64,000 nt of DNA from a virus: positions 1-64,000 of the IMG/VR virus record IMGVR_UViG_3300025684_000015. One strand, given 5' to 3'. Below the pieces are notes generated by a model, which saw only the letters and a list, made by a program, of their open reading frames with translations, was not told where the DNA came from and searched no databases. Positions 1-64,000 of the stretch are shown piece by piece; positions within the stretch are counted from its first letter, which is position 1; the number at the start of each line of letters is the position of its first letter. Position numbers and translations under genes: made by a program.

Positions 1-300
1 TGAGTTGAGTTCACCAACTGGATCAGGTTGACCAATAGATGTAAGGCTGTTTTCGATATACCAAAGACCGGTTGGTCCTTTGAATCCATGGTCCCAATAT
101 CGGACCCATGGAAGTTCTTGGCCTTCAGCTGCTGGGAGGAATCGTAGGACTGCATATCCATTACCTGCTTTATCTACCGTTGGTTTCCATACACGGTCAT
201 CTTGATATGATTTCTTTTCACCGCCACCATTTACTTTTTCGGCTGCAGCTACAAGTTTAGAGATTTGATCTTTATTGCGTTTTAGATTTTCGAATGACAT
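1..300 (-). CDS. gp32: ssDNA-binding protein gp32, N-terminal part (3' end cut by window edge)
   Basis: The 100 visible residues match the N-terminal half of T4 gp32: a basic N-terminus, then W-K/R-P...DKAGNGYAVLRFLP, then HGFKG-x4-WYIENS, the OB-fold segment that precedes the zinc-binding region. By family knowledge gp32 coats single-stranded DNA at the replication fork and in recombination, working with UvsX and gp41, which are also encoded in this window. The start at 300 follows a leader from the promoter at 345-373. The reading frame is open to base 1, so the zinc site and acidic tail lie outside the window. gp33 lies just upstream, the gene neighbourhood expected in T4-like phages. Confidence 0.9.
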   Translation of the reverse strand, partial: MSFENLKRNKDQISKLVAAAEKVNGGGEKKSYQDDRVWKPTVDKAGNGYAVLRFLPAAEGQELPWVRYWDHGFKGPTGLWYIENSLTSIGQPDPVGELNS

Positions 301-344
301 CGTATTGTCCTTATGTTAAAGTATGTTTTTGTATTTACTGTAAT

Positions 345-373
345 ATTATACCACAAATAGATTAGTTTGTACA
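345..373 (-). promoter_or_regulatory. sigma70-like early promoter for gp32
   Basis: On the minus strand TGTACA (-35) lies 17 bp from TATAAT (-10), with G just before the -10. It sits about 45 bp upstream of the gp32 start and has the same architecture as the other early promoters in this window. Confidence 0.75.
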
Positions 374-405
374 CTACTTTTTGTGGTACGCATATTATAT
401 ATACA

Positions 406-663
406 CTATTCAGCAAAAGCGCTATCTAATGTATTTTTACGAGGCAAAAAGTTTAAATTCATTGCCTCAGCTTCAACCTTGTCTTTGATAATGTGTGAAA
501 CAAATTTCTTTACATCTTCAGGTTCAATGTTGTGCTTTTCACATACATGAAGAATAGCCTCCATGTAACTAATTCTTAATTCAGCCACTGTACTTTCAAT
601 AAGTTTTGTAAACTTACTTTTAGTAAGAAACTGTTGTTCAATTGGTACTTCTTTTTCTTCCAT
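406..663 (-). CDS. gp33: late promoter transcription coactivator gp33
   Basis: An 85-aa protein whose middle and end resemble T4 gp33: a helical IEs-V-E-ISYMEAI segment, a second helix ending in EAEAMN, then a C-terminal NTLDSAF tail. In T4 gp33 binds the RNA polymerase beta flap and links it to the sliding clamp for late transcription together with sigma factor gp55. The start follows a strong AGGAGGA site at the end of the 372-aa gene upstream. The presence of gp33 agrees with the TATAAATA late promoters found in this window. gp55 and the clamp are not in the window. Confidence 0.75.
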   Translation of the reverse strand: MEEKEVPIEQQFLTKSKFTKLIESTVAELRISYMEAILHVCEKHNIEPEDVKKFVSHIIKDKVEAEAMNLNFLPRKNTLDSAFAE

Positions 664-674
664 ATGCTTTCCTC

Positions 675-1793
675 CTATTTAGCTATGAGGATGATAGAAT
701 CATCATTAAGTCTACCATTAGGTACACTTGGTTTAGTCTTAATAGCATTTAGTATTTTGCTACGTTTGGCTGGAGTAGTCTTCATAATTTCAGGAAGTTG
801 TTCCATTGGTTTACGTAAGGTAAATGCTCTAGATTTTTCAGGATCAAAGTTTTGAATAGATGTACCTTTAATCTGAAAGCCTTTAGGATCTTCAGTAATA
901 TACTCCATGATCTTACGTGTCTTACAATTAAAGACATATAAAGATAATTTGCCAATAATTTGAGCAGGTGGAATGGAGACAATTTTATAGTCATTGTCTT
1001 CTTTCTTATATTTTACTCTAGAAACTTGTTTATCAATAGACATTGGTTTAATTGTACGAACTTTACGCGTAGCTTTTGAAGCATCACGTACTCGATCTAG
1101 ATCTGCCAACATCTTTTCACATTCCTTGACGCGGCGATTGAGCTCAGGCCGTGAAAGGTGTGAATACCCTTCAACCGCTTGTTCACATCTTTTATGGTAT
1201 GCATCGCTATAATCAAGCAACCATCCTTCAATCACCGTTTGAACTGGCTTAATAGCAGAACCAGCCAGCCCATGTACCTTAAATAAAGTGTACACATCAA
1301 TAGAGGCTTTTTCACCATCAATCCACTGATCTTCTAGATCATCAAGATCTGTCATAATAGTTGAATTGATTTTTCGTTGCAAGCGTTGTTGAGGAGAGAG
1401 ACTGACTACATTTGATGCGCTGTCAGTTTGTGCTTGCAACTTTTCATAATACATAGCTTTGCCAGGTTCAATTAGCTCAGCCATATGCCGATCCAGAGCA
1501 GCTTTCCAGTACTCTGTATCATCATCAATTGGTAAACCTGAATTATACCAGAAACAGGTAGCCGCTTGATAATACTTTGAGAACGTCCAATCAGGATGCA
1601 CTAAAATAAATTCAGCATCTTTCTTTGAGAAGTTCTTTTTAATATATGTACGATGCTGATCAACAGCATCTTTTTTAGTTAATTCAGTTTGAAAGTAATT
1701 CTGTACTGCTTTAAAGCCCTTTTCAATAGGTGCTGCATTAATACCAGTACGACGTGAAACTACTGTTTTCTTTTTACGTTTAACTAATCCCAT
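675..1793 (-). CDS. conserved phage protein of unknown function (372 aa)
   Basis: Not recognised. The protein is highly charged, with a basic KRKKKTVVSRR start, a helical middle (residues about 60-260, with LEDQW and SRPELNRRVKECEKML) and a lysine-rich C-terminal half. No catalytic motif was seen. It lies immediately upstream of gp33 and shares that transcript. In T4 the helicase loader gp59 sits near gp32 and gp33, but length and sequence do not resemble gp59. A role in replication or late transcription is a guess from position only. The start follows GGAGAGAGAACT, under the promoter at 1823-1851. Confidence 0.7.
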   Translation of the reverse strand: MGLVKRKKKTVVSRRTGINAAPIEKGFKAVQNYFQTELTKKDAVDQHRTYIKKNFSKKDAEFILVHPDWTFSKYYQAATCFWYNSGLPIDDDTEYWKAALDRHMAELIEPGKAMYYEKLQAQTDSASNVVSLSPQQRLQRKINSTIMTDLDDLEDQWIDGEKASIDVYTLFKVHGLAGSAIKPVQTVIEGWLLDYSDAYHKRCEQAVEGYSHLSRPELNRRVKECEKMLADLDRVRDASKATRKVRTIKPMSIDKQVSRVKYKKEDNDYKIVSIPPAQIIGKLSLYVFNCKTRKIMEYITEDPKGFQIKGTSIQNFDPEKSRAFTLRKPMEQLPEIMKTTPAKRSKILNAIKTKPSVPNGRLNDDSIILIAK

Positions 1794-1822
1794 AGTTCTC
1801 TCTCCATCGAAATAATATAATT

Positions 1823-1851
1823 ATTATACCACAGATAAACATGAATGTAAA
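1823..1851 (-). promoter_or_regulatory. sigma70-like early promoter
   Basis: TTTACA, 17 bp, TATAAT on the minus strand, about 30 bp upstream of the 372-aa gene that leads the gp33 transcript. Confidence 0.8.
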
Positions 1852-1871
1852 CAATTTTATTCGGAATAATG

Positions 1872-2117
1872 TTATATTTTTTGTGTAATGTATGGACCAG
1901 TTGTAACATTATGGCCAAAGTCTGGTTGCCAATGGGTTACTTCATTAGTAATAGTATATGTACCACACGTGCTCATGAACTGAGAATCACCTTTATAATA
2001 TCCCTTGTGATAACCTATATGCTTATTATAGTACCAAACTTCTTCATTGTTTGACGGAGTTTCGTGGCGTAATTCTCTCCATTGGATCATATCTACCATT
2101 TCTTTAAAGTTTGACAT
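1872..2117 (-). CDS. hypothetical protein (81 aa)
   Basis: Not recognised. The start at 2117 (MSNFKEMVDMIQW) is chosen because GGAG stands about 10 nt upstream. The frame stays open to 2192, but that would overlap the preceding gene by 50 nt without a ribosome site. It is rich in aromatic residues (WYYNKHIGYHKGYYKG). The next gene on the transcript starts from its own promoter, so this closes the tRNA and ncRNA operon. Confidence 0.55.
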   Translation of the reverse strand: MSNFKEMVDMIQWRELRHETPSNNEEVWYYNKHIGYHKGYYKGDSQFMSTCGTYTITNEVTHWQPDFGHNVTTGPYITQKI

Positions 2118-2142
2118 TTTTAAAATCTCCATCTCTACAACG

Positions 2143-2436
2143 TCACCATGGCCATCCGGGCATGACCATCCCGTCTTTATTGAATAGCTCACAACTTACC
2201 GATTGAACCCGGTCCCATCTAAAGGTGCGCCAATCTTGAACATCAACATCCCATACAATACAAATGTCGTCATTACCTTTTCTTTCTTTTCCAGCTTCAG
2301 GCTTAGGGTATTTACCTTCTTCCATTGTGCATTTCATTACTCGAACTGAGCCATCAGCTTTAGTAAATGTAACCTCAATGACACCTAAGCTTAATTCTTC
2401 ACGAATTTGATCTTGAATAAATTTTTCAATAAACAT
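2143..2436 (-). CDS. small SH3-fold-like phage protein (97 aa)
   Basis: The pattern VTFTKADGSVRVMKCTMEEG followed by D-I-x-VWDVD and WRTFRWDRV resembles short beta-barrel phage proteins of the DUF2693 type, which pair a KxDGs-R-M core with a W-R-x-F motif. Function is not established. It lies just downstream of the structured RNA and tRNA-Leu on the same strand, so its message probably begins within that stable-RNA transcript. The family call is tentative. Confidence 0.55.
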   Translation of the reverse strand: MFIEKFIQDQIREELSLGVIEVTFTKADGSVRVMKCTMEEGKYPKPEAGKERKGNDDICIVWDVDVQDWRTFRWDRVQSVSCELFNKDGMVMPGWPW

Positions 2437-2454
2437 ATCATATCCTCTTATAAA

Positions 2455-2826
2455 ATTAGGTGAGCAGTTTAGTGTAATGTCATGCTCAGGACTTCTTGTA
2501 GCTAGGATCGTAGCAAGTCTTACTACATCTATTGGTGTGGCTCCTAGCTGCGCACCAATTAGAAACTAGCCGCCCTCTGCAGAGGTTTGACTTTTAGCTA
2601 AGCGGAAAGGAAACGCTATCACCATGGTGTCGGCAAGACCATGCGTTCCTTAATTTTTATCCTGGACGAACGGACCATTCCCAGTTGAGTCTTTCTAATG
2701 AGGGCACTCTATAATTTCCCACCTGTGTCTTAAATTTAAAGTCGTTACAGGCTTAACCGCGTTATTTCGCTCGACTTCTCCTTTGAGGTACGTTTAGCAC
2801 TATTGCCAGGCTTTCCCTCGTTCGCC
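2455..2826 (-). ncRNA. structured noncoding RNA of unknown class, next to tRNA-Leu
   Basis: No convincing reading frame covers this stretch, yet it is full of complementary segments: TGAGCA 2461-2466/2483-2488; GACTT 2490-2494/2515-2519; ATTGGTG 2531-2537/2553-2559; CCTCTGCAGAGG palindrome 2574-2585; GGAAACGC 2609-2616/2643-2649; ATGGT 2624-2628/2638-2642; CCTGT 2722-2726/2747-2751. The loops of two of these hairpins carry an exact 8-bp complement (2500-2507 with 2542-2549), which would form a loop-loop contact. Strand is inferred from its neighbours, since tRNA-Leu lies directly upstream. The size and tRNA linkage recall large phage RNAs such as GOLLD or ROOL, but I cannot assign a class. 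Confidence 0.6.
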
Positions 2827-2831
2827 TATCT

Positions 2832-2916
2832 TGGTACCCACGGCCAGACTCGAACTGGCACGCCATGCGGCTCTGGATTTTAAGTCCAGTATGTCTACCG
2901 ATTCCATCACGCGGGC
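2832..2916 (-). tRNA. tRNA-Leu (anticodon UAA)
   Basis: Cloverleaf on the minus strand: acceptor GCCCGCG pairs with CGTGGGT, the anticodon stem CTGGA/TCCAG holds loop CTTAAAA (anticodon TAA), there is a long variable arm as in Leu tRNAs, and the T arm is GCCAG-TTCGAGT-CTGGC. CCA is encoded at 2834-2832. The 5' end overlaps the stop codon of the gene upstream. Confidence 0.93.
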
Positions 2917-3197
2917 TCATTATTATATTTTAAAAGCTGTAAAGCCTTTCCCATTACCCATGGACTTCGAAGTGGTAAAAAAGCTCCACTAGCTCCGGTC
3001 CAATCTTTGAATTCTCTATCATAAAATCCAATATTACAATCTTCAGGATTATTGTTCTGAAGATCAGCTAATTCATCTGCCCACCTTTGCCATGTAAAAT
3101 CATCAACAATATTATTGTCCAATTCATAGTAAATGCACGAATGAATAAGCATTTGCGCTCTACGTTGTCTAATAATTTCTTTAATTGATCTTTCCAT
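2907..3197 (-). CDS. stand-alone LigA-Ia-like small protein (96 aa)
   Basis: The segment RRAQMLIHSCIYYELDNN followed by IVDDFTWQRWADEL and LQNNNPE resembles the Ia domain of NAD-dependent DNA ligase, where H-x-YY-x-D, the P-x-I-x-D-x-E/xYD motif and LE-x-x-x-P-E recognise the NMN half of NAD. No adenylation or OB domain follows, so it cannot be a ligase by itself. Such short LigA-related proteins occur in phages, with unknown role. The start MERSIKEI at 3197 is chosen because the promoter at 3205-3233 would begin its RNA at about 3198, making the mRNA nearly leaderless. The stop codon lies inside tRNA-Leu. Confidence 0.65.
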   Translation of the reverse strand: MERSIKEIIRQRRAQMLIHSCIYYELDNNIVDDFTWQRWADELADLQNNNPEDCNIGFYDREFKDWTGASGAFLPLRSPWVMGKALQLLKYNNEPA

Positions 3198-3204
3198 TAT
3201 GTAT

Positions 3205-3233
3205 ATTATACACCATAAAAAAGAGTTTGTAAA
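3205..3233 (-). promoter_or_regulatory. sigma70-like promoter for the tRNA-Leu/ncRNA operon
   Basis: TTTACA, 17 bp, TATAAT. The expected start point, about 7 nt after the -10, falls at the ATG of the LigA-like gene, so that message would lack a leader. Confidence 0.8.
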
Positions 3234-3251
3234 CAAAAAAATTAATTATTT

Positions 3252-3329
3252 TGGTCGGAGTGGAGAGATTCGAACTCCCGATTTCTTGCTCCCAAAGCAA
3301 GCGGATTAACCAGACTTTCCTACACTCCG
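3252..3329 (-). tRNA. tRNA-Pro (anticodon UGG)
   Basis: Acceptor CGGAGTG pairs with CACTCCG, anticodon stem CTTGC/GCAAG has loop TTTGGGA (anticodon TGG), and the T arm is GGGAG-TTCGAAT-CTCTC. CCA is encoded at 3254-3252. Confidence 0.93.
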
Positions 3330-3336
3330 TCAAAAT

Positions 3337-3413
3337 TGGCCTGCCCTGAGGGATTCGAACCCCCGACCCACAGCTTAGAAGGCTGTTGCTCTATCCAGCT
3401 GAGCTAAGGGCAG
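3337..3413 (-). tRNA. tRNA-Arg (anticodon UCU)
   Basis: Acceptor CTGCCCT pairs with AGGGCAG, D arm AGCTC...GAGC, anticodon stem ACAGC/GCTGT with loop CTTCTAA (anticodon TCT), T arm with TTCGAAT. CCA is encoded at 3339-3337. It is 7 nt from tRNA-Pro and just downstream of the 111-aa gene. AGA is a frequent Arg codon in this AT-rich phage. Confidence 0.93.
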
Positions 3414-3418
3414 ATACG

Positions 3419-3754
3419 TTAACGCCTCATTTTTGCGTATATTTCTGGATCACACCCTCTACCGACCGGTACGAGATTGGATTTGTGCATAGTCGCAATT
3501 CCGGTGATATAGTCTCCGGAGTAGACGTTTGCATCTTTCTTTGCTGCGATGCCACGAATTGAGTCCGACGTCGTGAGGCTTGGATACGTTTTTGTAGTCC
3601 GTTGATACGTCTGCATCGGTTCATAGTCTTTAGACTCCTTAATTGTGGCTTTAACAGAAGCTAATAATTTATTATACTTCTTTTCAACTTTATTTTTAGC
3701 ATGCAATTCTTGACGTGCACGCTTTTTCCAAGCTGGTGTGCTCAAAATATCCAC
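3419..3754 (-). CDS. conserved phage hypothetical protein (111 aa)
   Basis: Function not recognised. It has a lysine/arginine-rich helical N-terminus (KKRARQELHAKNKVEKKYNKL), a variable middle, and a C-terminal half that looks strongly constrained (SIRGIAAKKDANVYSGDYITG, then ATMHKSNLVPVGRG). It ends 6 nt before tRNA-Arg and overlaps the upstream membrane-protein gene by 13 nt, so it belongs to the transcript starting at the promoter 4351-4379. Confidence 0.65.
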   Translation of the reverse strand: MDILSTPAWKKRARQELHAKNKVEKKYNKLLASVKATIKESKDYEPMQTYQRTTKTYPSLTTSDSIRGIAAKKDANVYSGDYITGIATMHKSNLVPVGRGCDPEIYAKMRR

Positions 3755-4008
3755 CTTAATATAGCTACAAATAACATAAACGAAATAACTGAGTTAAGTA
3801 GAATCAATGCTCTATCTTTCCAAGCAATAGAGACTATCAACCACATGCCGGTCCCGATCCACGATAGCACAATATCATAAATTTTTGGGATCTCTTCGAC
3901 AGACCGGCATGCTACTGCAAATAGAATGACAAATGTTGCAACCCATTTGAGATAATAAACATATCCCTTGGTTTTAATTAGAGTTACATCGTCATCCAAT
4001 TTTTTCAT
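3742..4008 (-). CDS. small membrane protein (88 aa, about three TM segments)
   Basis: The start at 4008 (MKKLDDDV) is chosen because it directly follows the stop codon of the upstream gene at 4010, with GGAAC a few bases before. The longer frame would overlap that gene by 100 nt. Hydrophobic stretches WVATFVILFAVA, IVLSWIGTGMWLIVSIAW and LILLNSVISFMLFVAIL indicate three membrane passes. Function is unknown; a holin-like or superinfection role would be speculation. Confidence 0.6.
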   Translation of the reverse strand: MKKLDDDVTLIKTKGYVYYLKWVATFVILFAVACRSVEEIPKIYDIVLSWIGTGMWLIVSIAWKDRALILLNSVISFMLFVAILRWIF

Positions 4009-4009
4009 T

Positions 4010-4318
4010 TTAGTTCCAATCAGCTTCATATGATCTTTGGTCAGCAGCACGATCGCCGTAATGCTCAGCAAGATACTTAGCACCATCTTGATAATGGTTA
4101 TGGTTTTCATCCATTTTATCAATCATAGCATTAAATGCATCTTCTTTAGATTTACGACGAGGAGCTTCTACCTCATCAGTCCACTTACGTACACGTGCTG
4201 CACCAGCAGCCATTCTAGCCTGAAAAGCTTTACGTTTAGCAATCTTTTCAGCCACTGCTTTGATAACAGCTAGACGTTCTTCTTTAGTTGAATTCTTTGT
4301 AATTACGATATTTGACAT
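4010..4318 (-). CDS. hypothetical protein (102 aa)
   Basis: Not recognised. It is helical and basic in the first half (KAVAEKIAKRKAFQARMAAGAARVRKW) and polar with His/Asp in the second. It has a good GAGGAG site before the ATG and is the first gene after the promoter at 4351-4379, so it is probably expressed early. Confidence 0.65.
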   Translation of the reverse strand: MSNIVITKNSTKEERLAVIKAVAEKIAKRKAFQARMAAGAARVRKWTDEVEAPRRKSKEDAFNAMIDKMDENHNHYQDGAKYLAEHYGDRAADQRSYEADWN

Positions 4319-4350
4319 TATGTATTCTCCTCATTTCATTTTATAGTAAG

Positions 4351-4379
4351 ATTATACCATACTTTTTAGTGTTTGTAAA
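4351..4379 (-). promoter_or_regulatory. sigma70-like early promoter
   Basis: TTTACA, 17 bp, TATAAT on the minus strand, followed by a short leader with GAGGAG. Confidence 0.8.
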
Positions 4380-4408
4380 CAGGTAAATGTGAAATAATTT
4401 ATCTTTTT

Positions 4409-4576
4409 TTACATTAAAAGAAAAAATATTACTAAAAGTATTATGACAATCCACACTCTCAACATCATAAGAACCCAAAGAACCACTAGCGTAGCTAATA
4501 AAATGAGGAGAAATAACACTATCGCTAGTGGATCTTGGGCCCAGACGGTTTCAAGGATAAGAGTTAAACCTTCCAT
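4409..4576 (-). CDS. small hydrophobic membrane peptide (55 aa)
   Basis: An ORF starting MEGLTLILETVWAQ and continuing as an almost uninterrupted run of Leu, Ile, Val and Trp, enough for one or two membrane helices. Its start overlaps the end of the upstream gene by 13 nt, as is common here. The ribosome site is weak. It could be a small inner-membrane effector. Composition and coupling are the only support. Confidence 0.45.
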   Translation of the reverse strand: MEGLTLILETVWAQDPLAIVLFLLILLATLVVLWVLMMLRVWIVIILLVIFFLLM

Positions 4577-4755
4577 AGGTCAACCACTTCTTGAAATTCT
4601 TCATACGTTGGGATTTTATCAGTACCAAACGTATACTTTAATTCAAATGTTTGCATTGTTTCATGGTGGGTTAACACATGTTTACCATTTTCGTTATGAT
4701 ATGCAAACCCATCAAACTCATAAAGATAATCCATAGTTGGAATAATTGGTGTCAT
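4564..4755 (-). CDS. hypothetical protein (63 aa)
   Basis: Not recognised. The second ATG (4755, MTPIIPTMDYLY) is taken as start because GAGGAA lies 6 nt before it and directly abuts the first ATG. It is an acidic, aromatic-rich small protein, first gene of the unit driven by the promoter at 4786-4814. Confidence 0.55.
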   Translation of the reverse strand: MTPIIPTMDYLYEFDGFAYHNENGKHVLTHHETMQTFELKYTFGTDKIPTYEEFQEVVDLWKV

Positions 4756-4785
4756 AATCATTTCCTCATTTCATTTTATAAGTAT

Positions 4786-4814
4786 ATTATACAACAATTA
4801 TTCAATGATGTAAA
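4786..4814 (-). promoter_or_regulatory. sigma70-like early promoter (cassette copy)
   Basis: TTTACA, 17 bp, TATAAT. It directly follows the terminator at 4815-4845, forming one copy of the recurring terminator-promoter cassette. Confidence 0.8.
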
Positions 4815-4845
4815 GGAAAAAATGCACTTAATTTGCATTTTTTTT
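4815..4845 (-). terminator. hairpin terminator of the cassette
   Basis: AATGCA (4821-4826) pairs with TGCATT (4834-4839). On the minus strand the stem is followed by a T-run, and T residues also flank the other side, so it may work in both directions. Confidence 0.7.
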
Positions 4846-4855
4846 ATTTGAAAGA

Positions 4856-4869
4856 AATCAATAAGTTAG
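4856..4869 (-). repeat. CTAAGTTATTGATT element (copy 1)
   Basis: Minus-strand CTAACTTATTGATT lies upstream of the cassette terminator, overlapping the end of the 57-aa gene. Near-identical copies lie at the same place in four other cassettes. Confidence 0.6.
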
Positions 4870-5031
4870 TCTGCATAGTTGATCAAGTTGTAACTTGTAT
4901 GCATCTCTTTCTTCAATTGTATTTTTTAGTTTAACTTGAAGCGTATGAATTTCATATTGCATATCAGCAATAGTGCGTTTCATAAGATCTTCTTGTGTTA
5001 CAATAGTTTCTACTTGGTATTCTTTTTCCAT
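4858..5031 (-). CDS. small coiled-coil protein (57 aa)
   Basis: The start MEKEYQVETIVTQ at 5031 has AGGAG upstream. Residues 12-50 form one predicted amphipathic helix (MQYEIHTLQVKLKNTIEERDAY). It overlaps the 3' end of the metallopeptidase-like gene by 22 nt. Function unknown. Confidence 0.55.
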   Translation of the reverse strand: MEKEYQVETIVTQEDLMKRTIADMQYEIHTLQVKLKNTIEERDAYKLQLDQLCRLTY

Positions 5032-5435
5032 TTTACTAAAAGCTCCTCTTGTAGACGGTATGCCTCTGCTTCCCATGGAAGGTTTCTATATTCATCAATT
5101 GTAGAAAATATAGAAATGTAATCAGTTCCTTCCCAAGTCTTTGTAAAACCTGAATCAATTAATTGACCTCGTTCAGCCTGTCTAACATGAACCATTTCAT
5201 GAAATAGACAAGTCAAAAGGTCATCAAGATTTTGACCTTTTTGGATTTCAATTGTATGAGTATATTTATCGGTACACAAATGATAGCCATCAGCATCATC
5301 TGGAATATTTGTAAGCATGATTTCAACATCAAGCCGTTTCTTATTTGGCATAAGAGTTTTTAATGCAAACCAAAAAGCGTCTTCGCAGATACCTCTTTCT
5401 GACTTTTTTCCACCAAGAATATCTAATAGAATCAT
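5010..5435 (-). CDS. putative zinc metallopeptidase-like protein (141 aa)
   Basis: It contains HEMVHVRQ, an HExxH-type zinc motif, followed about 20 residues on by W-x-G and then LPWEAEAYRLQE, where the second Glu of PWEAEAY could be the third ligand. This layout is like SprT or ImmA-related minimal metalloproteases found in phages. Its target is unknown. The start at 5435 (MILLDILGG) follows GGAG; the longer frame to 5468 would begin upstream of the promoter -10. Confidence 0.65.
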   Translation of the reverse strand: MILLDILGGKKSERGICEDAFWFALKTLMPNKKRLDVEIMLTNIPDDADGYHLCTDKYTHTIEIQKGQNLDDLLTCLFHEMVHVRQAERGQLIDSGFTKTWEGTDYISIFSTIDEYRNLPWEAEAYRLQEELLVKWKKNTK

Positions 5436-5459
5436 GTTGTTCTCCGATTTGATAGTATT

Positions 5460-5488
5460 ATTATACACTAATTAAATCGGTTTGTAAA
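5460..5488 (-). promoter_or_regulatory. sigma70-like early promoter
   Basis: TTTACA, 17 bp, TATAAT, 25 bp upstream of the metallopeptidase-like gene and just after the end of the glycan island. Confidence 0.8.
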
Positions 5489-5500
5489 CACTTTTATGCA

Positions 5501-6223
5501 CTAAGCTTCAGTAATATTGTCCATTTTTGGCAGGCCATTTTTATCAAAATTGATTTTTTCAGACTCTTTGAGTGGTGAATATACCTTACAAGATACATTA
5601 TCACCATGTAATACTTTAAATTTATTATGCGTGTGATGAAGAATAAATTGTGTATTAGGAAATTCATTCCACATACTTGTCCAAATTGGTCTCCAAAATC
5701 CAGCTAATCTATTATTATTTGTATTACCTCGATCGGATGCTAATACTAAATCAGAAAAACTTCTCATATTAAAATCAAAAATAGAGTCAAACCCATACAT
5801 ATGAACTATATCAGGTTTAATTCTATTGCAGGCATAGTGTGTTGCTACATGACCACAATTAAAGTTTGTAAATCCAACACCAACATTACCACCCGGAGGA
5901 ATAGCATATTTTGGAAGAACATCATAAAATTCTTTTATTTGAGATGCAACTTTCATATGATACATTGGATGATCTTCTAAAAACTTTTTAGGTCTAAATC
6001 CACAAATCCATTTACCATCAACTTTTACAGATCCTCTCATCATTGCTGCCATAAATTTAAAGTCAACCATTGCTGTTGCAAATTTATCTTCAATTGGAAA
6101 TGGCGTTTGGTTACATGCAATTTTAAGACCTTTTCTTTCTTCTCTTAAGAAAAGACTAGCATTATCTCCATTTCCAATAATATGAACTACTCTAGGCACC
6201 CATTTTCTCCCTAATGACGTCAT
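5501..6223 (-). CDS. putative glycan-related Rossmann-like protein (240 aa)
   Basis: The N-terminus VVHIIGNGDNASLFLREE followed by IACNQTPFPI resembles the start of CST-I-like sialyltransferases and DUF115/MptE-like proteins, where a glycine-rich loop and an N-x-x-P segment bind a nucleotide. I cannot decide between them. It is the last gene of the glycosyltransferase island and its ATG overlaps the preceding gene by 32 nt. A GTG at 6199 with GGGAG before it is an alternative start. Confidence 0.5.
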   Translation of the reverse strand: MTSLGRKWVPRVVHIIGNGDNASLFLREERKGLKIACNQTPFPIEDKFATAMVDFKFMAAMMRGSVKVDGKWICGFRPKKFLEDHPMYHMKVASQIKEFYDVLPKYAIPPGGNVGVGFTNFNCGHVATHYACNRIKPDIVHMYGFDSIFDFNMRSFSDLVLASDRGNTNNNRLAGFWRPIWTSMWNEFPNTQFILHHTHNKFKVLHGDNVSCKVYSPLKESEKINFDKNGLPKMDNITEA

Positions 6224-6842
6224 TACCTTTGCCGCCAGTCCAATGCATTAATTTCTTTTTATCACTATCAAACCCATCAAGCAATTGCAATCTGAGCCAA
6301 TTATATTCTTGTGGTAATGGATTTATATATGTGAGTTGACTAAGTGGATCTAGCATACCGTGAAGTACTTCTTGGTCGCCAACCCGTGGATGTTGAAATA
6401 CTTCTTGAGCCCACCAATGTAAGATTTTTGGTTTATTAATAAAACCAACAACACCAGAATTATACCAACACTCATGTCTCCTACGACTCCATGGTTTATC
6501 TTCACACATATTTAGCTTATTTGGTACTAATAAATCAAAAATATTAGAAATATTATCTAATACTTCGATATCAGTATCTAGCCAAACAGTTTTTATTGAT
6601 GGGCAATGTAGCATTGCTTTAGGTTTTTTAAACCAACCAGCTTCAGTTAACTGAGTAAGATCTAAAATAGCATGAAAATGTTCTCTTACAAAATCTAAGT
6701 TTTTTACTCCAAAGTCAGCAAACACTAAAGGAGTATCATTATACTTCTTATAGTTTTCAACAAACCATGGAAGTTGCCATTCAGTTTTTTCATCACAACC
6801 AGTTAAAAATGCTGTATTATATGATTTTGTAGTTTTCGTCAT
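6192..6842 (-). CDS. putative glycosyltransferase with DxD motif (GT8-like)
   Basis: The start MTKTTKSYNTAFLTGCDEKT at 6842 is the usual GT-A opening, an aliphatic strand then a donor-binding segment. VWLDTDIEVL carries the DxD motif that holds the metal and nucleotide sugar, NSGVVGF is the acceptor-side motif of GT8-like enzymes, and a C-terminal HWTGGKG resembles the metal-binding His of that family. Predicted soluble. It overlaps the upstream GT25-like gene by 26 nt. Sugar and acceptor unknown. Confidence 0.65.
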   Translation of the reverse strand: MTKTTKSYNTAFLTGCDEKTEWQLPWFVENYKKYNDTPLVFADFGVKNLDFVREHFHAILDLTQLTEAGWFKKPKAMLHCPSIKTVWLDTDIEVLDNISNIFDLLVPNKLNMCEDKPWSRRRHECWYNSGVVGFINKPKILHWWAQEVFQHPRVGDQEVLHGMLDPLSQLTYINPLPQEYNWLRLQLLDGFDSDKKKLMHWTGGKGNDVIREKMGA

Positions 6843-7467
6843 AATTATGTTTCGCACCGCAGCCATTAGGATTTTGAATAGTTGTAAAATTATCTCTAGC
6901 TTCAATTGGCCATGGATAATATTCAGTAATTAAATTTTGAAATCTTTGTTTATGTATAAAAAGATCTGTTGGACCAGCATCAATAGTAGCTCTATACATT
7001 AGTATTTCTGCGCCCTTTGGTGTTACTTTATACGCATGGGCACCGGGCAAATAGTCTTTTGAAAAGAGTGGACGTTCACCAATCCATGCTGGTGTTGCAT
7101 ATTTACCATAAGATGGTTTACCAAGGTTTACAATATTACCCATTAATCTTTCATCTGGTAAGCCATCTACAAACCAAGCGTCATGTTCTAAAATGAGTAC
7201 TGATTCTTTATTCTCAAAAGAATATTTCCATAATCCATAGTGCGATAAAAACGCTGCAATTACTTGAGGATATCTGCTATATTTTTCAGTAAAATGCGAT
7301 AATGGAATATCAAGACTTTTAGCAGCCGCCATCACATTAGTATTTCTTGGCGTAACAGCTTTCCATTTATTAACTTCAACACCTCTACGTTTAGCAGAAG
7401 AAATACATAAGTTAGCTGATTGTACAGATTCTGGAATATCTTCAATAGTAATTACAAATGCTCTCAT
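6817..7467 (-). CDS. GT25-like glycosyltransferase (216 aa)
   Basis: It starts MRAFVITIEDIPES and carries AFLSHYGLWKYS and VLILEHDAWF, the S-H-x-LW and ED/EHD motifs of family GT25 (lipooligosaccharide galactosyltransferase type). GAHAYKVTPKGAEIL matches the family's G-x-x-x-Y-x-x-x-x-x-GA segment. A paralogue follows directly upstream (7464-8162), joined by a 4-nt overlap. The role could be glycosylation of virion parts, phage DNA or host surface sugars. Confidence 0.75.
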   Translation of the reverse strand: MRAFVITIEDIPESVQSANLCISSAKRRGVEVNKWKAVTPRNTNVMAAAKSLDIPLSHFTEKYSRYPQVIAAFLSHYGLWKYSFENKESVLILEHDAWFVDGLPDERLMGNIVNLGKPSYGKYATPAWIGERPLFSKDYLPGAHAYKVTPKGAEILMYRATIDAGPTDLFIHKQRFQNLITEYYPWPIEARDNFTTIQNPNGCGAKHNYDENYKII

Positions 7468-8162
7468 AATGAAGTAGTGCTCTCTAAATTTTGTGTCGTT
7501 GCATAATATTTTTTTGTTTGTCCAAGAGTACTTATAAGTTGTCTACACATCAATGCGTCATTAGGCCATGCGCCATAATATATCGCAAGATCTATCAACT
7601 TTTGTGCACCCTTTGGTTTAATATAATAGCTTGAATTACCAGCAATACCTTGTGGGATATTATCTGCATCAATCTTTGGAGCTCTTACTACACCACAATC
7701 ATCATCTGTTGAATTAATAACAACATCATGATAATCCGAAGATCTTCTAGTTGCACCAAAAGGACTATTAAATCCAATAATATCGTATCGAGATTTGCGT
7801 AAATCTTTTACTGGTAATTTATCTAAATAAAAAGCATCATGCTCATGAATAATAATAGGCTCATCATACGCAACACAAGACTGCCATAACTTGTAATGGG
7901 ATAAAAAACATCCAATTCTTTTATTTGGCACAGCTGTTGGATACGCACTTTTAAGTAATCCAGATCGAAAATCCATTTGATTTCCAGTCCATGGGTAGTT
8001 CCATTTAAGATTTACATGACTCATAACAATATCAACTAAGTTTGGAGTAATAGCATCGAACATTCTAAATTCAATATGCTTATCTGGGCATGATTCCACT
8101 AAAGCTTTTGCCGCTTTTTCAGATGCTATATCATCTTTTATTCTAATTATAAATGCTTTCAT
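7464..8162 (-). CDS. GT25-like glycosyltransferase (232 aa), paralogue
   Basis: Same family signs as its neighbour: MKAFIIRIKDD at the start, CFLSHYKLWQSC, IIIHEHDAFYLD, and SSYYIKPKGAQKLID. The ATG at 8162 overlaps the TGA of the oxygenase gene (ATGA), so translation is coupled. The two tandem paralogues differ enough to act on different linkages. Specificity cannot be read. Confidence 0.72.
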   Translation of the reverse strand: MKAFIIRIKDDIASEKAAKALVESCPDKHIEFRMFDAITPNLVDIVMSHVNLKWNYPWTGNQMDFRSGLLKSAYPTAVPNKRIGCFLSHYKLWQSCVAYDEPIIIHEHDAFYLDKLPVKDLRKSRYDIIGFNSPFGATRRSSDYHDVVINSTDDDCGVVRAPKIDADNIPQGIAGNSSYYIKPKGAQKLIDLAIYYGAWPNDALMCRQLISTLGQTKKYYATTQNLESTTSL

Positions 8163-8983
8163 TGTGCAAATTGCTGCCAAGTAAGAGGAGCAACTTTTGG
8201 CTTATTGTTCCACCATAAGTTTCCGTATACTTGAGTCCTCTGAGTTTTTAAATGGTCGTAATTTAATTTTACTGCGTGCAAAGATTTATCGCCAGGAGCA
8301 AAGATAGTAATAGAGTTATTTTCTAATTGTGTAAACACTGTATCGCACCAATCCCAAGGTACCCAACACCGATCTACTCGAGATTCACTCTTCCAAAAAT
8401 CATAGATGTGTTCCCATTCTGGTTTAAACTTCATAAAGTAAGTCCCACATCCTTCAACAGGCCTTGGGTTAATATTTAACATATACGTAAGTGCTTTCTT
8501 ACGAATGTCTGGATGTGGACTAATTTCATAACCCGTCAAATATTTTTGAATAGCTGTTTCTACATAGACATTATCACTAATACCAAACTTATCTCGAATA
8601 CAAGATAAGAATTCCTTTGAATTCAAAAATGTCATAAGGTCTTCAATAAACTGAGTTTTAAAAGTTTGCATACGATATGCCATACCAAAACCTTCGATCA
8701 AACCATGAGCATGAGAAGGTTTTACGCCAGTGCCAGTACTAGCCCATTGAATATAAGCTTGTTCGTCTGTTGTGCAACCAGGAAATGGTTGAGGTTTATA
8801 TCCTTGATAACGTAGATATTCGATCATTCCTTCAACAGAAGGAAATTCTGGAAACTTAATTTGAGCATTATTAGTGATAATATCTAAATGGTAATCACTC
8901 AAAAAATTTTCCAAATAAACAAATCTAAATGGCTCCTCAATAAATGAAGCATCATTGATTTTATCAATTAGATAGTTAAACAT
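8159..8983 (-). CDS. 2-oxoglutarate/Fe(II) oxygenase-like protein (274 aa)
   Basis: YEISPHPDIRKKALTYMLNINP supplies the HxD pair of the double-stranded beta-helix oxygenases, and the distal His and Arg are in SLHAVKLNY...RTQVYGNLWW. This is the prolyl-4-hydroxylase-like 2OG-Fe(II) layout. Substrate unknown. Its place inside the glycan island suggests sugar or protein tailoring. It is one of four such enzymes in the window and overlaps both neighbours by a few bases. Confidence 0.7.
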   Translation of the reverse strand: MFNYLIDKINDASFIEEPFRFVYLENFLSDYHLDIITNNAQIKFPEFPSVEGMIEYLRYQGYKPQPFPGCTTDEQAYIQWASTGTGVKPSHAHGLIEGFGMAYRMQTFKTQFIEDLMTFLNSKEFLSCIRDKFGISDNVYVETAIQKYLTGYEISPHPDIRKKALTYMLNINPRPVEGCGTYFMKFKPEWEHIYDFWKSESRVDRCWVPWDWCDTVFTQLENNSITIFAPGDKSLHAVKLNYDHLKTQRTQVYGNLWWNNKPKVAPLTWQQFAQ

Positions 8984-9692
8984 ATTCTTTGAATATCCCT
9001 TCTATAACATCTAGATCTGGAAGTGTACCTAACTCAAACCTAGCATTATCTGTTCCGTATAGTTTATGTATCAATCCAACAGATGCATAATAATCTAAAA
9101 ACTTCGTGCCATCTCCCCAGAGTTGACATGTATTCGTTGTTGTTACATGAGCAGCTGGGATACCATAGGCATGAGCAGCAATAATCCCATGTAAACTTGT
9201 TGACATGATAGTTACACAAGATGAAATTTCCTGTGCCGGATTTACTGGATTATCATCTACTAAATCGATATAGTGCCAACCATTTGTTTTTGCTAATTCC
9301 TTTGTATATTTATTCCGATGAGAATAGTGTGGGATAAATCCTACCTCATGTCTTTTTTCTACTGGTGGGATAAACCTTGGCAATAATAAAGCGGGGTCTC
9401 CGTAAATCTCAGGACACTCACCACCACATTTTAGAATACGATCGCGAGTGATTGGACCTCTGACAAACCGATAAATGTTAGATCGATCAAGATCTTCATT
9501 TTCACGAATACAGCCTGATCCAAGAATAGTAGCTCCATTTTGTGCTAACCTTATAATAGAGCCAGTTGCAAAGAAATTTGCTTGGTCTTGTTTATTGGTG
9601 TGTTTGAACTTAATACCATAATGATTTAAAATATTTGCTGTAAGTACATCCCCAAAGTTTTGAGGAACATCACCCCAGTAAAACGTTTTCAT
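8976..9692 (-). CDS. polysaccharide pyruvyl transferase family protein
   Basis: NFGDVLTANILNHYG, RGPITRDRIL, IYGDPALLLPRF and SLHGIIAAHAYGIPA are the successive motifs of the WcaK/CsaB-type pyruvyl transferase family (GT-B-like fold). Members transfer pyruvate from phosphoenolpyruvate to sugars of capsule or exopolysaccharide. At 238 aa it is shorter than the usual 300 or more, but the main motifs are all present. It supports a surface-glycan role for the island. Confidence 0.8.
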   Translation of the reverse strand: MKTFYWGDVPQNFGDVLTANILNHYGIKFKHTNKQDQANFFATGSIIRLAQNGATILGSGCIRENEDLDRSNIYRFVRGPITRDRILKCGGECPEIYGDPALLLPRFIPPVEKRHEVGFIPHYSHRNKYTKELAKTNGWHYIDLVDDNPVNPAQEISSCVTIMSTSLHGIIAAHAYGIPAAHVTTTNTCQLWGDGTKFLDYYASVGLIHKLYGTDNARFELGTLPDLDVIEGIFKEYV

Positions 9693-10369
9693 TATAAAAT
9701 TCCTTGATCAACCAATGCTTGATAGTTTTCTATTTTTTCTCTTTTTGGACCTTGTGGTGTAACCTTAGTCCTAATATGAATAAAACCAGCTTTTTCAGGA
9801 TTTGGCAAGAAAGAACATTGACACCATTTATTGTCTAAGTATTTATCTTTGTCTGCAAGATAGATTGAGCCAAAAACCATAAGTGTATGAAAAATTCCTT
9901 CATCTTCATAATGATATGGTTGATTATAATTATTCATCCAATTTTCGTTGCCACCAAGTTGTTTTCTTAGTCTTTGTCTTAACGGTAAATCCATTTTATA
10001 GATTGCACCACCCCAGTATGGCTTATCATTACTAGCTAACATTGGATACTGAGAGACAATTCGTTGGTGAAGTCTTTTTTGAACATCACCATATAATCCT
10101 ATACCATTTTTCTCAAAGACATTTTCGGTCATACCTTTCGGCGCAAACATATCAATATCAAGCATTAAAACATCGTCATATTTATCAAACTCTTCATCAA
10201 TCATATAAACTTTTTGACAAGGAGAAGTTAAATGTTTTCTAAATGGTTTACCAGTAATTAATCTATATTCAGCACCAACCATTTCAGCGTATGCTTGAAT
10301 GTTTTCTATAGACAATTTATCTAATGGTCTAAGGTCACCGTCAAAGTGTTGTAAAATAATATTAGACAT
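9692..10369 (-). CDS. putative GT-A glycosyltransferase with DxD motif (225 aa)
   Basis: It opens NIILQHFDGDLRPLDKLS, then YAEMVGAEYRLI, then VLMLDIDMFAPKG with the DxD-type motif. The same order (I-x-Q-x-x-x-G, ERIGAxY, DADIY or DTDVV) recurs in two other proteins of this island, at 10927-11718 and 12313-13095, so these look like a paralogous set. Donor and acceptor unknown. Confidence 0.65.
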   Translation of the reverse strand: MSNIILQHFDGDLRPLDKLSIENIQAYAEMVGAEYRLITGKPFRKHLTSPCQKVYMIDEEFDKYDDVLMLDIDMFAPKGMTENVFEKNGIGLYGDVQKRLHQRIVSQYPMLASNDKPYWGGAIYKMDLPLRQRLRKQLGGNENWMNNYNQPYHYEDEGIFHTLMVFGSIYLADKDKYLDNKWCQCSFLPNPEKAGFIHIRTKVTPQGPKREKIENYQALVDQGIL

Positions 10370-10934
10370 CTTTTTTCAATACCATATATCCAACATTTGC
10401 TTCACCACGTTCAATCACTTTCCATCCTGGATTATTGAAGCAAAAGTCTGTTAAACATTGATCAAGTTCAGTATTTGGTAAACGAGTATCATGCGCAATA
10501 ATATACTTATTAACTCTTTTACTATGAACACTCAATTCACGTTGCATATGATATGCTTTATGATATGAATCAATAAGTAACATATCAACACTAGGTCCAA
10601 TAGACTCTAAAGAACCCGAATCCATTTCTTTAATTTTAAAAACAATTTTATTTTCTTTTACGTATTCTTCAGCAAGTGGTTGAAGAAATTTACGATATCT
10701 ACTCATATCAACATCAATAGCTTCAACGTATTTAAACCCAGCTAATAAAGCACAAGCTAAAGTACCACCTTGATGAGTACCTAACTCTGCATATGTTTTA
10801 CAATCTGAAGCATATTTCATCAAAGCATCGTGTTGTTCACAATAATCAATTCCATGTGCTTCTTCTTGCTGATCACGAATTGAAATATAAAACTCTTCTA
10901 GTGTTTTACAGTGATCTAGTTTCGCGTTAATCAT
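10362..10934 (-). CDS. SAM-dependent methyltransferase-like protein (190 aa)
   Basis: YAELGTHQGGTLACALLAG is motif I of class I methyltransferases, VEAIDVDMSRY supplies the acidic residue at the end of strand 2, and VDMLLIDSYHKAYHMQREL is the motif IV region typical of the Methyltransf_24 (sugar or O-methyltransferase) group. It overlaps both flanking glycosyltransferase genes by 8 nt, so sugar methylation is a reasonable inference. Confidence 0.7.
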   Translation of the reverse strand: MINAKLDHCKTLEEFYISIRDQQEEAHGIDYCEQHDALMKYASDCKTYAELGTHQGGTLACALLAGFKYVEAIDVDMSRYRKFLQPLAEEYVKENKIVFKIKEMDSGSLESIGPSVDMLLIDSYHKAYHMQRELSVHSKRVNKYIIAHDTRLPNTELDQCLTDFCFNNPGWKVIERGEANVGYMVLKKDV

Positions 10935-11718
10935 TTACTACTTTCCTTAATCTACTAATATCATAATTATCTGCACCTCGTAGTTGAACGTGTACAAAAC
11001 AAGGCTGTTCCCTATAATCATTTATAGGTCTATTATCGCCATTCGTGTCTGGCCTAAAAAAGATCTGACTATTCCATTTATAATCCATTAACTGCCAATC
11101 AAATTGAGGCAACATTGCATTTAAATAGTTTTGATCTCCCTGATAAAATGGTGGGAGACCAGATCTAGACATTAGATCACAATATTGTTTAAAGTCTTTA
11201 AAGCACTGTCTAGCTTTTTCTCTACCTTCTTTAGAATAGAGAACCATACCACTATTAAAAACTCGAGGACGACCAACGCTATCTCGATACAATTCGAAAC
11301 CATAATTTTTTTGAATGACATCGTACCAACGATTATCATTAGCGTTATTGATACCACCCATGTTGTGTTTAGTTCTTAAACTAGGTTGCATCCATTCTTC
11401 GCAGATACCAATCTCTTTATCGAATTCTTCAAAAATGTTTTTATTACAAATATCAACGGGAACTACATCAGTGTCACAAAACAAAATATTATCGTAATCA
11501 TCAAAAGACAAATCAAAGATCGGCTTAAAGGCACCGTAGTGAGGGTTGTACCTTCCCAAGTTTTTTCTTTGAACTCTGGCTTCTTTTGGCCAAGTTGGGT
11601 TTTGTTCGAAGACATATTCAACTCCAATTCTTTTTGAGTATTCTTCCATAAGCTGTACACCAGCAGCATTACCAGTACTTAAATTGCCTTCCCAAAATTG
11701 ATAAATTAAATTCTTCAT
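10927..11718 (-). CDS. putative GT-A glycosyltransferase with DTD motif (263 aa)
   Basis: It starts MKNLIYQFWEGN, followed by YSKRIGVEYVFEQ and NILFCDTDVVPV, the DxD site. FNSGMVLYSKEG and YQGDQNYLN resemble the acceptor and base regions of GT8-like enzymes. It is a paralogue of 12313-13095 and 9692-10369. Its N-terminus overlaps the 86-aa gene upstream by 4 nt. Confidence 0.68.
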   Translation of the reverse strand: MKNLIYQFWEGNLSTGNAAGVQLMEEYSKRIGVEYVFEQNPTWPKEARVQRKNLGRYNPHYGAFKPIFDLSFDDYDNILFCDTDVVPVDICNKNIFEEFDKEIGICEEWMQPSLRTKHNMGGINNANDNRWYDVIQKNYGFELYRDSVGRPRVFNSGMVLYSKEGREKARQCFKDFKQYCDLMSRSGLPPFYQGDQNYLNAMLPQFDWQLMDYKWNSQIFFRPDTNGDNRPINDYREQPCFVHVQLRGADNYDISRLRKVVND

Positions 11719-11975
11719 TTAAAAGATTCTACTCCACCACCATGAATATCTGGATCATAATCTGGGTTCCTTGGATCTTTTGGTTCAACCCATGTTTTAT
11801 AATATTGGAAATTTTCTTCTGGATATCCCTGTTCAACAATCCATTTAGTTAAATCAAAATCGGCTAAAATATATAAATCGTTACCAGTTCCACCAACAGC
11901 ATTTTTAGGCAAAGCTTTTGGAAAACCATAAGCCCAACCAGCCGGAGTTGGATCAATCATAAGATTTTTATCCAT
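11715..11975 (-). CDS. hypothetical protein in glycan island (86 aa)
   Basis: Not recognised. It is rich in Pro, Gly and Asp (DPTPAGWAYGFPKALPKNA, then DPRNPDYDPDIHGGG) with no catalytic motif. It lies between a cupin and a glycosyltransferase with 1- to 4-nt overlaps, so it is probably a co-translated accessory of those enzymes. Confidence 0.6.
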   Translation of the reverse strand: MDKNLMIDPTPAGWAYGFPKALPKNAVGGTGNDLYILADFDLTKWIVEQGYPEENFQYYKTWVEPKDPRNPDYDPDIHGGGVESFK

Positions 11976-12316
11976 TAGTGTGTTCTCCTACCATCAAATA
12001 CACAAACAAAATAAATCCCATCGTCGTAAGCATATACTCTATGAAACCAACCATCTGGAATCAAAACAAGATCGTTTGGATAAACCTCTTGATCATGGTG
12101 TTTACCATTTAAATCAATTAGTTCGATCTTACCACTACCACTAATAAATTGATAAACTTCTTCTTGACCCACATGCGCGTGACCACTTGTACTTTTATTT
12201 GGTTTTAGATCTGTGCTACTTACGACTAAATTATTTAGAGTCTTATTATCTATTACCGTATAGCGATCATCTTGTTTAACAATTTCACCACCAATATCAT
12301 TAATATTTAGTTTCAT
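11975..12316 (-). CDS. cupin-fold protein (113 aa)
   Basis: GHAHVGQEEVYQFISGSGKIEL is cupin motif 1 (H-x-H-x4-E) and VLIPDGWFHRVYA is motif 2 with its His. It is a single-domain cupin able to bind one metal. Family roles include sugar isomerases and epimerases, and the neighbours suggest nucleotide-sugar processing. The reaction cannot be read from sequence. Confidence 0.75.
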   Translation of the reverse strand: MKLNINDIGGEIVKQDDRYTVIDNKTLNNLVVSSTDLKPNKSTSGHAHVGQEEVYQFISGSGKIELIDLNGKHHDQEVYPNDLVLIPDGWFHRVYAYDDGIYFVCVFDGRRTH

Positions 12317-13095
12317 AGAATATCCTTCCTTAGTTGTTCTATGTTTTCTCCACGATTAGGCAATTTATCTTTAAGGAAAAAATGAACAAAATGCGCTTCT
12401 TTTATTCTTGTGCAAGCTGAATATAGAGCATTCCATTTCCAATCCATTTTTTTAATATTCATTTGTTCTTTACGAACCCAATAATTTAATAATGTTTGAT
12501 CTGTTGACCATTTCCATGGACCCAATCCATCAATAAACATTTTAAATTCTTGTCTCATAATAAAATCATAAGGAGTTTGACCATTTAGATATTTAGCAAA
12601 GTTATTCTTATTCAATACCATAAGACCCATATTCATAAATGGAAATCCAGTTTGATCGTTGTACTCCCAATCTATTTTAAGAGAACTATATTGCATTGCA
12701 GAGTAATTAAGAATTTTTGCTCTATATTCTGGTGTCATTGGCATACTTGCTTCAACAACTGCTCCAAAATCGTATTCTGCTTCTAATTCAAAAAAGATAT
12801 CAGGCGCGGTATCGCGAATGTAAATGTCAGCATCAATAATAGCAATTTGGTCATACTTATCAAAGTGCGCAAACGCGTTTTCTTTTTCGTAGATTGGTAA
12901 GAATCCACCATGTTTTTCATATGATTCGACTGATCTATTTGTTGTGAATATATCAGGTTTAATACGCAAAAGCGGTTGGGTTTGACAAATATAGTCAGCA
13001 CCAATCCGCTCCGCGTATTCTTTAACTGATTTTGTGCACCAATCATATAGTCGTGAACGTTTCCCCACGTACACTTGATAAATCAACTGTGCCAT
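12313..13095 (-). CDS. putative GT-A glycosyltransferase with DAD motif (260 aa)
   Basis: The order of motifs repeats that of its paralogues: LIYQVYVGKRSRLYDW, YAERIGADYIC, then IAIIDADIYIRD (the DxD site), FMNMGLMVLNK, and TDQTLLNYWV. It is first gene of the compact island, with a 4-nt overlap to the cupin gene downstream. Confidence 0.68.
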   Translation of the reverse strand: MAQLIYQVYVGKRSRLYDWCTKSVKEYAERIGADYICQTQPLLRIKPDIFTTNRSVESYEKHGGFLPIYEKENAFAHFDKYDQIAIIDADIYIRDTAPDIFFELEAEYDFGAVVEASMPMTPEYRAKILNYSAMQYSSLKIDWEYNDQTGFPFMNMGLMVLNKNNFAKYLNGQTPYDFIMRQEFKMFIDGLGPWKWSTDQTLLNYWVRKEQMNIKKMDWKWNALYSACTRIKEAHFVHFFLKDKLPNRGENIEQLRKDIL

Positions 13096-13103
13096 TTAGT
13101 TTC

Positions 13104-13439
13104 CTATTTTTTATTTGCCAATGCGTCTGCGCCAAAAAATGCTGATACTAATACTGCAATAGAAGCAAAGTAGGTTGGTGCAATATCTGCAATTAGATTT
13201 GCAGCTTTATCTAAACCCAACCAAGAAGTAACAAAGATACCAAGAGGATAGAGTAGCAATCCAATAAGGGAGAACCATGCCATTTTCCTAATAGCATCTC
13301 TTTGTGCGTCTTTATCTTCCAATTCTTTTCTTTTAAATTCCAAATGCATCGCCATCTCTTCTGCAGAGATGTGTCCGTCACCATTAGCATCAATACCTTC
13401 TACTGCTTTGGCATCGATAGTTTTTGTTTCGTTAGCCAT
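13104..13439 (-). CDS. EF-hand membrane protein (111 aa)
   Basis: Residues about 17-30 (DANGDGHISAEEM) form a complete EF-hand loop with Asp, Asn, Asp, Ile and Glu in the right places for calcium. A charged helix follows, then two hydrophobic helices (FSLIGLLLYPLGIFVTSWLG and YFASIAVLVSAFFGADAL). The layout, one calcium loop in front of two membrane spans, is holin-sized, but no lysis genes adjoin it. Function unknown. Confidence 0.7.
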   Translation of the reverse strand: MANETKTIDAKAVEGIDANGDGHISAEEMAMHLEFKRKELEDKDAQRDAIRKMAWFSLIGLLLYPLGIFVTSWLGLDKAANLIADIAPTYFASIAVLVSAFFGADALANKK

Positions 13440-13510
13440 GTGAACTCCTGAAAATTGTTTTGGTTCATAACTAAACTCATTTCAAAAGGTATTCACTCAA
13501 TCCTTATTAT

Positions 13511-14032
13511 CTATACAAATTTTACTTTGTCAGCCAGATCAATAGCTTGATCAATTGCAGGTATTAGATATTCTTCAAAATCATCTTGATTTGCTTGATA
13601 TCTAATACCAATACCACCGTGTAATTCCCATTCGGCAATGTTCGATGGTTTATCGTCAATTAAGATATTTGGAGTACCATCAATCTTATTAGTAGCAAAT
13701 TTGTGTTTACTATTAGTAAAAATCATTTTACTGATTGCTGGTGTAATATTATAATCTTCTAACCAACGACGTTTCCAATAACTACTATTAGCAAAGTCAT
13801 CTCGAAGTGGAGAAGAACAAATTCCCCAGTCATCACCGGCTGACAGAACATAATTAACTAAACGTGTTGTAGTTTCAAATGGAAGAAGTTGATAAAAGAA
13901 ATCTGTATTTTTAAGACTTCGAATACTATTTTCAATATCTGGAATTTGCTTCCAATGTTCTACACCATAATAATCTTCAAGACCTTTGAAGAAATCGGCT
14001 AGTACGCCGTCCATATCTAAATAAATTGTCAT
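13511..14032 (-). CDS. 5'(3')-deoxyribonucleotidase-like HAD phosphatase
   Basis: YLDMDGVLADFF is HAD motif I with both catalytic Asp residues, SSPL supplies the motif II Ser, and ILIDDKPSN is motif III/IV. Length (173 aa) and motif spacing match NT5C-type deoxyribonucleotidases, which dephosphorylate dNMPs. In a phage this would tune nucleotide pools alongside the NrdA/NrdB and ThyX encoded here. Confidence 0.78.
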   Translation of the reverse strand: MTIYLDMDGVLADFFKGLEDYYGVEHWKQIPDIENSIRSLKNTDFFYQLLPFETTTRLVNYVLSAGDDWGICSSPLRDDFANSSYWKRRWLEDYNITPAISKMIFTNSKHKFATNKIDGTPNILIDDKPSNIAEWELHGGIGIRYQANQDDFEEYLIPAIDQAIDLADKVKFV

Positions 14033-14042
14033 AAATTCTCCT

Positions 14043-14291
14043 CTATTTCCTAGCCAAAACTTCAGTTACATCAAAAACACTAAAGTATCTTGGCTTTTTC
14101 TTTGTATTATCATCTTCATCTTCTTTAAAGAAGACCAATCTTGCACAAGCTTTCAAACCTTTCAGTTTGGTTCCAGGGATTCCAAGATCCCGAACCGCTT
14201 GTTTAAAGGTAACTACTGCATCAACACCGATAGCGGCTAAAGTATCTGCATTCATTCCTGAATATTCTCTTTTAGTTACATAATTCATCAT
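14043..14291 (-). CDS. ArdC N-terminal-like domain protein (82 aa)
   Basis: The segment VVTFKQAVRDLGIPGTKLKG, then ARLVFF, a charged linker, and PRYFSVFDVTEV follows the pattern of the ssDNA-binding N-terminal domain of ArdC antirestriction proteins (W-x-TFKQA-x-x-LG, KGEK, Y-x-VFNV). The ArdC metalloprotease part is absent. It may be a minimal antirestriction or DNA-binding protein. It is the first gene after the promoter at 14324-14352, which fits early expression. Confidence 0.45.
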   Translation of the reverse strand: MMNYVTKREYSGMNADTLAAIGVDAVVTFKQAVRDLGIPGTKLKGLKACARLVFFKEDEDDNTKKKPRYFSVFDVTEVLARK

Positions 14292-14323
14292 TTTTATTTC
14301 TCCTCAATTCATTTTATAAGTAT

Positions 14324-14352
14324 ATTATACACCTGTTTTTAGCAGATGTAAA
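14324..14352 (-). promoter_or_regulatory. sigma70-like early promoter (cassette copy)
   Basis: TTTACA, 17 bp, TATAAT directly after the terminator at 14353-14388. It probably drives the ArdC-like gene and, by read-through, the glycan island. Confidence 0.82.
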
Positions 14353-14388
14353 CAAAAAAATGCACTTAATTTGAAAAAAAGTGCATTT
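14353..14388 (-). terminator. hairpin terminator of the cassette
   Basis: AATGCACTT (14359-14367) pairs with AAGTGCATT (14379-14387), followed on the minus strand by TTTTT. It ends the transcript of the PP-loop gene. Confidence 0.82.
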
Positions 14389-14402
14389 TTATTTTAAAGG
14401 AG

Positions 14403-14415
14403 AATCAATAACTTA
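14403..14415 (-). repeat. CTAAGTTATTGATT element (copy 2)
   Basis: Minus-strand TAAGTTATTGATT ahead of the cassette terminator, just past the end of the PP-loop gene. Confidence 0.6.
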
Positions 14416-14417
14416 TA

Positions 14418-15320
14418 TCAATAAGTTACATCAAATGGTATCTTTGAACCTTTGCCATAATCAAAATTTAAACTATCTAGATATTTAGCTAATGGTCTCT
14501 TTGATACTAACCCGCCCCGCAGTTCACGAGTTAATCTATTCCATTCCTGATAAACTTTAAAATCTAATAAAGGATATCTTACTTCAAGGTTTTTTTCAAG
14601 GTAATATGGACGTGAATCTCTTATAAATTCTGCACACAGTAGCCAGTCTTGAGTACATAAAGCTTCATCAGCACCTAGTCCTGAAAGAATTATTCGACCT
14701 TCATTAACATTTGTTGCAACAACTTCATGACCACTTTGTGTTGGTGCCCATAAACTAATAACATCAACCTTTGCATCAGTATAATTTTGAACGTATTTGA
14801 CTCGTTGGGCCAATCTAGGTTTATTTTCTTTTGCTGTTACACTTAAAACATCAAAGTCTAAATTTAATTTAATTGCTGCTGCAACAATTGCTCCACTATC
14901 ATGACCAGAACTCATTGTAATGACTGGGCGATCTGTGCATCTAAGCTTTACTGCTTCTTCAATTGCTAAAAAGAAAGCATCATAATCATGTCTTTCTGTG
15001 AGGCCTTTTGGTGGAGCATATCCACATAGATTAGACGTGACAAAGTTTTCTCGGCAATAAGTAATTGCATTGTTTTCTACTACAATAGTAGAATTTCTGG
15101 GTAACACTAGAGGAGATTGTGTACCGGCCCAATCTGTAATATAGATTGTTTTAGGACCATCTTGAATTACAACCGTATAATCACCCTTTAAATAATGATG
15201 AGTATGTAGTCTTTCAGTCTCATAAATTCCTTTGATATTTTCTACAGGACAAAAGCCATAGACTTTGACTCTAATAGCATTACCAGATTCTCGTTTAAAT
15301 TTTTCGAATGTATCTATCAT
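14418..15320 (-). CDS. asparagine-synthetase-like PP-loop protein (300 aa)
   Basis: VITMSSGHDSGAIVAAAI is the ATP-binding PP-loop (SSGxDS), and ILSGLGADEALC and LEVRYPLLDFKVY are the next two motifs of the AsnB synthetase domain. The N-terminal 110 residues are beta-rich and lack the Cys2 of a class II glutaminase, so ammonia or another amine would be the nitrogen donor. Such enzymes adenylate a carboxylate and form an amide. Two more distant PP-loop proteins are encoded at 46250-47269 and 50601-51806. Substrate unknown. Confidence 0.7.
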   Translation of the reverse strand: MIDTFEKFKRESGNAIRVKVYGFCPVENIKGIYETERLHTHHYLKGDYTVVIQDGPKTIYITDWAGTQSPLVLPRNSTIVVENNAITYCRENFVTSNLCGYAPPKGLTERHDYDAFFLAIEEAVKLRCTDRPVITMSSGHDSGAIVAAAIKLNLDFDVLSVTAKENKPRLAQRVKYVQNYTDAKVDVISLWAPTQSGHEVVATNVNEGRIILSGLGADEALCTQDWLLCAEFIRDSRPYYLEKNLEVRYPLLDFKVYQEWNRLTRELRGGLVSKRPLAKYLDSLNFDYGKGSKIPFDVTY

Positions 15321-15559
15321 TGATTAGTAAAATTTGGCCAAAGTTGCGCAAACTGTTTTCCACAATCGGGATCTTCAAAAAAGAATGTATGTTCATATAC
15401 ATTCGTATATGTATCCATACTCCATTGGTGCCGTTCTAAGTTTTTTCGACACCAGTCCTTTCCTTGCCAATCTAAATCACTATGAAGCCTAACACTATAT
15501 GCATTTGGCTTCCAGCGTTGTTTATACTCAAAGATTTCAAGAGGACTCATATCAACCAT
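15317..15559 (-). CDS. conserved phage hypothetical protein (80 aa)
   Basis: Function not recognised. The start MVDMSPLEIFEYKQRWKPN at 15559 overlaps the last codons of the exonuclease gene. The sequence is aromatic and rather constrained (YSVRLHSDLDWQGKDWCRKNL, then YTNVYEHTFFFE). The 3' end overlaps the PP-loop gene by 4 nt, so it is translated with it. Confidence 0.6.
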   Translation of the reverse strand: MVDMSPLEIFEYKQRWKPNAYSVRLHSDLDWQGKDWCRKNLERHQWSMDTYTNVYEHTFFFEDPDCGKQFAQLWPNFTNQ

Positions 15560-16229
15560 GGAACATTTTTCTACGATTATATTCATCACGAGTTTCGATC
15601 ATCTTTTCAATCCAATTATCACGTGTTTCTTTGTACATAACTGGATGGAAGTCATCTACATCCATAACAATACGTGTTTGGTTAATTGGCATGCCAGTAC
15701 GTTCTTCCCACATAACTGCGTACGCAGCCAATTGCATAAAGTAATTACTGATATTTTCTTTTTTCTTTGGACGCTTAGATGTTTTCCAATCAACAATGGT
15801 AGGGACACCATCCCATTCAACAATAGCATCACAGGTACCAGCTAATTGTAGATGGTCACTATAAAGTGGTACTTCTTGACCATACACTTTAGTGATATGC
15901 TTATCAAGCAATGGTCTAAGATTTTCTAGAGATTGTATAACATGTGGAAGGAATCCTTCTCTACAATCAGATTCATTGTTCATATATTTTTCAATAAGAC
16001 TATGAACTTGTGTACCACGTGTAGATGCGATACGACCAATACGATTGGCTTCTTCTTCACCAACACGTGCTCTCCATTTAGCAATACTTTCTTCACCAAG
16101 GATACTAAGCACTGTAGTTACAGATGGATATGCTTTACCATCTAGAGTCTGGTATCTACGTCCATCAGGAGAGTCTACCCGTTCTAGAGTTTCATAGCCC
16201 ATATCGATCTTTTCATGTATAAATTGCAT
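15552..16229 (-). CDS. PD-(D/E)XK exonuclease, MGME1/Cas4-like (225 aa)
   Basis: TRGTQVHSLIEKYM carries the leading His, LAGTCDAIVEW the first Asp, and TIVDWKTSKRPKK the D-x-K centre, followed by MQLAAYAVMWEE, the Q-x-x-x-Y motif. This is the RecB-like nuclease fold of mitochondrial genome maintenance exonuclease 1 and phage relatives, which degrade ssDNA ends. It is first in its transcript after the promoter at 16259-16287 and probably serves recombination or host DNA breakdown. Confidence 0.8.
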   Translation of the reverse strand: MQFIHEKIDMGYETLERVDSPDGRRYQTLDGKAYPSVTTVLSILGEESIAKWRARVGEEEANRIGRIASTRGTQVHSLIEKYMNNESDCREGFLPHVIQSLENLRPLLDKHITKVYGQEVPLYSDHLQLAGTCDAIVEWDGVPTIVDWKTSKRPKKKENISNYFMQLAAYAVMWEERTGMPINQTRIVMDVDDFHPVMYKETRDNWIEKMIETRDEYNRRKMFHG

Positions 16230-16258
16230 AGTATGTCCTTTTCATTTTAATATAGTAT

Positions 16259-16287
16259 ATTATACCACAGTTTTCTGTGAATGTAAA
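16259..16287 (-). promoter_or_regulatory. sigma70-like early promoter for the exonuclease gene
   Basis: TTTACA, 17 bp, TATAAT, 30 bp upstream of the ATG. Confidence 0.8.
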
Positions 16288-16290
16288 CAA

Positions 16291-16971
16291 CTATTTTAGT
16301 CCCATCATCTCTTTTGTCATAATATAATCACGAACAATACCAGATCTAACAATATCATCCCAACCAAATTGAATAGTGCTAAAGTGTGTCATTCTTTCTA
16401 CAATGTTGAGAAACTTCATAATTCCTAGTTTGTCTGATTCTCTTTCAAAATCTGATTGAAGATAATCACCAGCAAAAATAATTTTACAATTTTCGCCGAT
16501 ACGTGTCATAACAGAATCAAGCTCATGGAAGTTTAAGTTTTGCATTTCATCGACAATGATAACAGCACGATTCATTGTTTGACCACGAATAAAGGATGTT
16601 GTCTCAAAGGTTACCTGTTTAGCATTTGTTAATTTTTGCCAAGCTGCTTTATCTTCAAATAATTCAGTACAAATAGCTTTATAAGGTGCTTCAAATACTG
16701 CAGTTTTTTCTTCTAGTTTTCCTGGAAGAAAACCAATTTCTCGTACCGGTACTACGGATCGAACAATAATTACTTGATCATATGATCCACTACGCTCTAA
16801 AACCGTTTCCATTGCTAGTGCCATAGCAAGATATGTTTTGCCCGTACCGGCAGATCCAGTAAGTACTAAGTTTTCACCATCATCCCATAGACTACATGCT
16901 TTCTTTTGATTTTCAGTAATTGGTTCAAATTCAATTAAATCATCATATTTAACTTTACTAGAGCTACTCAT
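16291..16971 (-). CDS. phoH: PhoH-like P-loop ATPase
   Basis: TGSAGTGKTYLA is Walker A and AVIIVDEMQNLN Walker B. VRSVVPVREIGFLPG and FAGDYLQ are the characteristic PhoH segments. At 226 aa it is the single-domain form common in marine phages. PhoH proteins are ATPases with proposed RNA or helicase-related roles, and phoH is a marker gene for marine viruses. The ATG overlaps the stop of the epimerase gene by one base. Confidence 0.9.
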   Translation of the reverse strand: MSSSSKVKYDDLIEFEPITENQKKACSLWDDGENLVLTGSAGTGKTYLAMALAMETVLERSGSYDQVIIVRSVVPVREIGFLPGKLEEKTAVFEAPYKAICTELFEDKAAWQKLTNAKQVTFETTSFIRGQTMNRAVIIVDEMQNLNFHELDSVMTRIGENCKIIFAGDYLQSDFERESDKLGIMKFLNIVERMTHFSTIQFGWDDIVRSGIVRDYIMTKEMMGLK

Positions 16972-17729
16972 TATTTTATTCCTTGAGAAAGATAGTCAAC
17001 AACATTTACTTTAGGTTCCCACCCAAGCTCTTTTAGTTTGGAATTATCTGCAGTATTATCTGGTGATTCACAGTGATCACCTGAACGAATATCTACTCCA
17101 GGATAACGAATTCTTGCTAAAGAAGATACAATATTACCGATACCTGTACCAATATCATAAGCATCTGTTAAACTAGTTTCAGGAAATAAGTGTGGATCGG
17201 TCATCTTTAGCATAATAAGCTCAATAGCATTTAATACATCACTAACATGAATAAAATCTCGAATATGGTTTGTCGCATATTGGATTTCATTTCTCATTAG
17301 TTTCCCAATAAACATTGATTCACGAGCACCTTCACCATAAACAGTAGTGAATCTTAATGCAACTTGTCCAGGAAATGCTGTCTCTTCATTTACTTTTTTA
17401 CTTGTTCCATATGGAGATTTAGCCCATGAATGAATACAAGATGATGAAGCATATAATAAAGGTACACGATTAAAATAACATTGCCGTTGAATTTTTGTAG
17501 TAGGCTCTACGTTGTTTTTCCAATATTCATCAGGAAATTGAATGCTTCTTCTAACATCTGCATTAGCTGCTAAATGAATAACAAAATCAGTATTGGGTTC
17601 TAGTTTAAAGTCTTGGATATCTAATCCGATTTTTCTATCCCATGCAATAACTTCATTACCTTCAGCCTTTAATTTTTCTTTTAAGTGGCCACCAATAAAT
17701 CCACTAGATCCAGTAATTATGATTTTCAT
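16971..17729 (-). CDS. NAD-dependent epimerase/dehydratase (SDR)
   Basis: GSSGFIGGHL is the NAD-binding glycine motif, FVIHLAANADVRRS the central strand, and SPYGTSKKVNE the catalytic Y-x-x-x-K. It belongs to the extended SDR family of nucleotide-sugar epimerases and dehydratases. At 252 aa it is short for the family (about 310). It probably supplies modified sugars for the glycosyltransferases, though it sits some 4 kb away from them. Confidence 0.78.
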   Translation of the reverse strand: MKIIITGSSGFIGGHLKEKLKAEGNEVIAWDRKIGLDIQDFKLEPNTDFVIHLAANADVRRSIQFPDEYWKNNVEPTTKIQRQCYFNRVPLLYASSSCIHSWAKSPYGTSKKVNEETAFPGQVALRFTTVYGEGARESMFIGKLMRNEIQYATNHIRDFIHVSDVLNAIELIMLKMTDPHLFPETSLTDAYDIGTGIGNIVSSLARIRYPGVDIRSGDHCESPDNTADNSKLKELGWEPKVNVVDYLSQGIK

Positions 17730-17731
17730 TA

Positions 17732-18886
17732 TTAATCCTGTGTGTTAAGTTGTTTCCAAGCTTTTGGGGATATATCTTGAAATTTAGTTGTATTAAGGGA
17801 ATCATACCATTCAATATATTTTATAATCTTTTTTGTTTCATATGTAGTATTCTGCTCATGACCTAAAAATACTTCATACTTTTCATACTTATCCATATCT
17901 TCATAAAGAATGTTTTGTTCGTTCCACAAATCTTGTCTAAATTGTCTAGGTGTAGATAAACAAGATATATATTGATTAGCAGCAATCCCAATTCTTCTTA
18001 CTTGATATTGATCGAATTGTGTTAACCATTCAGACAATTCACCAAGATGTTCCATATTAGCTAAAGTAATTGTTGTATGGTTTCTCATTTTTATATTTGA
18101 ATTTGCACGTGCAAATTCATTCCATAAACTAATTACTTCTTGAATATCTTTCCAAGTCCCGCCATTTCTTCCCCATTCGTTAACTTGGCCAACTCCATCA
18201 ATAGATGTTTCGGGTTCAACAGCTTTAAACTTTTTAAATAGTTCTGTAAATTTGTGAGGAAAGACTGTAGCATTTGTATTGAATTTTAATTTGATATTAC
18301 TTACATCACGATCAGTAAACCACTCTAAGAACTTAAGAGTCACCTTACTATACATAGGTTCTCCACCCATTAATCTAATAGTATGAAGTCTAGATAAATC
18401 GCTGTTCTCCATTAATCGAATGACATTATCATATATTGGAGATTGAATATTATATTCACTAAAGTCATGATACGGATCTAAAAAGTCTTTGTTCTCTTTA
18501 TAAATTTTATTCCATCTAGAGCTATATGTTGGATTGCACATAACACAATTCATATTACAGATATTATCAAATCCAACTTCTAAAGATTGAATGGTATTAC
18601 CGGTAGGAACAATAAACTTATTCATTCCATCAATAACGCACTTTCTTCCAAAAGACGTATCGCGGTGGCACGCTCTACACCCACTAGGCCACTGCTCTGT
18701 CGGAGTCTTAATTACCCCTTGAAAGTGATCAAGAATTTGTTCAAAGTTTTGAAAGTCGTCAATGACTGGAGAATAGTCTTCCCAACGGCAACATGGTTTA
18801 GATGTACCATTTGGCTTAATGGTAACATAGCCATGTTTAGCTGTACAGTCAAACATTCTACCAGGAATTTGAGGATAGCTATTCAC
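17732..18886 (-). CDS. twitch-type radical SAM enzyme (384 aa)
   Basis: CNMNCVMC provides the CxxxCxxC that binds the radical 4Fe-4S cluster, LMGGEPMYSK is the GGE motif for SAM, and TNATVFP and ETSIDGVG are later barrel strands. Extra cysteines in the first 80 residues (KPCCRW, GCRACHR) could hold a second cluster, as in SPASM/twitch proteins. Substrate unknown. It lies between an epimerase and an FmdB-like small gene, with a 4-nt overlap to the latter. Confidence 0.78.
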   Translation of the reverse strand: MNSYPQIPGRMFDCTAKHGYVTIKPNGTSKPCCRWEDYSPVIDDFQNFEQILDHFQGVIKTPTEQWPSGCRACHRDTSFGRKCVIDGMNKFIVPTGNTIQSLEVGFDNICNMNCVMCNPTYSSRWNKIYKENKDFLDPYHDFSEYNIQSPIYDNVIRLMENSDLSRLHTIRLMGGEPMYSKVTLKFLEWFTDRDVSNIKLKFNTNATVFPHKFTELFKKFKAVEPETSIDGVGQVNEWGRNGGTWKDIQEVISLWNEFARANSNIKMRNHTTITLANMEHLGELSEWLTQFDQYQVRRIGIAANQYISCLSTPRQFRQDLWNEQNILYEDMDKYEKYEVFLGHEQNTTYETKKIIKYIEWYDSLNTTKFQDISPKAWKQLNTQD

Positions 18887-19119
18887 GTTTTAATAGTACT
18901 TTTGCGGCCAGCATTTTTATGGATTCGCTTTAAGTGATCTTGCCATTCGTGACCAGCCTTTGTAATAGTCATACCGTGTTGAGTAATCATTCCAGGAAAT
19001 CCTGTAATTAATTGAATATAGTTTGGATGCTTTTCTTTATAACTATCCAACTCAGATATTCGCATAGTAATTTCTATTTCTTCATCTGTGTCTTTATTAC
19101 GAAATTTATACGTTGGCAT
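18883..19119 (-). CDS. small FmdB-like protein lacking zinc cysteines (78 aa)
   Basis: MPTYKFRNKDTDEEIEI resembles the start of FmdB-type zinc-ribbon proteins (MPTYEYRC), but the Cys pairs are absent. The rest is polar with a basic C-terminus. Similar short proteins are common in T4-like marine phages with no known role. It overlaps its neighbours by 4 and 14 nt. Confidence 0.55.
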   Translation of the reverse strand: MPTYKFRNKDTDEEIEITMRISELDSYKEKHPNYIQLITGFPGMITQHGMTITKAGHEWQDHLKRIHKNAGRKSTIKT

Positions 19120-19660
19120 TAAACCACTCCGGGATATCTCTTTTAGTCCATTTCATAGGAAATCGATCTTGTTTTGTTTGATAATATTCACGATAAGATC
19201 TGACTGGATCATTTTCATGTATACATTCTGGATTTGCTTGCATAGCTAATTTAAAATCAGTCATCGGTCCTTCTTTAATATTCCGTGGTAGTTCCATAAG
19301 ATATGGAAGTAATTCCATTGACTTATGAACTTTCCCATACCGATATGTATACTCGTCAAGTAGTGTTACAAAATGAACCAAATGCCAACCATAGTTGGTA
19401 CTTGATTGCATAGTCCAAACTGTACAGGGATGGCCGCGGTGAACGGCTGTATAAAGTACTTTTTCTTTTTCTCCTCGCAACAACCAGTATTTTTGCATAG
19501 TCTTTCCAGACTTAGAAGGCTTAATTATTTCAATACCATCGAGGATACGGTGAGCAGTAGAAAGCATTTGTCCAGATTCAACAATCATCTTAACCACGTG
19601 TTTATCACATTGAAGACGTGCTGCTGTTTCTGGATTTTTGTCAAGTATAAAAAGATTCAT
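19106..19660 (-). CDS. conserved Cys/His-containing phage protein (184 aa)
   Basis: The N-terminus MNLFILDKNPETAARLQCDK, then HVVKMIVESGQMLSTAHR, is a distinctive conserved block with Cys and His, followed by HPCTVW and a W-HLV-F helix region. I recognise it as a recurrent protein of large marine viruses but know no proven function. The strict His/Cys/Asp pattern suggests an enzyme. It is the first gene after the promoter nested in the 19664-19724 inverted repeat. Confidence 0.6.
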   Translation of the reverse strand: MNLFILDKNPETAARLQCDKHVVKMIVESGQMLSTAHRILDGIEIIKPSKSGKTMQKYWLLRGEKEKVLYTAVHRGHPCTVWTMQSSTNYGWHLVHFVTLLDEYTYRYGKVHKSMELLPYLMELPRNIKEGPMTDFKLAMQANPECIHENDPVRSYREYYQTKQDRFPMKWTKRDIPEWFNANV

Positions 19661-19663
19661 AAT

Positions 19664-19718
19664 AAAAAACCCCTAGATGCGTTAATTAATATAATATTAT
19701 ACCACACATCTAGGGGTC
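19664..19718 (-). terminator. hairpin terminator with a promoter inside its loop
   Basis: CCCCTAGATG (19670-19679) and CATCTAGGGG (19707-19716) are perfect 10-bp inverted repeats. On the minus strand the second arm is followed by TTTTTT, so RNA reading in from upstream can fold a terminator. The TATAAT of the next promoter lies between the arms. Confidence 0.7.
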
Positions 19719-19724
19719 TGTACA
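19696..19724 (-). promoter_or_regulatory. sigma70-like promoter nested in the terminator
   Basis: TGTACA, 17 bp, TATAAT. One arm of the hairpin lies in the spacer, so RNA from this promoter contains only the other arm and escapes the terminator. Confidence 0.75.
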
Positions 19725-19729
19725 TAACT

Positions 19730-19885
19730 TTATGCGGCTACCTCTGCTATTTTTTTATCAATGAAATCTAACTTTTCCATGATCTTATTAAATCTATCTG
19801 TTGCTCCTCGCTTTTTAAGTTTTATTGCATAGTTCTCGCATTGTGCATAATCTTCTTTTAGTCTAGCAAGTTGAATAGCGGTCAT
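19730..19885 (-). CDS. small helical protein (51 aa)
   Basis: The start MTAIQLARLKEDY at 19885 follows GGAGAAACC. It is a single charged helix-rich domain (YAIKLKKRGATDRFNKIMEKLDFIDKKI). Last gene of its transcript, before the hairpin terminator. Function unknown. Confidence 0.55.
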   Translation of the reverse strand: MTAIQLARLKEDYAQCENYAIKLKKRGATDRFNKIMEKLDFIDKKIAEVAA

Positions 19886-19901
19886 GTGTAAGGTTTCTCC
19901 A

Positions 19902-20321
19902 TTAGTCTTGTAATAGGTTAGGAAATGCCTCCTCAATAATAGCTCTTGTAATATACTTTGGCTTTTCCTTGTTGATCATAGATATAACTAGAATAGCATC
20001 TTTTGGATCAATGCTTTCAATCAAACTGATGAACATACTTTCGCGCTTGATGGTTTGCAGGCGATCGCCTACTCCACCCTTTACAAAGTATTTTAAATCT
20101 ACGTTTTTTCTATTAAATGTTGATGGCGTATTATGTGCTTCACACGCTACATATGGTGGAGCACCCGCTGGTAGATTCCACTGAATAGTAGAATCAAATG
20201 TTCCGCGTAAATAATCAGCTACTGCTGCGTAATTGTGATCTTTTAAGACTTTTATTTTATCAGCCTTTGTTTTTTGTTTTTCAACAAGTTCCATAACTTC
20301 ATGGATCAATTTTTGTCTCAT
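19902..20321 (-). CDS. DUF6433-like conserved phage protein (139 aa)
   Basis: The pattern LIHEVMELVEKQKTKADKI, VLKDHNYAAVADYLRGTFD, IQWNLPAGAPPY, LKYFVKGG and the final EEAFPNLL matches a protein widespread in T4-like marine phages (listed, as I recall, as DUF6433). Function unknown. An exact TATAAATA lies 17 bp upstream of the start, so expression is probably late. Confidence 0.65.
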   Translation of the reverse strand: MRQKLIHEVMELVEKQKTKADKIKVLKDHNYAAVADYLRGTFDSTIQWNLPAGAPPYVACEAHNTPSTFNRKNVDLKYFVKGGVGDRLQTIKRESMFISLIESIDPKDAILVISMINKEKPKYITRAIIEEAFPNLLQD

Positions 20322-20337
20322 AATATCCTCTTAATTT

Positions 20338-20345
20338 TATTTATA
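20338..20345 (-). promoter_or_regulatory. T4-type late promoter TATAAATA
   Basis: Exact TATAAATA on the minus strand, 17 bp before the DUF6433-like ATG, with AGAGGA between. Confidence 0.6.
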
Positions 20346-20736
20346 ACTTCAAATGTTTTGAATGAATTTTACATCCAATAAATTCGTTATAATATTCATC
20401 TGATAATAATACATCAAATTCGAATTGCATTTTAGCTTCAAAATAAGACATTTCACCTTTTGTTTTACAGAGTCTTATAATTTCTCTTTGAAATTCTGCT
20501 CCTGATTCCTTTAACTGTTGGACAACTTCTGATGATCCATAATAAGTTAACCAATCCGATGGAACTCGAGTTCGAACTCTTCTTTTACGAGTTTTAGTAA
20601 CTGGTAATGTTTTTGGTCTCCAAAAGTTCTTTTTACCAATATATTTTTTACCACTACCTAATTCAGTAATACAGTAAACAAATCCCTGATAATCTTCTGG
20701 TGTTTCCGCGTATTCTTTGTTTTCATATATCCACAT
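20341..20736 (-). CDS. GIY-YIG-like nuclease domain protein (131 aa)
   Basis: FVYCITELGSGKKYIGKKNFW fits the first GIY-YIG strand pair (xVY-x8-KKYIGK), followed by a basic RKRRVRTRVPSDW segment and EIIRLC...SYFEAKMQFEFDV with the family's Glu. Related proteins occur in T4-like cyanophages. It could be a homing or recombination nuclease. It is not inserted in any recognisable intron. Confidence 0.6.
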   Translation of the reverse strand: MWIYENKEYAETPEDYQGFVYCITELGSGKKYIGKKNFWRPKTLPVTKTRKRRVRTRVPSDWLTYYGSSEVVQQLKESGAEFQREIIRLCKTKGEMSYFEAKMQFEFDVLLSDEYYNEFIGCKIHSKHLKL

Positions 20737-20763
20737 ACTATTATGTATACAGATTATAACTTG

Positions 20764-21423
20764 TTATAACTTGATAAAATAATTTGCTGTGTTACCACAA
20801 TCTTCTTTATGAAAAACATTTACTTTATCACCAGCCCAATCAATATAATTCCCCCATTCAGCATAAGAAGATCTAACAATTGATACAATTAAATGGTCAG
20901 AATATTTTTTACAGGATGTAATAAATCTATGAACTTGTTCGTAATCACTATTAAATTCAAAGGGAACATATCTTAAGAACATAATATAGTCATACCGTTT
21001 AAACTCTGGTTGATGTAGTACCAATTCATCACCAAATAAGCCACAGCCAAAATTTAATGGTGTTTTAATATATTCTCTAAAATAATCAAATACAAGAAAT
21101 GTTTCTTTAATATCGGTACATTCAATATTAAATCCCTCTGCACGAGCCTGGTATTCTAAAAAATTAATACCAGACCCGACATTGAGATATGTTTTATCTT
21201 TTTCTAAAAACGTGATAAACTCTCGATTATAGTTAATAATATTTTTTAATGATGTAGTATTACAATATTGTACTGCTGGAATTGTTTCTTCAGGAATAAC
21301 ATCTTTAAAGTTTTCACCTAAATCTCCAGTAAGTCTGTTTGTAAATAGCTTTTGTAATACACCTATTAAATATTGAGAATAAGATGTTGAAAGCTCATTC
21401 AAGTCATAATCACCTAATTTCAT
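20764..21423 (-). CDS. SAM-dependent methyltransferase-like protein (219 aa)
   Basis: YLNVGSGINFLEYQARAEGF is a motif I-like glycine loop, followed by ECTDIKETFLVFDYFREY, where the Asp ends strand 2, and RYDYIMFLRYVPFE in the motif IV place. It lies next to the small zinc-ribbon gene and NrdB. Substrate unknown; it could equally be an inactive methyltransferase fold. Confidence 0.6.
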   Translation of the reverse strand: MKLGDYDLNELSTSYSQYLIGVLQKLFTNRLTGDLGENFKDVIPEETIPAVQYCNTTSLKNIINYNREFITFLEKDKTYLNVGSGINFLEYQARAEGFNIECTDIKETFLVFDYFREYIKTPLNFGCGLFGDELVLHQPEFKRYDYIMFLRYVPFEFNSDYEQVHRFITSCKKYSDHLIVSIVRSSYAEWGNYIDWAGDKVNVFHKEDCGNTANYFIKL

Positions 21424-21582
21424 TTAACACCCATCTAAATCAGTTTCATCGTCGAAATCTAATGGTTCTCTAAGAGTATCAGCGTCTGCTCTTCGTCCAC
21501 AATTTGGACAATATTCTGGTTCTTGATCCATAACAAGAATACTAGATTCTTCGCATTCTTGACATTCGATACGGTATTCCAC
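21424..21582 (-). CDS. zinc-ribbon protein with GTG start (52 aa)
   Basis: The start is GTG at 21582 (VEYRIECQECEES), since GGAGG lies 7 nt before it inside the end of nrdB and the TAG of nrdB overlaps the GTG. Two pairs, CQEC and CPNC, make a zinc ribbon, followed by an acidic tail ending DLDGC. Such proteins next to nrdB are common in T4-like phages, role unknown. Confidence 0.65.
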   Translation of the reverse strand: MEYRIECQECEESSILVMDQEPEYCPNCGRRADADTLREPLDFDDETDLDGC

Positions 21583-22556
21583 TAAGCAGCCTCCACAGTT
21601 TCTGTTTGATCCCAGCCCCAATCACCTTCCATACCAACAACAGAGTATTCAGTCACACGCTTTTCAAAGAAATTATCGTGTGATGCTCCATTTAAAACCC
21701 AATCAAGCCAAGGCAATGGATTATCTTTTTGGTTAAATTTTGGTTTCATTCCAAGTTGAAGAAGACGTCTATCAGCAATATGTCTAATATAAGTTTTGAC
21801 TTCTTCTTTAGTTAACCCTTGAATTTCACCTTCAGCATATGCAAGATCAATAAATCTATCTTCTAACTTTACTGCGTCTTTAGCCATTTGATAAATTTTA
21901 GATTTTAATTCATCATTTACAATTCTTGGGTGTTCATCACAGAATGTACGGAATAACTTTGCATTTCCTTGAACATGCATAGACTCATCACGAATAGACC
22001 ATTCAACAATAGTGCCCATTCCTTTCATTTTGCCAAACCGTTGGAAGTTCAACAACATAACGAATGATGCAAAGAGTGACATTCCTTCGTTAAAGACTGA
22101 CTGAGCTAATGCAAGGGCAAGACCAGTATGAGAACCAGTGTCACCATTAGACATAAAGTCAATCTTATCAGCCATTTCTTTATATTCTAGAAATGCGTGA
22201 AATTCTTCATCTGGTAATCCAAGAGTATCATTTAATAATGCGTAAGCTCTTTGGTGTACACCTTCACGTGAAGCAAAGGAACCCAACATATTACGAATTT
22301 CATTATTTTTAAATTTTGGGATCAATAGTTCAAAATAGTTTTCTCCAACCTGAACATCAGATTGAGTAAATAGTCTAAGAACTTGAGTAATAAACTCTTT
22401 CTCTTGATCACTTAGTTTAGTTCTCCAATCTTGAATATCTTCAGAGAGTTCAGCTTCATCTTCGATCCAATGAATTTCTTCATGTTTCTTTGTAAGCTCA
22501 ACAGCCCATGGATACAAGAATGGTTTATATGTTTTTGATATTTCTAATAGTGGCAT
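21582..22556 (-). CDS. nrdB: ribonucleotide reductase class Ia beta subunit NrdB
   Basis: Ferritin-like four-helix protein of 324 aa with diiron ligands in the expected order: ASREGVHQRAYALL (Glu, His, and the Tyr near the radical site), NEGMSLFASFVMLL (Glu) and IRDESMHVQGN (Glu, His), with the first acidic ligand in TQSDVQVGENYFE. It generates the tyrosyl radical used by NrdA to reduce ribonucleotides. One base separates it from nrdA, so the subunits are co-translated. Confidence 0.93.
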   Translation of the reverse strand: MPLLEISKTYKPFLYPWAVELTKKHEEIHWIEDEAELSEDIQDWRTKLSDQEKEFITQVLRLFTQSDVQVGENYFELLIPKFKNNEIRNMLGSFASREGVHQRAYALLNDTLGLPDEEFHAFLEYKEMADKIDFMSNGDTGSHTGLALALAQSVFNEGMSLFASFVMLLNFQRFGKMKGMGTIVEWSIRDESMHVQGNAKLFRTFCDEHPRIVNDELKSKIYQMAKDAVKLEDRFIDLAYAEGEIQGLTKEEVKTYIRHIADRRLLQLGMKPKFNQKDNPLPWLDWVLNGASHDNFFEKRVTEYSVVGMEGDWGWDQTETVEAA

Positions 22557-22557
22557 A

Positions 22558-24543
22558 TTATCCCTCGCATGCTCGGCATTCGCTGCCTTCTTCGATTGTT
22601 ATTGGTTGTTCTAAAAAGGTCATCAATTCGTCATATCCACCAACGTATTGACCATTTACGTAAATCTGTGGTACCGTTTTCACATCACGGCCAGTAACTT
22701 CCTTGGCAGTTTTACCTATTTCTTCTAGGTCAATATAATCATATGGCATACCATGTAAACTTAATTCTTCTTTTGCTGCAGTACAGAATGGACAATTTGC
22801 TTTACCATAGACAACAGTTCTCATGTCGCCTTGTAAGGCCACTCTTTCGACCTTTTCTGATACATTCTCAGCACGAGATTTTGCTTCTGTACGAAGGTAA
22901 TATAATCCCTTAAGCTTTTCTTTCCATGCTTTGATGTGTACCTTATTAACGTAAGATTTTTCTGCACCGGCGGGGAAGAACAAATTAACCGACTGGCCTT
23001 GGCAGATAAACGATTGTCGATCTGCCGCATGCTGTATGACCCAAGTCTGATCAAGTTCCTGCGCAGTCTTAAATATCGCTTTTTCGCCTTCGGTGAGCTC
23101 GGGCAAGTGTTGAACTGATCCCTTATTAGTAATAATAGATGTCCATGTCGCATCATTGTTTATAGCGTGTCTTGTTAAAATATCGTCAAGATATTTATTT
23201 TTAACTAAAAAAGATCCTGCTCTTGTTCTATGCGTATAAGCATTAGCTTTTGATGGTTCAATAGAAGGACTAGTAGATAAAATGATACCACTTGATGCAT
23301 TTGGAGCAATAGCCATAAGATGAGCATTTCTTCGACCTGTACCAATTCCATCTGGATATTCTCCTCTTTCTACAGCCAATCTGATCGTTTGCGCGATCGC
23401 TCGTTCTTTGATTGTGGAAAATACGACAATATTAATCTCTTGAGCCTTTTCACTTTCCCAAGCAACCCCGTGTCGTTGTAATAATGAGTGGAAGCCCATC
23501 GCTCCCAGACCAATTGATCTTTCACGTTCAGCCGAATATTTTGCACGGCTGATCTCATCTGGAGCGTTTTCGATAAAATATTCGAGTACATTGTCAAGCA
23601 TAGTAACGATATCTTCGACAATTTTGGTATTCTTCCACTCATCGTAATACTCAAGATTGAGAGATGAAAGGCAACAAACCGCAGTACGGTCAGCATTGGT
23701 AGGCAAATGAATTTCATTACAAAGATTTGAACCATGAATTTTTAATCCTAAGTCTTTTAGGTTTTGTGGTAAATCATTATTTGCTGTATCAATAAAATTC
23801 AAATATGGTTCACCTGTTCTGAAACGCACTTCAATAATGCGTTCCCACAATTTTCTTGCATTAATAGTTTCTGATACTTTACCTGATGATGGATCTTTTA
23901 ACTCCCAATCTAGGCCGGACATTACAGCCTCCATAAATGCATCAGAAATATTAATTGCATTATGAAGATTTAGTGCTTTACGTTGAACGTCACCAGTTGG
24001 AATTCTCATATTCAAAAATTCTACAATATCAGGATGAGATACATCCATATATGCTGCATAGCTACCTTTACGTGTCTTACCTTGACGGTAAGCAATCATA
24101 TCAGCATCGACAGTATGTAGGAAAGGGATAGGACCTGGAGCTTTATCAGACACTGTGCGCACAGAAGACCAATGTCCGCCGACACCACCACCGAGAACAG
24201 AAAGCCAACGAAGCTCAGAAGAATGGCTAATGAGACCTTCCAAACTATCTGGGACATAAGTAAGAAAGCACGAGATTGGAAGGCCTTTGTCGTTTGCTAC
24301 TCCGTTTGGAGCATTCGATAAGACTGGGGAAGCAAACATAAACCACTTATTACTGACATAATCGTAAAGACGTGCAGCGAGGTCAGCATCCATTTCTCCT
24401 TTAAAGGTTGACCATGCTTTTGCAGCTCGCAAAAACGCTTCTTGTGGAGATTTCTCATGACTGCGCATATAGAAATCTTTCAACATTCCTATAGCATAAT
24501 CGGCTAATAAATTGTCCTTATTTTTTTGTATTTTCAAAGTCAT
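22558..24543 (-). CDS. nrdA: ribonucleotide reductase alpha subunit NrdA with inserted glutaredoxin domain
   Basis: The catalytic barrel shows ISCFLTY (Cys 92), NLCNEIHLP (Asn/Cys/Glu at 274-277), the partner Cys at 290-291 in TAVCCLSSLNL, and YYLRT (548-552), the radical-transfer tyrosines. The N-terminal ATP-cone is missing, so overall activity control by dATP is not expected. Residues about 576-645 are a glutaredoxin domain (CPFC 584-587, TVPQIYVNG, GGYDEL), and only after it comes the redox-active tail CRAC (656-659). The reductant is thus built into the enzyme. Start chosen at 24543, under the promoter at 24570-24598. Confidence 0.93.
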   Translation of the reverse strand: MTLKIQKNKDNLLADYAIGMLKDFYMRSHEKSPQEAFLRAAKAWSTFKGEMDADLAARLYDYVSNKWFMFASPVLSNAPNGVANDKGLPISCFLTYVPDSLEGLISHSSELRWLSVLGGGVGGHWSSVRTVSDKAPGPIPFLHTVDADMIAYRQGKTRKGSYAAYMDVSHPDIVEFLNMRIPTGDVQRKALNLHNAINISDAFMEAVMSGLDWELKDPSSGKVSETINARKLWERIIEVRFRTGEPYLNFIDTANNDLPQNLKDLGLKIHGSNLCNEIHLPTNADRTAVCCLSSLNLEYYDEWKNTKIVEDIVTMLDNVLEYFIENAPDEISRAKYSAERERSIGLGAMGFHSLLQRHGVAWESEKAQEINIVVFSTIKERAIAQTIRLAVERGEYPDGIGTGRRNAHLMAIAPNASSGIILSTSPSIEPSKANAYTHRTRAGSFLVKNKYLDDILTRHAINNDATWTSIITNKGSVQHLPELTEGEKAIFKTAQELDQTWVIQHAADRQSFICQGQSVNLFFPAGAEKSYVNKVHIKAWKEKLKGLYYLRTEAKSRAENVSEKVERVALQGDMRTVVYGKANCPFCTAAKEELSLHGMPYDYIDLEEIGKTAKEVTGRDVKTVPQIYVNGQYVGGYDELMTFLEQPITIEEGSECRACEG

Positions 24544-24569
24544 CTCTGCCCTACCTCAATTAAAGATAT

Positions 24570-24598
24570 ATTATACAACATTTTGTTGCATATGTAAA
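24570..24598 (-). promoter_or_regulatory. sigma70-like early promoter for nrdAB
   Basis: TTTACA, 17 bp, TATAAT, 27 bp upstream of nrdA. Confidence 0.82.
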
Positions 24599-24602
24599 CT
24601 AC

Positions 24603-25004
24603 TTATTTTGCTTGTTTTTGATCAGGCTGAGGAGTAACAGCTTTTTCGTAATAAACAATGATTTCTGTTTGTTGATTCAAGTATCTACGAATATCAGCAA
24701 TATTTAAAGCTAAATTTTCATAATCTCTCATTGCTAAAGCAACAAACACTAGTTCACCATTAATATCGGTAAACTCTTTTACGAATTGGTCGTAATTGTC
24801 TTTAGTGACAACAAAAACTCTTGTATCAGTTAGGCTTAGTGGCTTCGGACGGGCTATCAATGGGACTTGGGTTTTTTCCACCTTCGTCACTACTTTGATT
24901 TCCGGCTCCTGTGGGAATAGACTGCAGCCATTCAGGGATAGGAGGACTATTGGTATTACCAGTATCTTCCATAAAACTGCGCCATAAGTTTGCTGTAGCA
25001 CCAT
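24603..25004 (-). CDS. putative outer-membrane spanin lipoprotein (Rz1-like)
   Basis: The N-terminus has a hydrophobic helix (ILVIPIVLLSLNGCS) ending in a lipobox LNGC, so the mature protein is probably a lipoprotein, followed by an extended Pro-containing segment and helices. Its first 179 nt overlap the end of the upstream gene in another frame, as Rz/Rz1 spanin pairs do. Together they would fuse inner and outer membranes at lysis. Confidence 0.65.
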   Translation of the reverse strand: MVLQQTYGAVLWKILVIPIVLLSLNGCSLFPQEPEIKVVTKVEKTQVPLIARPKPLSLTDTRVFVVTKDNYDQFVKEFTDINGELVFVALAMRDYENLALNIADIRRYLNQQTEIIVYYEKAVTPQPDQKQAK

Positions 25005-25329
25005 TCATTTTTCCTTCTAATACCTTTGAATCTTTTAATGCTAATACAACAAGATTCAATTTGCTCAATTTAGATCTTAATTCATCACCATAAGATTCCG
25101 CTTTTTGTAATGCAACCGAAAGCTTTTGGTTTAATTCAGAAAATTTTGCCATATCTTCTTGTAAAGAATCAATAGAAGCTTGGCTAGTTTCTAACGCAAT
25201 TTCAAGTTTAGCATTATTTTCAGTTAGTATTTTAATTCTTTCTTGAGTATTATTATAATACCAAAAAGCACCGGCGCCAATAGAGCCCAATACTCCTAGA
25301 ATAATGAGAATTAAATATAGTCTAGCCAT
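24826..25329 (-). CDS. putative inner-membrane spanin (Rz-like)
   Basis: The start MARLYLILIILGVLG at 25329 overlaps the stop of the small gene upstream. One N-terminal membrane helix is followed by a long coiled coil (about residues 30-110, with LTENNAKLEIALETSQ) and a Pro/Ser-rich C-terminus, the classic i-spanin layout. The o-spanin-like gene begins inside it. Confidence 0.62.
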   Translation of the reverse strand: MARLYLILIILGVLGSIGAGAFWYYNNTQERIKILTENNAKLEIALETSQASIDSLQEDMAKFSELNQKLSVALQKAESYGDELRSKLSKLNLVVLALKDSKVLEGKMNGATANLWRSFMEDTGNTNSPPIPEWLQSIPTGAGNQSSDEGGKNPSPIDSPSEATKPN

Positions 25330-25501
25330 CTGAATCTTGAACGTATTTTCTGAATCTTTTAAGGAGAACTGGAACTTTATCTTTACGCCGACGTTTGTCT
25401 GTAACATCAGTCATTGTAACTTTAGGTCCCATAGCGGTATCAGCTGGATTTGGAATTGCGGCAGTTGTAACTGTTTCGACAGTTGGAATTTTTTTTGTCA
25501 T
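25322..25501 (-). CDS. small basic protein coupled to the spanin gene (59 aa)
   Basis: An ORF MTKKIPTVETVTTAAIPNPA... ending in a basic segment (DKRRRKDKVPVLLKRFRKY). Its ATG overlaps the TGA of the 195-aa gene (ATGA) and its stop overlaps the spanin ATG, so the three are translationally linked. Function unknown. Coupling on both sides is strong evidence that it is real. Confidence 0.6.
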   Translation of the reverse strand: MTKKIPTVETVTTAAIPNPADTAMGPKVTMTDVTDKRRRKDKVPVLLKRFRKYVQDSDG

Positions 25502-26085
25502 TTTACAATCTCATTAGCTGAAATATAAATGGTTTGATTTGTTTTAATATGTGTCGCTTCATATATGCTAATACCAAAGATATCTCCAATAGGATAACAA
25601 TCTTCTTTAATTCTTATTTGATCTTTGGCATAAACCATTTGTTCAAAAGTAGAATTTAGAATTTTATTTTCCTTAATCTTATATATACCTGGAGACAATT
25701 GAAGATCGTTTAAAATGAACCATTCTGATTGTTCTAATAAAATTTCATCTAGTCTAATGTCGTGTTCTGACAAGATTTTAGCCAATTTATTGTCACTAAT
25801 TCCATATTGTTCTTTAATGAGATACAAAGCAGCTGCAAAGGACCCGAGTTTTGATCCGCCACCAGGGATTTTGGCGAGCATCCGTTTAATATTAGCACAC
25901 AAGCGAATAAAAGGAGTATATGCAGATTTTTTTTCGTCATTGTCTAGTTTAACCGATTTAATACGTTGACCATTTTCATCAATTAAGCCAGTTTTAAATG
26001 CATCCCAATCTTTCCAATCAGTTGCTAACATCTTAACAAATCTAAATGCATAGACTAAATCTGCACCACGTTTAATAATACCCAT
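25498..26085 (-). CDS. conserved T4-like marine phage protein (195 aa)
   Basis: GADLVYAFRFVKMLATDWKD, then DAFKTGLIDENGQRIKS, EKKSAYTPFIRL and FAAALYLIKEQYG form a pattern I recognise from uncharacterised proteins of T4-like marine phages. Function unknown. The C-terminal third is beta-rich. It is coupled to the 122-aa gene upstream by a one-base overlap. Confidence 0.65.
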   Translation of the reverse strand: MGIIKRGADLVYAFRFVKMLATDWKDWDAFKTGLIDENGQRIKSVKLDNDEKKSAYTPFIRLCANIKRMLAKIPGGGSKLGSFAAALYLIKEQYGISDNKLAKILSEHDIRLDEILLEQSEWFILNDLQLSPGIYKIKENKILNSTFEQMVYAKDQIRIKEDCYPIGDIFGISIYEATHIKTNQTIYISANEIVK

Positions 26086-26453
26086 TAGATTTTCCTTAAT
26101 ACATTTACGACAGTTTGATCCATAACAATACCAGTATATTCATCGTCTTTTATATATCTTAGATAAACTAAAAAAGGTTTAATTACGGGCCAATGTTTAT
26201 CATCTAATTTTAGATCTAAAATAGATAAGGCGGCTGGTATAGTAAAAGAATTGCATACCACAATTAAATGATTGAGTATTAATCTTTCAGCCAGCTCGCC
26301 TTGATCTATATAACGATTAAGCAATCGCTTAATATATTTAAATCTTTTTATATCTTCATAAAATTCATCAATATCAGTAAACTGCGGTTTATAATAGTTT
26401 TTAGCAGCGAAAAGAAATAAATTCTCTTCAGTAAGTTCATTAAATATCATCAT
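26085..26453 (-). CDS. conserved T4-like phage protein (122 aa)
   Basis: LLNRYIDQGELAERLILNHLIVV followed by FTIPAALSILDL and IKPFLVYLRYI is a helical pattern repeatedly present next to the 195-aa protein in T4-like marine phages. No function is known to me. The second Met is as likely a start as the first. Confidence 0.65.
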   Translation of the reverse strand: MMIFNELTEENLFLFAAKNYYKPQFTDIDEFYEDIKRFKYIKRLLNRYIDQGELAERLILNHLIVVCNSFTIPAALSILDLKLDDKHWPVIKPFLVYLRYIKDDEYTGIVMDQTVVNVLRKI

Positions 26454-26473
26454 GTAATTATGTATATGAAATA

Positions 26474-26773
26474 CTACCGCCCGTAGCGACGAATTTTAGT
26501 TTTTTTAGCGGCCGGCTTTGGTGCTACGTCAACTGGCTCATCAATCGGCATTAGTGTGTGGTCAATAAGCAATTCTTCTGTTGGCTCTACTGGTACTTCA
26601 ATAGTAGGTTCAGCTTCTGTTAATAATTGAGGAGCTGGAGCAGCTACTGGAGCAGCACCAAAGTATTCATCAAGTTGTGCTTGAGAAATCTTTTGTGCTT
26701 TTAAAAGTTCGCCTTTAGATGATACCCAACCACGAAGTGTTGGTGTTGCGTTTTTAGGTCCTTTAATCGCCAT
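26474..26773 (-). CDS. small structural-type protein with Pro/Ala/Glu-rich tail (99 aa)
   Basis: The start MAIKGPKNATPTLRGWVSSK at 26773 overlaps the end of the gene upstream by 11 nt. The N-terminal 35 residues (GWVSSKGELLKAQKISQAQL) are compact, the rest is a low-complexity acidic Pro/Val stretch ending in KKTKIRRYGR. The pattern is known from T4-like marine phages. Role unknown. Confidence 0.6.
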   Translation of the reverse strand: MAIKGPKNATPTLRGWVSSKGELLKAQKISQAQLDEYFGAAPVAAPAPQLLTEAEPTIEVPVEPTEELLIDHTLMPIDEPVDVAPKPAAKKTKIRRYGR

Positions 26774-27350
26774 CTTTTTGATCCTTCTTTTGGTACATTG
26801 AATTATATGCATTGTTAACGCTAGAAAGCATTGAGCTAAATGATGCTGCTTCTTTTACTTTTGCTTGTGGGTTAACAATCTTTTTGTCACCAGTATCTTG
26901 ATCATTTGATCTAGCAGGAGCCTTTTTAGTAATTCTACCAGCCTTTGTTGCATCGTCATGTCCTTTGTCTTCAAGGTCATGATATTCACCAGTATCTTTA
27001 TTATCATCACGCATTTTCTTGGCGCCAGGAGAATCTTTAGAATCCATCTTTTCAGCTTCAGTGCCAGAATCTGCAGGCTGTTTTTTAGCTTCAAAAACAG
27101 ACATTAGTTTTTGTCTAAAGGAAAGTACACCCTCGGTTGTGGCTGTTTTCTTTTCTTCTTTTTTAGGATTCATGACTGCGATTTCTTTGTCTTTGCCAGT
27201 CTTTTTAGGCTCATCTTCTTTTGCAGTATTTGAAATTGCTTTTCTTCTTTTTAAAAGATACTTGTCAGACTTATCAACGTCGCCATCGTTATCAACGTCG
27301 CCATCTTCTTGCCCAACAGCATCCAATTTTTTTGCTTCTTCTAAAGACAT
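26763..27350 (-). CDS. highly charged protein with EF-hand-like loop, possible prohead core component (195 aa)
   Basis: The start MSLEEAKKLDAVGQ at 27350 lies 82 bp after an exact late promoter. Residues 16-28 contain DVDNDGDVDKSD, a dockerin/EF-hand-type calcium loop. The rest is Lys/Asp-rich and disordered-looking with an E-x-K pattern like scaffold proteins. A head-assembly role is inferred from composition, late promoter and neighbours only. Confidence 0.5.
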   Translation of the reverse strand: MSLEEAKKLDAVGQEDGDVDNDGDVDKSDKYLLKRRKAISNTAKEDEPKKTGKDKEIAVMNPKKEEKKTATTEGVLSFRQKLMSVFEAKKQPADSGTEAEKMDSKDSPGAKKMRDDNKDTGEYHDLEDKGHDDATKAGRITKKAPARSNDQDTGDKKIVNPQAKVKEAASFSSMLSSVNNAYNSMYQKKDQKDGD

Positions 27351-27363
27351 TTTTTTCTCCGTC

Positions 27364-27648
27364 TTAAAAAATATTAAACCATGCATCGGCAATATAACCG
27401 GCGACAGCCAACAGTAAACCATATGCTATTCTATTTATAATATCTACGGTTCTATTATTTTGTTCTACTTTACGCTCAATACAATCTAATTTTGTTTGAA
27501 TTTTGCCAATTCTAGAATACATTTCTTCATGATCAGCTTGCAAATTCACAATACGCTCTTCCGCACGAGCTAATGATATCATTGCTTCGGTTAGTTTATC
27601 TAGTTTTTCTTCGATACGATCAAGTCGTTGTGAATTACTGTCAGCCAT
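27364..27648 (-). CDS. coiled-coil protein with C-terminal TM, XhlA-like (94 aa)
   Basis: Residues 5-70 form heptads (RLDRIEEKLDKLTEAMISL, then ERIVNLQADHEEMYSRI), followed by one membrane helix IAYGLLLAVAGYIADAWF. This is the layout of XhlA/hemolysin-type phage membrane proteins, associated with lysis in some phages. Spanins lie 2 kb downstream on the same strand, so a holin-related role is possible. Confidence 0.6.
   Translation of the reverse strand: MADSNSQRLDRIEEKLDKLTEAMISLARAEERIVNLQADHEEMYSRIGKIQTKLDCIERKVEQNNRTVDIINRIAYGLLLAVAGYIADAWFNIF
27432..27439 (-). promoter_or_regulatory. T4-type late promoter TATAAATA
   Basis: Exact TATAAATA on the minus strand inside the XhlA-like gene, 82 bp ahead of the start at 27350. 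Confidence 0.55.
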
Positions 27649-27652
27649 TGAA

Positions 27653-27808
27653 TTATCTACCCTGTCCTCTATACTTTTTAAAGCTTCTTCTTTTATGTTT
27701 ATTCATGCCTTGTAGAGTAATAGAGGTATTTCTTCCACCAATACTAGTCTTTTTAATAACGGGCTCATGAATAGCCTTATTCATTAGTGATGCTTTTACT
27801 TTAGCCAT
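27653..27808 (-). CDS. very basic small protein (51 aa)
   Basis: An ORF MAKVKASLMNKAIHEPVIKK followed by TSIGGRNTS and a C-terminal NKHKRRSFKKYRGQGR. The KTSIG...NKHKRR...YRGQG pattern is one I have met in T4-like phages. The start ATGGCTAA overlaps the stop of the cupin-like gene, and GAGAA stands before it. It could bind nucleic acid. Function unknown. Confidence 0.65.
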   Translation of the reverse strand: MAKVKASLMNKAIHEPVIKKTSIGGRNTSITLQGMNKHKRRSFKKYRGQGR

Positions 27809-28079
27809 TATGTTTCTCAATCTTAATTACTAAGTTATCATGTCCTTTAAGTAACCTATGGTATTCACCTTTAGGTATCTCAAATTTCATATGTTCCTTT
27901 AAAAGAAAAGGTAAACAATTTTCAAATTGTAATTGCCAACCTTCACCTTCTAATACTTCTATAATTCGATCTTCTTTATCTCTGTGCCAAACATAATCTT
28001 CGCTTGGTTTAGTTACATCAAAAGTTCGAACATTCCCATCATCTATATATGGGTTACCAGAAATAACTTCCGCCACCAC
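27801..28079 (-). CDS. small cupin-like protein (92 aa)
   Basis: VWHRDKEDRIIEVLEGEGWQLQ reads like cupin motif 1 (H-x4-D/E then a G-x-x-x-x-x-G turn), and FEIPKGEYHRLLKG like motif 2 with its His. The fold call is fair, the function unknown. It overlaps the preceding DUF5872-like gene by 26 nt. Confidence 0.6.
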   Translation of the reverse strand: MVAEVISGNPYIDDGNVRTFDVTKPSEDYVWHRDKEDRIIEVLEGEGWQLQFENCLPFLLKEHMKFEIPKGEYHRLLKGHDNLVIKIEKHNG

Positions 28080-28419
28080 TCAATCCTAACTGCTTTGCAT
28101 AACGAGGTAATCTACATGACCAGTAACCTGGCTTTGTTTTATCAGTCTTATTCGCGCAATCATGTCTTGCAGCAAATGAAGCTCTTGCTTCTGGGTCGTT
28201 AATCTTTGAAGAAAGGCCACCCTTTTCATCTCCAAAATTAACCTTTACTACGTTGCCCTTTGCATTTTTAACATAGACAACATATTTTTTTGGACCACCA
28301 GATCTTTTTGGAGAGTTTAATTCTGGACCTTCTGATGCTTCAAGCATTGGTGTCTCTAAAGGAACATGTGTTCCTTCGTATAATCCAAATACAAAATCTC
28401 TAAACTTATCCAAACTCAT
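28054..28419 (-). CDS. DUF5872-like conserved protein (121 aa)
   Basis: The C-terminal 75 residues (KKYVVYVKNAKGNVVKVNFG, PEARASFAARHDC, GYWSCRLPRY) follow the pattern of a small phage domain with a Cys pair and RHxC motif (DUF5872 as I recall it). The N-terminus MSLDKFRDFVFGLYEG is helical and may be a targeting segment, though weaker than in its neighbours. Confidence 0.6.
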   Translation of the reverse strand: MSLDKFRDFVFGLYEGTHVPLETPMLEASEGPELNSPKRSGGPKKYVVYVKNAKGNVVKVNFGDEKGGLSSKINDPEARASFAARHDCANKTDKTKPGYWSCRLPRYAKQLGLSGGGSYFW

Positions 28420-28630
28420 GCCCCGCTACTCTTTTCATTTGTTTATTGAACTCTGCCTGTGATGGCTTTTGTTTATATAGTTTAATAGAAATCTCAGGAC
28501 GATCTTTACCTTTGATACGCCAGTTATAGCCTTTTTCTTTATGCTCAGGCTTAGTAGTCTTTACAACTCTACGGTCATAACCTGCTTCCCAAGTTTCAGA
28601 TCCTTCTCGAATTTCTCTAAGCTTTTTCAT
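28406..28630 (-). CDS. hypothetical protein with MKKLREIRE N-terminus (74 aa)
   Basis: A basic protein (EHKEKGYNWRIKGKDRPEIS, then LYKQKPSQAEFNKQMKRV). Its first residues contain IRE at positions 7-9, the [IL]xE pattern shared with six nearby proteins and resembling a gp21 protease site. Function unknown. Confidence 0.58.
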   Translation of the reverse strand: MKKLREIREGSETWEAGYDRRVVKTTKPEHKEKGYNWRIKGKDRPEISIKLYKQKPSQAEFNKQMKRVAGHEFG

Positions 28631-28788
28631 TACTCAGTATCTCTTAAAGCTCTTAATGCTTCAGCAATAGATCTTAATGCATGATTAATTCTTTTTTGCT
28701 TTTCAGGAGAATTTGCAAATGTTTCTTTGGCTACACCAATTAACTTAGCAGCTTCACCCAATTTATCTTTAGCCAAATTGACAGACAT
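28630..28788 (-). CDS. small helical protein (52 aa)
   Basis: The start MSVNLAKDKLGEAAK at 28788 overlaps the stop of the membrane-protein gene by one base. Two amphipathic helices (KLIGVAKETFANS and RINHALRSIAEALRALRD). Function unknown; size and coupling match its neighbours. Confidence 0.55.
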   Translation of the reverse strand: MSVNLAKDKLGEAAKLIGVAKETFANSPEKQKRINHALRSIAEALRALRDTE

Positions 28789-28955
28789 TAGTTTTCCCTT
28801 TTCCAAATAGTCCATGCTCCATATCCAATAGCGGCATAAGCTACTAGACTAGCAATCGGTTTAAAAATTAAAAATGCAATTCCTGCAGCAACTAATACTG
28901 CACCGTCTAATGTGGTGCGTTCGTTTAGTCTAGACGTAATCCATTTTTTAATCAT
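28788..28955 (-). CDS. small membrane protein (55 aa)
   Basis: The start MIKKWITSRLNERTTLD at 28955 overlaps the stop of the acidic protein gene. It has one or two membrane helices (GAVLVAAGIAFLIFKPIASLVAYAAIGYGAW) and a basic end. It is holin-sized, but nothing else supports that. Confidence 0.55.
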   Translation of the reverse strand: MIKKWITSRLNERTTLDGAVLVAAGIAFLIFKPIASLVAYAAIGYGAWTIWKREN

Positions 28956-29202
28956 CGTCTTCCTCATCTTCATCGTCGTCATCTTCATCGCCATGATCAA
29001 TATTAGAATAGAGAGATTGCATTTCAGAATGTGCTTTAGTTAATTTATTCTGCATCCATTCTGGAAATTCTCCACCTTCTTCGATATGTTCTGCAATTTC
29101 ATCTGCAGCATGCATGATGAAATCTAATTGCTTTTCTGCCATTGAAGCTTCATCTGGAGATGCAGCGTCATTTTCTTCTCTAATTACACTTAAAGATTTC
29201 AT
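28948..29202 (-). CDS. conserved acidic-tailed protein (84 aa)
   Basis: The core MAEKQLDFIMHAADEIAEHI, then GGEFPEWMQNKLTKAH, is a pattern I recognise from T4-like marine phages. The tail is a run of Asp and Glu. The N-terminus MKSLSVIREEND has an [IL]xE motif at residues 7-9, as in other candidate capsid-targeted proteins here. Function unknown. Confidence 0.6.
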   Translation of the reverse strand: MKSLSVIREENDAASPDEASMAEKQLDFIMHAADEIAEHIEEGGEFPEWMQNKLTKAHSEMQSLYSNIDHGDEDDDDEDEEDDD

Positions 29203-30533
29203 TTCTTTTTCCTTTGAGCTTCACGCTCTTTAGCCATCATTTGGCGAATTTTAGAAATCTTATCTGCTTCGCCTGGTTTTAATATTGACTTATCACTATC
29301 TGATTGTTGCTTCTTCATTGTTGCAGAATATGCTTGAGTCGACTCAGAAGTTTGCAAATCATCATCTTCCATATCACCTAAAGCAAGATCGCGGTACCGC
29401 TTTTTAACTTCAGCTCTAGTCATGCGTTCAACATCAGTAATCATTGATGGCTGTTTAACAATTTTACGAAGCTGTGATTTAACATCGCCTGGTGATCTAC
29501 CAATCATAACAATATCTGGTAAACCTGATACTGATACTTTAAAGAACATTCCACCTGCTGCTTCATCCAATTCAACTTCTTCACTACATGATTTTTGAGC
29601 TTGAATTGGTTTTTTCTTTTGCTTATCAGCCATTTTTTGAGCAGCTGATCTAGCAAGATGTCTAGCTACGTTTGATGGCTTAATGGTATTACCAAATCTA
29701 TCTTTACGTGGCTCACCAGCTTTTTTATATGGACCAGCAAAAGGAGGATTATCACCTTCGAAGGTGAAAATATTATAACCTTCATGCATATCAACATTGG
29801 TGGACTCTTTATGTACTCTATAGTCCTTGCCCATTTTAGTAGCATGCGCAGTGGCTTTCTTCAGATCACCACCGAAAGATTTTGCTGGGCCATCCTTTTT
29901 ATTGCCGATATATTTTTGAACTACATAATTCTCTTCAATAGATATTTCGTTGACTTCCACAGATTCATTAGGTGCATATGCCATAGGCTTGCCAGTTTTT
30001 GAATTCCTAATTCTATCTTTTACTGCTCCTCTATGAGTCAGAGTGATCTTGCCTTTGACACCTTTCTTTCTTAAGATCTCCATTGCATGATCTTCGTCTT
30101 TGGCATGTACGTTTCCACTTATACTTCTATGACCTACACGATAAATCTGCATTTCGTCAACCTGAGTTGCTTCCATAGACTTGACTTTTTTACGTGTACC
30201 AATTTTTCTAGTATCACCTTTATCCATCATGCCATGCATATCTTTACCTGGATCATCTTTACCATGGTAACCTTGGGCTTTTCCAGGAGCAAGCTTCTTT
30301 ACACTGCCACCTTTAGCTTTAAAGGCTGCAACTTGTTTTGCTAACTCAGCTTTCTGTTTAGGAGTCATTGCCTCTTTAACATCTTCTTTATTACTGCCAC
30401 GCTTTGCATCCATGTAAGCGGCAATTGCCATTTTGCGGCGCTCATCTTCTGATTTTCCTTTAAATTGTGGCGCGTCAGAATTTTCAAAATCTGAAATCCA
30501 CGCTTTCATTCCGTCTGATACTTTTAATGGCAT
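29199..30533 (-). CDS. large lysine-rich virion or prohead-type protein (444 aa)
   Basis: The N-terminus MPLKVSDGMKAWISDFENSD, then EDERRKMAIAAYMDAKRG, forms a small helical domain. Lys/Gly-rich linkers then separate several short domains: about 127-175 with RVGHRSISGNVHAKD, and about 320-390 with MFFKVSVSGLPDIVMIG. No enzymatic motif. The beads-on-linker composition suits a capsid-internal or core protein. The call rests on composition and neighbourhood. Confidence 0.45.
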   Translation of the reverse strand: MPLKVSDGMKAWISDFENSDAPQFKGKSEDERRKMAIAAYMDAKRGSNKEDVKEAMTPKQKAELAKQVAAFKAKGGSVKKLAPGKAQGYHGKDDPGKDMHGMMDKGDTRKIGTRKKVKSMEATQVDEMQIYRVGHRSISGNVHAKDEDHAMEILRKKGVKGKITLTHRGAVKDRIRNSKTGKPMAYAPNESVEVNEISIEENYVVQKYIGNKKDGPAKSFGGDLKKATAHATKMGKDYRVHKESTNVDMHEGYNIFTFEGDNPPFAGPYKKAGEPRKDRFGNTIKPSNVARHLARSAAQKMADKQKKKPIQAQKSCSEEVELDEAAGGMFFKVSVSGLPDIVMIGRSPGDVKSQLRKIVKQPSMITDVERMTRAEVKKRYRDLALGDMEDDDLQTSESTQAYSATMKKQQSDSDKSILKPGEADKISKIRQMMAKEREAQRKKK

Positions 30534-30537
30534 TTTT

Positions 30538-30789
30538 TTATCCTCTTACTTTAGCTGCAAGGTCTTTATCTGCCTTGCCCCACGTTCCTGATGATTTTGT
30601 TACAAATGAATTGACTCGAGCCATGCCCCATTGTTGTGGAGTGGTTCCTGGACGATGACCTGATTTCCATGCTGCCATTCCTCTATCATAGACTTTTTTC
30701 AAAATAGCATATGGCATGCCAGATTTAGCAGCTTTATTTTTAAGTCCTTCTTTCGCGGATTCTTCTAAATATTCTTTAAAATTAATCAT
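30538..30789 (-). CDS. DUF5824-like protein with capsid-targeting-like N-terminus (83 aa)
   Basis: AAKSGMPYAILKKVYDRGMA, then WKSGHRPGTTPQQWGMARVN and SSGTWGKADKDLA, matches a compact phage domain (DUF5824 as I recall). The first residues MINFKEYLEES carry F-x-x-Y-L-x-E, the pattern shared with other proteins here. The start at 30789 overlaps the end of the nucleotidyltransferase-like gene by 8 nt. Confidence 0.65.
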   Translation of the reverse strand: MINFKEYLEESAKEGLKNKAAKSGMPYAILKKVYDRGMAAWKSGHRPGTTPQQWGMARVNSFVTKSSGTWGKADKDLAAKVRG

Positions 30790-31861
30790 CGCCAAATATA
30801 TCCCTGAATTTTTTAGTATGTTTACTTGTTTTAGTTTTAGCTGTAGCATCGCCTGGAGCTGGTTTATATGCAGCTGGATCATCGTCATCCATTTTAGCTT
30901 GTTTATTAAATTGCGCTTTACGTTTGGCTTGAGTAGATTTACTTAAACCACTATGATATACTTTCTTTTCAACCATTAGGTTTTCATAACCTGGAGCTTG
31001 ATATGGAGCATTAACATATGAATCTCTACGCATGTCATCTGGATTTACTTTATCAACACCGTCTAACCATTTGCGCCATCTTTCACCCTTGGATTCTACA
31101 ATAAGATAATTAGCTCCAAGATATTCGATAGTAGCTACAATGCCATTTTCTTTAATAACAACTTCTTCACCAACACTGAATAAATTATCGCGCATATACG
31201 ATTCGCGAATTTCAGAAACAGGCTCAAGTTGAATGTGATTTTTAAAGTTGTTTTGTTCTTTAAGACCAATACCTTTTCTTACAGCATTATATACAGCTTT
31301 TGTATCTGCTGTAGAAAGCTTTTTAGGCATATATTGCGCGAATGTAGTGAAATCGCCATTTTCAGCAAAGCCTCTTAGTTTTGTACCTGAAACACCTTCA
31401 ACACCCTTTGAATCTGGATCTCTGTTACCAGCATTAAGTACTGAAATATTTTCAAAGTTATAAAAGCCATGCTTACTCTTTACACCATTATACTTATTCA
31501 GTAAAATATCGTATTCTCGTATTCTATCTGAGCCAGCACAAATAACAACCTTTTTGAAACCTTCTTTATGAAAAATTGTCATAAGATTAAGAAGTGTGCT
31601 AGCACCTTTATCTAACATAATTTGGCGAGCATATTGTGGAAAACCTTTACGTGCAAACTTTACTTTTTGCACGAATGGAATAGGATTCTTTTTGTCGTCT
31701 TCTGATTGAGTAAGATAAATTCTAAATGGATTATTGCCAGCTTTTTGCTTAAGAAAGTCTAATAATTTCTCATGGCCAGCCGTTGGTGGATTCATACGAC
31801 CCCACACAAAATAAAGAGTTTTCTCTTCTTCAATTAAATATGATTTGAATGAACTGATCAT
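30782..31861 (-). CDS. NMN-adenylyltransferase-like nucleotidyltransferase with C-terminal extension (359 aa)
   Basis: YFVWGRMNPPTAGHEKLLDFL is the HxGH-type nucleotide-binding motif (G-x-x-NPPTxGH), and VSGTKLRGFAENGDF the ISxTxxR-type phosphate-binding segment of the NadM/CTP-transferase family. That domain ends near residue 200. The rest, including a small beta domain (EEVVIKENGIVATIEYLG), is phage-specific. The N-terminus MISSFKSYLIEEE resembles a capsid-targeting peptide. It could act on NAD metabolism in the new host cell if injected, which is inference. Confidence 0.7.
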   Translation of the reverse strand: MISSFKSYLIEEEKTLYFVWGRMNPPTAGHEKLLDFLKQKAGNNPFRIYLTQSEDDKKNPIPFVQKVKFARKGFPQYARQIMLDKGASTLLNLMTIFHKEGFKKVVICAGSDRIREYDILLNKYNGVKSKHGFYNFENISVLNAGNRDPDSKGVEGVSGTKLRGFAENGDFTTFAQYMPKKLSTADTKAVYNAVRKGIGLKEQNNFKNHIQLEPVSEIRESYMRDNLFSVGEEVVIKENGIVATIEYLGANYLIVESKGERWRKWLDGVDKVNPDDMRRDSYVNAPYQAPGYENLMVEKKVYHSGLSKSTQAKRKAQFNKQAKMDDDDPAAYKPAPGDATAKTKTSKHTKKFRDIFGDD

Positions 31862-32244
31862 CGTTTTCTAGCAATCTCCGCGCGCCGTTTCTTTGGCATT
31901 AAGCGGCGTTGCATAATAGCAATACGTTGTTGCCAACCACCTTGCTTTAAACGCTTTTCAATTTGTTTCTTTTTAGCTACTGAGACTTCAGATTTTTTAT
32001 TACCTGAGCCAGCCAATTTGTCTGCAAATGTTGCTCGAGCTGCTCTGCGAGATCTACCCTTTAAAACCTTAGTAGATGCTAGCCTTCTCATGGCTCTTTT
32101 CTTTGCCATGGCCAAGCGAGTCTTACGCCGTTTTGCTGATCGTGCTAATTTACGACGACCTTGAATAGAGAGTTCTTCGCTGACATCATCTTTATTGTCA
32201 ACACGGTTCTCTATAATGAATTTTTTAAATGACATTGATGCCAT
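31858..32244 (-). CDS. very basic protein with capsid-targeting-like N-terminus (128 aa)
   Basis: After MASMSFKKFIIENR the protein is about one third Lys and Arg (GRRKLARSAKRRKTRLAMAK, RLMPKKRRAEIARKR). It probably binds nucleic acid, for example packaged DNA. The second Met (32235) gives MSFKKFIIE, closer to the shared motif. Function not known. Confidence 0.6.
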   Translation of the reverse strand: MASMSFKKFIIENRVDNKDDVSEELSIQGRRKLARSAKRRKTRLAMAKKRAMRRLASTKVLKGRSRRAARATFADKLAGSGNKKSEVSVAKKKQIEKRLKQGGWQQRIAIMQRRLMPKKRRAEIARKR

Positions 32245-32279
32245 TTTATATTCTCCCTGGTTTATCCCATTTAATATAT

Positions 32280-33506
32280 TTATCGGCCAGTTTTATCCCA
32301 GCCTTTCAAAACGTCGGGTGAAAAGTTAGCATAGGAAAATTCCATCCTATCAACAATTTTCACCGCATCACCACCAAGTTTATCGATTGCTACATAACCT
32401 TCTGGATCTGTTGTACGATAACCTTTTTTAGTTTTAAGAAAAGTACTAACAGTACTCAACTTATTTAATCTATTTATAAGAATTAGTTTAGCTAAAACAA
32501 GTTCTCTTTGCAATTCAAACATATTTTCTAGTGATTTTTTATTTGAATCAGAAAAGAAAGTAAGTAATGCATCTAACTGTTTTTGTTGAGCAGACTTTCC
32601 TTTTTCTGTTTTACGTTTATCAATTTCTTTTTGGTATTTTTGTTTAATAAATTGAATAAGAGATTGTGTTCTTTTATTTGCAGGTGGTGGTACTTCACCT
32701 TTCCGCACAAACGAATTAGCATGAGTTTCAATATGTCTTGCTAGCGTTTCGTTTGCTTCTAATGTTTTAAGAGTTGAACCTGCAATTTTATTAAAAAGAA
32801 ATCCAGCATTTTTTAGATGGCTATTTACTTCATTTGTTTCTTTTTCACTCATTGTCAGATTAGTCATGTCTCTTAGCATAGCATCTTGAGACCAAACGTT
32901 TGGTGACTTATTTAACTTTGCAACATTAACACCATAACCCGCTTTCATCGTTTCAAATGTTTTTCCAGTATACGTTGTATGCCAGACAATTCCGATTTTA
33001 GCACTTTTAATTGCTTTAGCTGCTTCCGATTTCTCAGGAACTGCATAGACAATAGTATTCGGATGGAATGTAAGATACGATTCACCCGCAATTTTACTCG
33101 TCTTAAGATCTCCTGGGCCATACAAAAAATCTCCTTGAATGACTCCTTTAATACCCAGTGCGGGTAAATATTTAAGAGCTAATTTAAGTTTATCTGCCAA
33201 ATCACCAGAAGTGTCAGCTTCTACATCGGCATTTGTCTTATATACTTTAGGGTTAACGTTAAAGATACCTTTCTTTGCTACAAAGAATTTTCCATCACGT
33301 GGATCGATACCAGCAAAAATAGCTGGTGCTCCATCCCATTTAACTGAAACATTACCAGCATGTTTGCCACTTAGCATATCACGAAGAGAACGTAGAGCTA
33401 AAATGGCATCACGTGTTCCTTTGACTCCACCGTAGATAACCTTATCCTCGATGTGAGTCATATGGGTGTTTTTTTGTTCAGTTATAAAAGAACTAAATTT
33501 TTCCAT
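32280..33506 (-). CDS. ligase-like KxDG nucleotidyltransferase, DUF6267-like (408 aa)
   Basis: VSVKWDGAPAIFAGID (Lys 56) is motif I of the covalent nucleotidyltransferases (DNA/RNA ligases, capping enzymes), FVAKKGIF fits motif III-like, and VIQGDFLYG matches a motif IV-like E/QGD segment. The family recurs in T4-like marine phages (DUF6267 as I recall), activity untested. The start MEKFSSFITEQK at 33506 carries the F-x-x-F-I-x-E N-terminus, so it may be packaged and cleaved. It overlaps the previous stop as TAATG. Confidence 0.65.
   Translation of the reverse strand: MEKFSSFITEQKNTHMTHIEDKVIYGGVKGTRDAILALRSLRDMLSGKHAGNVSVKWDGAPAIFAGIDPRDGKFFVAKKGIFNVNPKVYKTNADVEADTSGDLADKLKLALKYLPALGIKGVIQGDFLYGPGDLKTSKIAGESYLTFHPNTIVYAVPEKSEAAKAIKSAKIGIVWHTTYTGKTFETMKAGYGVNVAKLNKSPNVWSQDAMLRDMTNLTMSEKETNEVNSHLKNAGFLFNKIAGSTLKTLEANETLARHIETHANSFVRKGEVPPPANKRTQSLIQFIKQKYQKEIDKRKTEKGKSAQQKQLDALLTFFSDSNKKSLENMFELQRELVLAKLILINRLNKLSTVSTFLKTKKGYRTTDPEGYVAIDKLGGDAVKIVDRMEFSYANFSPDVLKGWDKTGR
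32471..32478 (-). promoter_or_regulatory. possible late promoter TATAAATA (intragenic)
   Basis: Exact octamer on the minus strand within the ligase-like gene, 227 bp upstream of the basic protein gene. It could be a chance match. Confidence 0.3.
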
Positions 33507-35089
33507 TATCGTACCTCGATCCAACCTAAACTGGCCCAACCGTCTTTGTTGGCGCCGGTTGCGGCAACAGCGATTACAAATGTAGCAGGTGTGTCACCCA
33601 GCGTAGTTGTGGTATTTCTCGTCAACTGTGTGATAGCACGTTCTGGTAGTTTATATGCAGTACCTTGGTTGCCGGAACTAACATACACCGTGTCTAAAAT
33701 AGTTCCGTTGCTCAGTGCGGTACCGGTAATGTTATATTCCACAGCACTTTCAGAATCATAACTGATCCAAGTGCCACCTGTGATGACAGCACCTTCCAAT
33801 ACCCTAATAAAGATATTTGTATTATCTAACGTTGCTCCAGCATAAAAGTCTGGTATGACCACTGAGTTGAGTGCGGTACTTTTTAATCTAATAGCAACCA
33901 CAGGATAGAATGTGTTGGCTGAGCTGAGTGTGTGCCCTGTGATTGGACTTGACTGACTCTTCTGCCTACCTATTAGTGTGGTTGTACCCTCTGAAGTAAA
34001 TGAATGTGAACCTTGCCAAAAGTAATGTGGCCCAGAAGAAACCCCTGTGACATTGGCCAGTTCCACCCTTACTGGTAGTGCAGCATTTCCTGACCATGTA
34101 TTTTCAATTCTATTAGCATGATTAAATTTGTGTATTGCATGAGCATTATTGTCAATAACAAATTTAAACTCTACCTGTCCTGCCCCATACCATTCATATT
34201 CAATAATGATTTGTTGTATGGCAGAGGGATTAAATACGATACCACTCGGACCTGTACCATCCAGTTTGTCATCGCTCCAATCATCACGAGCAACACGAGT
34301 TTCAACTATTCCTCCAGATGTATTTCTGCGAATCACACAGTAAAATGTAGACCCTTCTTCTTCAAAGTATGCGCCATTGCCCTCATCAAATAACCCAACG
34401 CGTCTACGAATACCAGGAAGAAGTGGATACCAACGAAATACCATAGACATTTCGCTTTGCCGTCCTGGTATATATCTCTGAACACGCTTGGTTTGGCGTT
34501 TAATCTCATCACCTGCTGTACCGCCCACTTCGAGTAAAACCATAGCCTGATATTCGTCATGCGCGGCACTGGCTGTTCCTGAAATCTGTTCGTCCCAGAT
34601 GTCGTCATCTTTGCTTTGTGTATATGTAGCAAAGTCTGTTAATTCGAATGTAGACACCTTGCGACGGTTTTTAGAAGTGTGTTGTACAGTATCGTCATCA
34701 ACCAACAACACTTGCTTACCCCAAGGATTTACGTCAGTTCCGATAACTTTAAGTGGATTGCCCACATCATTCTTAACTTCAACTTCAGGTATACTAGTAA
34801 CATTGACGTTAATATGAGAAGCACTATCAAGCATTAAGTTAAAAGTCTGACCGACGATATCAACGTGTAATGGATCACCTTCGTCATTGCTGACTTCCAC
34901 TTCACCAGGGATTGACACGGGCCCAGTAATTGTAATTGATTCACCGCCAATAGAAACAGGCAATGGATTATCTGAATCAACGATGACTCCACTTCTATTT
35001 GCAGCAAGCATCATGACTTCAAAAAGGTCATCGTTTCTTGATGGGCCATTTCTTAGAAAATCATTACGGATTTTACTAAATTGTGCCAT
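33506..35089 (-). CDS. large beta-rich virion structural protein (527 aa)
   Basis: The N-terminal 130 residues contain degenerate repeats of the form V-x-I-x-G...x-V-x-V-S/T (ITITGPVSIPGEVEVSNDEG, INVNVTSIPEVEVKNDVGNP), typical of fibre or decoration proteins. A jelly-roll-like region follows, with alternating hydrophobic strands and few charges. Base use is more GC-rich than the neighbours. No enzymatic motif. It is probably a tail fibre, neck or outer-capsid protein of T4-like marine phages. The exact part cannot be fixed. Confidence 0.6.
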   Translation of the reverse strand: MAQFSKIRNDFLRNGPSRNDDLFEVMMLAANRSGVIVDSDNPLPVSIGGESITITGPVSIPGEVEVSNDEGDPLHVDIVGQTFNLMLDSASHINVNVTSIPEVEVKNDVGNPLKVIGTDVNPWGKQVLLVDDDTVQHTSKNRRKVSTFELTDFATYTQSKDDDIWDEQISGTASAAHDEYQAMVLLEVGGTAGDEIKRQTKRVQRYIPGRQSEMSMVFRWYPLLPGIRRRVGLFDEGNGAYFEEEGSTFYCVIRRNTSGGIVETRVARDDWSDDKLDGTGPSGIVFNPSAIQQIIIEYEWYGAGQVEFKFVIDNNAHAIHKFNHANRIENTWSGNAALPVRVELANVTGVSSGPHYFWQGSHSFTSEGTTTLIGRQKSQSSPITGHTLSSANTFYPVVAIRLKSTALNSVVIPDFYAGATLDNTNIFIRVLEGAVITGGTWISYDSESAVEYNITGTALSNGTILDTVYVSSGNQGTAYKLPERAITQLTRNTTTTLGDTPATFVIAVAATGANKDGWASLGWIEVR

Positions 35090-35121
35090 TATACTTCCTT
35101 TACCTTTGAACTTATAGTTAT

Positions 35122-35150
35122 ATTATACCAAATATTCTGCTAAAAGTACA
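35122..35150 (-). promoter_or_regulatory. weak sigma70-like promoter
   Basis: TGTACT, 17 bp, TATAAT upstream of the 527-aa structural gene. The -35 departs from the TTTACA consensus of the others. Confidence 0.5.
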
Positions 35151-35168
35151 CAGTTTTTTTCAATTAAT

Positions 35169-36152
35169 TTAAATTTCTTTTGTTGTACTAACAGTTTTTG
35201 CTTTTGGAAAAATACCAACTCTAGCTTTTGATAAAAACTTTCCAGCAATATTAGCACCACGATCTGTTGTATAACGAGCAAAAAATACTGGCTCATAACC
35301 AGCACCAACTAAGGGAGATCCATTTCTACCAGAGTGCGTAGATTTGATTTTATAAACTGAGCCGCTTTTGACTAATTTCATATCACCTTGATGAAATTCA
35401 TCGACGTTATTTCTACCACGAGATTTTCCAAAATCAATACCATACACTGACTTCATGATTAAGTCTTTATTTTTACAAATACGATAAACACTTTGCCCTG
35501 AGCTTAATCCCTCTGGAAACATATCTATTATATCAGTCATAAATTGTTTTACTTCTGAGTTATTACTCAAAGAGCGATCGCTTAATCCGCCATATTGTTG
35601 AAAGTGTTGTGGTTTAGATCCGGCCTTGTGGGACAACCATGCTACTTCTTGTCCCATAGCATTTACAAAATGAAAGTCTGCTTTAGGAACACCTGGTGTA
35701 GACTCAATCCCACAAATCTCAATTGTTCTTCCACCAACATTTATTTTAATTTCTGCTTCATTTTCTTTTTCAATTGCTTTTTCTATTTCAATTCTAAATT
35801 TAGTTAAAGCTGCATCTTCAGCTGCTGTACCTGAGCCAGCTCCTTTACCACCAAGAGATGCATCTTTAAGAAAGTCATTAGGAAATACAAGATTAGCATT
35901 TCTACCATTTAGCTTTCCTGGCAATGTAACCTTATATCCTTTTGGAGGATTAGCAATCTGAGATACTAATTCTTCTGCTGCTTTAGAATTTTTGTCAACA
36001 TAGAACTCACCCTTTTTGACTAAGAATCCTTTAGTATTTTTGATTTTGTCAATAACAATCGGATCTCTACCACGGCGAGTAATGTCACTTAATTTAAGCT
36101 CATTATAGCTTGCCATTGCGTCCTCCGTTATATACTGTCTAAACTTTAACAT
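35169..36152 (-). CDS. conserved phage protein with capsid-targeting-like N-terminus (327 aa)
   Basis: MLKFRQYITEDA has the shared F-x-x-Y-I-x-E pattern, and a late promoter lies 34 bp upstream, supporting the start at 36152. A second ATG at 36116 (MASYNELKL) has a better GGAGGA site and would lack the peptide. The middle holds GVPKADFHFVNAMGQEVAWL followed by SHKAG, where D...(S/E)xK could be a PD-(D/E)XK nuclease centre. A DNA-acting internal protein is a reasonable guess, not shown. Confidence 0.55.
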   Translation of the reverse strand: MLKFRQYITEDAMASYNELKLSDITRRGRDPIVIDKIKNTKGFLVKKGEFYVDKNSKAAEELVSQIANPPKGYKVTLPGKLNGRNANLVFPNDFLKDASLGGKGAGSGTAAEDAALTKFRIEIEKAIEKENEAEIKINVGGRTIEICGIESTPGVPKADFHFVNAMGQEVAWLSHKAGSKPQHFQQYGGLSDRSLSNNSEVKQFMTDIIDMFPEGLSSGQSVYRICKNKDLIMKSVYGIDFGKSRGRNNVDEFHQGDMKLVKSGSVYKIKSTHSGRNGSPLVGAGYEPVFFARYTTDRGANIAGKFLSKARVGIFPKAKTVSTTKEI

Positions 36153-36185
36153 TTAATTAAACCGTAATCTGTGAGTTTATAATAG

Positions 36186-36193
36186 TATTTATA
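36186..36193 (-). promoter_or_regulatory. T4-type late promoter TATAAATA
   Basis: Exact octamer directly after the terminator at 36196-36230, 34 bp upstream of the 327-aa gene. Confidence 0.7.
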
Positions 36194-36195
36194 AC

Positions 36196-36230
36196 AGAAA
36201 AAAACGCTACCCCTTTTGAAGTAGCGTTTT
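36196..36230 (-). terminator. hairpin terminator after the DUF932 gene
   Basis: AACGCTAC (36203-36210) pairs with GTAGCGTT (36221-36228), followed on the minus strand by TTTTTT. It ends the early unit that starts at 37498. Confidence 0.85.
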
Positions 36231-36253
36231 ATGTTTACAGAAAGAATACAGAA

Positions 36254-37210
36254 TTAAGCTACTTCTGCAAACTTAATAGCTGTTTCAAGAGCATTCTTTT
36301 TACGCACCTGATTTCCACCAAACCAAGATGAATACAAACGGTTATCTGCATTACGACCTTGTACATGATCGGTGATATATGTTAGTGAATTATAAGCCTG
36401 CCACCAAGAACCTTCAGCAAATTCTGCACCGGGCTGAGACTCAAGAGCTTCAAGACAAAGCTTTGCATTACGAGACAATGTATCAGCAGATAATTCTTTA
36501 CCTTGAACTTTTTTGTCTGCAGTACGTGGATAGATTGTATTATAATATTCAATAAGTGAATCCATTGTAAAGCGCTTTTTACCAAGAAACTCAGCCATTT
36601 CTTTATAAGTTGCTAGCTTTTCAGATGCAATCCCAAGAGCTTCTTTTACTTCAGAAGGATTAAAGTCAACACGATGGCCAACTTTTACTGCACGTTCAGC
36701 ATTCATATTAAGTGAAAGTGAAAGTGTATTATTACATACAACACGAATCGGAGTAAATCGAATATCAATTGACTTACCATATTGGTGTGGGTTAGAGAAC
36801 AAGAAGTATGAATCAACTTGATCACCACCAAAGAGATCAAATGACTCACTGACTTTTGCCAATGCCCATACCATTTGACCACCCTTTAGTGATCCAGCAG
36901 TATGCATTTCCATTTGACCAGAAAGAACATATTCTCCAAAGAACTCAAAAGCATCTTCATTTTGAAGTGGCTTCCAATTTTCACCAACATTGGTTAGAAT
37001 TTTTCCATCTGTCTCACGTACTAAAGACTTTTGACCAGTTGATTTACGTTCACCATTGAACTCGATGAAAGACTCAACCTCTTGAACTTTCCAATCCAAA
37101 CCAGCTTTTTCAAGCATTTGATTTGGAGTAAGATCATTTGAGACAGGAACTCCAAGACCATGCCATGGAAGTTCGCCTGCGTACGCCATTGTTTCAACTT
37201 GATGTGCCAT
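36254..37210 (-). CDS. DUF932 family protein (318 aa)
   Basis: AYAGELPWHGLGVPVS near the N-terminus, TNVGENWKPLQNEDAFEFF, and FTPIRVVCNNTLSLSL are the three conserved blocks of the DUF932 / phage-plasmid-like protein family (TIGR03299). Its function is unknown. It is common in large phages and plasmids, often expressed early, which fits the promoter-terminator unit here. It has an SD-like GGAG before the start. Confidence 0.85.
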   Translation of the reverse strand: MAHQVETMAYAGELPWHGLGVPVSNDLTPNQMLEKAGLDWKVQEVESFIEFNGERKSTGQKSLVRETDGKILTNVGENWKPLQNEDAFEFFGEYVLSGQMEMHTAGSLKGGQMVWALAKVSESFDLFGGDQVDSYFLFSNPHQYGKSIDIRFTPIRVVCNNTLSLSLNMNAERAVKVGHRVDFNPSEVKEALGIASEKLATYKEMAEFLGKKRFTMDSLIEYYNTIYPRTADKKVQGKELSADTLSRNAKLCLEALESQPGAEFAEGSWWQAYNSLTYITDHVQGRNADNRLYSSWFGGNQVRKKNALETAIKFAEVA

Positions 37211-37222
37211 AATATATGCTCC

Positions 37223-37498
37223 TTAAGCAGCAATTAAAAGTGATGGTGATACATTCCACATACCAGCAGAGCCGGCATTCACCACAATATTTTTCTTGTT
37301 AATTCTTTGAATAGTGCCATTCATAGCACCACGTCTTCCAGTCCATTTCACATTTTGTCCTACACTGAAAGTATGCTTGATAGCATTATTTTTCATGCGG
37401 CGAGTGGTGTTAAACATCTCAGCCATTTGATCAAATTGTGTGAGATCAGCCTTTGCCATAAGAACTTGAAGTTTAGCCATTTCATTTGTTGTCAACAT
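37223..37498 (-). CDS. small KOW/SH3-like protein (91 aa)
   Basis: The start MLTTNEMAKLQVLMAK at 37498 follows GAGGAAATGATT. The C-terminal half, FSVGQNVKWTGRRGAMNGTI, then INKKNIVVNAG and WNVSPSLLI, looks like a KOW/SH3-type barrel as in ribosomal or NusG proteins. The N-terminal half is helical. First gene after the promoter at 37529-37557, so probably early. Confidence 0.6.
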   Translation of the reverse strand: MLTTNEMAKLQVLMAKADLTQFDQMAEMFNTTRRMKNNAIKHTFSVGQNVKWTGRRGAMNGTIQRINKKNIVVNAGSAGMWNVSPSLLIAA

Positions 37499-37528
37499 AA
37501 TCATTTCCTCTTTTCATTTTATAAGTAT

Positions 37529-37557
37529 ATTATACAACACTTTTTAGTACTTGTAAA
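37529..37557 (-). promoter_or_regulatory. sigma70-like early promoter (cassette copy)
   Basis: TTTACA, 17 bp, TATAAT abutting the terminator of the lyase gene. Confidence 0.82.
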
Positions 37558-37583
37558 CAAAAAAATGCATTTAATTTGCATTT
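37557..37583 (-). terminator. hairpin terminator of the cassette
   Basis: AATGCA (37564-37569) pairs with TGCATT (37577-37582), followed by TTTTT on the minus strand, overlapping the last codons of the lyase gene. Confidence 0.7.
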
Positions 37584-38371
37584 ATTTTTATAAAATCTAC
37601 ATCAAGGACAGAACGAGCATTATCTTCTCTTCCGCCGCGATAGATTCCAAATTTGATGTAAGGCTTCTTGCCTTTTCTCATTACAATCTTATCAGACTTA
37701 GCACTCCAGACTTCATCTCCATTTGTCACCTTAGTGACCATATTAAAATGATCTTTCTTCATATCTAGATTAATTGTAACGTCTACCCATTTACCAATAT
37801 GATCATGGACTATAAAGTTTCCCATTGTCTTCTCAGACTCTAACTCAATATGGTTTAAATAATAATCTTTTCCAGATGCATGTTGAGTGCGAACACGTAA
37901 ACGATTTCCTTTATCTACAGATAAAATATAAGCAGGTTTACATGAACCCTTTTTGTCGCTTTTGTAACAATTATTATATACTTGCAAAATAGTGTTTATT
38001 GAATCAGTCCACTGGTTAGTCCATTCAGCAAATCTAATTCTATATTTAATTTCATAGCTTTTATTTGGATAAAGGTATTCCATATTGCCTTTATAGCCAG
38101 CAGTAAGTTCTATCCTTTCATGCCATTGATATCCACTACGCTTATTGTTATCTGCTCGGCATCCACCACGCTCACCAGCATTTACTTCAAATCTAAGAAA
38201 TTCAATATCTTTTTCTTTTAGCATTGAGTATTTAGATTTGCCTTGAGAAGGACAACTCTGATAAAAATTATGACTCCAATCTTTATCTTTTATTGCAAAT
38301 GCTTGTGAACTGAAAAATCCAGCTGCACAACTCAATACCACAGTGTGGAATACTATTTCTGAATATTTCAT
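37571..38371 (-). CDS. secreted polysaccharide lyase-like protein (266 aa)
   Basis: Residues 1-26 are a signal peptide (VVLSCAAGFFSSQAFA then IKD). The mature part carries FEVNAGERGGC, QWHERIELTAGYKG, an R-x-E-x-like H-E-R-I-E-L motif, and late strands YIKFGIYRGG, the pattern of the concanavalin-fold lyases in PF14099/PL20-type families that cut acidic polysaccharides by beta-elimination. Secretion by the infected host is expected rather than virion attachment. The start overlaps the stop of the small membrane peptide (ATGA). Confidence 0.65.
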   Translation of the reverse strand: MKYSEIVFHTVVLSCAAGFFSSQAFAIKDKDWSHNFYQSCPSQGKSKYSMLKEKDIEFLRFEVNAGERGGCRADNNKRSGYQWHERIELTAGYKGNMEYLYPNKSYEIKYRIRFAEWTNQWTDSINTILQVYNNCYKSDKKGSCKPAYILSVDKGNRLRVRTQHASGKDYYLNHIELESEKTMGNFIVHDHIGKWVDVTINLDMKKDHFNMVTKVTNGDEVWSAKSDKIVMRKGKKPYIKFGIYRGGREDNARSVLDVDFIKINAN

Positions 38372-38448
38372 CTTTTATCCTCAGGCCAGTAAAGAGCGAG
38401 ACACCAAAGTAATATTAAACAAACTATTAAACTTGCTACAAATTCCAT
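38368..38448 (-). CDS. 26-aa membrane micropeptide
   Basis: MEFVASLIVCLILLWCLALYW then PEDKR, a single membrane span. Start (TAATG) and stop (ATGA) overlap both neighbours, so it is placed for coupled translation ahead of the lyase gene. Very short, so only context supports it. Confidence 0.45.
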   Translation of the reverse strand: MEFVASLIVCLILLWCLALYWPEDKR

Positions 38449-38651
38449 TAGTGCCTCGCATGATCTTGATCGGTGAATTGAGAAACATGATCAGGATCTG
38501 ATTTATGTGAGAAGACAACAGTATCATTGTCGACATCAACATCACCGTACATACGATGATCATGAACCAGATGGATAAAGTCAGGTCTACCAAAAACCCT
38601 GACAGCAGCCAGATAATCATTATCATTTCGAAAACCAACAAAGTGTAGCAT
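38448..38651 (-). CDS. conserved small phage protein, His/Asp-rich (67 aa)
   Basis: MLHFVGFRNDNDYLAAVRVF, then GRPDFIHLVHDHRM and GDVDVDNDTVVFSHKSD, resembles short uncharacterised proteins of marine phages that begin with xHFVGF and include a G-D-V-V-I-F strand. AGG precedes the ATG. Function unknown. Confidence 0.6.
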   Translation of the reverse strand: MLHFVGFRNDNDYLAAVRVFGRPDFIHLVHDHRMYGDVDVDNDTVVFSHKSDPDHVSQFTDQDHARH

Positions 38652-38658
38652 TATAAAC

Positions 38659-38730
38659 CTATATAAACATCAAGATTGGAAGTGATGCCATTGCAAACAT
38701 AAAGATAATTCCAAGGATAATTTGAGACAT
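38659..38730 (-). CDS. 23-aa membrane micropeptide
   Basis: MSQIILGIIFMFAMASLPIL then MFI, one hydrophobic helix. The start overlaps the stop of the 85-aa gene as TAATG. Support is coupling and composition only. Confidence 0.4.
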   Translation of the reverse strand: MSQIILGIIFMFAMASLPILMFI

Positions 38731-38987
38731 TACACTGCCTCCTGGATCATTGGTGAACCATCAAAGTTAGTACTCATGACAACACCTTGACACTCGATCC
38801 AACGAGCGGCTTCTTCAATATTTTGATAAGCATCTGACTCATCGGCATCAAATGTACCATCTTCCTTTTTGATTTCCCAAGAACCACGAAAATCGCCAAG
38901 CATATCTTGACAAATATAACATTCCTGCTCAGATACAACATTAGTTGCTTTATAGAAACCTTCAGAAACTTTAACGATTTTTAACAT
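38730..38987 (-). CDS. hypothetical acidic protein (85 aa)
   Basis: The start at 38987 (MLKIVKVSEGFYKATN) has GAGGA at proper distance, while the ATG at 38996 abuts it. Contains a CYIC pair and ends SPMIQEAV. First gene after the promoter at 39019-39047. Function unknown. Confidence 0.58.
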   Translation of the reverse strand: MLKIVKVSEGFYKATNVVSEQECYICQDMLGDFRGSWEIKKEDGTFDADESDAYQNIEEAARWIECQGVVMSTNFDGSPMIQEAV

Positions 38988-39018
38988 GATCAACATCCTC
39001 TTTTCATTTTATAAGTAT

Positions 39019-39047
39019 ATTATATCATAAAAAAGAACCTTTGTAAA
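39019..39047 (-). promoter_or_regulatory. sigma70-like early promoter (cassette copy)
   Basis: TTTACA, 17 bp, TATAAT directly after the terminator at 39048-39083. Confidence 0.82.
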
Positions 39048-39083
39048 CAAAAAAATGCACTTAATTTGAAAAAAAGTGCATTT
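39048..39083 (-). terminator. hairpin terminator of the cassette
   Basis: AATGCACTT (39054-39062) with AAGTGCATT (39074-39082) and a minus-strand T-run. Confidence 0.82.
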
Positions 39084-39099
39084 AGTTTATGTGTTATAA

Positions 39100-39110
39100 C
39101 AATAACTTAG
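39100..39110 (-). repeat. CTAAGTTATTG element (copy 3)
   Basis: Minus-strand CTAAGTTATTG right after the stop of the 96-aa gene and ahead of the terminator. Confidence 0.6.
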
Positions 39111-39401
39111 TTATTTTTTAGAAAAAGAATTTACTAAACGGGCTTGTTTTGTTCCTGGAATCTCTAAAACTGTTTCATTTGAGATTATATCAATGATGAT
39201 ATTTGTTACATCAATCTCTTTGCGAATCCAACCCATTTTTTCTACAAGTTTTTCTAATTCTTTTTGATAGTATTCAAGTTCTTGTTCTTTTCTTATTTTA
39301 GACTCAATTACATCAGATAAAAGAATAATTGTTTCAGTTTTACTTTCTTTTTCTTCTTCTTCTCTTATTCTTCTTTTCATGTATTCTTCATGACGTTCCA
39401 T
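39111..39401 (-). CDS. charged coiled-coil protein (96 aa)
   Basis: MERHEEYMKRRIREEEEKES begins a long helix continuing through KIRKEQELEYYQKELEKLVE. The C-terminal third is more hydrophobic (IIIDIISNETVLEIP). Function unknown. Last gene of the unit that starts at 40682. Confidence 0.6.
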   Translation of the reverse strand: MERHEEYMKRRIREEEEKESKTETIILLSDVIESKIRKEQELEYYQKELEKLVEKMGWIRKEIDVTNIIIDIISNETVLEIPGTKQARLVNSFSKK

Positions 39402-39430
39402 TTATTATCTCCACCTAGCTCCATCACTCA

Positions 39431-39931
39431 TTAGTTCTTTTCCCATCTATAAAATAGATGATCGTCAATAGTACCTATATAAGTTTTTTGTTTATTCCAC
39501 GCTGGATCAACGTTTTTACTGTGATAGTGAGTTGCACCATCAGTTGGATCAATATTAGAATTACTAATTGATAATGCGCTATTGGCTATTTTTTTAGCAT
39601 GTTCATACGCAGTTTTATCTCGAATTCTATCACTTAATCCATCGCAATACCAAGAAAAATGACACTTGTGTTTAATTGGTACGTGCTTATTATGAGTCTC
39701 TTTCCACCATTTAGAATGATATCCTTGGGTTACTACACCACAAATTGTATTAGGATATCTATCATCTTTGACTCTATTTAAAGTTACCATAGCAACAGCG
39801 ATCTGCCCACTAGAAGATTGATTGCGCGATTCAAAATATATATTTTTAGCAAGACATTCGAATTCTTTACTAGTGTTTACTTCTGTTGCTCCTAAAGAAA
39901 ATAACAATGTTGCAATAATTTCGCTTAACAT
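39431..39931 (-). CDS. SleB/CwlJ-type cell-wall hydrolase, probable endolysin (166 aa)
   Basis: LAKNIYFESRNQSSSGQIAV, AMVTLNRVKDDRYPNTIC, CHFSWYCDG and GATHYHS are the successive motifs of the Hydrolase_2 (SleB) family, including the catalytic Glu of YFESR. The first 18 residues (MLSEIIATLLFSLGATEV) may be a signal or signal-anchor sequence, which would give Sec-dependent export. It degrades peptidoglycan. Spanin candidates lie at 24.6 kb. Confidence 0.82.
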   Translation of the reverse strand: MLSEIIATLLFSLGATEVNTSKEFECLAKNIYFESRNQSSSGQIAVAMVTLNRVKDDRYPNTICGVVTQGYHSKWWKETHNKHVPIKHKCHFSWYCDGLSDRIRDKTAYEHAKKIANSALSISNSNIDPTDGATHYHSKNVDPAWNKQKTYIGTIDDHLFYRWEKN

Positions 39932-40167
39932 TCATTATTCTCATCAGCATAAACAATATTTTTGATTGGCCCTGTGCCTACTTCAAATACATGACTAGTT
40001 TGTGCGGTATAGATGTTGCCATCCATAATCGATTTAATTCGAATGGTATCACCATCGTTAAGCACTTCACCAATAATTTCTTCATGTGGTTGTACAACAC
40101 TAACTGTGACAGAGCTATTATAATAATCCCACATATAAACTTTCATTCCTTTAGTAATGCGTTTCAT
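39925..40167 (-). CDS. hypothetical beta-rich protein (80 aa)
   Basis: MKRITKGMKVYMWDYYNSSV followed by strands (TIRIKSIMDGNIYTAQ) suggests a small barrel. It overlaps the hydrolase start by 7 nt and the SprT-like stop by one base. Function unknown. Confidence 0.58.
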   Translation of the reverse strand: MKRITKGMKVYMWDYYNSSVTVSVVQPHEEIIGEVLNDGDTIRIKSIMDGNIYTAQTSHVFEVGTGPIKNIVYADENNEC

Positions 40168-40682
40168 TATGCAGCCTCCTTTCGCTTTTGGCGTCGTTCA
40201 GCTAATAGCTTTTGGCGTCGTTCAGCTATAGCTGGATTTACTAATCCCTGACGAAGATATCTGTAAATTGTTTGAAAACAATCTCCATGACCACGATCAT
40301 TTTTTGACTTATCACGTAGATATTTAGGCATCTTAGATTTATGTGTATATTGTACATAATGAGATACTTCATGCGCAACCAAACACATTAGAATATCTGA
40401 ATTATCAGACACTTTGATTTGCCCAATAGTAGGATCATCATTAAAACGGGCGTATTCGCTATATACTTTATTTCCGAATTGCCAACATTCAAGATTGATC
40501 TTAATCATGCGATATCCAGCCCAGCTGCGGCCGTTCTTACGACGATAAACATCTAAATGCTTAACTGCAGTATGGACATCTTTAGTTGTCAACCCAAGTT
40601 CATATTGTTTTTTCTTGAGATGGCGCATACAGATTTTAACCATTTCAGCAACGGGATTATAAAGTTCTTTATCAATAGCCAT
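40167..40682 (-). CDS. SprT-like zinc metallopeptidase domain protein (171 aa)
   Basis: LVAHEVSHYVQY gives HExxH and DRGHGDCFQTIYRYL the third ligand His, the SprT/WSS1-like minimal arrangement. The protein ends in an 8-residue tandem repeat (AERRQK twice) from a recent DNA duplication. SprT-like proteins act on DNA-protein crosslinks in cells; the phage role is unknown. First gene after the promoter at 40712-40740. Confidence 0.75.
   Translation of the reverse strand: MAIDKELYNPVAEMVKICMRHLKKKQYELGLTTKDVHTAVKHLDVYRRKNGRSWAGYRMIKINLECWQFGNKVYSEYARFNDDPTIGQIKVSDNSDILMCLVAHEVSHYVQYTHKSKMPKYLRDKSKNDRGHGDCFQTIYRYLRQGLVNPAIAERRQKLLAERRQKRKEAA
40184..40228. repeat. 24-bp tandem duplication in the SprT-like gene
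   Basis: Two identical 21-nt segments (40184-40204 and 40208-40228) at a 24-bp period encode the doubled AERRQK near the C-terminus. Confidence 0.85.
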
Positions 40683-40711
40683 TTACATTCCTTTTTTCAT
40701 TTTATAAGTAT

Positions 40712-40740
40712 ATTCTACCATACTTTTTAGCAAATGTAAA
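40712..40740 (-). promoter_or_regulatory. sigma70-like early promoter (cassette copy, TAGAAT -10)
   Basis: TTTACA, 17 bp, TAGAAT on the minus strand. The -10 has one change from the other copies. Confidence 0.72.
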
Positions 40741-40743
40741 CCC

Positions 40744-40780
40744 CTAAAATGCACTTTTTTAAAATAAAATGCATTTTTTT
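40744..40780. terminator. bidirectional hairpin terminator
   Basis: AAAATGCA (40746-40753) pairs with TGCATTTT (40770-40777), with T-runs available on both strands. It would stop minus-strand RNA arriving through the opposite-facing oxygenase gene. Confidence 0.65.
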
Positions 40781-40791
40781 ATCTGAAACAT

Positions 40792-40806
40792 AATCAATAA
40801 CTTAGG
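40792..40806 (-). repeat. CCTAAGTTATTGATT element (copy 4)
   Basis: Same element at the usual place ahead of the terminator, here without a minus-strand gene end; it lies just before the plus-strand oxygenase gene. Confidence 0.6.
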
Positions 40807-40813
40807 ATAAATA
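40806..40813 (+). promoter_or_regulatory. late-promoter-like GATAAATA
   Basis: One mismatch from TATAAATA. The expected start point would coincide with the ATG at 40819. Weak evidence. Confidence 0.35.
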
Positions 40814-40818
40814 CTTAA

Positions 40819-41394
40819 ATGAATGATTATGTTATCCCTCTAAGTAAGCTATCTTACGATAAAGAAGCATGCTTAGAATTTTTTAAAACTTTAGATTTTG
40901 GGAATCGGTGGGATGATAGGCCTACTGGCAGGTATATTCGTGCAGAAAATCCTGATGGCTATTTAGAAGTTCCATGCATTAAACAAATCAATAATCAACT
41001 ACCATATAGCGTCAATTTTCAATTTATTAAGATTGTTGGAGATTGGACAATGCCTATTCACATTGATACATATAGGACAGCTGTATTAATGATACCACTA
41101 TCACCAGATCCAGCACCAACTTATTGGTATGAAGAACCTGACTATATAAAAAAATTACGATTGTCTGGAGATAGAGATGCTTATATTAAAGCTTCAAGAA
41201 AATTAAAAATAGATCCGATTTACACACATATTCATGATGGTATACCTACTATTATTAATTCAGAATTGCCGCATGGTACTGATACACAGAATGGAATTGA
41301 TCGGCTTACCATACAAATAGGAATGGCCAATACTGATACTGGACCATTCCTATCTTGGGATGAAATTTTTGAAAAAGTAAAAGACTTAGTCTAA
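40819..41394 (+). CDS. 2OG-Fe(II)/Asp-beta-hydroxylase-like oxygenase (191 aa), alone on the plus strand
   Basis: MPIHIDTYRTAVLMIPLS carries the HxD pair, and ELPHGTDTQNGIDRLTIQIG the distal His and the Arg that binds 2-oxoglutarate. The fold is that of small aspartyl/asparaginyl hydroxylases. It is the only plus-strand gene between 0 and 53.8 kb and meets the 97-aa gene tail to tail. No ribosome site is seen, so a leaderless message is possible. Substrate unknown. Confidence 0.65.
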   Translation: MNDYVIPLSKLSYDKEACLEFFKTLDFGNRWDDRPTGRYIRAENPDGYLEVPCIKQINNQLPYSVNFQFIKIVGDWTMPIHIDTYRTAVLMIPLSPDPAPTYWYEEPDYIKKLRLSGDRDAYIKASRKLKIDPIYTHIHDGIPTIINSELPHGTDTQNGIDRLTIQIGMANTDTGPFLSWDEIFEKVKDLV

Positions 41395-41688
41395 TTACTC
41401 TACTTCGCCTTTAAATACCCATGTGCGAACAATACCATTTTCATCATTATAGGCTGTTCTTGCATTAGCTGCGTCTTGATCACCACTTTCAGACTCTGCT
41501 TTATATGCTAACCAAATTTCTTCGGTTTCTGCATAGTTTGTCAAAGTTAAAACCAAACCATCTTCAGACATAGCGCGCTCACGAACAATCTTATATTCTG
41601 ATTGTGTGTGTAGAATCATGTCATTTGTTGGTTGCCAAAATGGTACATCAACGCTAGGACGAGTAAATGTCATAACCGTTTTATACAT
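41395..41688 (-). CDS. hypothetical protein (97 aa)
   Basis: It begins MYKTVMTFTRPSVDVPFWQ and is a beta-alpha mix with W and Y residues, like small dimeric alpha-beta barrels, but no family was recognised. Last gene of the transport block, its ATG overlapping the DctP-like gene stop. Confidence 0.55.
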   Translation of the reverse strand: MYKTVMTFTRPSVDVPFWQPTNDMILHTQSEYKIVRERAMSEDGLVLTLTNYAETEEIWLAYKAESESGDQDAANARTAYNDENGIVRTWVFKGEVE

Positions 41689-42644
41689 TATGCTGCTCCT
41701 TTAATATCTGCAACTAGGCCATTCTCAAAGAATGACTCATATTGCGGATAAACTGATTTAAGAGCTGTAGAAAATCTTGCTCTTTCTTTTTCTGACATAA
41801 CAACAGTATCAATGCCAAAAGCTTTTGCTTCTGTTTGAACTCTAACATTATCTGCCAGTGAATCTTCTCTTTCGATTTTAGCTGCTTCTAATGAAGCTTC
41901 TTTCCATGCTTGTTGATCATTAGCAGACATAGAATCCCATAGTTGTTTATTCATTACAATTGAAGTAAGGAATAATGAGTGTGAAGTGTCATTAATATAT
42001 TTAGCTACTTCATGCTGCTGTCTAGCAAAGAATCGAGCATATGTGGTAGTACCAGCATCAATACGACCATCTTTCATTGCTTGATTAATTTCATCAACTA
42101 ACATTTGAACTGGTTTAGCTTGCACTGCTTCAAACATAGATTGAGATACTGGGCTTTTGGAGCAACCAATAGAAAGATCATAGAAATCTTCAAGTCTTTC
42201 TAGAGTCTTTGTTGAAGGAATAATCCTATATCCACCTGAATATGTAAAAGCTAAACCTTTTAAATTAGATTTTTTCTCGAGCCATGAGAACAGATTTTGA
42301 CCAATTTTTCCATCGAGTACTTTTTCGGCATGGCCATGATCTTCGAATAAGAATGGAAGCCCTAGGGAAAACATGTTCTTTTCAAACTTCCCTAGAGTTT
42401 CTACATATGTTGTAGCAATATCAATATTGCCAGAGTTAACTAAACTAACAACTTTTTCTCTATCACTAGAGTGAATAGATAAGTTACTACCAGTTTCTTT
42501 ATTCCATTCGGATAGACTTAAAACCCGTAGATCATATCTACCATCAGTGCTATCTTTGATTTTTGCACTAAATACTTTTGCTGCGCGCAAAAATACATTG
42601 AATGGTTCGTGTGCAATAACCCACGTAAGTTGTTTAGTTTCCAT
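41688..42644 (-). CDS. DctP-like TRAP substrate-binding protein without signal peptide, Arg site lost (318 aa)
   Basis: The middle part follows DctP: FSLGLPFLFEDHGHAEKVLD, LKGLAFTYSGGYRIIPS, then a binding-helix region and VAKYINDTSHSLFLTSIVMN. It begins METKQLTWVIAHEPFNVFLR with no signal peptide, so it should stay in the cytoplasm or virion. The family's ligand-binding Arg (GLxIRxxxSP) is replaced here by Cys (DLSIGCSKSP), while the paralogue at 48694-49635 keeps it. No DctQ or DctM is encoded. Its role may differ from transport. Confidence 0.75.
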   Translation of the reverse strand: METKQLTWVIAHEPFNVFLRAAKVFSAKIKDSTDGRYDLRVLSLSEWNKETGSNLSIHSSDREKVVSLVNSGNIDIATTYVETLGKFEKNMFSLGLPFLFEDHGHAEKVLDGKIGQNLFSWLEKKSNLKGLAFTYSGGYRIIPSTKTLERLEDFYDLSIGCSKSPVSQSMFEAVQAKPVQMLVDEINQAMKDGRIDAGTTTYARFFARQQHEVAKYINDTSHSLFLTSIVMNKQLWDSMSANDQQAWKEASLEAAKIEREDSLADNVRVQTEAKAFGIDTVVMSEKERARFSTALKSVYPQYESFFENGLVADIKGAA

Positions 42645-42650
42645 TTTAGT

Positions 42651-43604
42651 TTACTCTCCGAAAATTTCTCTGTATCCTGGCTCTAATAGTTTTCTATTAG
42701 CAATATACGCATTCTTTAATCCTTGCGAATTAAGTGCTGCTTTATCTATATTTATCATTCTTTTTTCGCGTTCTGCCTTAGCTTTTTCACTTTGTACGGC
42801 TTTTGCTAAATTAATTTCATACCATTTTACAATTTCTGGATCAGTACCTTTTGCTAAAAGGGCACCGACTGTAGACATTTGTAAAATTCCTGGATATGTT
42901 TCATTAACAGCTTCAGTATTAGGCAATGCTGGTAGTCTTCCATTAGACATTACCGCAATATACTTAATATCACCACTATTATAGAACGCAACTGTTGGTG
43001 GCATACCACCTACCCAAATATCAACTTCACCAGCGGCTACGTCTTTAATAGCTTCTGCTGATTTTCTATATTTTACAAAGTTGACTTTATCTTTTGAGAT
43101 ACCTTCAGCTTCTAAAATAAGATTTGTTGCAACAATCTGATTAGGGAATGTTGTTGTGATATTTAGTGGTTTATTTGAAGTGCGAATCCATTCAACCAAT
43201 GCGGCTAATGAATTAATAGGTGTGTCGTGCTTTACGGCGATCACAATACTAGAAGTGATCAAGCCAGAAGTAAATTCGAAATCATTCGCCCAATCGTAAT
43301 CAACCAACTCTGGGTTGGTGACTTCACCCATTACATGACTAATGCTTGTAGTCAAAAGCACGTGATGGCCATCTGCTGGGTAAGATTTAAGAAAATGTTT
43401 TGTTCCGATAATACCAGCGGCACCTGGTTTAAACTCATAGATTACTTCAACACCAAGTGCTTCTTCAATTGACATAAAGCCAGTTGCATGAAGAGATGTT
43501 GGAGAAGAAGGAACCGTAACGGTAATAGGACCTGTTGGTTCCCATGCATACACAGTCGTGTTTGCTAGCACAGCAATAACGAAAGTCATAATATATTTTA
43601 ACAT
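42651..43604 (-). CDS. tctC: TctC/Bug-family periplasmic binding protein (317 aa)
   Basis: Residues 1-20 (MLKYIMTFVIAVLANTTVYA) form a signal peptide. ITVTVPSSPTS, YEFKPGAAGIIGTKHFL and VVAGE-like DVAAGEVDIWVGG match the tripartite tricarboxylate transporter receptor family, which binds di- and tricarboxylates in the periplasm. TctA and TctB are encoded upstream in the same block, so together they could make a complete transporter. A late promoter lies 46 bp upstream. Confidence 0.82.
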   Translation of the reverse strand: MLKYIMTFVIAVLANTTVYAWEPTGPITVTVPSSPTSLHATGFMSIEEALGVEVIYEFKPGAAGIIGTKHFLKSYPADGHHVLLTTSISHVMGEVTNPELVDYDWANDFEFTSGLITSSIVIAVKHDTPINSLAALVEWIRTSNKPLNITTTFPNQIVATNLILEAEGISKDKVNFVKYRKSAEAIKDVAAGEVDIWVGGMPPTVAFYNSGDIKYIAVMSNGRLPALPNTEAVNETYPGILQMSTVGALLAKGTDPEIVKWYEINLAKAVQSEKAKAEREKRMINIDKAALNSQGLKNAYIANRKLLEPGYREIFGE

Positions 43605-43649
43605 AATATTTTTTTTTCCTTTTAATGGGATTTATTTGATTTATACGAT

Positions 43650-43657
43650 TATTTATA
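43650..43657 (-). promoter_or_regulatory. T4-type late promoter TATAAATA before tctC
   Basis: Exact octamer on the minus strand, 46 bp upstream of the ATG at 43604. Confidence 0.65.
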
Positions 43658-43660
43658 TTT

Positions 43661-44386
43661 TTACTTATTTGTCATTGAGCACAATTTAAGAACATTCTCC
43701 CAAGTCTTAGGAACGTTAACAACCAAATGAATTGATCCATCTTCCCAAGAATGAGTTCTATGCGTTTTCATTGTATCAACGTAATAAGCCCGACCAGGAA
43801 TAATATCCTGTTTTTGGCCAGATTGACTCCATTCAAAAGAATCACTATCACATGCTTTCGATAAGAAAGCTACGATACGAATAGTTTTTCTAGTAATAAG
43901 TGGATAGTCTTTATGCGGTGGGAAATACCCACCCGCATTTACTTTAACTAAGAAAGTTCTACCAAGTTTGTCAAATGGTTCCAACAACTCATGGAGAGAA
44001 GTTAGAGCATGATATACGTCTGTCTTATGGTTGAAGTCTTGGTCAAGTAAAAACTCGTTTCCAGTCTTAATTCTAGATTGTGGGATAGAAAGATTTTCCG
44101 AATGAGAACTTCCTTCTAATCCAACTAGAACAAGACCTTCTCTATTATTTGGTGCCCATGCTTTTTTCAAGTATGGTTCCCAATCGTTATCAAATAACGA
44201 TAATTCTTTATTTAATTGATCTAAATTAATTCTTGGTTTTAATAGTTCGAATTCACCCATTGCTTGCAATTGTAGCTCGCACATAAGATCTTCTTGCGTG
44301 GGTGTAAACTTTTCTGGCTTACGAGAATACTTCTCAAACCAGTTACCAGTATTTTCACCATCACCTTTATTTTTGATTTCTGTCAT
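43661..44386 (-). CDS. 2OG-Fe(II) oxygenase-like protein (241 aa)
   Basis: GGYFPPHKDYPLITRKTIRI gives an HxD and a nearby Arg, and the distal His lies in KTHRTHSWEDGSIHLVVNV. It looks like the Asp/Asn-beta-hydroxylase branch. Between tctA and tctC, so coexpressed with transport genes. Substrate unknown. Confidence 0.62.
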   Translation of the reverse strand: MTEIKNKGDGENTGNWFEKYSRKPEKFTPTQEDLMCELQLQAMGEFELLKPRINLDQLNKELSLFDNDWEPYLKKAWAPNNREGLVLVGLEGSSHSENLSIPQSRIKTGNEFLLDQDFNHKTDVYHALTSLHELLEPFDKLGRTFLVKVNAGGYFPPHKDYPLITRKTIRIVAFLSKACDSDSFEWSQSGQKQDIIPGRAYYVDTMKTHRTHSWEDGSIHLVVNVPKTWENVLKLCSMTNK

Positions 44387-44418
44387 CGTAATCCCAATTC
44401 ATCGCAAATAAAATTGAT

Positions 44419-45840
44419 CTAAACATTCTTTTTCATCCTGTACATATTAGCTGATATGATTGCCAATATACATAACCATATTCCTATTGCTATATTACTA
44501 TGTATAAAGATAGAAAAGTCCCCTTGAGAAATACTAAGAGATCTTCTAAAATATTCTTCAAGCATTGGACCTAGAATTAATCCTAAAATAAATGGGACAA
44601 CATTAATATCTAATTTCATAAACAGATAACCGAGAGCAATAAAAGCACAAAGAATAATTAAATCATTTGAGTTATTATTTACTCCATACGTTCCAATAAA
44701 ACAAACAGAAATAATAATAGGATATAATATTGTGTATGGTATTTTAATTAAGCTTACCCATATTTTAATCAACGGATAATTTAAAATAAGAAGAATAATA
44801 TTTCCAAAGAAAATACTGTAAACTAAAGACCAAAATAAATCAGGATGGTTTTGAATTACTAATGGACCAGGAACAATTCCAAATACAATCATGGCACCAA
44901 GAATCAAAGTCATTGCCATATTTTCTGGTAATCCAAGACTTAATAAAGGAATAAGACTGCCTTGAGCAGCAGCATTATTTGCAGCTTCTGGAGCAGCAAC
45001 TCCTTCTATAACTCCGGTGCCTAAATTTTTATTAATATTTTTTTCAACAGTATAAGCAGCATATGTTGCTCCTGTTAGTCCACCACCTGGAATAATACCA
45101 AGAAACCCACCAATAAGAGTTCCTCTCAATGCTGCGGGAACAAATTGTTTTAAATCTTCTTTTGTTGGAAGAATTGCTAAATTTTTAGTCTGTACAATAG
45201 ACATAGTATTTAATGATAAATTTCGAAATACTTCGGCGAATGCAACCATTCCAATTGCAGCTGCAACAAAACTTATTCCATCATATAGATCATCAATATT
45301 GAATACAAATCTTTCAAGTCCACTATTTAAATCAACACCAACAGTTCCTGTCAATATACCAACCATAACTGCCGCTAATCCAGTTAAAAGATTATCACTT
45401 AGAATAGATGTAACACCAACAAATGCTAAACATAATAATGCAGTATATTCAGCTGGACCAAATTTAAAAGCAAGGTCAGCTAATGGTGGAGAAATAATTG
45501 CCATAGCAATTACCATAATAATACCAGCAATAAAGGAAGAAATAGCTGATACCATAATGGCTTTTCCAGCTAATCCTTTCTTTGCTAATTTATGACCATC
45601 AATACAAGTCATAATAGCACTATTTTCGCCTGGTGTATTTAATAGAATCGCTGTAGTAGATCCACCATATTGAGATCCATAATAGATTCCAGCTAACATA
45701 ATAATACCAGAAATAGGATCCATTCCAAAAGTAATTGGCAATAATAATGCAATTGTTGTTGATGGACCGAGGCCAGGTAATACACCAACGGCAGTGCCAG
45801 CAAGACATCCAATTAATAAAAATATTAATTGCTCTACCAT
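44419..45840 (-). CDS. tctA: tripartite tricarboxylate transporter large permease TctA (473 aa)
   Basis: GTAVGVLPGLGPSTTIALLL, GIYYGSQYGGSTTAIL, LNTPGE and a second copy GIIPGGGLTGATYAAY with PEAANNAAAQGSLIPLLSLG are hallmark TctA segments. Hydrophobic helices throughout give about 12 membrane spans. Full length for the family (about 500). In bacteria TctA is the ion-coupled permease for tricarboxylates with TctB and TctC. A 7-nt overlap joins it to tctB. A complete TctA in a phage is unusual. Confidence 0.92.
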   Translation of the reverse strand: MVEQLIFLLIGCLAGTAVGVLPGLGPSTTIALLLPITFGMDPISGIIMLAGIYYGSQYGGSTTAILLNTPGENSAIMTCIDGHKLAKKGLAGKAIMVSAISSFIAGIIMVIAMAIISPPLADLAFKFGPAEYTALLCLAFVGVTSILSDNLLTGLAAVMVGILTGTVGVDLNSGLERFVFNIDDLYDGISFVAAAIGMVAFAEVFRNLSLNTMSIVQTKNLAILPTKEDLKQFVPAALRGTLIGGFLGIIPGGGLTGATYAAYTVEKNINKNLGTGVIEGVAAPEAANNAAAQGSLIPLLSLGLPENMAMTLILGAMIVFGIVPGPLVIQNHPDLFWSLVYSIFFGNIILLILNYPLIKIWVSLIKIPYTILYPIIISVCFIGTYGVNNNSNDLIILCAFIALGYLFMKLDINVVPFILGLILGPMLEEYFRRSLSISQGDFSIFIHSNIAIGIWLCILAIISANMYRMKKNV

Positions 45841-46250
45841 AATGGTAATGCTTTAAGTACTGTGAGTTTTAATATAATTGCTAAGACCGAAGAAACGGCT
45901 GTTGAGATAATACATGATTTCCATGTAAAGTCTTTATGAAGAGTTGAAACTAACGGAACTAAAACCACAATAGAAGCTAAAATACCAAAATACTTAAACG
46001 CAAGAATTCCTAAAAATACAGCACCCAGCATTTTAATAAGTACAAATATTTCTAAATGTAATACTTCATTATCATTTTGTGATCGAAATGCGTATACTGT
46101 TGAAATAATAATTAAAATAATAGAAATAATAAATGGGTACATTCCTGGACCCATATTTGCAAGTGTTCCTAATTGCATATTAGATGACATAATTAAAAAT
46201 ATAAATCCAATCATAAAAAGTAATATAGAAGTATATTGTTTTTTAGTCAT
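45834..46250 (-). CDS. tctB: tripartite tricarboxylate transporter small permease TctB (138 aa)
   Basis: Four membrane helices (YTSILLFMIGFIFLIMSSNM; GPGMYPFIISIILIIISTVY; VLIKMLGAVFLGILAFKYFG; a last one) and the GTLANMGPGMYP signature mark the TctB small subunit. It overlaps the ends of the PP-loop gene and tctA by one and seven nt. Confidence 0.85.
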   Translation of the reverse strand: MTKKQYTSILLFMIGFIFLIMSSNMQLGTLANMGPGMYPFIISIILIIISTVYAFRSQNDNEVLHLEIFVLIKMLGAVFLGILAFKYFGILASIVVLVPLVSTLHKDFTWKSCIISTAVSSVLAIILKLTVLKALPLW

Positions 46251-47269
46251 TATTCATATCCACAAAAATCATTATCTTCAACATAGTATTGTTTAATAAA
46301 CTCTGTATCAAATGGTTTATAAAAGGATTGTAAAGAATTTGATTCAGATACAATCATATCAGGTTTATTTGTAAAGAATAATTTACCCATAGACTGCCAT
46401 TTTCTTTTGTAAATATGATAGTCTTTATCCTTTGTATAATTATATATTAGATCTTTATAGAGTGATTTATCTGGAGATTTATTTAAGATTGACCATCTTT
46501 GAATATCGTGAGAAGAGTAAAATGTGTCAAATTCTTTATGATAACCCAATCTAGGCTTATATTTTTCTTTAGCGTTTAACCATCTAAAATTGAAATTAAA
46601 CCACCAACTAAAATCTTCAATAGTATCAATTGGCCGTGGAGAACTTTTACCAGTTTTTAACATAGCATTGATAAATGCTTCAGCCGCAATTTTATCAAAT
46701 CCCAACTCAGCACAAACATTATATAGATTAGTTTTTGTTGCTGGTTTAGTAGTCCAAGATTTATCAATTCGTGAAAGCATCATGCCACTAATAATTTGAT
46801 CTGCATGTTCTGCTTGAATAGTAATACCATCATTATCTTCAGATAAATGTTTTTCAATTGATAAAAGTTTAAAGTTTGGTAAAATATAAGTGTAATAAAA
46901 TTTAGGATTCTCTTTTATAGAGTCACGATTCATTACAATTGTTATTTGATCTAAATTAATATTAGACTTAAGAAATGATATAACCATTAAGGTTGAATCA
47001 ATTCCGCCACTCCATTGTAAATATAAATGTTTACCTGTATCAACTAATTCTAAACAACGACTTTGTAATACATCTTCAAATGTTCCAACAGCTTTAACTG
47101 TAGGAATTTTATATTCTTCTGGCATATATTGCTTTAATGGTGTTACTAATGTTTCTGTTCTATCTGACATCCAACTAAAACGCATAATTTTGCGCATAGC
47201 TCTTTCGTATAATACCATATCAGGAGTATCTAGAGCACGTAATAATATTGTTGAAGCATGTAGAATCAA
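46250..47269 (-). CDS. PP-loop (asparagine-synthetase-like) protein (339 aa)
   Basis: LYLQWSGGIDSTLMVISFL is the SGGxDS PP-loop, and the following region (LDQITIVMNRDSIKENPKFY) matches the ATP-pyrophosphatase fold. No glutaminase domain precedes it. A TTG at 47269 overlaps the stop of its partner gene; ATG at 47218 is the alternative start. The pair (202-aa plus PP-loop protein) recurs at 50.6-52.5 kb. Function unknown: amide bond formation on a small molecule or peptide is possible. Confidence 0.68.
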   Translation of the reverse strand: MILHASTILLRALDTPDMVLYERAMRKIMRFSWMSDRTETLVTPLKQYMPEEYKIPTVKAVGTFEDVLQSRCLELVDTGKHLYLQWSGGIDSTLMVISFLKSNINLDQITIVMNRDSIKENPKFYYTYILPNFKLLSIEKHLSEDNDGITIQAEHADQIISGMMLSRIDKSWTTKPATKTNLYNVCAELGFDKIAAEAFINAMLKTGKSSPRPIDTIEDFSWWFNFNFRWLNAKEKYKPRLGYHKEFDTFYSSHDIQRWSILNKSPDKSLYKDLIYNYTKDKDYHIYKRKWQSMGKLFFTNKPDMIVSESNSLQSFYKPFDTEFIKQYYVEDNDFCGYE

Positions 47270-47874
47270 TTGACGTATACCATATTATCAATTAGACGTT
47301 TTAGTTTTGGTAATTCTTGCTGACTACTAATGTCATTTACTTTTTGAATTAATTTATAAACTGAACCATCAATTTTAGCTTTACCATAAAAATAAGAATC
47401 ATTTTCCATATCAATAAATTTTTTAGCCAATTCAAAAGATAATCCTGCTTGACTTGCAAAACATTCTATCATTTTATCATTATATAAAATATAGCGATCA
47501 GTATATCTACTCATAAATTTTTCGGCCATATCATCTATTAAAATAAGACATTCTTTTTTTATATTTAATATCTTTTTTGTCTTTTTAAATCTTATTGTTT
47601 TATGAGATACTAGTAAATCTACTTTTTGAATTTGATAGAATTCATCGATATCACTAGGTTTGGCGACAGAACCTTCACCAGGTCTTACCATTCCTACGTT
47701 TTGTTGTAGTAAAATTTGATCTATATTTGGATTAAAAGTTGATGTTGTTCGTACTCGCATTACACTTGTATTTAATGCGTACTCACAAAGTTTATTTGCT
47801 ATATCATAATTAGAAGCTTCGCAGTAGATCAGGTGTTCTTCCTGATCTACCACAAAGATATATGTATTAATCAT
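47266..47874 (-). CDS. partner protein of PP-loop enzyme, unknown (202 aa)
   Basis: It begins MINTYIFVVDQEEHLIYCEA and has a helical C-terminal half ending PKLKRLIDNMVYVN. No motif recognised. Four-nt overlaps tie it to the oxygenase upstream and the PP-loop gene downstream. A protein of similar size and position (211 aa at 51826-52461) precedes the other PP-loop gene, though sequence likeness is weak. Confidence 0.55.
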   Translation of the reverse strand: MINTYIFVVDQEEHLIYCEASNYDIANKLCEYALNTSVMRVRTTSTFNPNIDQILLQQNVGMVRPGEGSVAKPSDIDEFYQIQKVDLLVSHKTIRFKKTKKILNIKKECLILIDDMAEKFMSRYTDRYILYNDKMIECFASQAGLSFELAKKFIDMENDSYFYGKAKIDGSVYKLIQKVNDISSQQELPKLKRLIDNMVYVN

Positions 47875-48665
47875 TTTTTGCGAATTCTAAAAGTAACTAC
47901 TTTGCGATCAGCTTCTGCAAAAATTGAAGCTGGTCTAGTTGTGTGTAATCTACGAGAATCATAACAAATAATACGACCTGGCTTAGGACTTACTACTTTA
48001 CAAGTATCGCCCCAGTCAATTGGAAAACCTCGTTGTTGGCCACCTTTTTGATATCTTTGGTCGTCACCAGTTTCTGTATGATTGCTGGTGTAGAACATAT
48101 TATCCGCAAACCATGTTGGATACCATACAGGGTTAGCAACATACATACATGTATATGTACGGTCATTCGATTCATCGGGTTGATCTCGATGAATTCCATG
48201 AGTATGCTTATAGTGTTCATTTGGCTGAGCCGCGGCGTACACTCTCCAACCCTGATCCATATTGGGATCTAATGTTGGTGGTGCAGTGTATTTATCTTTT
48301 ATATACTCATCTGGAGAATTTTCTGCTACTGTGCCTTCGGGCTTACCAGCAATTTCAAATTCACCATCAAATTGCATATTGATACATTGCCACAATTTAT
48401 AAATTGGATCATGAGCTTTTAGACTTTCTTCGTCAGAAGCAAAATGAGCTCTTGGCATGAATAAATGGCGGGGCTCTTCCAGCCGCTTGGGGTAATCATT
48501 GGCTTTCCATTTACCAGGAACATATTCATGAATTTCATGAAAGTTGCTAGTTTTCTGCCTTTTCCAAGCGGCTGTCCAAGTTTGTTCTAATAGGTATTCC
48601 CATACTGAATGTCTAAGATCAGCTGGAACAGCGTCATCGACAACTCTTACTTCATAATCAATCAT
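47871..48665 (-). CDS. 2OG-Fe(II) oxygenase, prolyl-hydroxylase-like (264 aa)
   Basis: THGIHRDQPDESNDRTYTCM has the HxD motif and PGRIICYDSRRLHTTRPAS the distal His, followed by RKVVTFRI with the Arg for 2-oxoglutarate. The N-terminus MIDYEVRVVDDAVPADLRHS fits the usual start. Strongest oxygenase call of the four in this window. Substrate unknown. AGGAT precedes the ATG. Confidence 0.75.
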   Translation of the reverse strand: MIDYEVRVVDDAVPADLRHSVWEYLLEQTWTAAWKRQKTSNFHEIHEYVPGKWKANDYPKRLEEPRHLFMPRAHFASDEESLKAHDPIYKLWQCINMQFDGEFEIAGKPEGTVAENSPDEYIKDKYTAPPTLDPNMDQGWRVYAAAQPNEHYKHTHGIHRDQPDESNDRTYTCMYVANPVWYPTWFADNMFYTSNHTETGDDQRYQKGGQQRGFPIDWGDTCKVVSPKPGRIICYDSRRLHTTRPASIFAEADRKVVTFRIRKK

Positions 48666-48693
48666 TCAAATCACATCCTATTTTTATTTTAGC

Positions 48694-49635
48694 TTAAGAC
48701 TTTTGAATTTTCTCAATGATATTATCACTGAAAACATTCATGTACTTTGTGTACAGATGAGCAGTAGCTGCTTTGAACTTAGCAGTTTCTGATTCAGCCA
48801 TCTTAACAATTTTAATGCCTTGGGTCTTACATTGATCTACGATACCATCGATAGAAGCAACTGATTCACGACGCTCTAAACGAGCAGCATTCAATGCAGC
48901 GTCTTTCAACACGGCTTGAGTCTTTTCATCTAGACCAGCGTAGAATTCTTTACCAACAATAATTGAGGTAAGGAAAAGTGAATGTGCAGTGTCATTAACT
49001 GTACCAAATGCTTCACCCTGCTTAAGAGGAAGAATACGTACATATGTAGACTCACCACCATCAATAACACCATTTGCATGTGCTTCATTCATTTCTTCAA
49101 GTTCAACTGAATCAACAACATTTGCGCCTAGAGCTTTAAATGTGTCTACAGCAACAGGAGACTTAGAAGTACGAATGCTCATACCTTCAAAAGCAGCGAC
49201 GGTATCTAATTCTTTTTCAGACGGGATAACACGGTATCCACCTGAATATGTAAAGGCCAAACCTTGTACAGGTGATTTTGCCTTAAGTCCATCCAATAGA
49301 GACTGGCCGATAGAGCCTTCTAGAACTTTATCTGCATGGTCATGATCGCGGAACAAGAAAGGCATGTCAAGTGCATACATATCTTTATTCCAATCACCAA
49401 GCCATGTAGTATACATCTGCGATGCTTCTACAACGCCATCTTCCATTAACTGGAGAAGATCTTGTTTAGTGACTTTTTCGCCACCATTATACTTATTTGA
49501 GTACTCAGTCAAAGAAAGAATTTCGATGTCTAAAGCACCATTTGTTTGCTCAAGTACTTGCGCTTTGAATCTTTCTGCAGCGCGCAGAAACAAATCAATA
49601 GGCTCATGAGCAATAACCCAACGAATGGTTTTCAT
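48694..49635 (-). CDS. DctP-like TRAP substrate-binding protein without signal peptide (313 aa)
   Basis: DMPFLFRDHDHADKVLEGSI, VQGLAFTYSGGYRVIPSEKE, then FEGMSIRTSKSPVAVDTF with the conserved ligand-binding Arg, and NDTAHSLFLTSIIVGKE follow the DctP family closely. It begins MKTIRWVIAHEPIDLFLRAA directly at the mature domain and lacks a signal peptide, like its paralogue at 41688-42644. A late promoter at 49688-49695 precedes it. A role in the virion or in cytoplasmic ligand sensing is possible. Confidence 0.8.
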   Translation of the reverse strand: MKTIRWVIAHEPIDLFLRAAERFKAQVLEQTNGALDIEILSLTEYSNKYNGGEKVTKQDLLQLMEDGVVEASQMYTTWLGDWNKDMYALDMPFLFRDHDHADKVLEGSIGQSLLDGLKAKSPVQGLAFTYSGGYRVIPSEKELDTVAAFEGMSIRTSKSPVAVDTFKALGANVVDSVELEEMNEAHANGVIDGGESTYVRILPLKQGEAFGTVNDTAHSLFLTSIIVGKEFYAGLDEKTQAVLKDAALNAARLERRESVASIDGIVDQCKTQGIKIVKMAESETAKFKAATAHLYTKYMNVFSDNIIEKIQKS

Positions 49636-49687
49636 TGTTAAACTCCTAATGTTAACACGTGTTTACGTTTTGGTTTGCAACCAACTT

Positions 49688-49695
49688 TATTTATA
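49688..49695 (-). promoter_or_regulatory. T4-type late promoter TATAAATA before the DctP-like gene
   Basis: Exact octamer on the minus strand, 53 bp before the ATG at 49635. Confidence 0.65.
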
Positions 49696-49699
49696 TGTT

Positions 49700-50629
49700 T
49701 TATTTCTTAATATTGTCGTTATGCTTAATTAAAAGCTTTTCAACGATCGCAATATTTTCTAAATAGAATGCACCAATATCTTTACCATCAAATACCGGTG
49801 AATTCATGTCTGATAGTCCAAATACTTTATCTTTACCAAGATTTTTTGTAGCAGCATTTAATACATATCCAAGCTTCAATCTTTTTAGTGTTGGCATTTC
49901 TGAAGAAGCAACAGTAATATTAAATACTTGTGGAGCAGATACTCCCTGTTCAGCTAATGTTGCTACTTCTGGAAGAAGTGGATGGCGGGAAGTACACGAA
50001 GCCGCGGCGGCTTGAATATTTGGATTTTTAGTTTTCATTTGGATATAGTTTTTAGCTTTTTCTACTACCATATTGACTGATCCATCTCCTGCCATTAACA
50101 CCAATCCTTCATAATTAGATTTAAAAATTACGTAATTGATTTCGGTTTTAGCTGCTTCACCAATTTGGAGAGATGTCAAATGCGTAGCATTACCAATACC
50201 TACACCACCAACGGTCATGACATCTTTACCAGCATTTCGCATAGCCTCAATTGAATCTCCTAGATTCGAAATTACAATCCAGCATGCAGATCCTAAAGCA
50301 TGAATAGGAACATATTTTTCACGATCTAATTTACCAGATCTAGTATGTTCTACATATTTTGGTGCGATAATAGATAATCTATTTTGTGGAGATGCATCCA
50401 TTTGTTTTACAGCAATAATTTGCTGACCACCTGGTTTATTTTCAAGATGAAATTGAAATTGATCTTGAATCTTATTAGCTTCTTCGACAATTGCTAAATA
50501 CGCGGGTGTTCCGCCATGAGACGCTGAATACGGACTTTGAATATAGATGTCTTCTTTTGCAAAAGCGTGTGTAGACCCTAGTGTAAACGCAACTGTCGCG
50601 CTAACCATTAAAGTTTTTAAGTTTTTCAT
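49700..50629 (-). CDS. second TctC/Bug-family-like binding protein, divergent (309 aa)
   Basis: Residues 1-24 (MKNLKTLMVSATVAFTLGST then HAFA) are a signal peptide. The mature protein has IYIQSPYSASHGG, HLENKPGGQQIIAVKQM (the PGG motif) and MTVGGVGIGNATHL, the TctC pattern, but is more divergent than 42651-43604. It may recognise another ligand for the same TctAB permease. The start lies within the end of the PP-loop gene. Confidence 0.7.
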   Translation of the reverse strand: MKNLKTLMVSATVAFTLGSTHAFAKEDIYIQSPYSASHGGTPAYLAIVEEANKIQDQFQFHLENKPGGQQIIAVKQMDASPQNRLSIIAPKYVEHTRSGKLDREKYVPIHALGSACWIVISNLGDSIEAMRNAGKDVMTVGGVGIGNATHLTSLQIGEAAKTEINYVIFKSNYEGLVLMAGDGSVNMVVEKAKNYIQMKTKNPNIQAAAASCTSRHPLLPEVATLAEQGVSAPQVFNITVASSEMPTLKRLKLGYVLNAATKNLGKDKVFGLSDMNSPVFDGKDIGAFYLENIAIVEKLLIKHNDNIKK

Positions 50630-51806
50630 AAAAATACTCTTCTATTCCTTCGTTGTTAAAATATTTCATTTGATAATTTTCATCTAAACCAAACATATTA
50701 TCTAGTTCATCGTTTATCGCAATTCGATGCCGATTCACAATGATTTGTTTAGATGGTATTTTCATTTTGTACCAATAGTACCAATCATTGGCATCTAAAC
50801 TATGTATATAGTCTTTAGCTGCCATTTTATAACGACCCTGTGTTGTGCCTAAGATTTTTTGGCCGTTATTATTATTTACCATAGACCATAATTGAAAGTC
50901 TACAGCGTTAAACCAATTAATTTGTTTTTCGTATATTTTACTACGATCAACACCTGTTGATTGAATGCTTCCAGCCCTTAGCGCACAATGCATATATTTT
51001 GGATTAAAGATAATCCACCAAAAGAAATCATGTAAGGTAGTTACTTTGCACTTTGCTGTTTCAATATTTCTAACCATTTTGTTATAATACATTTCGCCAA
51101 ATGCTTTATCAAGAGATGATTTTTCGGTATTAGAATATTTAAAATATCTACCATCTAAACAAAGATTAAAATACTTAATAATTGCTTGTTTATATTCGCT
51201 ATAATGAACTTCTGGGTTGTCAATATTATCTTTTAACGCATATGCTTCTTTTGTATAATCAAAATAATAAGGAATTGACGGATATAATTTAGTACCTAAT
51301 TCAGTACCAAATAGAGCATCACCTTGATCACCTACAATAACTGTATAGTTTTGTTCCACAACAGTACGTCTCATATCAAATTCTTTACTGTTATGAATCT
51401 TAAGTTTATCTTTAATAAATCTATTATAGAAGAATTCATTCTCAATAATTGAGTCAAAACTCATTGAAATTGTAATATTATCTAATTGTTTATCTGTAAG
51501 ATTTTTAATTAATGCCGCAACAATTGCTGTTGAATCTATACCACCAGAATATAGAATAAGAAATTGTTCATCTGTATTATCAATTCTTTTTGCGATATTT
51601 AAAGCTGTTTCATCACTAATTTGCGCAAATGATTTATTAAAGTCTTTTGATAAATCTGGCATATCATAACCAGGCGGTAATACCAAATCATCACCCCATG
51701 GAGTATCCCACTCTCCATCTCTTGGAGAATATGAATTATACCCAAATGCTAATGAGATATTATAAAAAAACTTAGCTCCATCGTTTTGAAAGTTATATTT
51801 TTTCAT
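50601..51806 (-). CDS. PP-loop (asparagine-synthetase-like) protein (401 aa)
   Basis: FLILYSGGIDSTAIVAALIK is the PP-loop and VIVGDQGDALFG the second AsnB-like motif (G-D-x-G-D-x-x-F). The 100 N-terminal residues lack a catalytic Cys2, so no glutaminase. The start at 51806 (MKKYNFQNDG) lies after the stop of the partner gene; an upstream ATG at 51866 is possible. Similar in design to 46250-47269, so the two may act on related substrates. Confidence 0.68.
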   Translation of the reverse strand: MKKYNFQNDGAKFFYNISLAFGYNSYSPRDGEWDTPWGDDLVLPPGYDMPDLSKDFNKSFAQISDETALNIAKRIDNTDEQFLILYSGGIDSTAIVAALIKNLTDKQLDNITISMSFDSIIENEFFYNRFIKDKLKIHNSKEFDMRRTVVEQNYTVIVGDQGDALFGTELGTKLYPSIPYYFDYTKEAYALKDNIDNPEVHYSEYKQAIIKYFNLCLDGRYFKYSNTEKSSLDKAFGEMYYNKMVRNIETAKCKVTTLHDFFWWIIFNPKYMHCALRAGSIQSTGVDRSKIYEKQINWFNAVDFQLWSMVNNNNGQKILGTTQGRYKMAAKDYIHSLDANDWYYWYKMKIPSKQIIVNRHRIAINDELDNMFGLDENYQMKYFNNEGIEEYFYEKLKNFNG

Positions 51807-51825
51807 AACTTTACGATGGTAAAAT

Positions 51826-52461
51826 TTAAAAGGTGTATAATGTATTAGAAAAAAACGGTTTTGCATATCGACTCAAATTCTCATAAAATTTTCTTTTTCG
51901 TAGGTTGCTTGTTTTAGATTTACTAAAGGCAACCATGATGTTGTCATATAATTCGTCAACATCTTTTGAATAATAAATTAGCTCGTAAATTGCTTCTTTA
52001 AATCCATTCTCAAAGTCTTTGTGACCACCATCAGATGCATGATAACCCATATCTTTATATGTTTCAATTCCCTTTGAATCTACAAAAGAAAAAATAGATT
52101 CGTACGATGATGGAAGTTCCATTTCAGTTTTTATAGTAGATTTTATAATTACAAACGTCATGCGAATATAATCTAAATGAGACTCAAAGATGTCTTGTGG
52201 AGTGTTCTGCTGAGGACCCAAATCTACATAAGAATCTTGTGGTTTAATTACTAGATATGGATATGGAGAAGACTGGCGGTATCCCTTTGGGTTACCTAGT
52301 GTCCAATTAGTACATACGCTATTATCAATTTCAGGCAATGTGACTGGAATTATGTTACACAATATTTTAGAGGTAAGTACTGTGGCTGTCTCGTATAGAG
52401 AGTGTACATCTTGATCGATAATTAAAAATCGTTCAATAGTATTTGAATATAATCCATGCAT
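51826..52461 (-). CDS. unknown protein preceding a PP-loop enzyme (211 aa)
   Basis: Not recognised. It starts MHGLYSNTIERFLIIDQDVH and has a helical C-terminus with many Lys and Tyr. Position matches the 202-aa protein at 47266-47874, suggesting a paired system. RBS weak. Fairly AT-rich. Confidence 0.5.
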   Translation of the reverse strand: MHGLYSNTIERFLIIDQDVHSLYETATVLTSKILCNIIPVTLPEIDNSVCTNWTLGNPKGYRQSSPYPYLVIKPQDSYVDLGPQQNTPQDIFESHLDYIRMTFVIIKSTIKTEMELPSSYESIFSFVDSKGIETYKDMGYHASDGGHKDFENGFKEAIYELIYYSKDVDELYDNIMVAFSKSKTSNLRKRKFYENLSRYAKPFFSNTLYTF

Positions 52462-52488
52462 AATATAATATAACCTAAACGTGATTAA

Positions 52489-52944
52489 TCACATCTCTTT
52501 TATCACACCAATGTGATTATCTTGTTCTGTGCCAGAAATGGTTTGGAATCCATTCTGTAATGCCCAATCTAATTTACTTATTTTCATCCAACCAAACATT
52601 TTTAGATAATTTGACCAATGTTTTTCATAAGCTTCTTCTAAAAGAAGAGCGCCTAATCCCTGATGTCGCCATTCTTTACGAATATTTATAGTACGAAAAC
52701 GAATGGTAGATATATCCCACTCATATAATTGAGTAACTCCTATAATCCCATCAAAGTCTACTTCAGGATGTCGATCATATAGCCCATAACATTTGGATAT
52801 AGGATTATCTATACTAGAACGAAATGGCCCTAATTGGCTAACCAGTTGTCTATAGTTTTTATTGGGATCATTGAAGTGATCTACTTCTTTCCAATATTCT
52901 ACAATTTGATCAAAGGAGATCTCTTCAACTTCAATTCCATCCAT
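52489..52944 (-). CDS. GNAT-family N-acetyltransferase (151 aa)
   Basis: TIRFRTINIRKEWRHQGLGA then LLLEEAYEKHW is the acetyl-CoA motif A (R/Q-x-x-G-x-G/A), followed by LKMFGWMKIS and a last strand region NGFQTISGTEQ. Single GNAT domain, full length. Target unknown. It lies between a secreted protein and the second PP-loop pair, one base from the gene upstream. Confidence 0.78.
   Translation of the reverse strand: MDGIEVEEISFDQIVEYWKEVDHFNDPNKNYRQLVSQLGPFRSSIDNPISKCYGLYDRHPEVDFDGIIGVTQLYEWDISTIRFRTINIRKEWRHQGLGALLLEEAYEKHWSNYLKMFGWMKISKLDWALQNGFQTISGTEQDNHIGVIKEM
52683..52690 (-). promoter_or_regulatory. possible late promoter TATAAATA (intragenic)
   Basis: Exact octamer in the GNAT gene, 222 bp upstream of the 211-aa gene. 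It may be chance. Confidence 0.3.
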
Positions 52945-53289
52945 TTACGTTTGAGTACCTTTATTTGCTAAAACGTTAGTACTAAATTTATCACCAGATG
53001 TAATTACACATGTGGTACCACGAGTTTTATTTACTACTATAAATGTCCATGTTAATGTATCATAATTAATCCACAATGAATGAAAAAGACCTTCACCAGT
53101 CGATGTTTCACTAGGTGCTACAAATATAATTTCTTCATCATATTTATTTTTTAAATTTTCTACAATATCATCTGTTTTTCCACAAAATATTGGTAGTTGC
53201 ATTGTGCTCACCCGAGGAGTAGCATCATTAGCAAAAACTAAAGTAGAAGCACAAACGAGTAAAGTAAACATTATTACATATCTTTTCAT
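52945..53289 (-). CDS. secreted small protein (114 aa)
   Basis: Residues 1-20 (MKRYVIMFTLLVCASTLVFA) are a signal peptide. The mature part starts NDATPRVSTMQLPIFCGKTD and has a second Cys (GTTCVITSG), so a disulphide in the periplasm is likely. Function unknown. First gene downstream of the tmRNA hairpin. Confidence 0.65.
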   Translation of the reverse strand: MKRYVIMFTLLVCASTLVFANDATPRVSTMQLPIFCGKTDDIVENLKNKYDEEIIFVAPSETSTGEGLFHSLWINYDTLTWTFIVVNKTRGTTCVITSGDKFSTNVLANKGTQT

Positions 53290-53302
53290 AATGATACTTC
53301 CT

Positions 53303-53348
53303 CTTAAAAAAACGAATGGTAGGTTATTCTGTTACTAGGAAACCTACC
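53303..53348 (-). terminator. hairpin terminator after the tmRNA
   Basis: GGTAGGTT (53318-53325) pairs with AACCTACC (53341-53348), followed on the minus strand by ATTCG and TTTTTTT. Confidence 0.75.
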
Positions 53349-53555
53349 GAAACCCTATCCGACTATGCTGCTAGAGCGTAATCTTGAGGAGCAAAGTTAT
53401 CGTTTGCATTTACTTTTGTGATTCTCCGCTGCCTTCACGTATCTGTCGATCCTATTTCGCCCCCATCATAAGCACACTCAGTAAATGTGTTTATGGTGGA
53501 GGCGGTGGGTACTGCCCCCACGTCCAGCCTACATCCATCCAGTTTCACTGAATCA
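53318..53555 (-). ncRNA. ssrA: circularly permuted tmRNA (ssrA)
   Basis: On the minus strand the tag frame GCA...TAG at 53407-53363 encodes ANDNFAPQDYALAA, ending in the protease signal ALAA. The tRNA-like ends are permuted: the 3' part comes first, with T arm GTGGG-GGCAGTA-CCCAC, acceptor strand CGCCTCC and encoded CCA (53496-53494). A 29-nt hairpin spacer follows, then the 5' acceptor strand GGGGGCG (53464-53458) and a GGATCGAC segment. GGGGGCG and CGCCTCC pair over 7 bp. A hairpin with T-run (53318-53348) closes the gene. Permuted genes are typical of Alphaproteobacteria. It would rescue ribosomes and tag proteins during infection. Confidence 0.92.
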
Positions 53556-53559
53556 TTTT

Positions 53560-53567
53560 TATTTATA
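53560..53567 (-). promoter_or_regulatory. T4-type late promoter TATAAATA for the tmRNA
   Basis: Exact octamer. The expected start point, near 53553, lies just before the acceptor piece of the tmRNA. Confidence 0.7.
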
Positions 53568-53571
53568 CTAC

Positions 53572-53700
53572 TTACTTACAAAGATCTTCATACTTCGTGG
53601 AGTGTACTCTATGTTTTGACATGTCTCTACCTAAATATCCTGGCGTTTTTTCTTTACTATTAAACATTTTAGATAATAACTTAACAAGTTTTTTGAGCAT
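53572..53700 (-). CDS. 42-aa basic protein upstream of the tmRNA
   Basis: An ORF MLKKLVKLLSKMFNSKEKTP followed by GYLGRDMSKHRVHSTKYEDL. GGAGAG stands 5 nt before the ATG. An amphipathic basic N-terminal helix. It is driven by the promoter at 53773-53801, and its end lies 5 nt before the tmRNA late promoter. Function unknown. Confidence 0.6.
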   Translation of the reverse strand: MLKKLVKLLSKMFNSKEKTPGYLGRDMSKHRVHSTKYEDLCK

Positions 53701-53772
53701 ATTTCTCTCCATTTCAGTTAGTATATTGTCGGAATATTAAGGGTATCCCCCTCTTTCCGGATTAACTCTATT

Positions 53773-53801
53773 ATTATACCACATAAAAATGTATTTGTAA
53801 A
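53773..53801 (-). promoter_or_regulatory. sigma70-like early promoter facing the tmRNA region
   Basis: TTTACA, 17 bp, TATAAT on the minus strand. With the plus-strand late promoter next to it, it makes this a divergent control region. Confidence 0.8.
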
Positions 53802-53811
53802 CAGTTTTTTT

Positions 53812-53819
53812 TATAAATA
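53812..53819 (+). promoter_or_regulatory. T4-type late promoter TATAAATA for the plus-strand block
   Basis: Exact octamer 45 bp upstream of the first plus-strand gene at 53865. Confidence 0.75.
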
Positions 53820-53864
53820 AGATTGAAATACAAACTTTTATTATCTATTTTATGAGGATTTAGA

Positions 53865-54419
53865 ATGTTTAAGAAGCTAGCAATCTGTGCTAGCTTTATT
53901 ATGTATATATCATTACCGGCAATGGCACAAGAACAAGACGTCATTGTTACTGACTCGACAAGTAATAGCACAGTGACAACGAACGGTCAAATGACCACAA
54001 CGGTAAAACAACCACCTCCGTCCGCAATCTCACCACAATTTAGTAGTGGTAGCAATAGTGATCTATGTACTATTGGCGTAGCGGGTGCTGTCCAAACGCA
54101 AATTCTTGGTATCTCTGCAGGTACCACTTACACCGAAAAAAATTGTATCAGATTAAAAAATGCTAAGACTTTATACGATATGGGTATGAAGGTCGCAGCA
54201 GTGTCTGTCATGTGTCAAGATTCAAAGATCTTTGATGCTATGAATCATGCTGGTACACCCTGTCCATATAATGGAACAATTGGTGATGCCGCGCGTCTTG
54301 GTTGGGAAACCCACGTTGAGACTACGAGAAAAGAATTAGAAGATTCGGATAATATCAATGTTAAAGAAGCTGCTACTGTTGGTGGTATGGGTCTTTTGGC
54401 CTTCTTACTGCTACTCTGA
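53865..54419 (+). CDS. secreted/membrane phage protein (184 aa)
   Basis: A signal peptide (MFKKLAICASFIMYISLPAM, cut after AMA) is followed by a Ser/Thr/Pro linker, then a conserved core CTIGVAGAVQTQILGISAGT, KNCIRLKNAKTLYDMGMKVA, VMCQD with paired Cys residues, and a C-terminal hydrophobic segment. The core is one I have met in marine T4-like phages. GAGGA precedes the ATG. First of five exported proteins. Role unknown. Confidence 0.7.
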   Translation: MFKKLAICASFIMYISLPAMAQEQDVIVTDSTSNSTVTTNGQMTTTVKQPPPSAISPQFSSGSNSDLCTIGVAGAVQTQILGISAGTTYTEKNCIRLKNAKTLYDMGMKVAAVSVMCQDSKIFDAMNHAGTPCPYNGTIGDAARLGWETHVETTRKELEDSDNINVKEAATVGGMGLLAFLLLL

Positions 54420-55263
54420 AAGTATTGCCCCGTATCCAGGTCGAACTGGTAATGCCGCTAGTAATGGGCATCAATGGGTAATGAAGAATATTCTGCCTGA
54501 CGTCGCAGGGTTGGATATTAATGCAGTTATTTACAATTATACGATTCAAAAGAAAACTGAAGATGCTGCCACTGTGCATATTCAAAATGAAAACGCTAGT
54601 GGGTCTGGATATATTTTTAGAGAGACTGACGAATGGAGACCAGGATCATTGGGAGGAACTATAATCAATAAAGTCGTTCAAGTGAATCCTGGAATTCCAA
54701 GAGCCGCATGGGGAGATGGATCTATTGCTGTTGAGGGTGATGGTTCAGTTACTGATGCAAATGTAAGTTATAATTACAGAGTTAATCCTTGTTTTGATCC
54801 ACAGTTTGATCCCAATTGTCCAGGATATGTTGAACCTAAACTGGACATTGAAATACCTACAGTAGATCTAACTACATTATATGACGCAACTAAAGATGAA
54901 AACGTAGATTTAAGTAATGAAGAATTAGTTCTTATACAAGAAAATGACGAGCAGCTAGAAAAAGAAAAAGAAAAAGAAAAGGAAGAAGCTGAAGAAAAAG
55001 TTAGAAAGTACAGATTAGAAAAAGCTTTATCTGCTACTGATGCTTCAGCCTTATTCGCAGAAAATCAATTAATTCAACAAATGAATGAAATTGCTAATTT
55101 AGCTGTAATTGCTCAAGGATACAATAAAACAATATCAGGCGGCGCATATAAAGAAACTATTGAATTAGTTGATTCTAAATTGCCTGATAACGGAACAGGT
55201 TTAAGAAATAACTTAGCTCAACAAATATTGCATAATGAATTAGTGGATATGCAATACAAGTAA
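54358..55263 (+). CDS. exported protein with coiled-coil region (301 aa)
   Basis: The start lies 62 nt inside the previous gene. MLKKLLLLVVWVFWPSYCYS is a signal peptide. The mature N-terminal domain (to about 150) is beta-rich, with RVNPCFDPQFDPNCPGYVEP holding a Cys pair. Residues about 195-230 are a Glu/Lys coiled coil, then a helical end. Function unknown. Confidence 0.68.
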   Translation: MLKKLLLLVVWVFWPSYCYSESIAPYPGRTGNAASNGHQWVMKNILPDVAGLDINAVIYNYTIQKKTEDAATVHIQNENASGSGYIFRETDEWRPGSLGGTIINKVVQVNPGIPRAAWGDGSIAVEGDGSVTDANVSYNYRVNPCFDPQFDPNCPGYVEPKLDIEIPTVDLTTLYDATKDENVDLSNEELVLIQENDEQLEKEKEKEKEEAEEKVRKYRLEKALSATDASALFAENQLIQQMNEIANLAVIAQGYNKTISGGAYKETIELVDSKLPDNGTGLRNNLAQQILHNELVDMQYK

Positions 55264-55297
55264 TATTATGTCACTCTAAACTTATAGGAGAAAACAC

Positions 55298-55828
55298 ATG
55301 AGATATGTGTTCACTAAACAAAAAGTTATAGCATTAAGTGTAGGCATGGGCATATTAGGGTCTGGCTTAACTTATGCTAAGGCAGAACAAGTGCCAATTA
55401 ATGGTATTGTAACATCTAGATGCATTATTCAAACTGACACTGCTGGTGTGTTTGGAAACCCTAATGCGTATACACTAACAACTGCACCAGCTGATGGTGG
55501 ATTACCACCTATTATTCGTTTTGATGTAACTCTAGCTGATGCTTATTATGCAGTAATTACTCCACCAACTGAATTTTCATCTAGTCCAGCATTACCAGAT
55601 CAAGTAACGTTTACTGGTAATACAACAGTTGAGGCAGTATCTGATGCAACAGGCATGGGTTCATATGAATCAAATAAAATTCAAACTGGTATGACTGACA
55701 AATATGATCTCACCGCAACTGGAAGTACATGGTTTAAAACAGCATCTGTCGCAACGATGGGTGGTAGTAAATCATTTCCAGGTGGAAACTACACAGCACT
55801 AGTAACTGCTGAATGTATTGCTCAGTAA
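55298..55828 (+). CDS. exported fimbrial-like beta protein (176 aa)
   Basis: A signal peptide (about 1-29, cut near AKA-EQ), then VPINGIVTSRCIIQTDTAGV, alternating strands with few charges, and a last strand ALVTAECIAQ pairing Cys with the first. Cys near both ends, a Gly-rich middle and an x-G-x-Y-T-x-x-V ending resemble DUF4402/spore-coat-U or pilin-type beta sandwiches. Inference from pattern only. Confidence 0.6.
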   Translation: MRYVFTKQKVIALSVGMGILGSGLTYAKAEQVPINGIVTSRCIIQTDTAGVFGNPNAYTLTTAPADGGLPPIIRFDVTLADAYYAVITPPTEFSSSPALPDQVTFTGNTTVEAVSDATGMGSYESNKIQTGMTDKYDLTATGSTWFKTASVATMGGSKSFPGGNYTALVTAECIAQ

Positions 55829-55844
55829 TAGGATAGTGTTTGTT

Positions 55845-56246
55845 ATGTTAAAAAATATTATATTACCACTAGCAGTATTAGCATTATATGCTGGTACTGC
55901 TAGTGCGCATGAAATGATTCCAACATATCCAAAGCTAAGTACCGTAGCTATAGATGGTGTGTATAAAACCACTATGAAGATGTTTAATAAGCGGGAAGAT
56001 GTTGAATTTTATGAAATCGGCGTATTCGATAAAGACTTTAAAGAAATACCATTTGTGTCAACTTATAAGATATTAAAAATAAGATATCTAAGTCATGTTA
56101 CTTTTGATGTGTATATTCGAAAAGCTGATTACGAAGCTGCAACATACATTTGTTCTAAAAGTAAATTAAGAAAAGCTAGTGATATAAGAACTGCTATATC
56201 TTCTAGAATATGTTCAAAGTTTCAGCATCAAAGACAAAACAAATAG
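55845..56246 (+). CDS. exported chaperone-like small protein (133 aa)
   Basis: The start at 55845 (MLKNIILPLAVLALYAGTAS, cut before HEM) gives a clean signal peptide, with GGATAG before it. The mature part HEMIPTYPKLSTVAIDGVYK, then MKMFNKREDVEFYEIGVFD, looks like the first strands of a pilus-chaperone beta sandwich, shortened. Next to the pilin-like gene this suggests a chaperone-subunit pair, which is speculative. Confidence 0.55.
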   Translation: MLKNIILPLAVLALYAGTASAHEMIPTYPKLSTVAIDGVYKTTMKMFNKREDVEFYEIGVFDKDFKEIPFVSTYKILKIRYLSHVTFDVYIRKADYEAATYICSKSKLRKASDIRTAISSRICSKFQHQRQNK

Positions 56247-56255
56247 GTGAATTTT

Positions 56256-56672
56256 ATGAAGTATTTAGCGATAATAATAACCAGTCTTTTATTTAGTATA
56301 GAAGCCATGGCAGAAAATAGTTCACTCAATTTGCAAATGCCATCACCTGGAACTCAATATGGCCAAGATAGTATTCGATCAGGAGAAATTGATTGTAAAA
56401 ATGCTATTGGTGGATCAACCAATTTTGAGTTTGGAGTAACAGGAATTATTGACAATTACAATAGTCCTTTCTCTAATGACAATGGTGCATCTACTAAAGA
56501 TATTGGCGTATATGCTAGAATTACAATCCCTTTAGATGGACCTAAAGAACGAATCAATTGTAATTCTTTATATGAATTAGAATTACGAAAAAAACGAATA
56601 GAAGTTTTAAAGCTCCAAGAAGAATTAGAAGCTTTAAAGAAATTAAACGCTCAAAGCGGCTTTGAAAATTAA
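56256..56672 (+). CDS. exported protein with C-terminal coiled coil (138 aa)
   Basis: Start MKYLAIIITSLLFSIEAMA with cleavage before ENSS. The mature domain is beta-rich with a Cys pair (IDCKNAIGG, RINCNSLYELE) and ends in a helix KRIEVLKLQEELEALKKLN. Fifth gene of the exported set counting the coupled peptides. Function unknown. Confidence 0.62.
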   Translation: MKYLAIIITSLLFSIEAMAENSSLNLQMPSPGTQYGQDSIRSGEIDCKNAIGGSTNFEFGVTGIIDNYNSPFSNDNGASTKDIGVYARITIPLDGPKERINCNSLYELELRKKRIEVLKLQEELEALKKLNAQSGFEN

Positions 56673-56673
56673 A

Positions 56674-56763
56674 ATGTACTTTATTGAAGTTTTAAGATGG
56701 GCTATAGCCGTTCTAAAACAGAAAAGAATCAAACGAGCATTAAAGCGCTCTAGGAGAAAATAA
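56674..56763 (+). CDS. 29-aa basic micropeptide
   Basis: MYFIEVLRWAIAVLKQKRIK followed by RALKRSRRK. A short amphipathic helix and a strongly basic tail. The stop overlaps the next ATG as TAATG. No clear ribosome site. Supported by coupling only. Confidence 0.4.
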   Translation: MYFIEVLRWAIAVLKQKRIKRALKRSRRK

Positions 56764-57197
56764 TGTACGAATATAGAGTTAAAGTCAACAAAGTAGTAGA
56801 CGGTGATACCGTTGATGTTGATATTGAATTGGGATTTGGTGTTGTGCTATCTGATGAACGTGTAAGAATTATGGGTATTGATACTCCTGAAAGTCGCACT
56901 CGTGATTTAACAGAAAAAGCATTCGGTCTTGCAGCTAAGAAAAGATTGCAAGAACTTCTTGGTGATGTTGCAGTTTTAAGAACACAAATTGCTAAAAATG
57001 GTGAAGATATGAAAGGTAAGTTTGGCCGTGTCCTTGGTGACTTTGTTGCTGAAGATGGTCGAATGATTACCGAAATTATGATAGAAGAAGGACATTGCGT
57101 TCCTTACTTTGGTGGAAGTAAAGAAGAAACTCAGGCTGCACACATGGTTAATCGTGAAAGATTGATTGCCGAAGGTGTAGTTACCTTAGACGATTAA
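56763..57197 (+). CDS. thermonuclease (micrococcal-nuclease-like) (144 aa)
   Basis: VVDGDTVDVDIELGFGVVLS, ERVRIMGIDTPESR and KGKFGRVLGDF are the three motifs of the SNase family, supplying the calcium-binding Asp residues and both catalytic Arg residues. No signal peptide, so it acts in the host cytoplasm. The AGGAGAAAATA site lies in the upstream micropeptide gene. It may degrade host DNA or RNA. Confidence 0.88.
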   Translation: MYEYRVKVNKVVDGDTVDVDIELGFGVVLSDERVRIMGIDTPESRTRDLTEKAFGLAAKKRLQELLGDVAVLRTQIAKNGEDMKGKFGRVLGDFVAEDGRMITEIMIEEGHCVPYFGGSKEETQAAHMVNRERLIAEGVVTLDD

Positions 57198-57209
57198 GGA
57201 GAGATTCAT

Positions 57210-57422
57210 ATGTATGATTTATATTCTAAAAAAGAAAAAATATATTTCCTTATTTGCGGAATTTTAATGGCTTTAGGATTATCAGTAACAACTTACTTTT
57301 ATTTTAAATCTAGAGTTATTTCAATGCAATGGGAACAATCTTTTACAACTCCAAAAGAATACTGGTCAAAAGTTCCAAAATGGGAATGGAAACCAGTATT
57401 TAAAGAAGACAAATTAGGTTAG
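57210..57422 (+). CDS. small membrane-anchored protein (70 aa)
   Basis: MYDLYSKKEKIYFLICGILM then ALGLSVTTYFYF gives one membrane helix, after which a Trp/Lys-rich tail (EYWSKVPKWEWKPVF) faces outward. Strong AGGAGA site. Function unknown. Confidence 0.62.
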   Translation: MYDLYSKKEKIYFLICGILMALGLSVTTYFYFKSRVISMQWEQSFTTPKEYWSKVPKWEWKPVFKEDKLG

Positions 57423-57432
57423 GAGAATTCAA

Positions 57433-58020
57433 ATGCTTACAACAATAATAGATCAATTAGTTAATTTCTGGCAATTTACAATTGTTGGTATACTCGTACT
57501 TATCGGGTTTATTGCTAATCTATTTGGTGTTGATAATGATAAAGAATTGGTTAGCTTTTCATACGAAGAAATGCCTAACATGCGACCTATTAAAATAGAA
57601 ACTGCGGGCAAAGGTTTCTGGGGAGCTATATGGATGTGGTTTGTGGGTGTGCGTCAATGGGAAATTGCTGAAGATTTTAAATATAAATTGCAAAATGAAG
57701 AATTTGTAATTCCAGCAGGATTTACTTTTGATGGCGCATCAGTACCTAAATTTTTAGCTACTTGGTTATCACCAACTGGGGTATTGTTAATGGGTGGTCT
57801 TATTCATGACTACGCATACAAATATCAAAGACTACTTAAAGTTGATGGTACTACAACGCATCTTATGAATCAAAGACAAGCTGATATGATCTTTAGAGAC
57901 ATTAATATTGAACAAAATGGATTCCATTTACTTAACTACTTAGCCTATTGGGCTTTACGTATTGGTGGTTTTGTTGCATGGAATGGTCATAGAAAAAGAA
58001 ACGTGCAAATAGGAGAATAA
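57433..58020 (+). CDS. DUF1353 family membrane protein (195 aa)
   Basis: The conserved core is VIPAGFTFDGASVPKFLATW, GLIHDYAYKYQ and RQADMIFRDIN, the DUF1353 pattern with HD residues. An N-terminal membrane helix (FTIVGILVLIGFIANLFG) and a second hydrophobic C-terminal segment flank it. DUF1353 is common in phage lysis and tail regions, function unknown. Confidence 0.82.
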   Translation: MLTTIIDQLVNFWQFTIVGILVLIGFIANLFGVDNDKELVSFSYEEMPNMRPIKIETAGKGFWGAIWMWFVGVRQWEIAEDFKYKLQNEEFVIPAGFTFDGASVPKFLATWLSPTGVLLMGGLIHDYAYKYQRLLKVDGTTTHLMNQRQADMIFRDINIEQNGFHLLNYLAYWALRIGGFVAWNGHRKRNVQIGE

Positions 58021-58021
58021 C

Positions 58022-58567
58022 ATGGCAGAATTCGAATTTGCTGGAACCACCTTTCGTGGTGGAAAAATGTTTATGGTTCTTACTGCTCTATCAACTCTAG
58101 GCGGTGCTGCTTGGGGTGGATTCGAATTCTATAATGACTATAGGAATATGAAAGAAATTGTTGAAAACATCGATGTGGATGCAATTAAAGCTGAAAATAC
58201 TTTAGTTATTCAAAAGATGGATGAACAAATGATTCGTATTGAAGAAGCTATAGAATATACACGAGACATTAAATCTGGTTTAAGAGATGATATTCTTTCG
58301 GTTGAAAAGCAAGTAGATCGTATGGAAGACAAAATTAGATCTTCTGAACAAGAAACTCGTGAACTTATAGTAAATGCAGAAGAACGATTTGAGGCAAAAA
58401 GAGACGCTCTACAAAACGATTATGACCAAAAGGCCAGTCGTCTTGCAGAGCGAAATGATAATACTATAAAAGACCTTGAGACAAAGGTAGCTCGAGATCT
58501 GAAGGACCTTGAAGATCAGTTGACAAAGAAGTTGCAGCGGTCACTGGACAATCCACTTGCGAACTAA
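58022..58567 (+). CDS. membrane-anchored coiled-coil protein (181 aa)
   Basis: After a short N-terminus, MFMVLTALSTLGGAAWGGFEF is one membrane span. Residues about 55-175 are a continuous charged coiled coil. Spanin- or tape-like in shape, role unknown. Its last 104 bp overlap the opposite-strand gene at 58464-58829. Confidence 0.65.
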   Translation: MAEFEFAGTTFRGGKMFMVLTALSTLGGAAWGGFEFYNDYRNMKEIVENIDVDAIKAENTLVIQKMDEQMIRIEEAIEYTRDIKSGLRDDILSVEKQVDRMEDKIRSSEQETRELIVNAEERFEAKRDALQNDYDQKASRLAERNDNTIKDLETKVARDLKDLEDQLTKKLQRSLDNPLAN

Positions 58568-58829
58568 GGTCATGGATATATAACTGGATGAGTGCATAGT
58601 GAAGGACCTTCATAAGGTCTTTCCTTGCATCATCTGGTGATCCTTTCTTACCATAACGTTGAGCATATTTCATAACGTTACCAATACAAAATCCAGTACC
58701 ATGACCACCATCAATAATAAATTCAGTTGCTTGAAATTTGTCAGTTGAATAATGACCTTTATACGTAGAATCAATATATGATTTAAATTGGCGAATCAAT
58801 TCACCTTCATTATATTTGTAGTCTATCAT
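58464..58829 (-). CDS. DUF3310-like protein (121 aa)
   Basis: The start MIDYKYNEGELIRQFKSYID at 58829 follows ATAGGAGATAAA. IDGGHGTGFCIGNVMKYAQR, then KGSPDDARKDLMKVLHYALI, matches the phage DUF3310 (SaV-like) domain, often annotated as nucleotide kinase-like. The last 34 codons (after LYIHD) are encoded opposite the coiled-coil gene and may be an extension read from its antisense strand. Confidence 0.7.
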   Translation of the reverse strand: MIDYKYNEGELIRQFKSYIDSTYKGHYSTDKFQATEFIIDGGHGTGFCIGNVMKYAQRYGKKGSPDDARKDLMKVLHYALIQLYIHDLSSQVDCPVTAATSLSTDLQGPSDLELPLSQGLL

Positions 58830-58830
58830 T

Positions 58831-59148
58831 TTATCTCCTATAAATGTATGCTTTATAAAGTGAAGCATTTTTGATTCCACCGACAATATTTCCAAAGTAA
58901 TCGTAAGAAACCTCGCCTTTTGAATTACAGAATGCATAATGTGGGTGAACAGCTTTCATTTTTTGGTATGGCTTACGACCACGAATAACAACTCTCCAGC
59001 GATAGTCATCTCCACGCTGTTTATTCCATTCGTTAAATCGCGAAACCATACCTCTAACCATTTGCAATTCTTGCATGTCTTTTTCATTATCAGGTGAAAA
59101 AGTGCCAACATATGAGTCAGTTGGATAACGTTGTGGTTCAATCGCCAT
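58831..59148 (-). CDS. hypothetical basic protein (104 aa)
   Basis: The start MAIEPQRYPTDSYVGTFSPD at 59148 follows GGAGGG. Contains WRVVIRGRKPYQK and ends LYKAYIYRR. Function unknown. Two bases separate it from the DUF3310-like gene. Confidence 0.6.
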   Translation of the reverse strand: MAIEPQRYPTDSYVGTFSPDNEKDMQELQMVRGMVSRFNEWNKQRGDDYRWRVVIRGRKPYQKMKAVHPHYAFCNSKGEVSYDYFGNIVGGIKNASLYKAYIYRR

Positions 59149-59350
59149 TGTACATACCCTCCGCAATATAAGCAGCATAATCTGCTAAATCATTACCAAT
59201 TGTTTCAAATTCCTCAATTGCAGATTCACGCTGTATTGGTTTACTAGCAAATTCTGCACGAACCATAGTCATGAACTGGTCACGAGGTGTATTATAATTT
59301 TCTTGAGCAAATTCTTGCCCCTCAAAAACTGCTTGTCCCATCTTACTCAT
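59138..59350 (-). CDS. hypothetical acidic helical protein (70 aa)
   Basis: MSKMGQAVFEGQEFAQENYN, then FETIGNDLADYAAYIAEGMY; no family recognised. AAAGGAAA precedes the ATG. First gene after the promoter at 59383-59411. Confidence 0.58.
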   Translation of the reverse strand: MSKMGQAVFEGQEFAQENYNTPRDQFMTMVRAEFASKPIQRESAIEEFETIGNDLADYAAYIAEGMYNGD

Positions 59351-59534
59351 AATCGTTTCCTTTCATCAATATTATACCTATTATTATACAACAAAAACCA
59401 GCCAATGTAAAGGCAATAATTTGAGTTAATGACATTGCATTTTCCATACACGCGCCATCACAATCTGATCCCGCTGATCCAAGAATAAGAATAAACCCAA
59501 AGAAAGCAATTAATCCACCCATCATTTTTGACAT
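59343..59534 (-). CDS. small membrane protein (63 aa)
   Basis: Two hydrophobic helices (MMGGLIAFFGFILILGSAGS and LTQIIAFTLAGFCCIIIGII) with a short loop DCDGACMEN that could form a disulphide. The promoter of the next gene lies within it. Function unknown. Confidence 0.6.
   Translation of the reverse strand: MSKMMGGLIAFFGFILILGSAGSDCDGACMENAMSLTQIIAFTLAGFCCIIIGIILMKGNDYE
59383..59411 (-). promoter_or_regulatory. sigma70-like early promoter (intragenic)
   Basis: TTTACA, 17 bp, TATAAT inside the membrane-protein gene, 33 bp before the 70-aa gene. Confidence 0.7.
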
Positions 59535-59746
59535 TACACTTCCTCCACTGTAATTTTATATTTCTTACCATTCATATCTTCAACACTAATTGTTTTTTTA
59601 GTAGATACGAAATAACCTTTGTCAGGATGTAAATCCATTTGAACTTTTGAAACATCGCTCAACTTGATACGATCGGGATTCATGTATTGATCTCTAATCA
59701 AACCTTTTTGTACTGCATCTGCAATATAATCACAATAAGCTAACAT
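59534..59746 (-). CDS. hypothetical protein (70 aa)
   Basis: MLAYCDYIADAVQKGLIRDQ with a helical N-terminus and a beta C-terminus (KYKITVEEV). GAGAGA before the ATG. Function unknown. Confidence 0.58.
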   Translation of the reverse strand: MLAYCDYIADAVQKGLIRDQYMNPDRIKLSDVSKVQMDLHPDKGYFVSTKKTISVEDMNGKKYKITVEEV

Positions 59747-59757
59747 AACTATCTCTC

Positions 59758-60027
59758 CTAAGAACCTAAAACAATTTCATATGAACCATCTGCATCTTTT
59801 CTAAAAGCTTCGATAAAATAATGCCAATCAAAGTCGGCCTGAATACGAAGACTATTTGCAGCGCGGATAACATCTGCTTCATCACCTGAAGACAAAAATG
59901 ACGATACTTGAGATTTTTCATAGTTGGGATAATCCCCACCTGAAATATAAGTATAAGTGATACGACTACCAGCTGGTGGTAAAGTAACATCATCACAAAG
60001 TACAGATTCTACAAAGTCATTCATCAT
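59758..60027 (-). CDS. hypothetical protein (89 aa)
   Basis: The start MMNDFVESVLCDDVTLPPAG at 60027 has AAAGGA at proper distance; the frame is open to 60048. Acidic, mixed fold (DFDWHYFIEAFRKDADGSYE). First gene after the promoter 60060-60088. Function unknown. Confidence 0.58.
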   Translation of the reverse strand: MMNDFVESVLCDDVTLPPAGSRITYTYISGGDYPNYEKSQVSSFLSSGDEADVIRAANSLRIQADFDWHYFIEAFRKDADGSYEIVLGS

Positions 60028-60059
60028 TGGTTTAGTTCCTTTTTTCATTTTATAAGTAT

Positions 60060-60088
60060 ATTATACTATACTTTTTAGCCTTTGTAAA
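60060..60088 (-). promoter_or_regulatory. sigma70-like early promoter (cassette copy)
   Basis: TTTACA, 17 bp, TATAAT directly after the terminator of the thyX unit. Confidence 0.82.
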
Positions 60089-60124
60089 CAAAAAAATGCA
60101 CTTAATTTGAAAAAAAGTGCATTT
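60089..60124 (-). terminator. hairpin terminator of the cassette, after thyX
   Basis: AATGCACTT (60095-60103) with AAGTGCATT (60115-60123), then TTTTTT on the minus strand. Confidence 0.85.
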
Positions 60125-60137
60125 AGTTTGAGAGGAA

Positions 60138-60152
60138 AATCAATAACTTAGG
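60138..60152 (-). repeat. CCTAAGTTATTGATT element (copy 5)
   Basis: Same element, between the thyX stop and the terminator. Confidence 0.6.
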
Positions 60153-60170
60153 AATTATTTTAAAAAAATA

Positions 60171-60842
60171 TTAAATATTCTCCACATATTCATCAATTAG
60201 AGGGAAGATTTTAGCAATTGCACAAGCACATTCCCTTGCAATTTCCATATGTTCTTTTTGAGTACCATTGGCAGATCTTAGCTCAATGTAATGAATCCAA
60301 GATCGAAGGGTACCATTCACATATAACCTAGACTTAGTCAATCCTTCAGGTAGTACAGCACGAGCTTGTTCTTTTGCAATACCATGATCTAAAGCCCACG
60401 CATAAACTTCTTGCACCATCCAAAGTACTCTACGTTGATGCCGATCCCATTCCCTCTGAAGTTCTTCACTATCAGTTTCAATAGAGTTCTGACGATTCTT
60501 TGTATCTTGCAATCGAGCTTCTCTAATCTCAAACTCATCAGTTAAATCACGAACATCAGCATATCGTTGAGAAAACTCTTGAAATGAAAATGATCTATGC
60601 CTTAATAGTTGTCTTGCAATGTCTCGAGTTGTTTCAACTTCTATGCAAGCAGATACCATTTCGAAGGGTGACCAGTGTTTGTGCTTTGCGAGATAGGCAA
60701 GTAACCTTTCTGACGTCGCAGAAGAAATTTGGTTCGAGGGGTTGGATACACGGGCGCAATACGCCACGAGTTCTTGGATATCATTACCGACATATAGTTC
60801 TCCTTCTGGGGTTTGCGAATATGAGATTAATCGTGCTTTCAT
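60171..60842 (-). CDS. thyX: flavin-dependent thymidylate synthase ThyX (223 aa)
   Basis: LLRHRSFSFQEFSQRYADV contains the ThyX signature RHRxxSxxxxSxRY. ARAVLPEGLTKSRLYVNGTL and LRSWIHYIELR complete the dUMP/FAD-binding regions. It makes dTMP from dUMP with methylene-THF, FAD and NADPH. It is last in the uvsX-gp41-thyX unit, next to a 4-nt overlap with the 61-aa gene. Confidence 0.93.
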   Translation of the reverse strand: MKARLISYSQTPEGELYVGNDIQELVAYCARVSNPSNQISSATSERLLAYLAKHKHWSPFEMVSACIEVETTRDIARQLLRHRSFSFQEFSQRYADVRDLTDEFEIREARLQDTKNRQNSIETDSEELQREWDRHQRRVLWMVQEVYAWALDHGIAKEQARAVLPEGLTKSRLYVNGTLRSWIHYIELRSANGTQKEHMEIARECACAIAKIFPLIDEYVENI

Positions 60843-61021
60843 GTCTGTGGATCCTGGCCTGGTTGGTAATATTGGGCTTCTTCTGGTTTTAAGGAATTTT
60901 TTATACTATCCTTAAGTATCTCGTTAAATCCTCTATCCAAAATCCATTGCTTAGCGGCTTCATCCATTTCTAATGAAATAATGCCTTGGTCTGAGTCATA
61001 GCTAATTACATCTAATTTCAT
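60839..61021 (-). CDS. hypothetical protein (60 aa)
   Basis: Start MKLDVISYDSDQGIISLEMD at 61021, with GGAAACT before it, overlapping the helicase stop by 4 nt. It has EAAKQWILDRGFNEILKDSI and a Pro-rich tail. It sits between gp41 and thyX. Function unknown. Confidence 0.6.
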   Translation of the reverse strand: MKLDVISYDSDQGIISLEMDEAAKQWILDRGFNEILKDSIKNSLKPEEAQYYQPGQDPQT

Positions 61022-62403
61022 AGTTTCCATCCATCAAATTTTTCAGCTGAAATTCTACCACCGGCATTTGACTTATCAAAAACTGGAGTATCATCAACCA
61101 GTTGTGGTTCTTGAGATTGATCCACATCGTATAGTCTCATTCTAGATCTATCTATACCGACAACAAATCTTTTATAAAGCGTGGGATCATTATAACGATT
61201 TTTAAGTTGCTTGACCATAAGTTGTCCATCTTTTTCGAGTTCTTCGGTTGAGATGAGTGCAAACATAAGATCGGCGGTAGCGGGTAATCCAAAAGACTCG
61301 GACGTATCTTCAAGCCCAACATCTGAGTTAGAATAACCCGAGCGAGTCGTTTGCGTTGCAGAGAACACCGGCACATCGAATTCGACGGCAAGTCCACGTA
61401 ATTCTTCAGCAACTGCTTTAATGTAAGTGTATGAGTTGATTGCACCACCCATTCCCTTCATTCGAGATGAAGCACAGATATTTAAGTAATCAATAAAGAT
61501 AATATCAGGTTCAAACTGTTTCTTTAATTTCAACTCATTCAATAAAGCTCTAAAGTGCCCTGCATGAGCTGACCCAGTAGGATATTCCTTTACAATCAAT
61601 CGACCTGTAGTCTTACGAGCTAAGTTTGCAATTTTACTTGTAAACATATCTTTTGACATTTTATCGAGTTGATCAATGGGAACATTCAATAAGTTAGCAT
61701 CGATACGCTCAGCAATACGTTCTTCTGCCATTTCCATCGTAATATAAAGAACATTACGACCTTCTACCAAAGCGCCACTAGCAACATGACACATGAATAG
61801 AGACTTGCCAACGCCAGTACCTGCAAGGGCAATGTTAAGTGTTTTACGTGGTACACCACCCTTTGTAATTTTATTGAGATAATCGAGATCAAAGGGAATC
61901 CTATCTTCTTCTGTATGGTAGAAATCAAATCGTTGTTCAGCATTATCAACATAATCGTGACCAACATTAGTATCAAAGGCTACGCCAAGAGCTTTTGTAA
62001 GAAGATCTGGTAAAGCATTCTTAGTTAAAGTATCATGTTTACCATCAATAATATTAATAGATTCCATTACTGCATTATAAATTGCACGATCTTGACACCA
62101 CTTTTCAGTATTATCAAGTAACCAATTTTCATCTACTGTATCACCAACAAATAATTGTTTAGCAATTTCTACTGCAGCAGTAAAAGTATCACCATTTAGA
62201 TTTGAATGCTCATTTAATTCTACTAAGAAAGTTTCTTGACTTGGTAGTTTATTATATTTTGCGACAAATTTACCAGCTTCTTTAAAGAGCGCTCTATATG
62301 GCCCTTCAAAGTATTCTGGTTTAATAAATGGTAACACCTTACGCATGTAATCTTCATTAGTTAAAAGATTACGCAGTATTGTATTCTCAATTTGTAAGTT
62401 CAT
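61018..62403 (-). CDS. gp41: replicative DNA helicase, DnaB-like gp41 (461 aa)
   Basis: ALAGTGVGKSLFMCHVA is Walker A, DIIFIDYLNICASSR Walker B, VPVFSATQTTRSG the motif with the sensor Gln, and LMVKQLKNRYNDP the arginine-finger/loop region. The N-terminal 150 residues form the helical primase-interaction domain. gp41 is the hexameric T4-type helicase that unwinds DNA ahead of the polymerase. The start at 62403 (MNLQIENTIL) is favoured by GGGAAA 6 nt upstream; 62409 is possible. Confidence 0.92.
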   Translation of the reverse strand: MNLQIENTILRNLLTNEDYMRKVLPFIKPEYFEGPYRALFKEAGKFVAKYNKLPSQETFLVELNEHSNLNGDTFTAAVEIAKQLFVGDTVDENWLLDNTEKWCQDRAIYNAVMESINIIDGKHDTLTKNALPDLLTKALGVAFDTNVGHDYVDNAEQRFDFYHTEEDRIPFDLDYLNKITKGGVPRKTLNIALAGTGVGKSLFMCHVASGALVEGRNVLYITMEMAEERIAERIDANLLNVPIDQLDKMSKDMFTSKIANLARKTTGRLIVKEYPTGSAHAGHFRALLNELKLKKQFEPDIIFIDYLNICASSRMKGMGGAINSYTYIKAVAEELRGLAVEFDVPVFSATQTTRSGYSNSDVGLEDTSESFGLPATADLMFALISTEELEKDGQLMVKQLKNRYNDPTLYKRFVVGIDRSRMRLYDVDQSQEPQLVDDTPVFDKSNAGGRISAEKFDGWKL

Positions 62404-62704
62404 CTCCATTTTCCCGATCATAAGCTTTCACAAAGCCTTCTTCAAGGCCTTTATCAATAATATCTAATAATACCATACCAGCGAAGTTTTGTAAACCATT
62501 ATTTTCAACTGATAGGTTTTCATCGGGTGTATCTACAATTTGAAAGTCAAAAGTTAATGCCTCTTCTTTATCGTTATATCCAATTTCACCAAAGACAATA
62601 GTAGTCTCCACGAAGTCACCAGACTCAAAGCGTACTGCCCAAGCATCTGGATGTTCTTCGTGGTGTACTAATTTATAGTCTTTATTTTCACTCAATGATA
62701 TCAT
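62387..62704 (-). CDS. protein at the gp40 position (105 aa)
   Basis: MISLSENKDYKLVHHEEHPD, then DFVETTIVFGEIGYNDKEEA, a beta-rich start, and a helical end NFAGMVLLDIIDKGLEEGFV. In T4 the small gene between uvsX and 41 is 40, a head-vertex assembly chaperone of similar length. Synteny suggests the same, sequence likeness was not verified. It overlaps uvsX by 17 nt and gp41 by 17 nt. Confidence 0.45.
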   Translation of the reverse strand: MISLSENKDYKLVHHEEHPDAWAVRFESGDFVETTIVFGEIGYNDKEEALTFDFQIVDTPDENLSVENNGLQNFAGMVLLDIIDKGLEEGFVKAYDRENGDELTN

Positions 62705-63734
62705 CATCAATCTCAATAATCTTATTGCCACCAATTTTATAACACTGAGTTAAATATTCTTTAAAATCGGTTTCTTCAAAAATAGATGTCCAGAATTCGG
62801 GGTCAAGAGTTTGTTTTTCTCGTACCTTTTGATCTGAAATTTCTCCAGTTTCTCTATCAACTTTGGCGTACCAGCCATTAGAAGGTTTGGCAATATAGTT
62901 ACCTGTAAGTGCAATTTCACGAAGACCAGAGAACTTTTGTACGCCACCTTCCCAAGATACTGAAATAGGAATCTTTGATTTTTCTTTGACATAACGAGAT
63001 TTCTCAACGTTAATTACAAAGTCATAACCAGTAATTTCAGTTCCAGTCTTATTTTGTCGGCGACCAAGAATCCAGATATTATCGGCTGAGTAATAGATAC
63101 CAGTACCACCAGAAACAATAGCCTTAGGGAACAATCCAATCTCTTGATAAGTATGGTTAACCGCAATCAATGGGATATTCTTCATTGCTAGATATGGTGT
63201 ACACATACGGAACAAACCTTTTAATGCTTTTGCACGAGACATATCAGCAACTGATTTCTCATTCAGTGCATCTTCAAGTTCTTTCTTTGAAGCTAGGTTA
63301 CCAACAGAGTCAATAACAATACAAACTCGATCGTTATAATCTAAAGACTCTAATTGATGTACAATATCAAATTTAAGTTCTTCTACGTTTGTAATAGGTG
63401 TGTGCAATACCCGAGAAGTATCGATCTCGAATTGTTCAAAGTATTGTTGTGGTGAACCAAACTCTGAATCATAAAACAATAATACTGCTTCAGGATATTT
63501 TTTAAGATATGCCGAAGCCATAATCAATGCAAACGAAGTTTTAAAGTGTTTTGATGGACCGGCAAGAACTGTTAGTCCTGGAGCTAGACCACCATCAGCA
63601 CTGCCAGATAAAGCTACGTTAATCATTGGTACATCTGTTGGGATCATATCTTTATCGGTAAAGAATTTAGATTCAGAAAGAACTTCAGTGTGTTTGACTC
63701 TGGAATTCTTTTTTAGTTTATCCATAATGGACAT
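62688..63734 (-). CDS. uvsX: RecA-like recombinase UvsX (348 aa)
   Basis: LAGPSKHFKTSFALIMAS (residues 58-75) is Walker A, LLFYDSEFG and VCIVIDSVGNLA Walker B region, and NHTYQEIG, IVSGGTGIYYSADNIW the loop regions of UvsX. C-terminal acidic tail EIDDDIIE. It drives strand exchange on gp32-coated DNA for recombination-dependent replication. The promoter at 63771-63799 overlaps the end of the gene upstream. Confidence 0.95.
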   Translation of the reverse strand: MSIMDKLKKNSRVKHTEVLSESKFFTDKDMIPTDVPMINVALSGSADGGLAPGLTVLAGPSKHFKTSFALIMASAYLKKYPEAVLLFYDSEFGSPQQYFEQFEIDTSRVLHTPITNVEELKFDIVHQLESLDYNDRVCIVIDSVGNLASKKELEDALNEKSVADMSRAKALKGLFRMCTPYLAMKNIPLIAVNHTYQEIGLFPKAIVSGGTGIYYSADNIWILGRRQNKTGTEITGYDFVINVEKSRYVKEKSKIPISVSWEGGVQKFSGLREIALTGNYIAKPSNGWYAKVDRETGEISDQKVREKQTLDPEFWTSIFEETDFKEYLTQCYKIGGNKIIEIDDDIIE

Positions 63735-63770
63735 ATAGTACTCCTATTTCCTTTTGATTAATTAAGTTAT

Positions 63771-63799
63771 ATTATACCATAAATTCATCTAATTGTAAA
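63771..63799 (-). promoter_or_regulatory. sigma70-like early promoter for uvsX
   Basis: TTTACA, 17 bp, TATAAT. It lies inside the last codons and stop of the upstream gene. Confidence 0.82.
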
Positions 63800-64000
63800 C
63801 CATTATTTTCATATTGTAGTGTTTGACTTTTATTATCTTGAATAAGAAAATTAGTATCAAGCATTTTATTATGAGATCTACCCTCAATAAAAGACTTTAC
63901 TTCCATAGCCATATCTTTTGCTGTAGAAACTGGTACGTTTTGGCAAATGTGATTTAAGTTTGATAAACCACCATGAAGCTGAAAATCATTAGGCAATTTC
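63772..64000 (-). CDS. C-terminal fragment of an unidentified gene (5' end outside window)
   Basis: The frame is open to the right window edge and reads KLPNDFQLHGGLSNLNHICQ, then MAMEVKSFIEGRSHN, ending NGLQLDEFMV. The TTG near the edge is not a convincing start, so the gene probably continues. The last residues LQLDEFM resemble a sliding-clamp-binding tail (Q/LxLDxF). In T4-like phages DNA polymerase gp43 is often upstream of uvsX, but 75 residues do not allow a call. Confidence 0.6.
   Translation of the reverse strand, partial: KLPNDFQLHGGLSNLNHICQNVPVSTAKDMAMEVKSFIEGRSHNKMLDTNFLIQDNKSQTLQYENNGLQLDEFMV

Follow-up and report, generated by a model that had tools for sequence, protein, structure and literature searches.

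The closest described counterparts of the signal reported here are the internal proteins (IPs) of bacteriophage T4. In translations of the T4 record, both IPII and IPIII begin with MKTYQEFIAE, and the T4 gene matching IPI, which we take to be IPI, begins with MKTFKEFTSTTTPVSTITE, a spaced layout (MKTFKEF...ITE19). According to a review of the work of L. Black, ten residues of IPIII are enough for packaging, and mutagenesis showed that targeting depends most on residues 4 and 7, and processing on residues 8 and 10 (PMC9026906). IPIII of T4 influences head assembly too, and it has already been suggested that T4 relatives use such a tag for varied cargo (PMC9026906). The giant phages SPN3US and phiKZ are alike in that a related prohead protease cuts C-terminal to Glu and a large set of proteins is injected (PMC9026906), but their protease and cleavage motif are divergent.

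We analyzed 64,000 nucleotides of viral DNA (the window) from the start of a 97,886-base IMG/VR record, G000. The rest of the record holds head genes in T4 order, gp18, gp19, gp20, a gp67-like gene, gp21, gp22, and gp23 (the names of gp18 to gp20 are our own reading of the sequences), and the phage is therefore a T4-like myovirus. Its gp21-type prohead protease (Peptidase_S77, PF03420; E 1e-39) lies at record positions 87407-87835; in most phages of the marine gp21 loci, gp21 has a V[LI]TE-type propeptide site of its own. For P2, a DUF6267 protein of the window, the closest annotated relative comes from C48C1 (62.7% identity), which is classed under Kyanoviridae.

A sequence-only reading of the window had singled out seven proteins, here P1 to P7, that seemed to share an FxxY/F-[IL]xE start, and had proposed them as candidates for capsid-targeted, injected proteins. 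All seven N-termini are present, on the minus strand, to which all coordinates of P1 to P9 below refer. P1 to P5 fit the pattern; the aromatic pair is missing from P6 and P7, whose starts make up a shorter class, LxxIRE. A single class of seven is thereby ruled out. The likeness to T4 that had been drawn stands: P1 to P5 match the start of IPII and IPIII, and the residues critical in T4 (4, 7, 8, and 10) are the constrained columns. The two systems share the N-terminal position, the aromatic residues 4 and 7, the [IL]xE end, and a protease of the same family. They differ in cargo, which consists of small IPs in T4 and of NMNAT-like, DUF6267, DUF5824, and P1 families here, and in that packaging, cleavage, and injection are proven for T4 only. 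With aromatic residues at about positions 4 and 7, a hydrophobic one at position 8, and E at position 10, the tag on P1 to P5 has the makeup of a capsid-targeting sequence.

We defined a strict long-class pattern as M.{1,4}[FYW]xx[FYW][ILVM]xE at a gene start, counting P1 from an upstream ATG that is conserved among its homologues. Across the 97.9-kb record the pattern marks P1 to P5 and none of the other gene starts, against the objection, raised in the sequence-only reading itself, that it might be equally common elsewhere. From the frequency of the strict pattern inside proteins, 0.09 such starts are expected and 5 are observed (P = 3.5e-8). We then took the long pattern with any final residue at called starts and asked how often that residue is E. 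In nine genomes, all with a confirmed Peptidase_S77 (G000, G001, C48C1, HTVC008M, KVP40, T4, Syn9, S-SCSM1, and S-CREM2), this was so in 23 of 37 matches, against a background of 7.6% E among N-terminal residues (P = 3.5e-17); T7 and P-SSP7 gene starts gave zero long-pattern matches. Among 80 marine loci with a DUF6267 gene, 116 of the 140 distinct N-termini have E as the final residue. Since homologues are non-independent samples, the P values are only guides. When the tag was removed from the 142 tagged proteins of both classes in these 80 loci, they fell into 22 clusters without mutual similarity, in agreement with the earlier claim that the pattern spans unrelated folds.

P1 (35169..36152; 327 aa; phrog_13937) begins with MLKFRQYITE (36123-36152), with a predicted cut after E10. 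F4 and E10 hardly vary across 18 homologues, in contrast to the variable residues 11 to 25; a homologue in locus L025 has no tag. E112, D159, and K176 of P1 form a PD-(D/E)xK-like pattern. By eye, P1 looked like a homologue of S-SCSM1 ORF90, but a profile comparison did not bear this out. P2 (32280..33506; 408 aa; DUF6267, Pfam E 1e-104) carries MEKFSSFITE (33477-33506), and only M1, F4, and E10 of its first ten residues are invariant among 53 DUF6267 homologues. It had been called ligase-like; the KWDGAPA motif, the sole basis of that name, is present, but no structural match backs it. AlphaFold models of P1 and P2 of modest quality (pLDDT 77.5 and 71.8; pTM about 0.5) had no PDB match, and PDB sequence searches with both returned nothing convincing, so we regard the PD-(D/E)xK-like pattern and KWDGAPA as leads.

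P3 (31858..32235; 125 aa, or 128 aa from an alternative start at 32244, MASMSFKKFIIE) begins with MSFKKFIIE (32209-32235) and is indeed very basic, as had been noted, with 43 K/R and 10 D/E in the 128-residue form; it is likely a DNA-binding protein. Its homologue in C48C1 begins with MLSFKQFVSE, and in other P3 homologues the tag is frequently degenerate or missing. P4 (30782..31861; 359 aa) is an NMNAT/cytidylyltransferase-like protein with the tag MISSFKSYLIE (31829-31861) and a predicted cut after E11 or E12. All of the 29 homologues compared share F5 and E11, and likewise G21-T27, G29, H30, S158, K161, and R163, and the nucleotidyltransferase motifs GRMNPPTxGH and a C-terminal SxxKxR are intact. 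The NMNAT-like assignment made from the sequence alone is borne out by PHROG cytidyltransferase families (phrog_3041, E 1e-61) and by the NMNAT-type GRMNPPTxGH; Pfam CTP_transf_like scored below its cut-off and a PDB sequence search with P4 gave no match. Our best reading is that P4 would be an NMN adenylyltransferase or a close relative. P5 (30538..30789; 83 aa) is a DUF5824 protein, as proposed (Pfam E 1e-17), and begins with MINFKEYLEE (30760-30789); among the matches listed, many homologues keep the tag and in others it is degenerate. Taken over the families, F4/E10 (P1 and P2) or F5/E11 (P4) are invariant or nearly so and most other tag positions vary.

We add P9 (28054..28419; 121 aa; phrog_7595), absent from the original seven, as a candidate eighth member. 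It begins with MSLDKFRDFVFGLYE (28375-28419), in which F6, F9, and LYE15 follow the layout of T4 IPI, and its homologue in C48C1 bears a perfect tag, MKKFKQYIDE. P9 thus probably carries the spaced IPI version of the signal.

P6 (28948..29202; 84 aa) and P7 (28406..28630; 74 aa) begin with MKSLSVIRE (29176-29202) and MKKLREIRE (28604-28630). We interpret this shorter class, with less confidence than the long one, as a putative related signal for core association and cleavage. In the letter control, the residue after [FYWL]xx[IL]R is E in 8 of 23 instances (P = 2e-4), and in the marine loci, with F/Y/W at the first position, in 26 of 33. Some P6 homologues begin with MKSFFQIREE or MKTFKQLREA, and P7 homologues in L043 and L045 bear the long class (MIKFKQFISE and MISFKQFMVE). 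The 68-residue gene adjoining gp21 in G000 (record 87909-88115) begins with MKQFSQLRE, which matches [FL]xx[IL]RE, and the gene in this position starts with F/Lxx[ILVMF]xE, typically MKTFxQ[IL]RE, at 47 of the 74 marine gp21 loci. The counterpart of this gene by position in T4 is gp68, a core protein. It might still be that the LxxIRE starts of P6 and P7 are coincidental and that the tag is limited to P1 to P5 and perhaps P9: neither protein has either aromatic residue, and several of their homologues carry neither class. Given the enrichment of E and the long-class tag on some P7 homologues, we consider this somewhat unlikely.

Between P6 and P5 lies P8 (29199..30533; 444 aa), which is untagged in G000; long P8-related proteins of other phages begin with the short-class signal. 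The long P8-type proteins (window 29199-30533; L083 8407-10338) contain units joined where [LIV][DSN]E meets [ILV]S, with E at the P1 position of the junction in 20 of 21 cases. They might be polyproteins that gp21 would cut into several peptides.

The tag behaves as a transferable element that the fold can do without, present on unrelated proteins and absent from homologues that begin at its cut site. P2 reads MEKFSSFITE up to the predicted cut and QKNTHMTHIED after it, and untagged DUF6267 homologues start right there: P-HM2 gp162 begins with MSKNTHLEHLED, S-CREM2 gp87 with MNKATKPLTHIEHPED, and S-SCSM1 ORF257 with MQNKHQEHPED. Directly upstream of DUF6267 is a slot occupied in various phages by at least six families that have tagged members and are unrelated to one another; these proteins have only the tag in common. 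HTVC008M keeps the cassette and has no gene with the strict tag; in this phage (NC_020484 102133-116426, L114 and L115) the NMNAT and DUF5824 parts are fused into one protein of 596 aa. In cyanophages the homologous cassette sits between gp41/mazG and gp61/nrdA. T4 has between its genes 41 and 61, roughly in the position of the cyanophage cassette, gene 61.1 (annotated hypothetical; NC_000866 19130-18966; locus L248), which begins with a perfect tag, MKTFKEFIKE. Right after gp24 and gp55 of KVP40, KVP40.0065 and KVP40.0066 (NC_005083 37733-39834, locus L163) begin with MLGNFDSFLSE and MKQFCNFLAE, and several further KVP40 genes have spaced IPI-like starts.

Is the tagged cargo found in virions? 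Published mass spectrometry places homologues of P4 in purified virions of three cyanophages: T4-GC190 (gp190) of S-SM1 (PMC3037559), ORF91 of S-SCSM1 (PMC9602691), and gp154 of S-CREM2 (Table 3 of PMC10665884). All three NMNAT/cytidylyltransferase proteins are homologous to P4 in profile comparisons (E 1e-48 to 1e-74), and each has a tag, MKKFSAFLNE in S-SM1, MKSFLQFLKE in S-SCSM1, and MKNFSSFLTE in S-CREM2. The parts of these reports that deal with the virion NMNAT give no packaging signal; the tag supplies a mechanism. Tagged P4 homologues of three other phages have thus been detected in virions; in G000 itself the tagged proteins are predicted virion components.

With the exception of the endolysins, the other named virion enzymes of S-CREM2 are tagged as well: a SAM hydrolase (MKDFDSFLEE), an APH-like kinase (MKRFDAFLTE), and a Cas9-like protein, which has LRFASFMAE at residues 17-25. 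The small gp13 begins with MKDLHSFLTE. Together the SAM hydrolase, Cas9-like nuclease, APH-like kinase, and gp13 form another cluster of tagged proteins from the virion (OR473000 3837-13331, L095), plausibly injected anti-defense proteins. We also trained a tag scoring matrix on marine loci only and applied it to S-CREM2. Ranks 1 to 3 among its 184 called genes went to the cytidylyltransferase, the SAM hydrolase, and the kinase, all of them virion proteins and non-structural enzymes (P = 0.02, a value that rests on three genes). Over all 52 S-CREM2 virion proteins, the score difference from other genes was not significant (P = 0.09), because most of these are tail or shell parts. In S-SCSM1, the virion-associated ORFs 90, 92, and 93 of the related cassette have no clear tag, which speaks against a packaging tag, as does the HTVC008M cassette; ORF93 (MK867354 91626-91835, L094) has a tag-like sequence at its end, ...RTFKEFLEYIE.

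These data bear on whether the tagged proteins are instead parts of the core or scaffold, which would dock by the tag, be cut by gp21, and help to assemble the head or condense the DNA instead of being delivered as effectors. The histone-like charge of P3 suits such a role, as does the influence of T4 IPIII on head assembly (PMC9026906), and the short-class signal is common on the small gene beside gp21, in the place of gp68 in T4. However, some of the cargo, such as P4, is enzyme-like and keeps its motifs intact, the cargo exchanges freely in one slot, unlike core structural parts, and the top tagged virion proteins of S-CREM2 are enzymes. We therefore hold that a purely structural role is improbable.

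Far less probable still is that the tag docks proteins on another late complex of phage or host and that their presence in virion lists reflects contamination. The authors of the S-CREM2 and S-SCSM1 studies do allow that their lists may include co-purified contaminants (PMC10665884, PMC9602691). Against this, the tag reproduces the residue requirements of T4, cleaved E included, and a tagged P4 homologue recurs in three independent proteomes. Moreover, the untagged DUF6267 homologues S-CREM2 gp87 and S-SCSM1 ORF257 are missing from the virion lists of their own phages, which do contain the tagged P4 homologues. This natural control is suggestive and not proof, because it comprises only two families in two phages. 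Chance, composition, or a translation-start bias toward short hydrophobic N-termini has a negligible probability: the pattern was picked after the set had been seen and loose versions of it match chance starts too, but the letter control rules this origin out by its specificity for E at one position, the five starts in G000 far exceed expectation, and the tag is conserved across divergent homologues in the P1, P2, and P4 families.

We conclude, with a probability of roughly 0.86, that the N-terminal peptide common to these proteins is a capsid-targeting sequence of the T4 type and that its cargo is packed, trimmed, and delivered with the DNA. Since T4 loads its head by such a tag and tagged relatives occur in purified virions, the enzymes are probably particle-borne and delivered with DNA. 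The original interpretation therefore holds in part: the T4-type tag, the presence of gp21, and the specificity of the motif support it, and packaging of tagged proteins is well supported by the virion lists of relatives; for the G000 phage, we infer docking, cleavage, and injection by analogy with T4. A T4-type late promoter octamer, TATAAATA, lies 33 nt upstream of P1 (36186..36193, minus strand). It is also found upstream of the gene adjoining gp21, of gp19, and of gp18. The record has 14 copies of the octamer, 13 of them on the minus strand, where most genes lie. Late expression of P1 together with the head genes is thus predicted. The cargo genes would be transcribed late from this promoter alongside the head genes, and the aromatic face of the peptide (residues near 4 and 7) would dock each protein on the gp22-based core as the prohead forms. 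By trimming after [IL]xE, gp21 would then free the mature protein inside the head; DNA would be packed around it, and both would enter the host together at infection. P1 to P5 would use the full signal, P9 probably the spaced IPI version, and P6 and P7 the shorter F/L-x-x-[IL]-R-E. Elsewhere in the window, at 10927-13095, two ORFs begin with MKNLIYQFWEG and MAQLIYQVYVG; they belong to a long minus-strand run of ORFs of 190-270 aa at about 5-18 kb.

Packaging by the tag is known from T4, and NMNAT is known from cyanophage virions; the second signal class and the swap slot are new details. In the open-access literature, we found no paper that names DUF6267 or DUF5824 and none that links the T4 tag to marine phages or to the cargo of P1 to P5. 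The sea is rich in T4-like phages, and studies of their virions have repeatedly met "non-structural" enzymes that are either carried or merely stuck to the particle. A sequence rule proven in T4 picks such proteins from DNA alone, and for each it offers a mechanism of packaging and predicts the mature N-terminus, so that the choice between contaminant and injected protein becomes testable on existing mass-spectrometry files. A bolder reading, which we consider rather unlikely, is that marine T4-like phages have a general delivery system in which a 10-residue tag turns any late protein into an injected effector, with a cargo slot next to DUF6267 for the exchange of unrelated tagged proteins. 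An NMNAT-like cargo would then arrive with the DNA and could sustain the NAD of the host immediately, for instance when defenses deplete it. Candidate early effectors that the tag points to in T4-like genomes include T4 61.1 and the KVP40 proteins.
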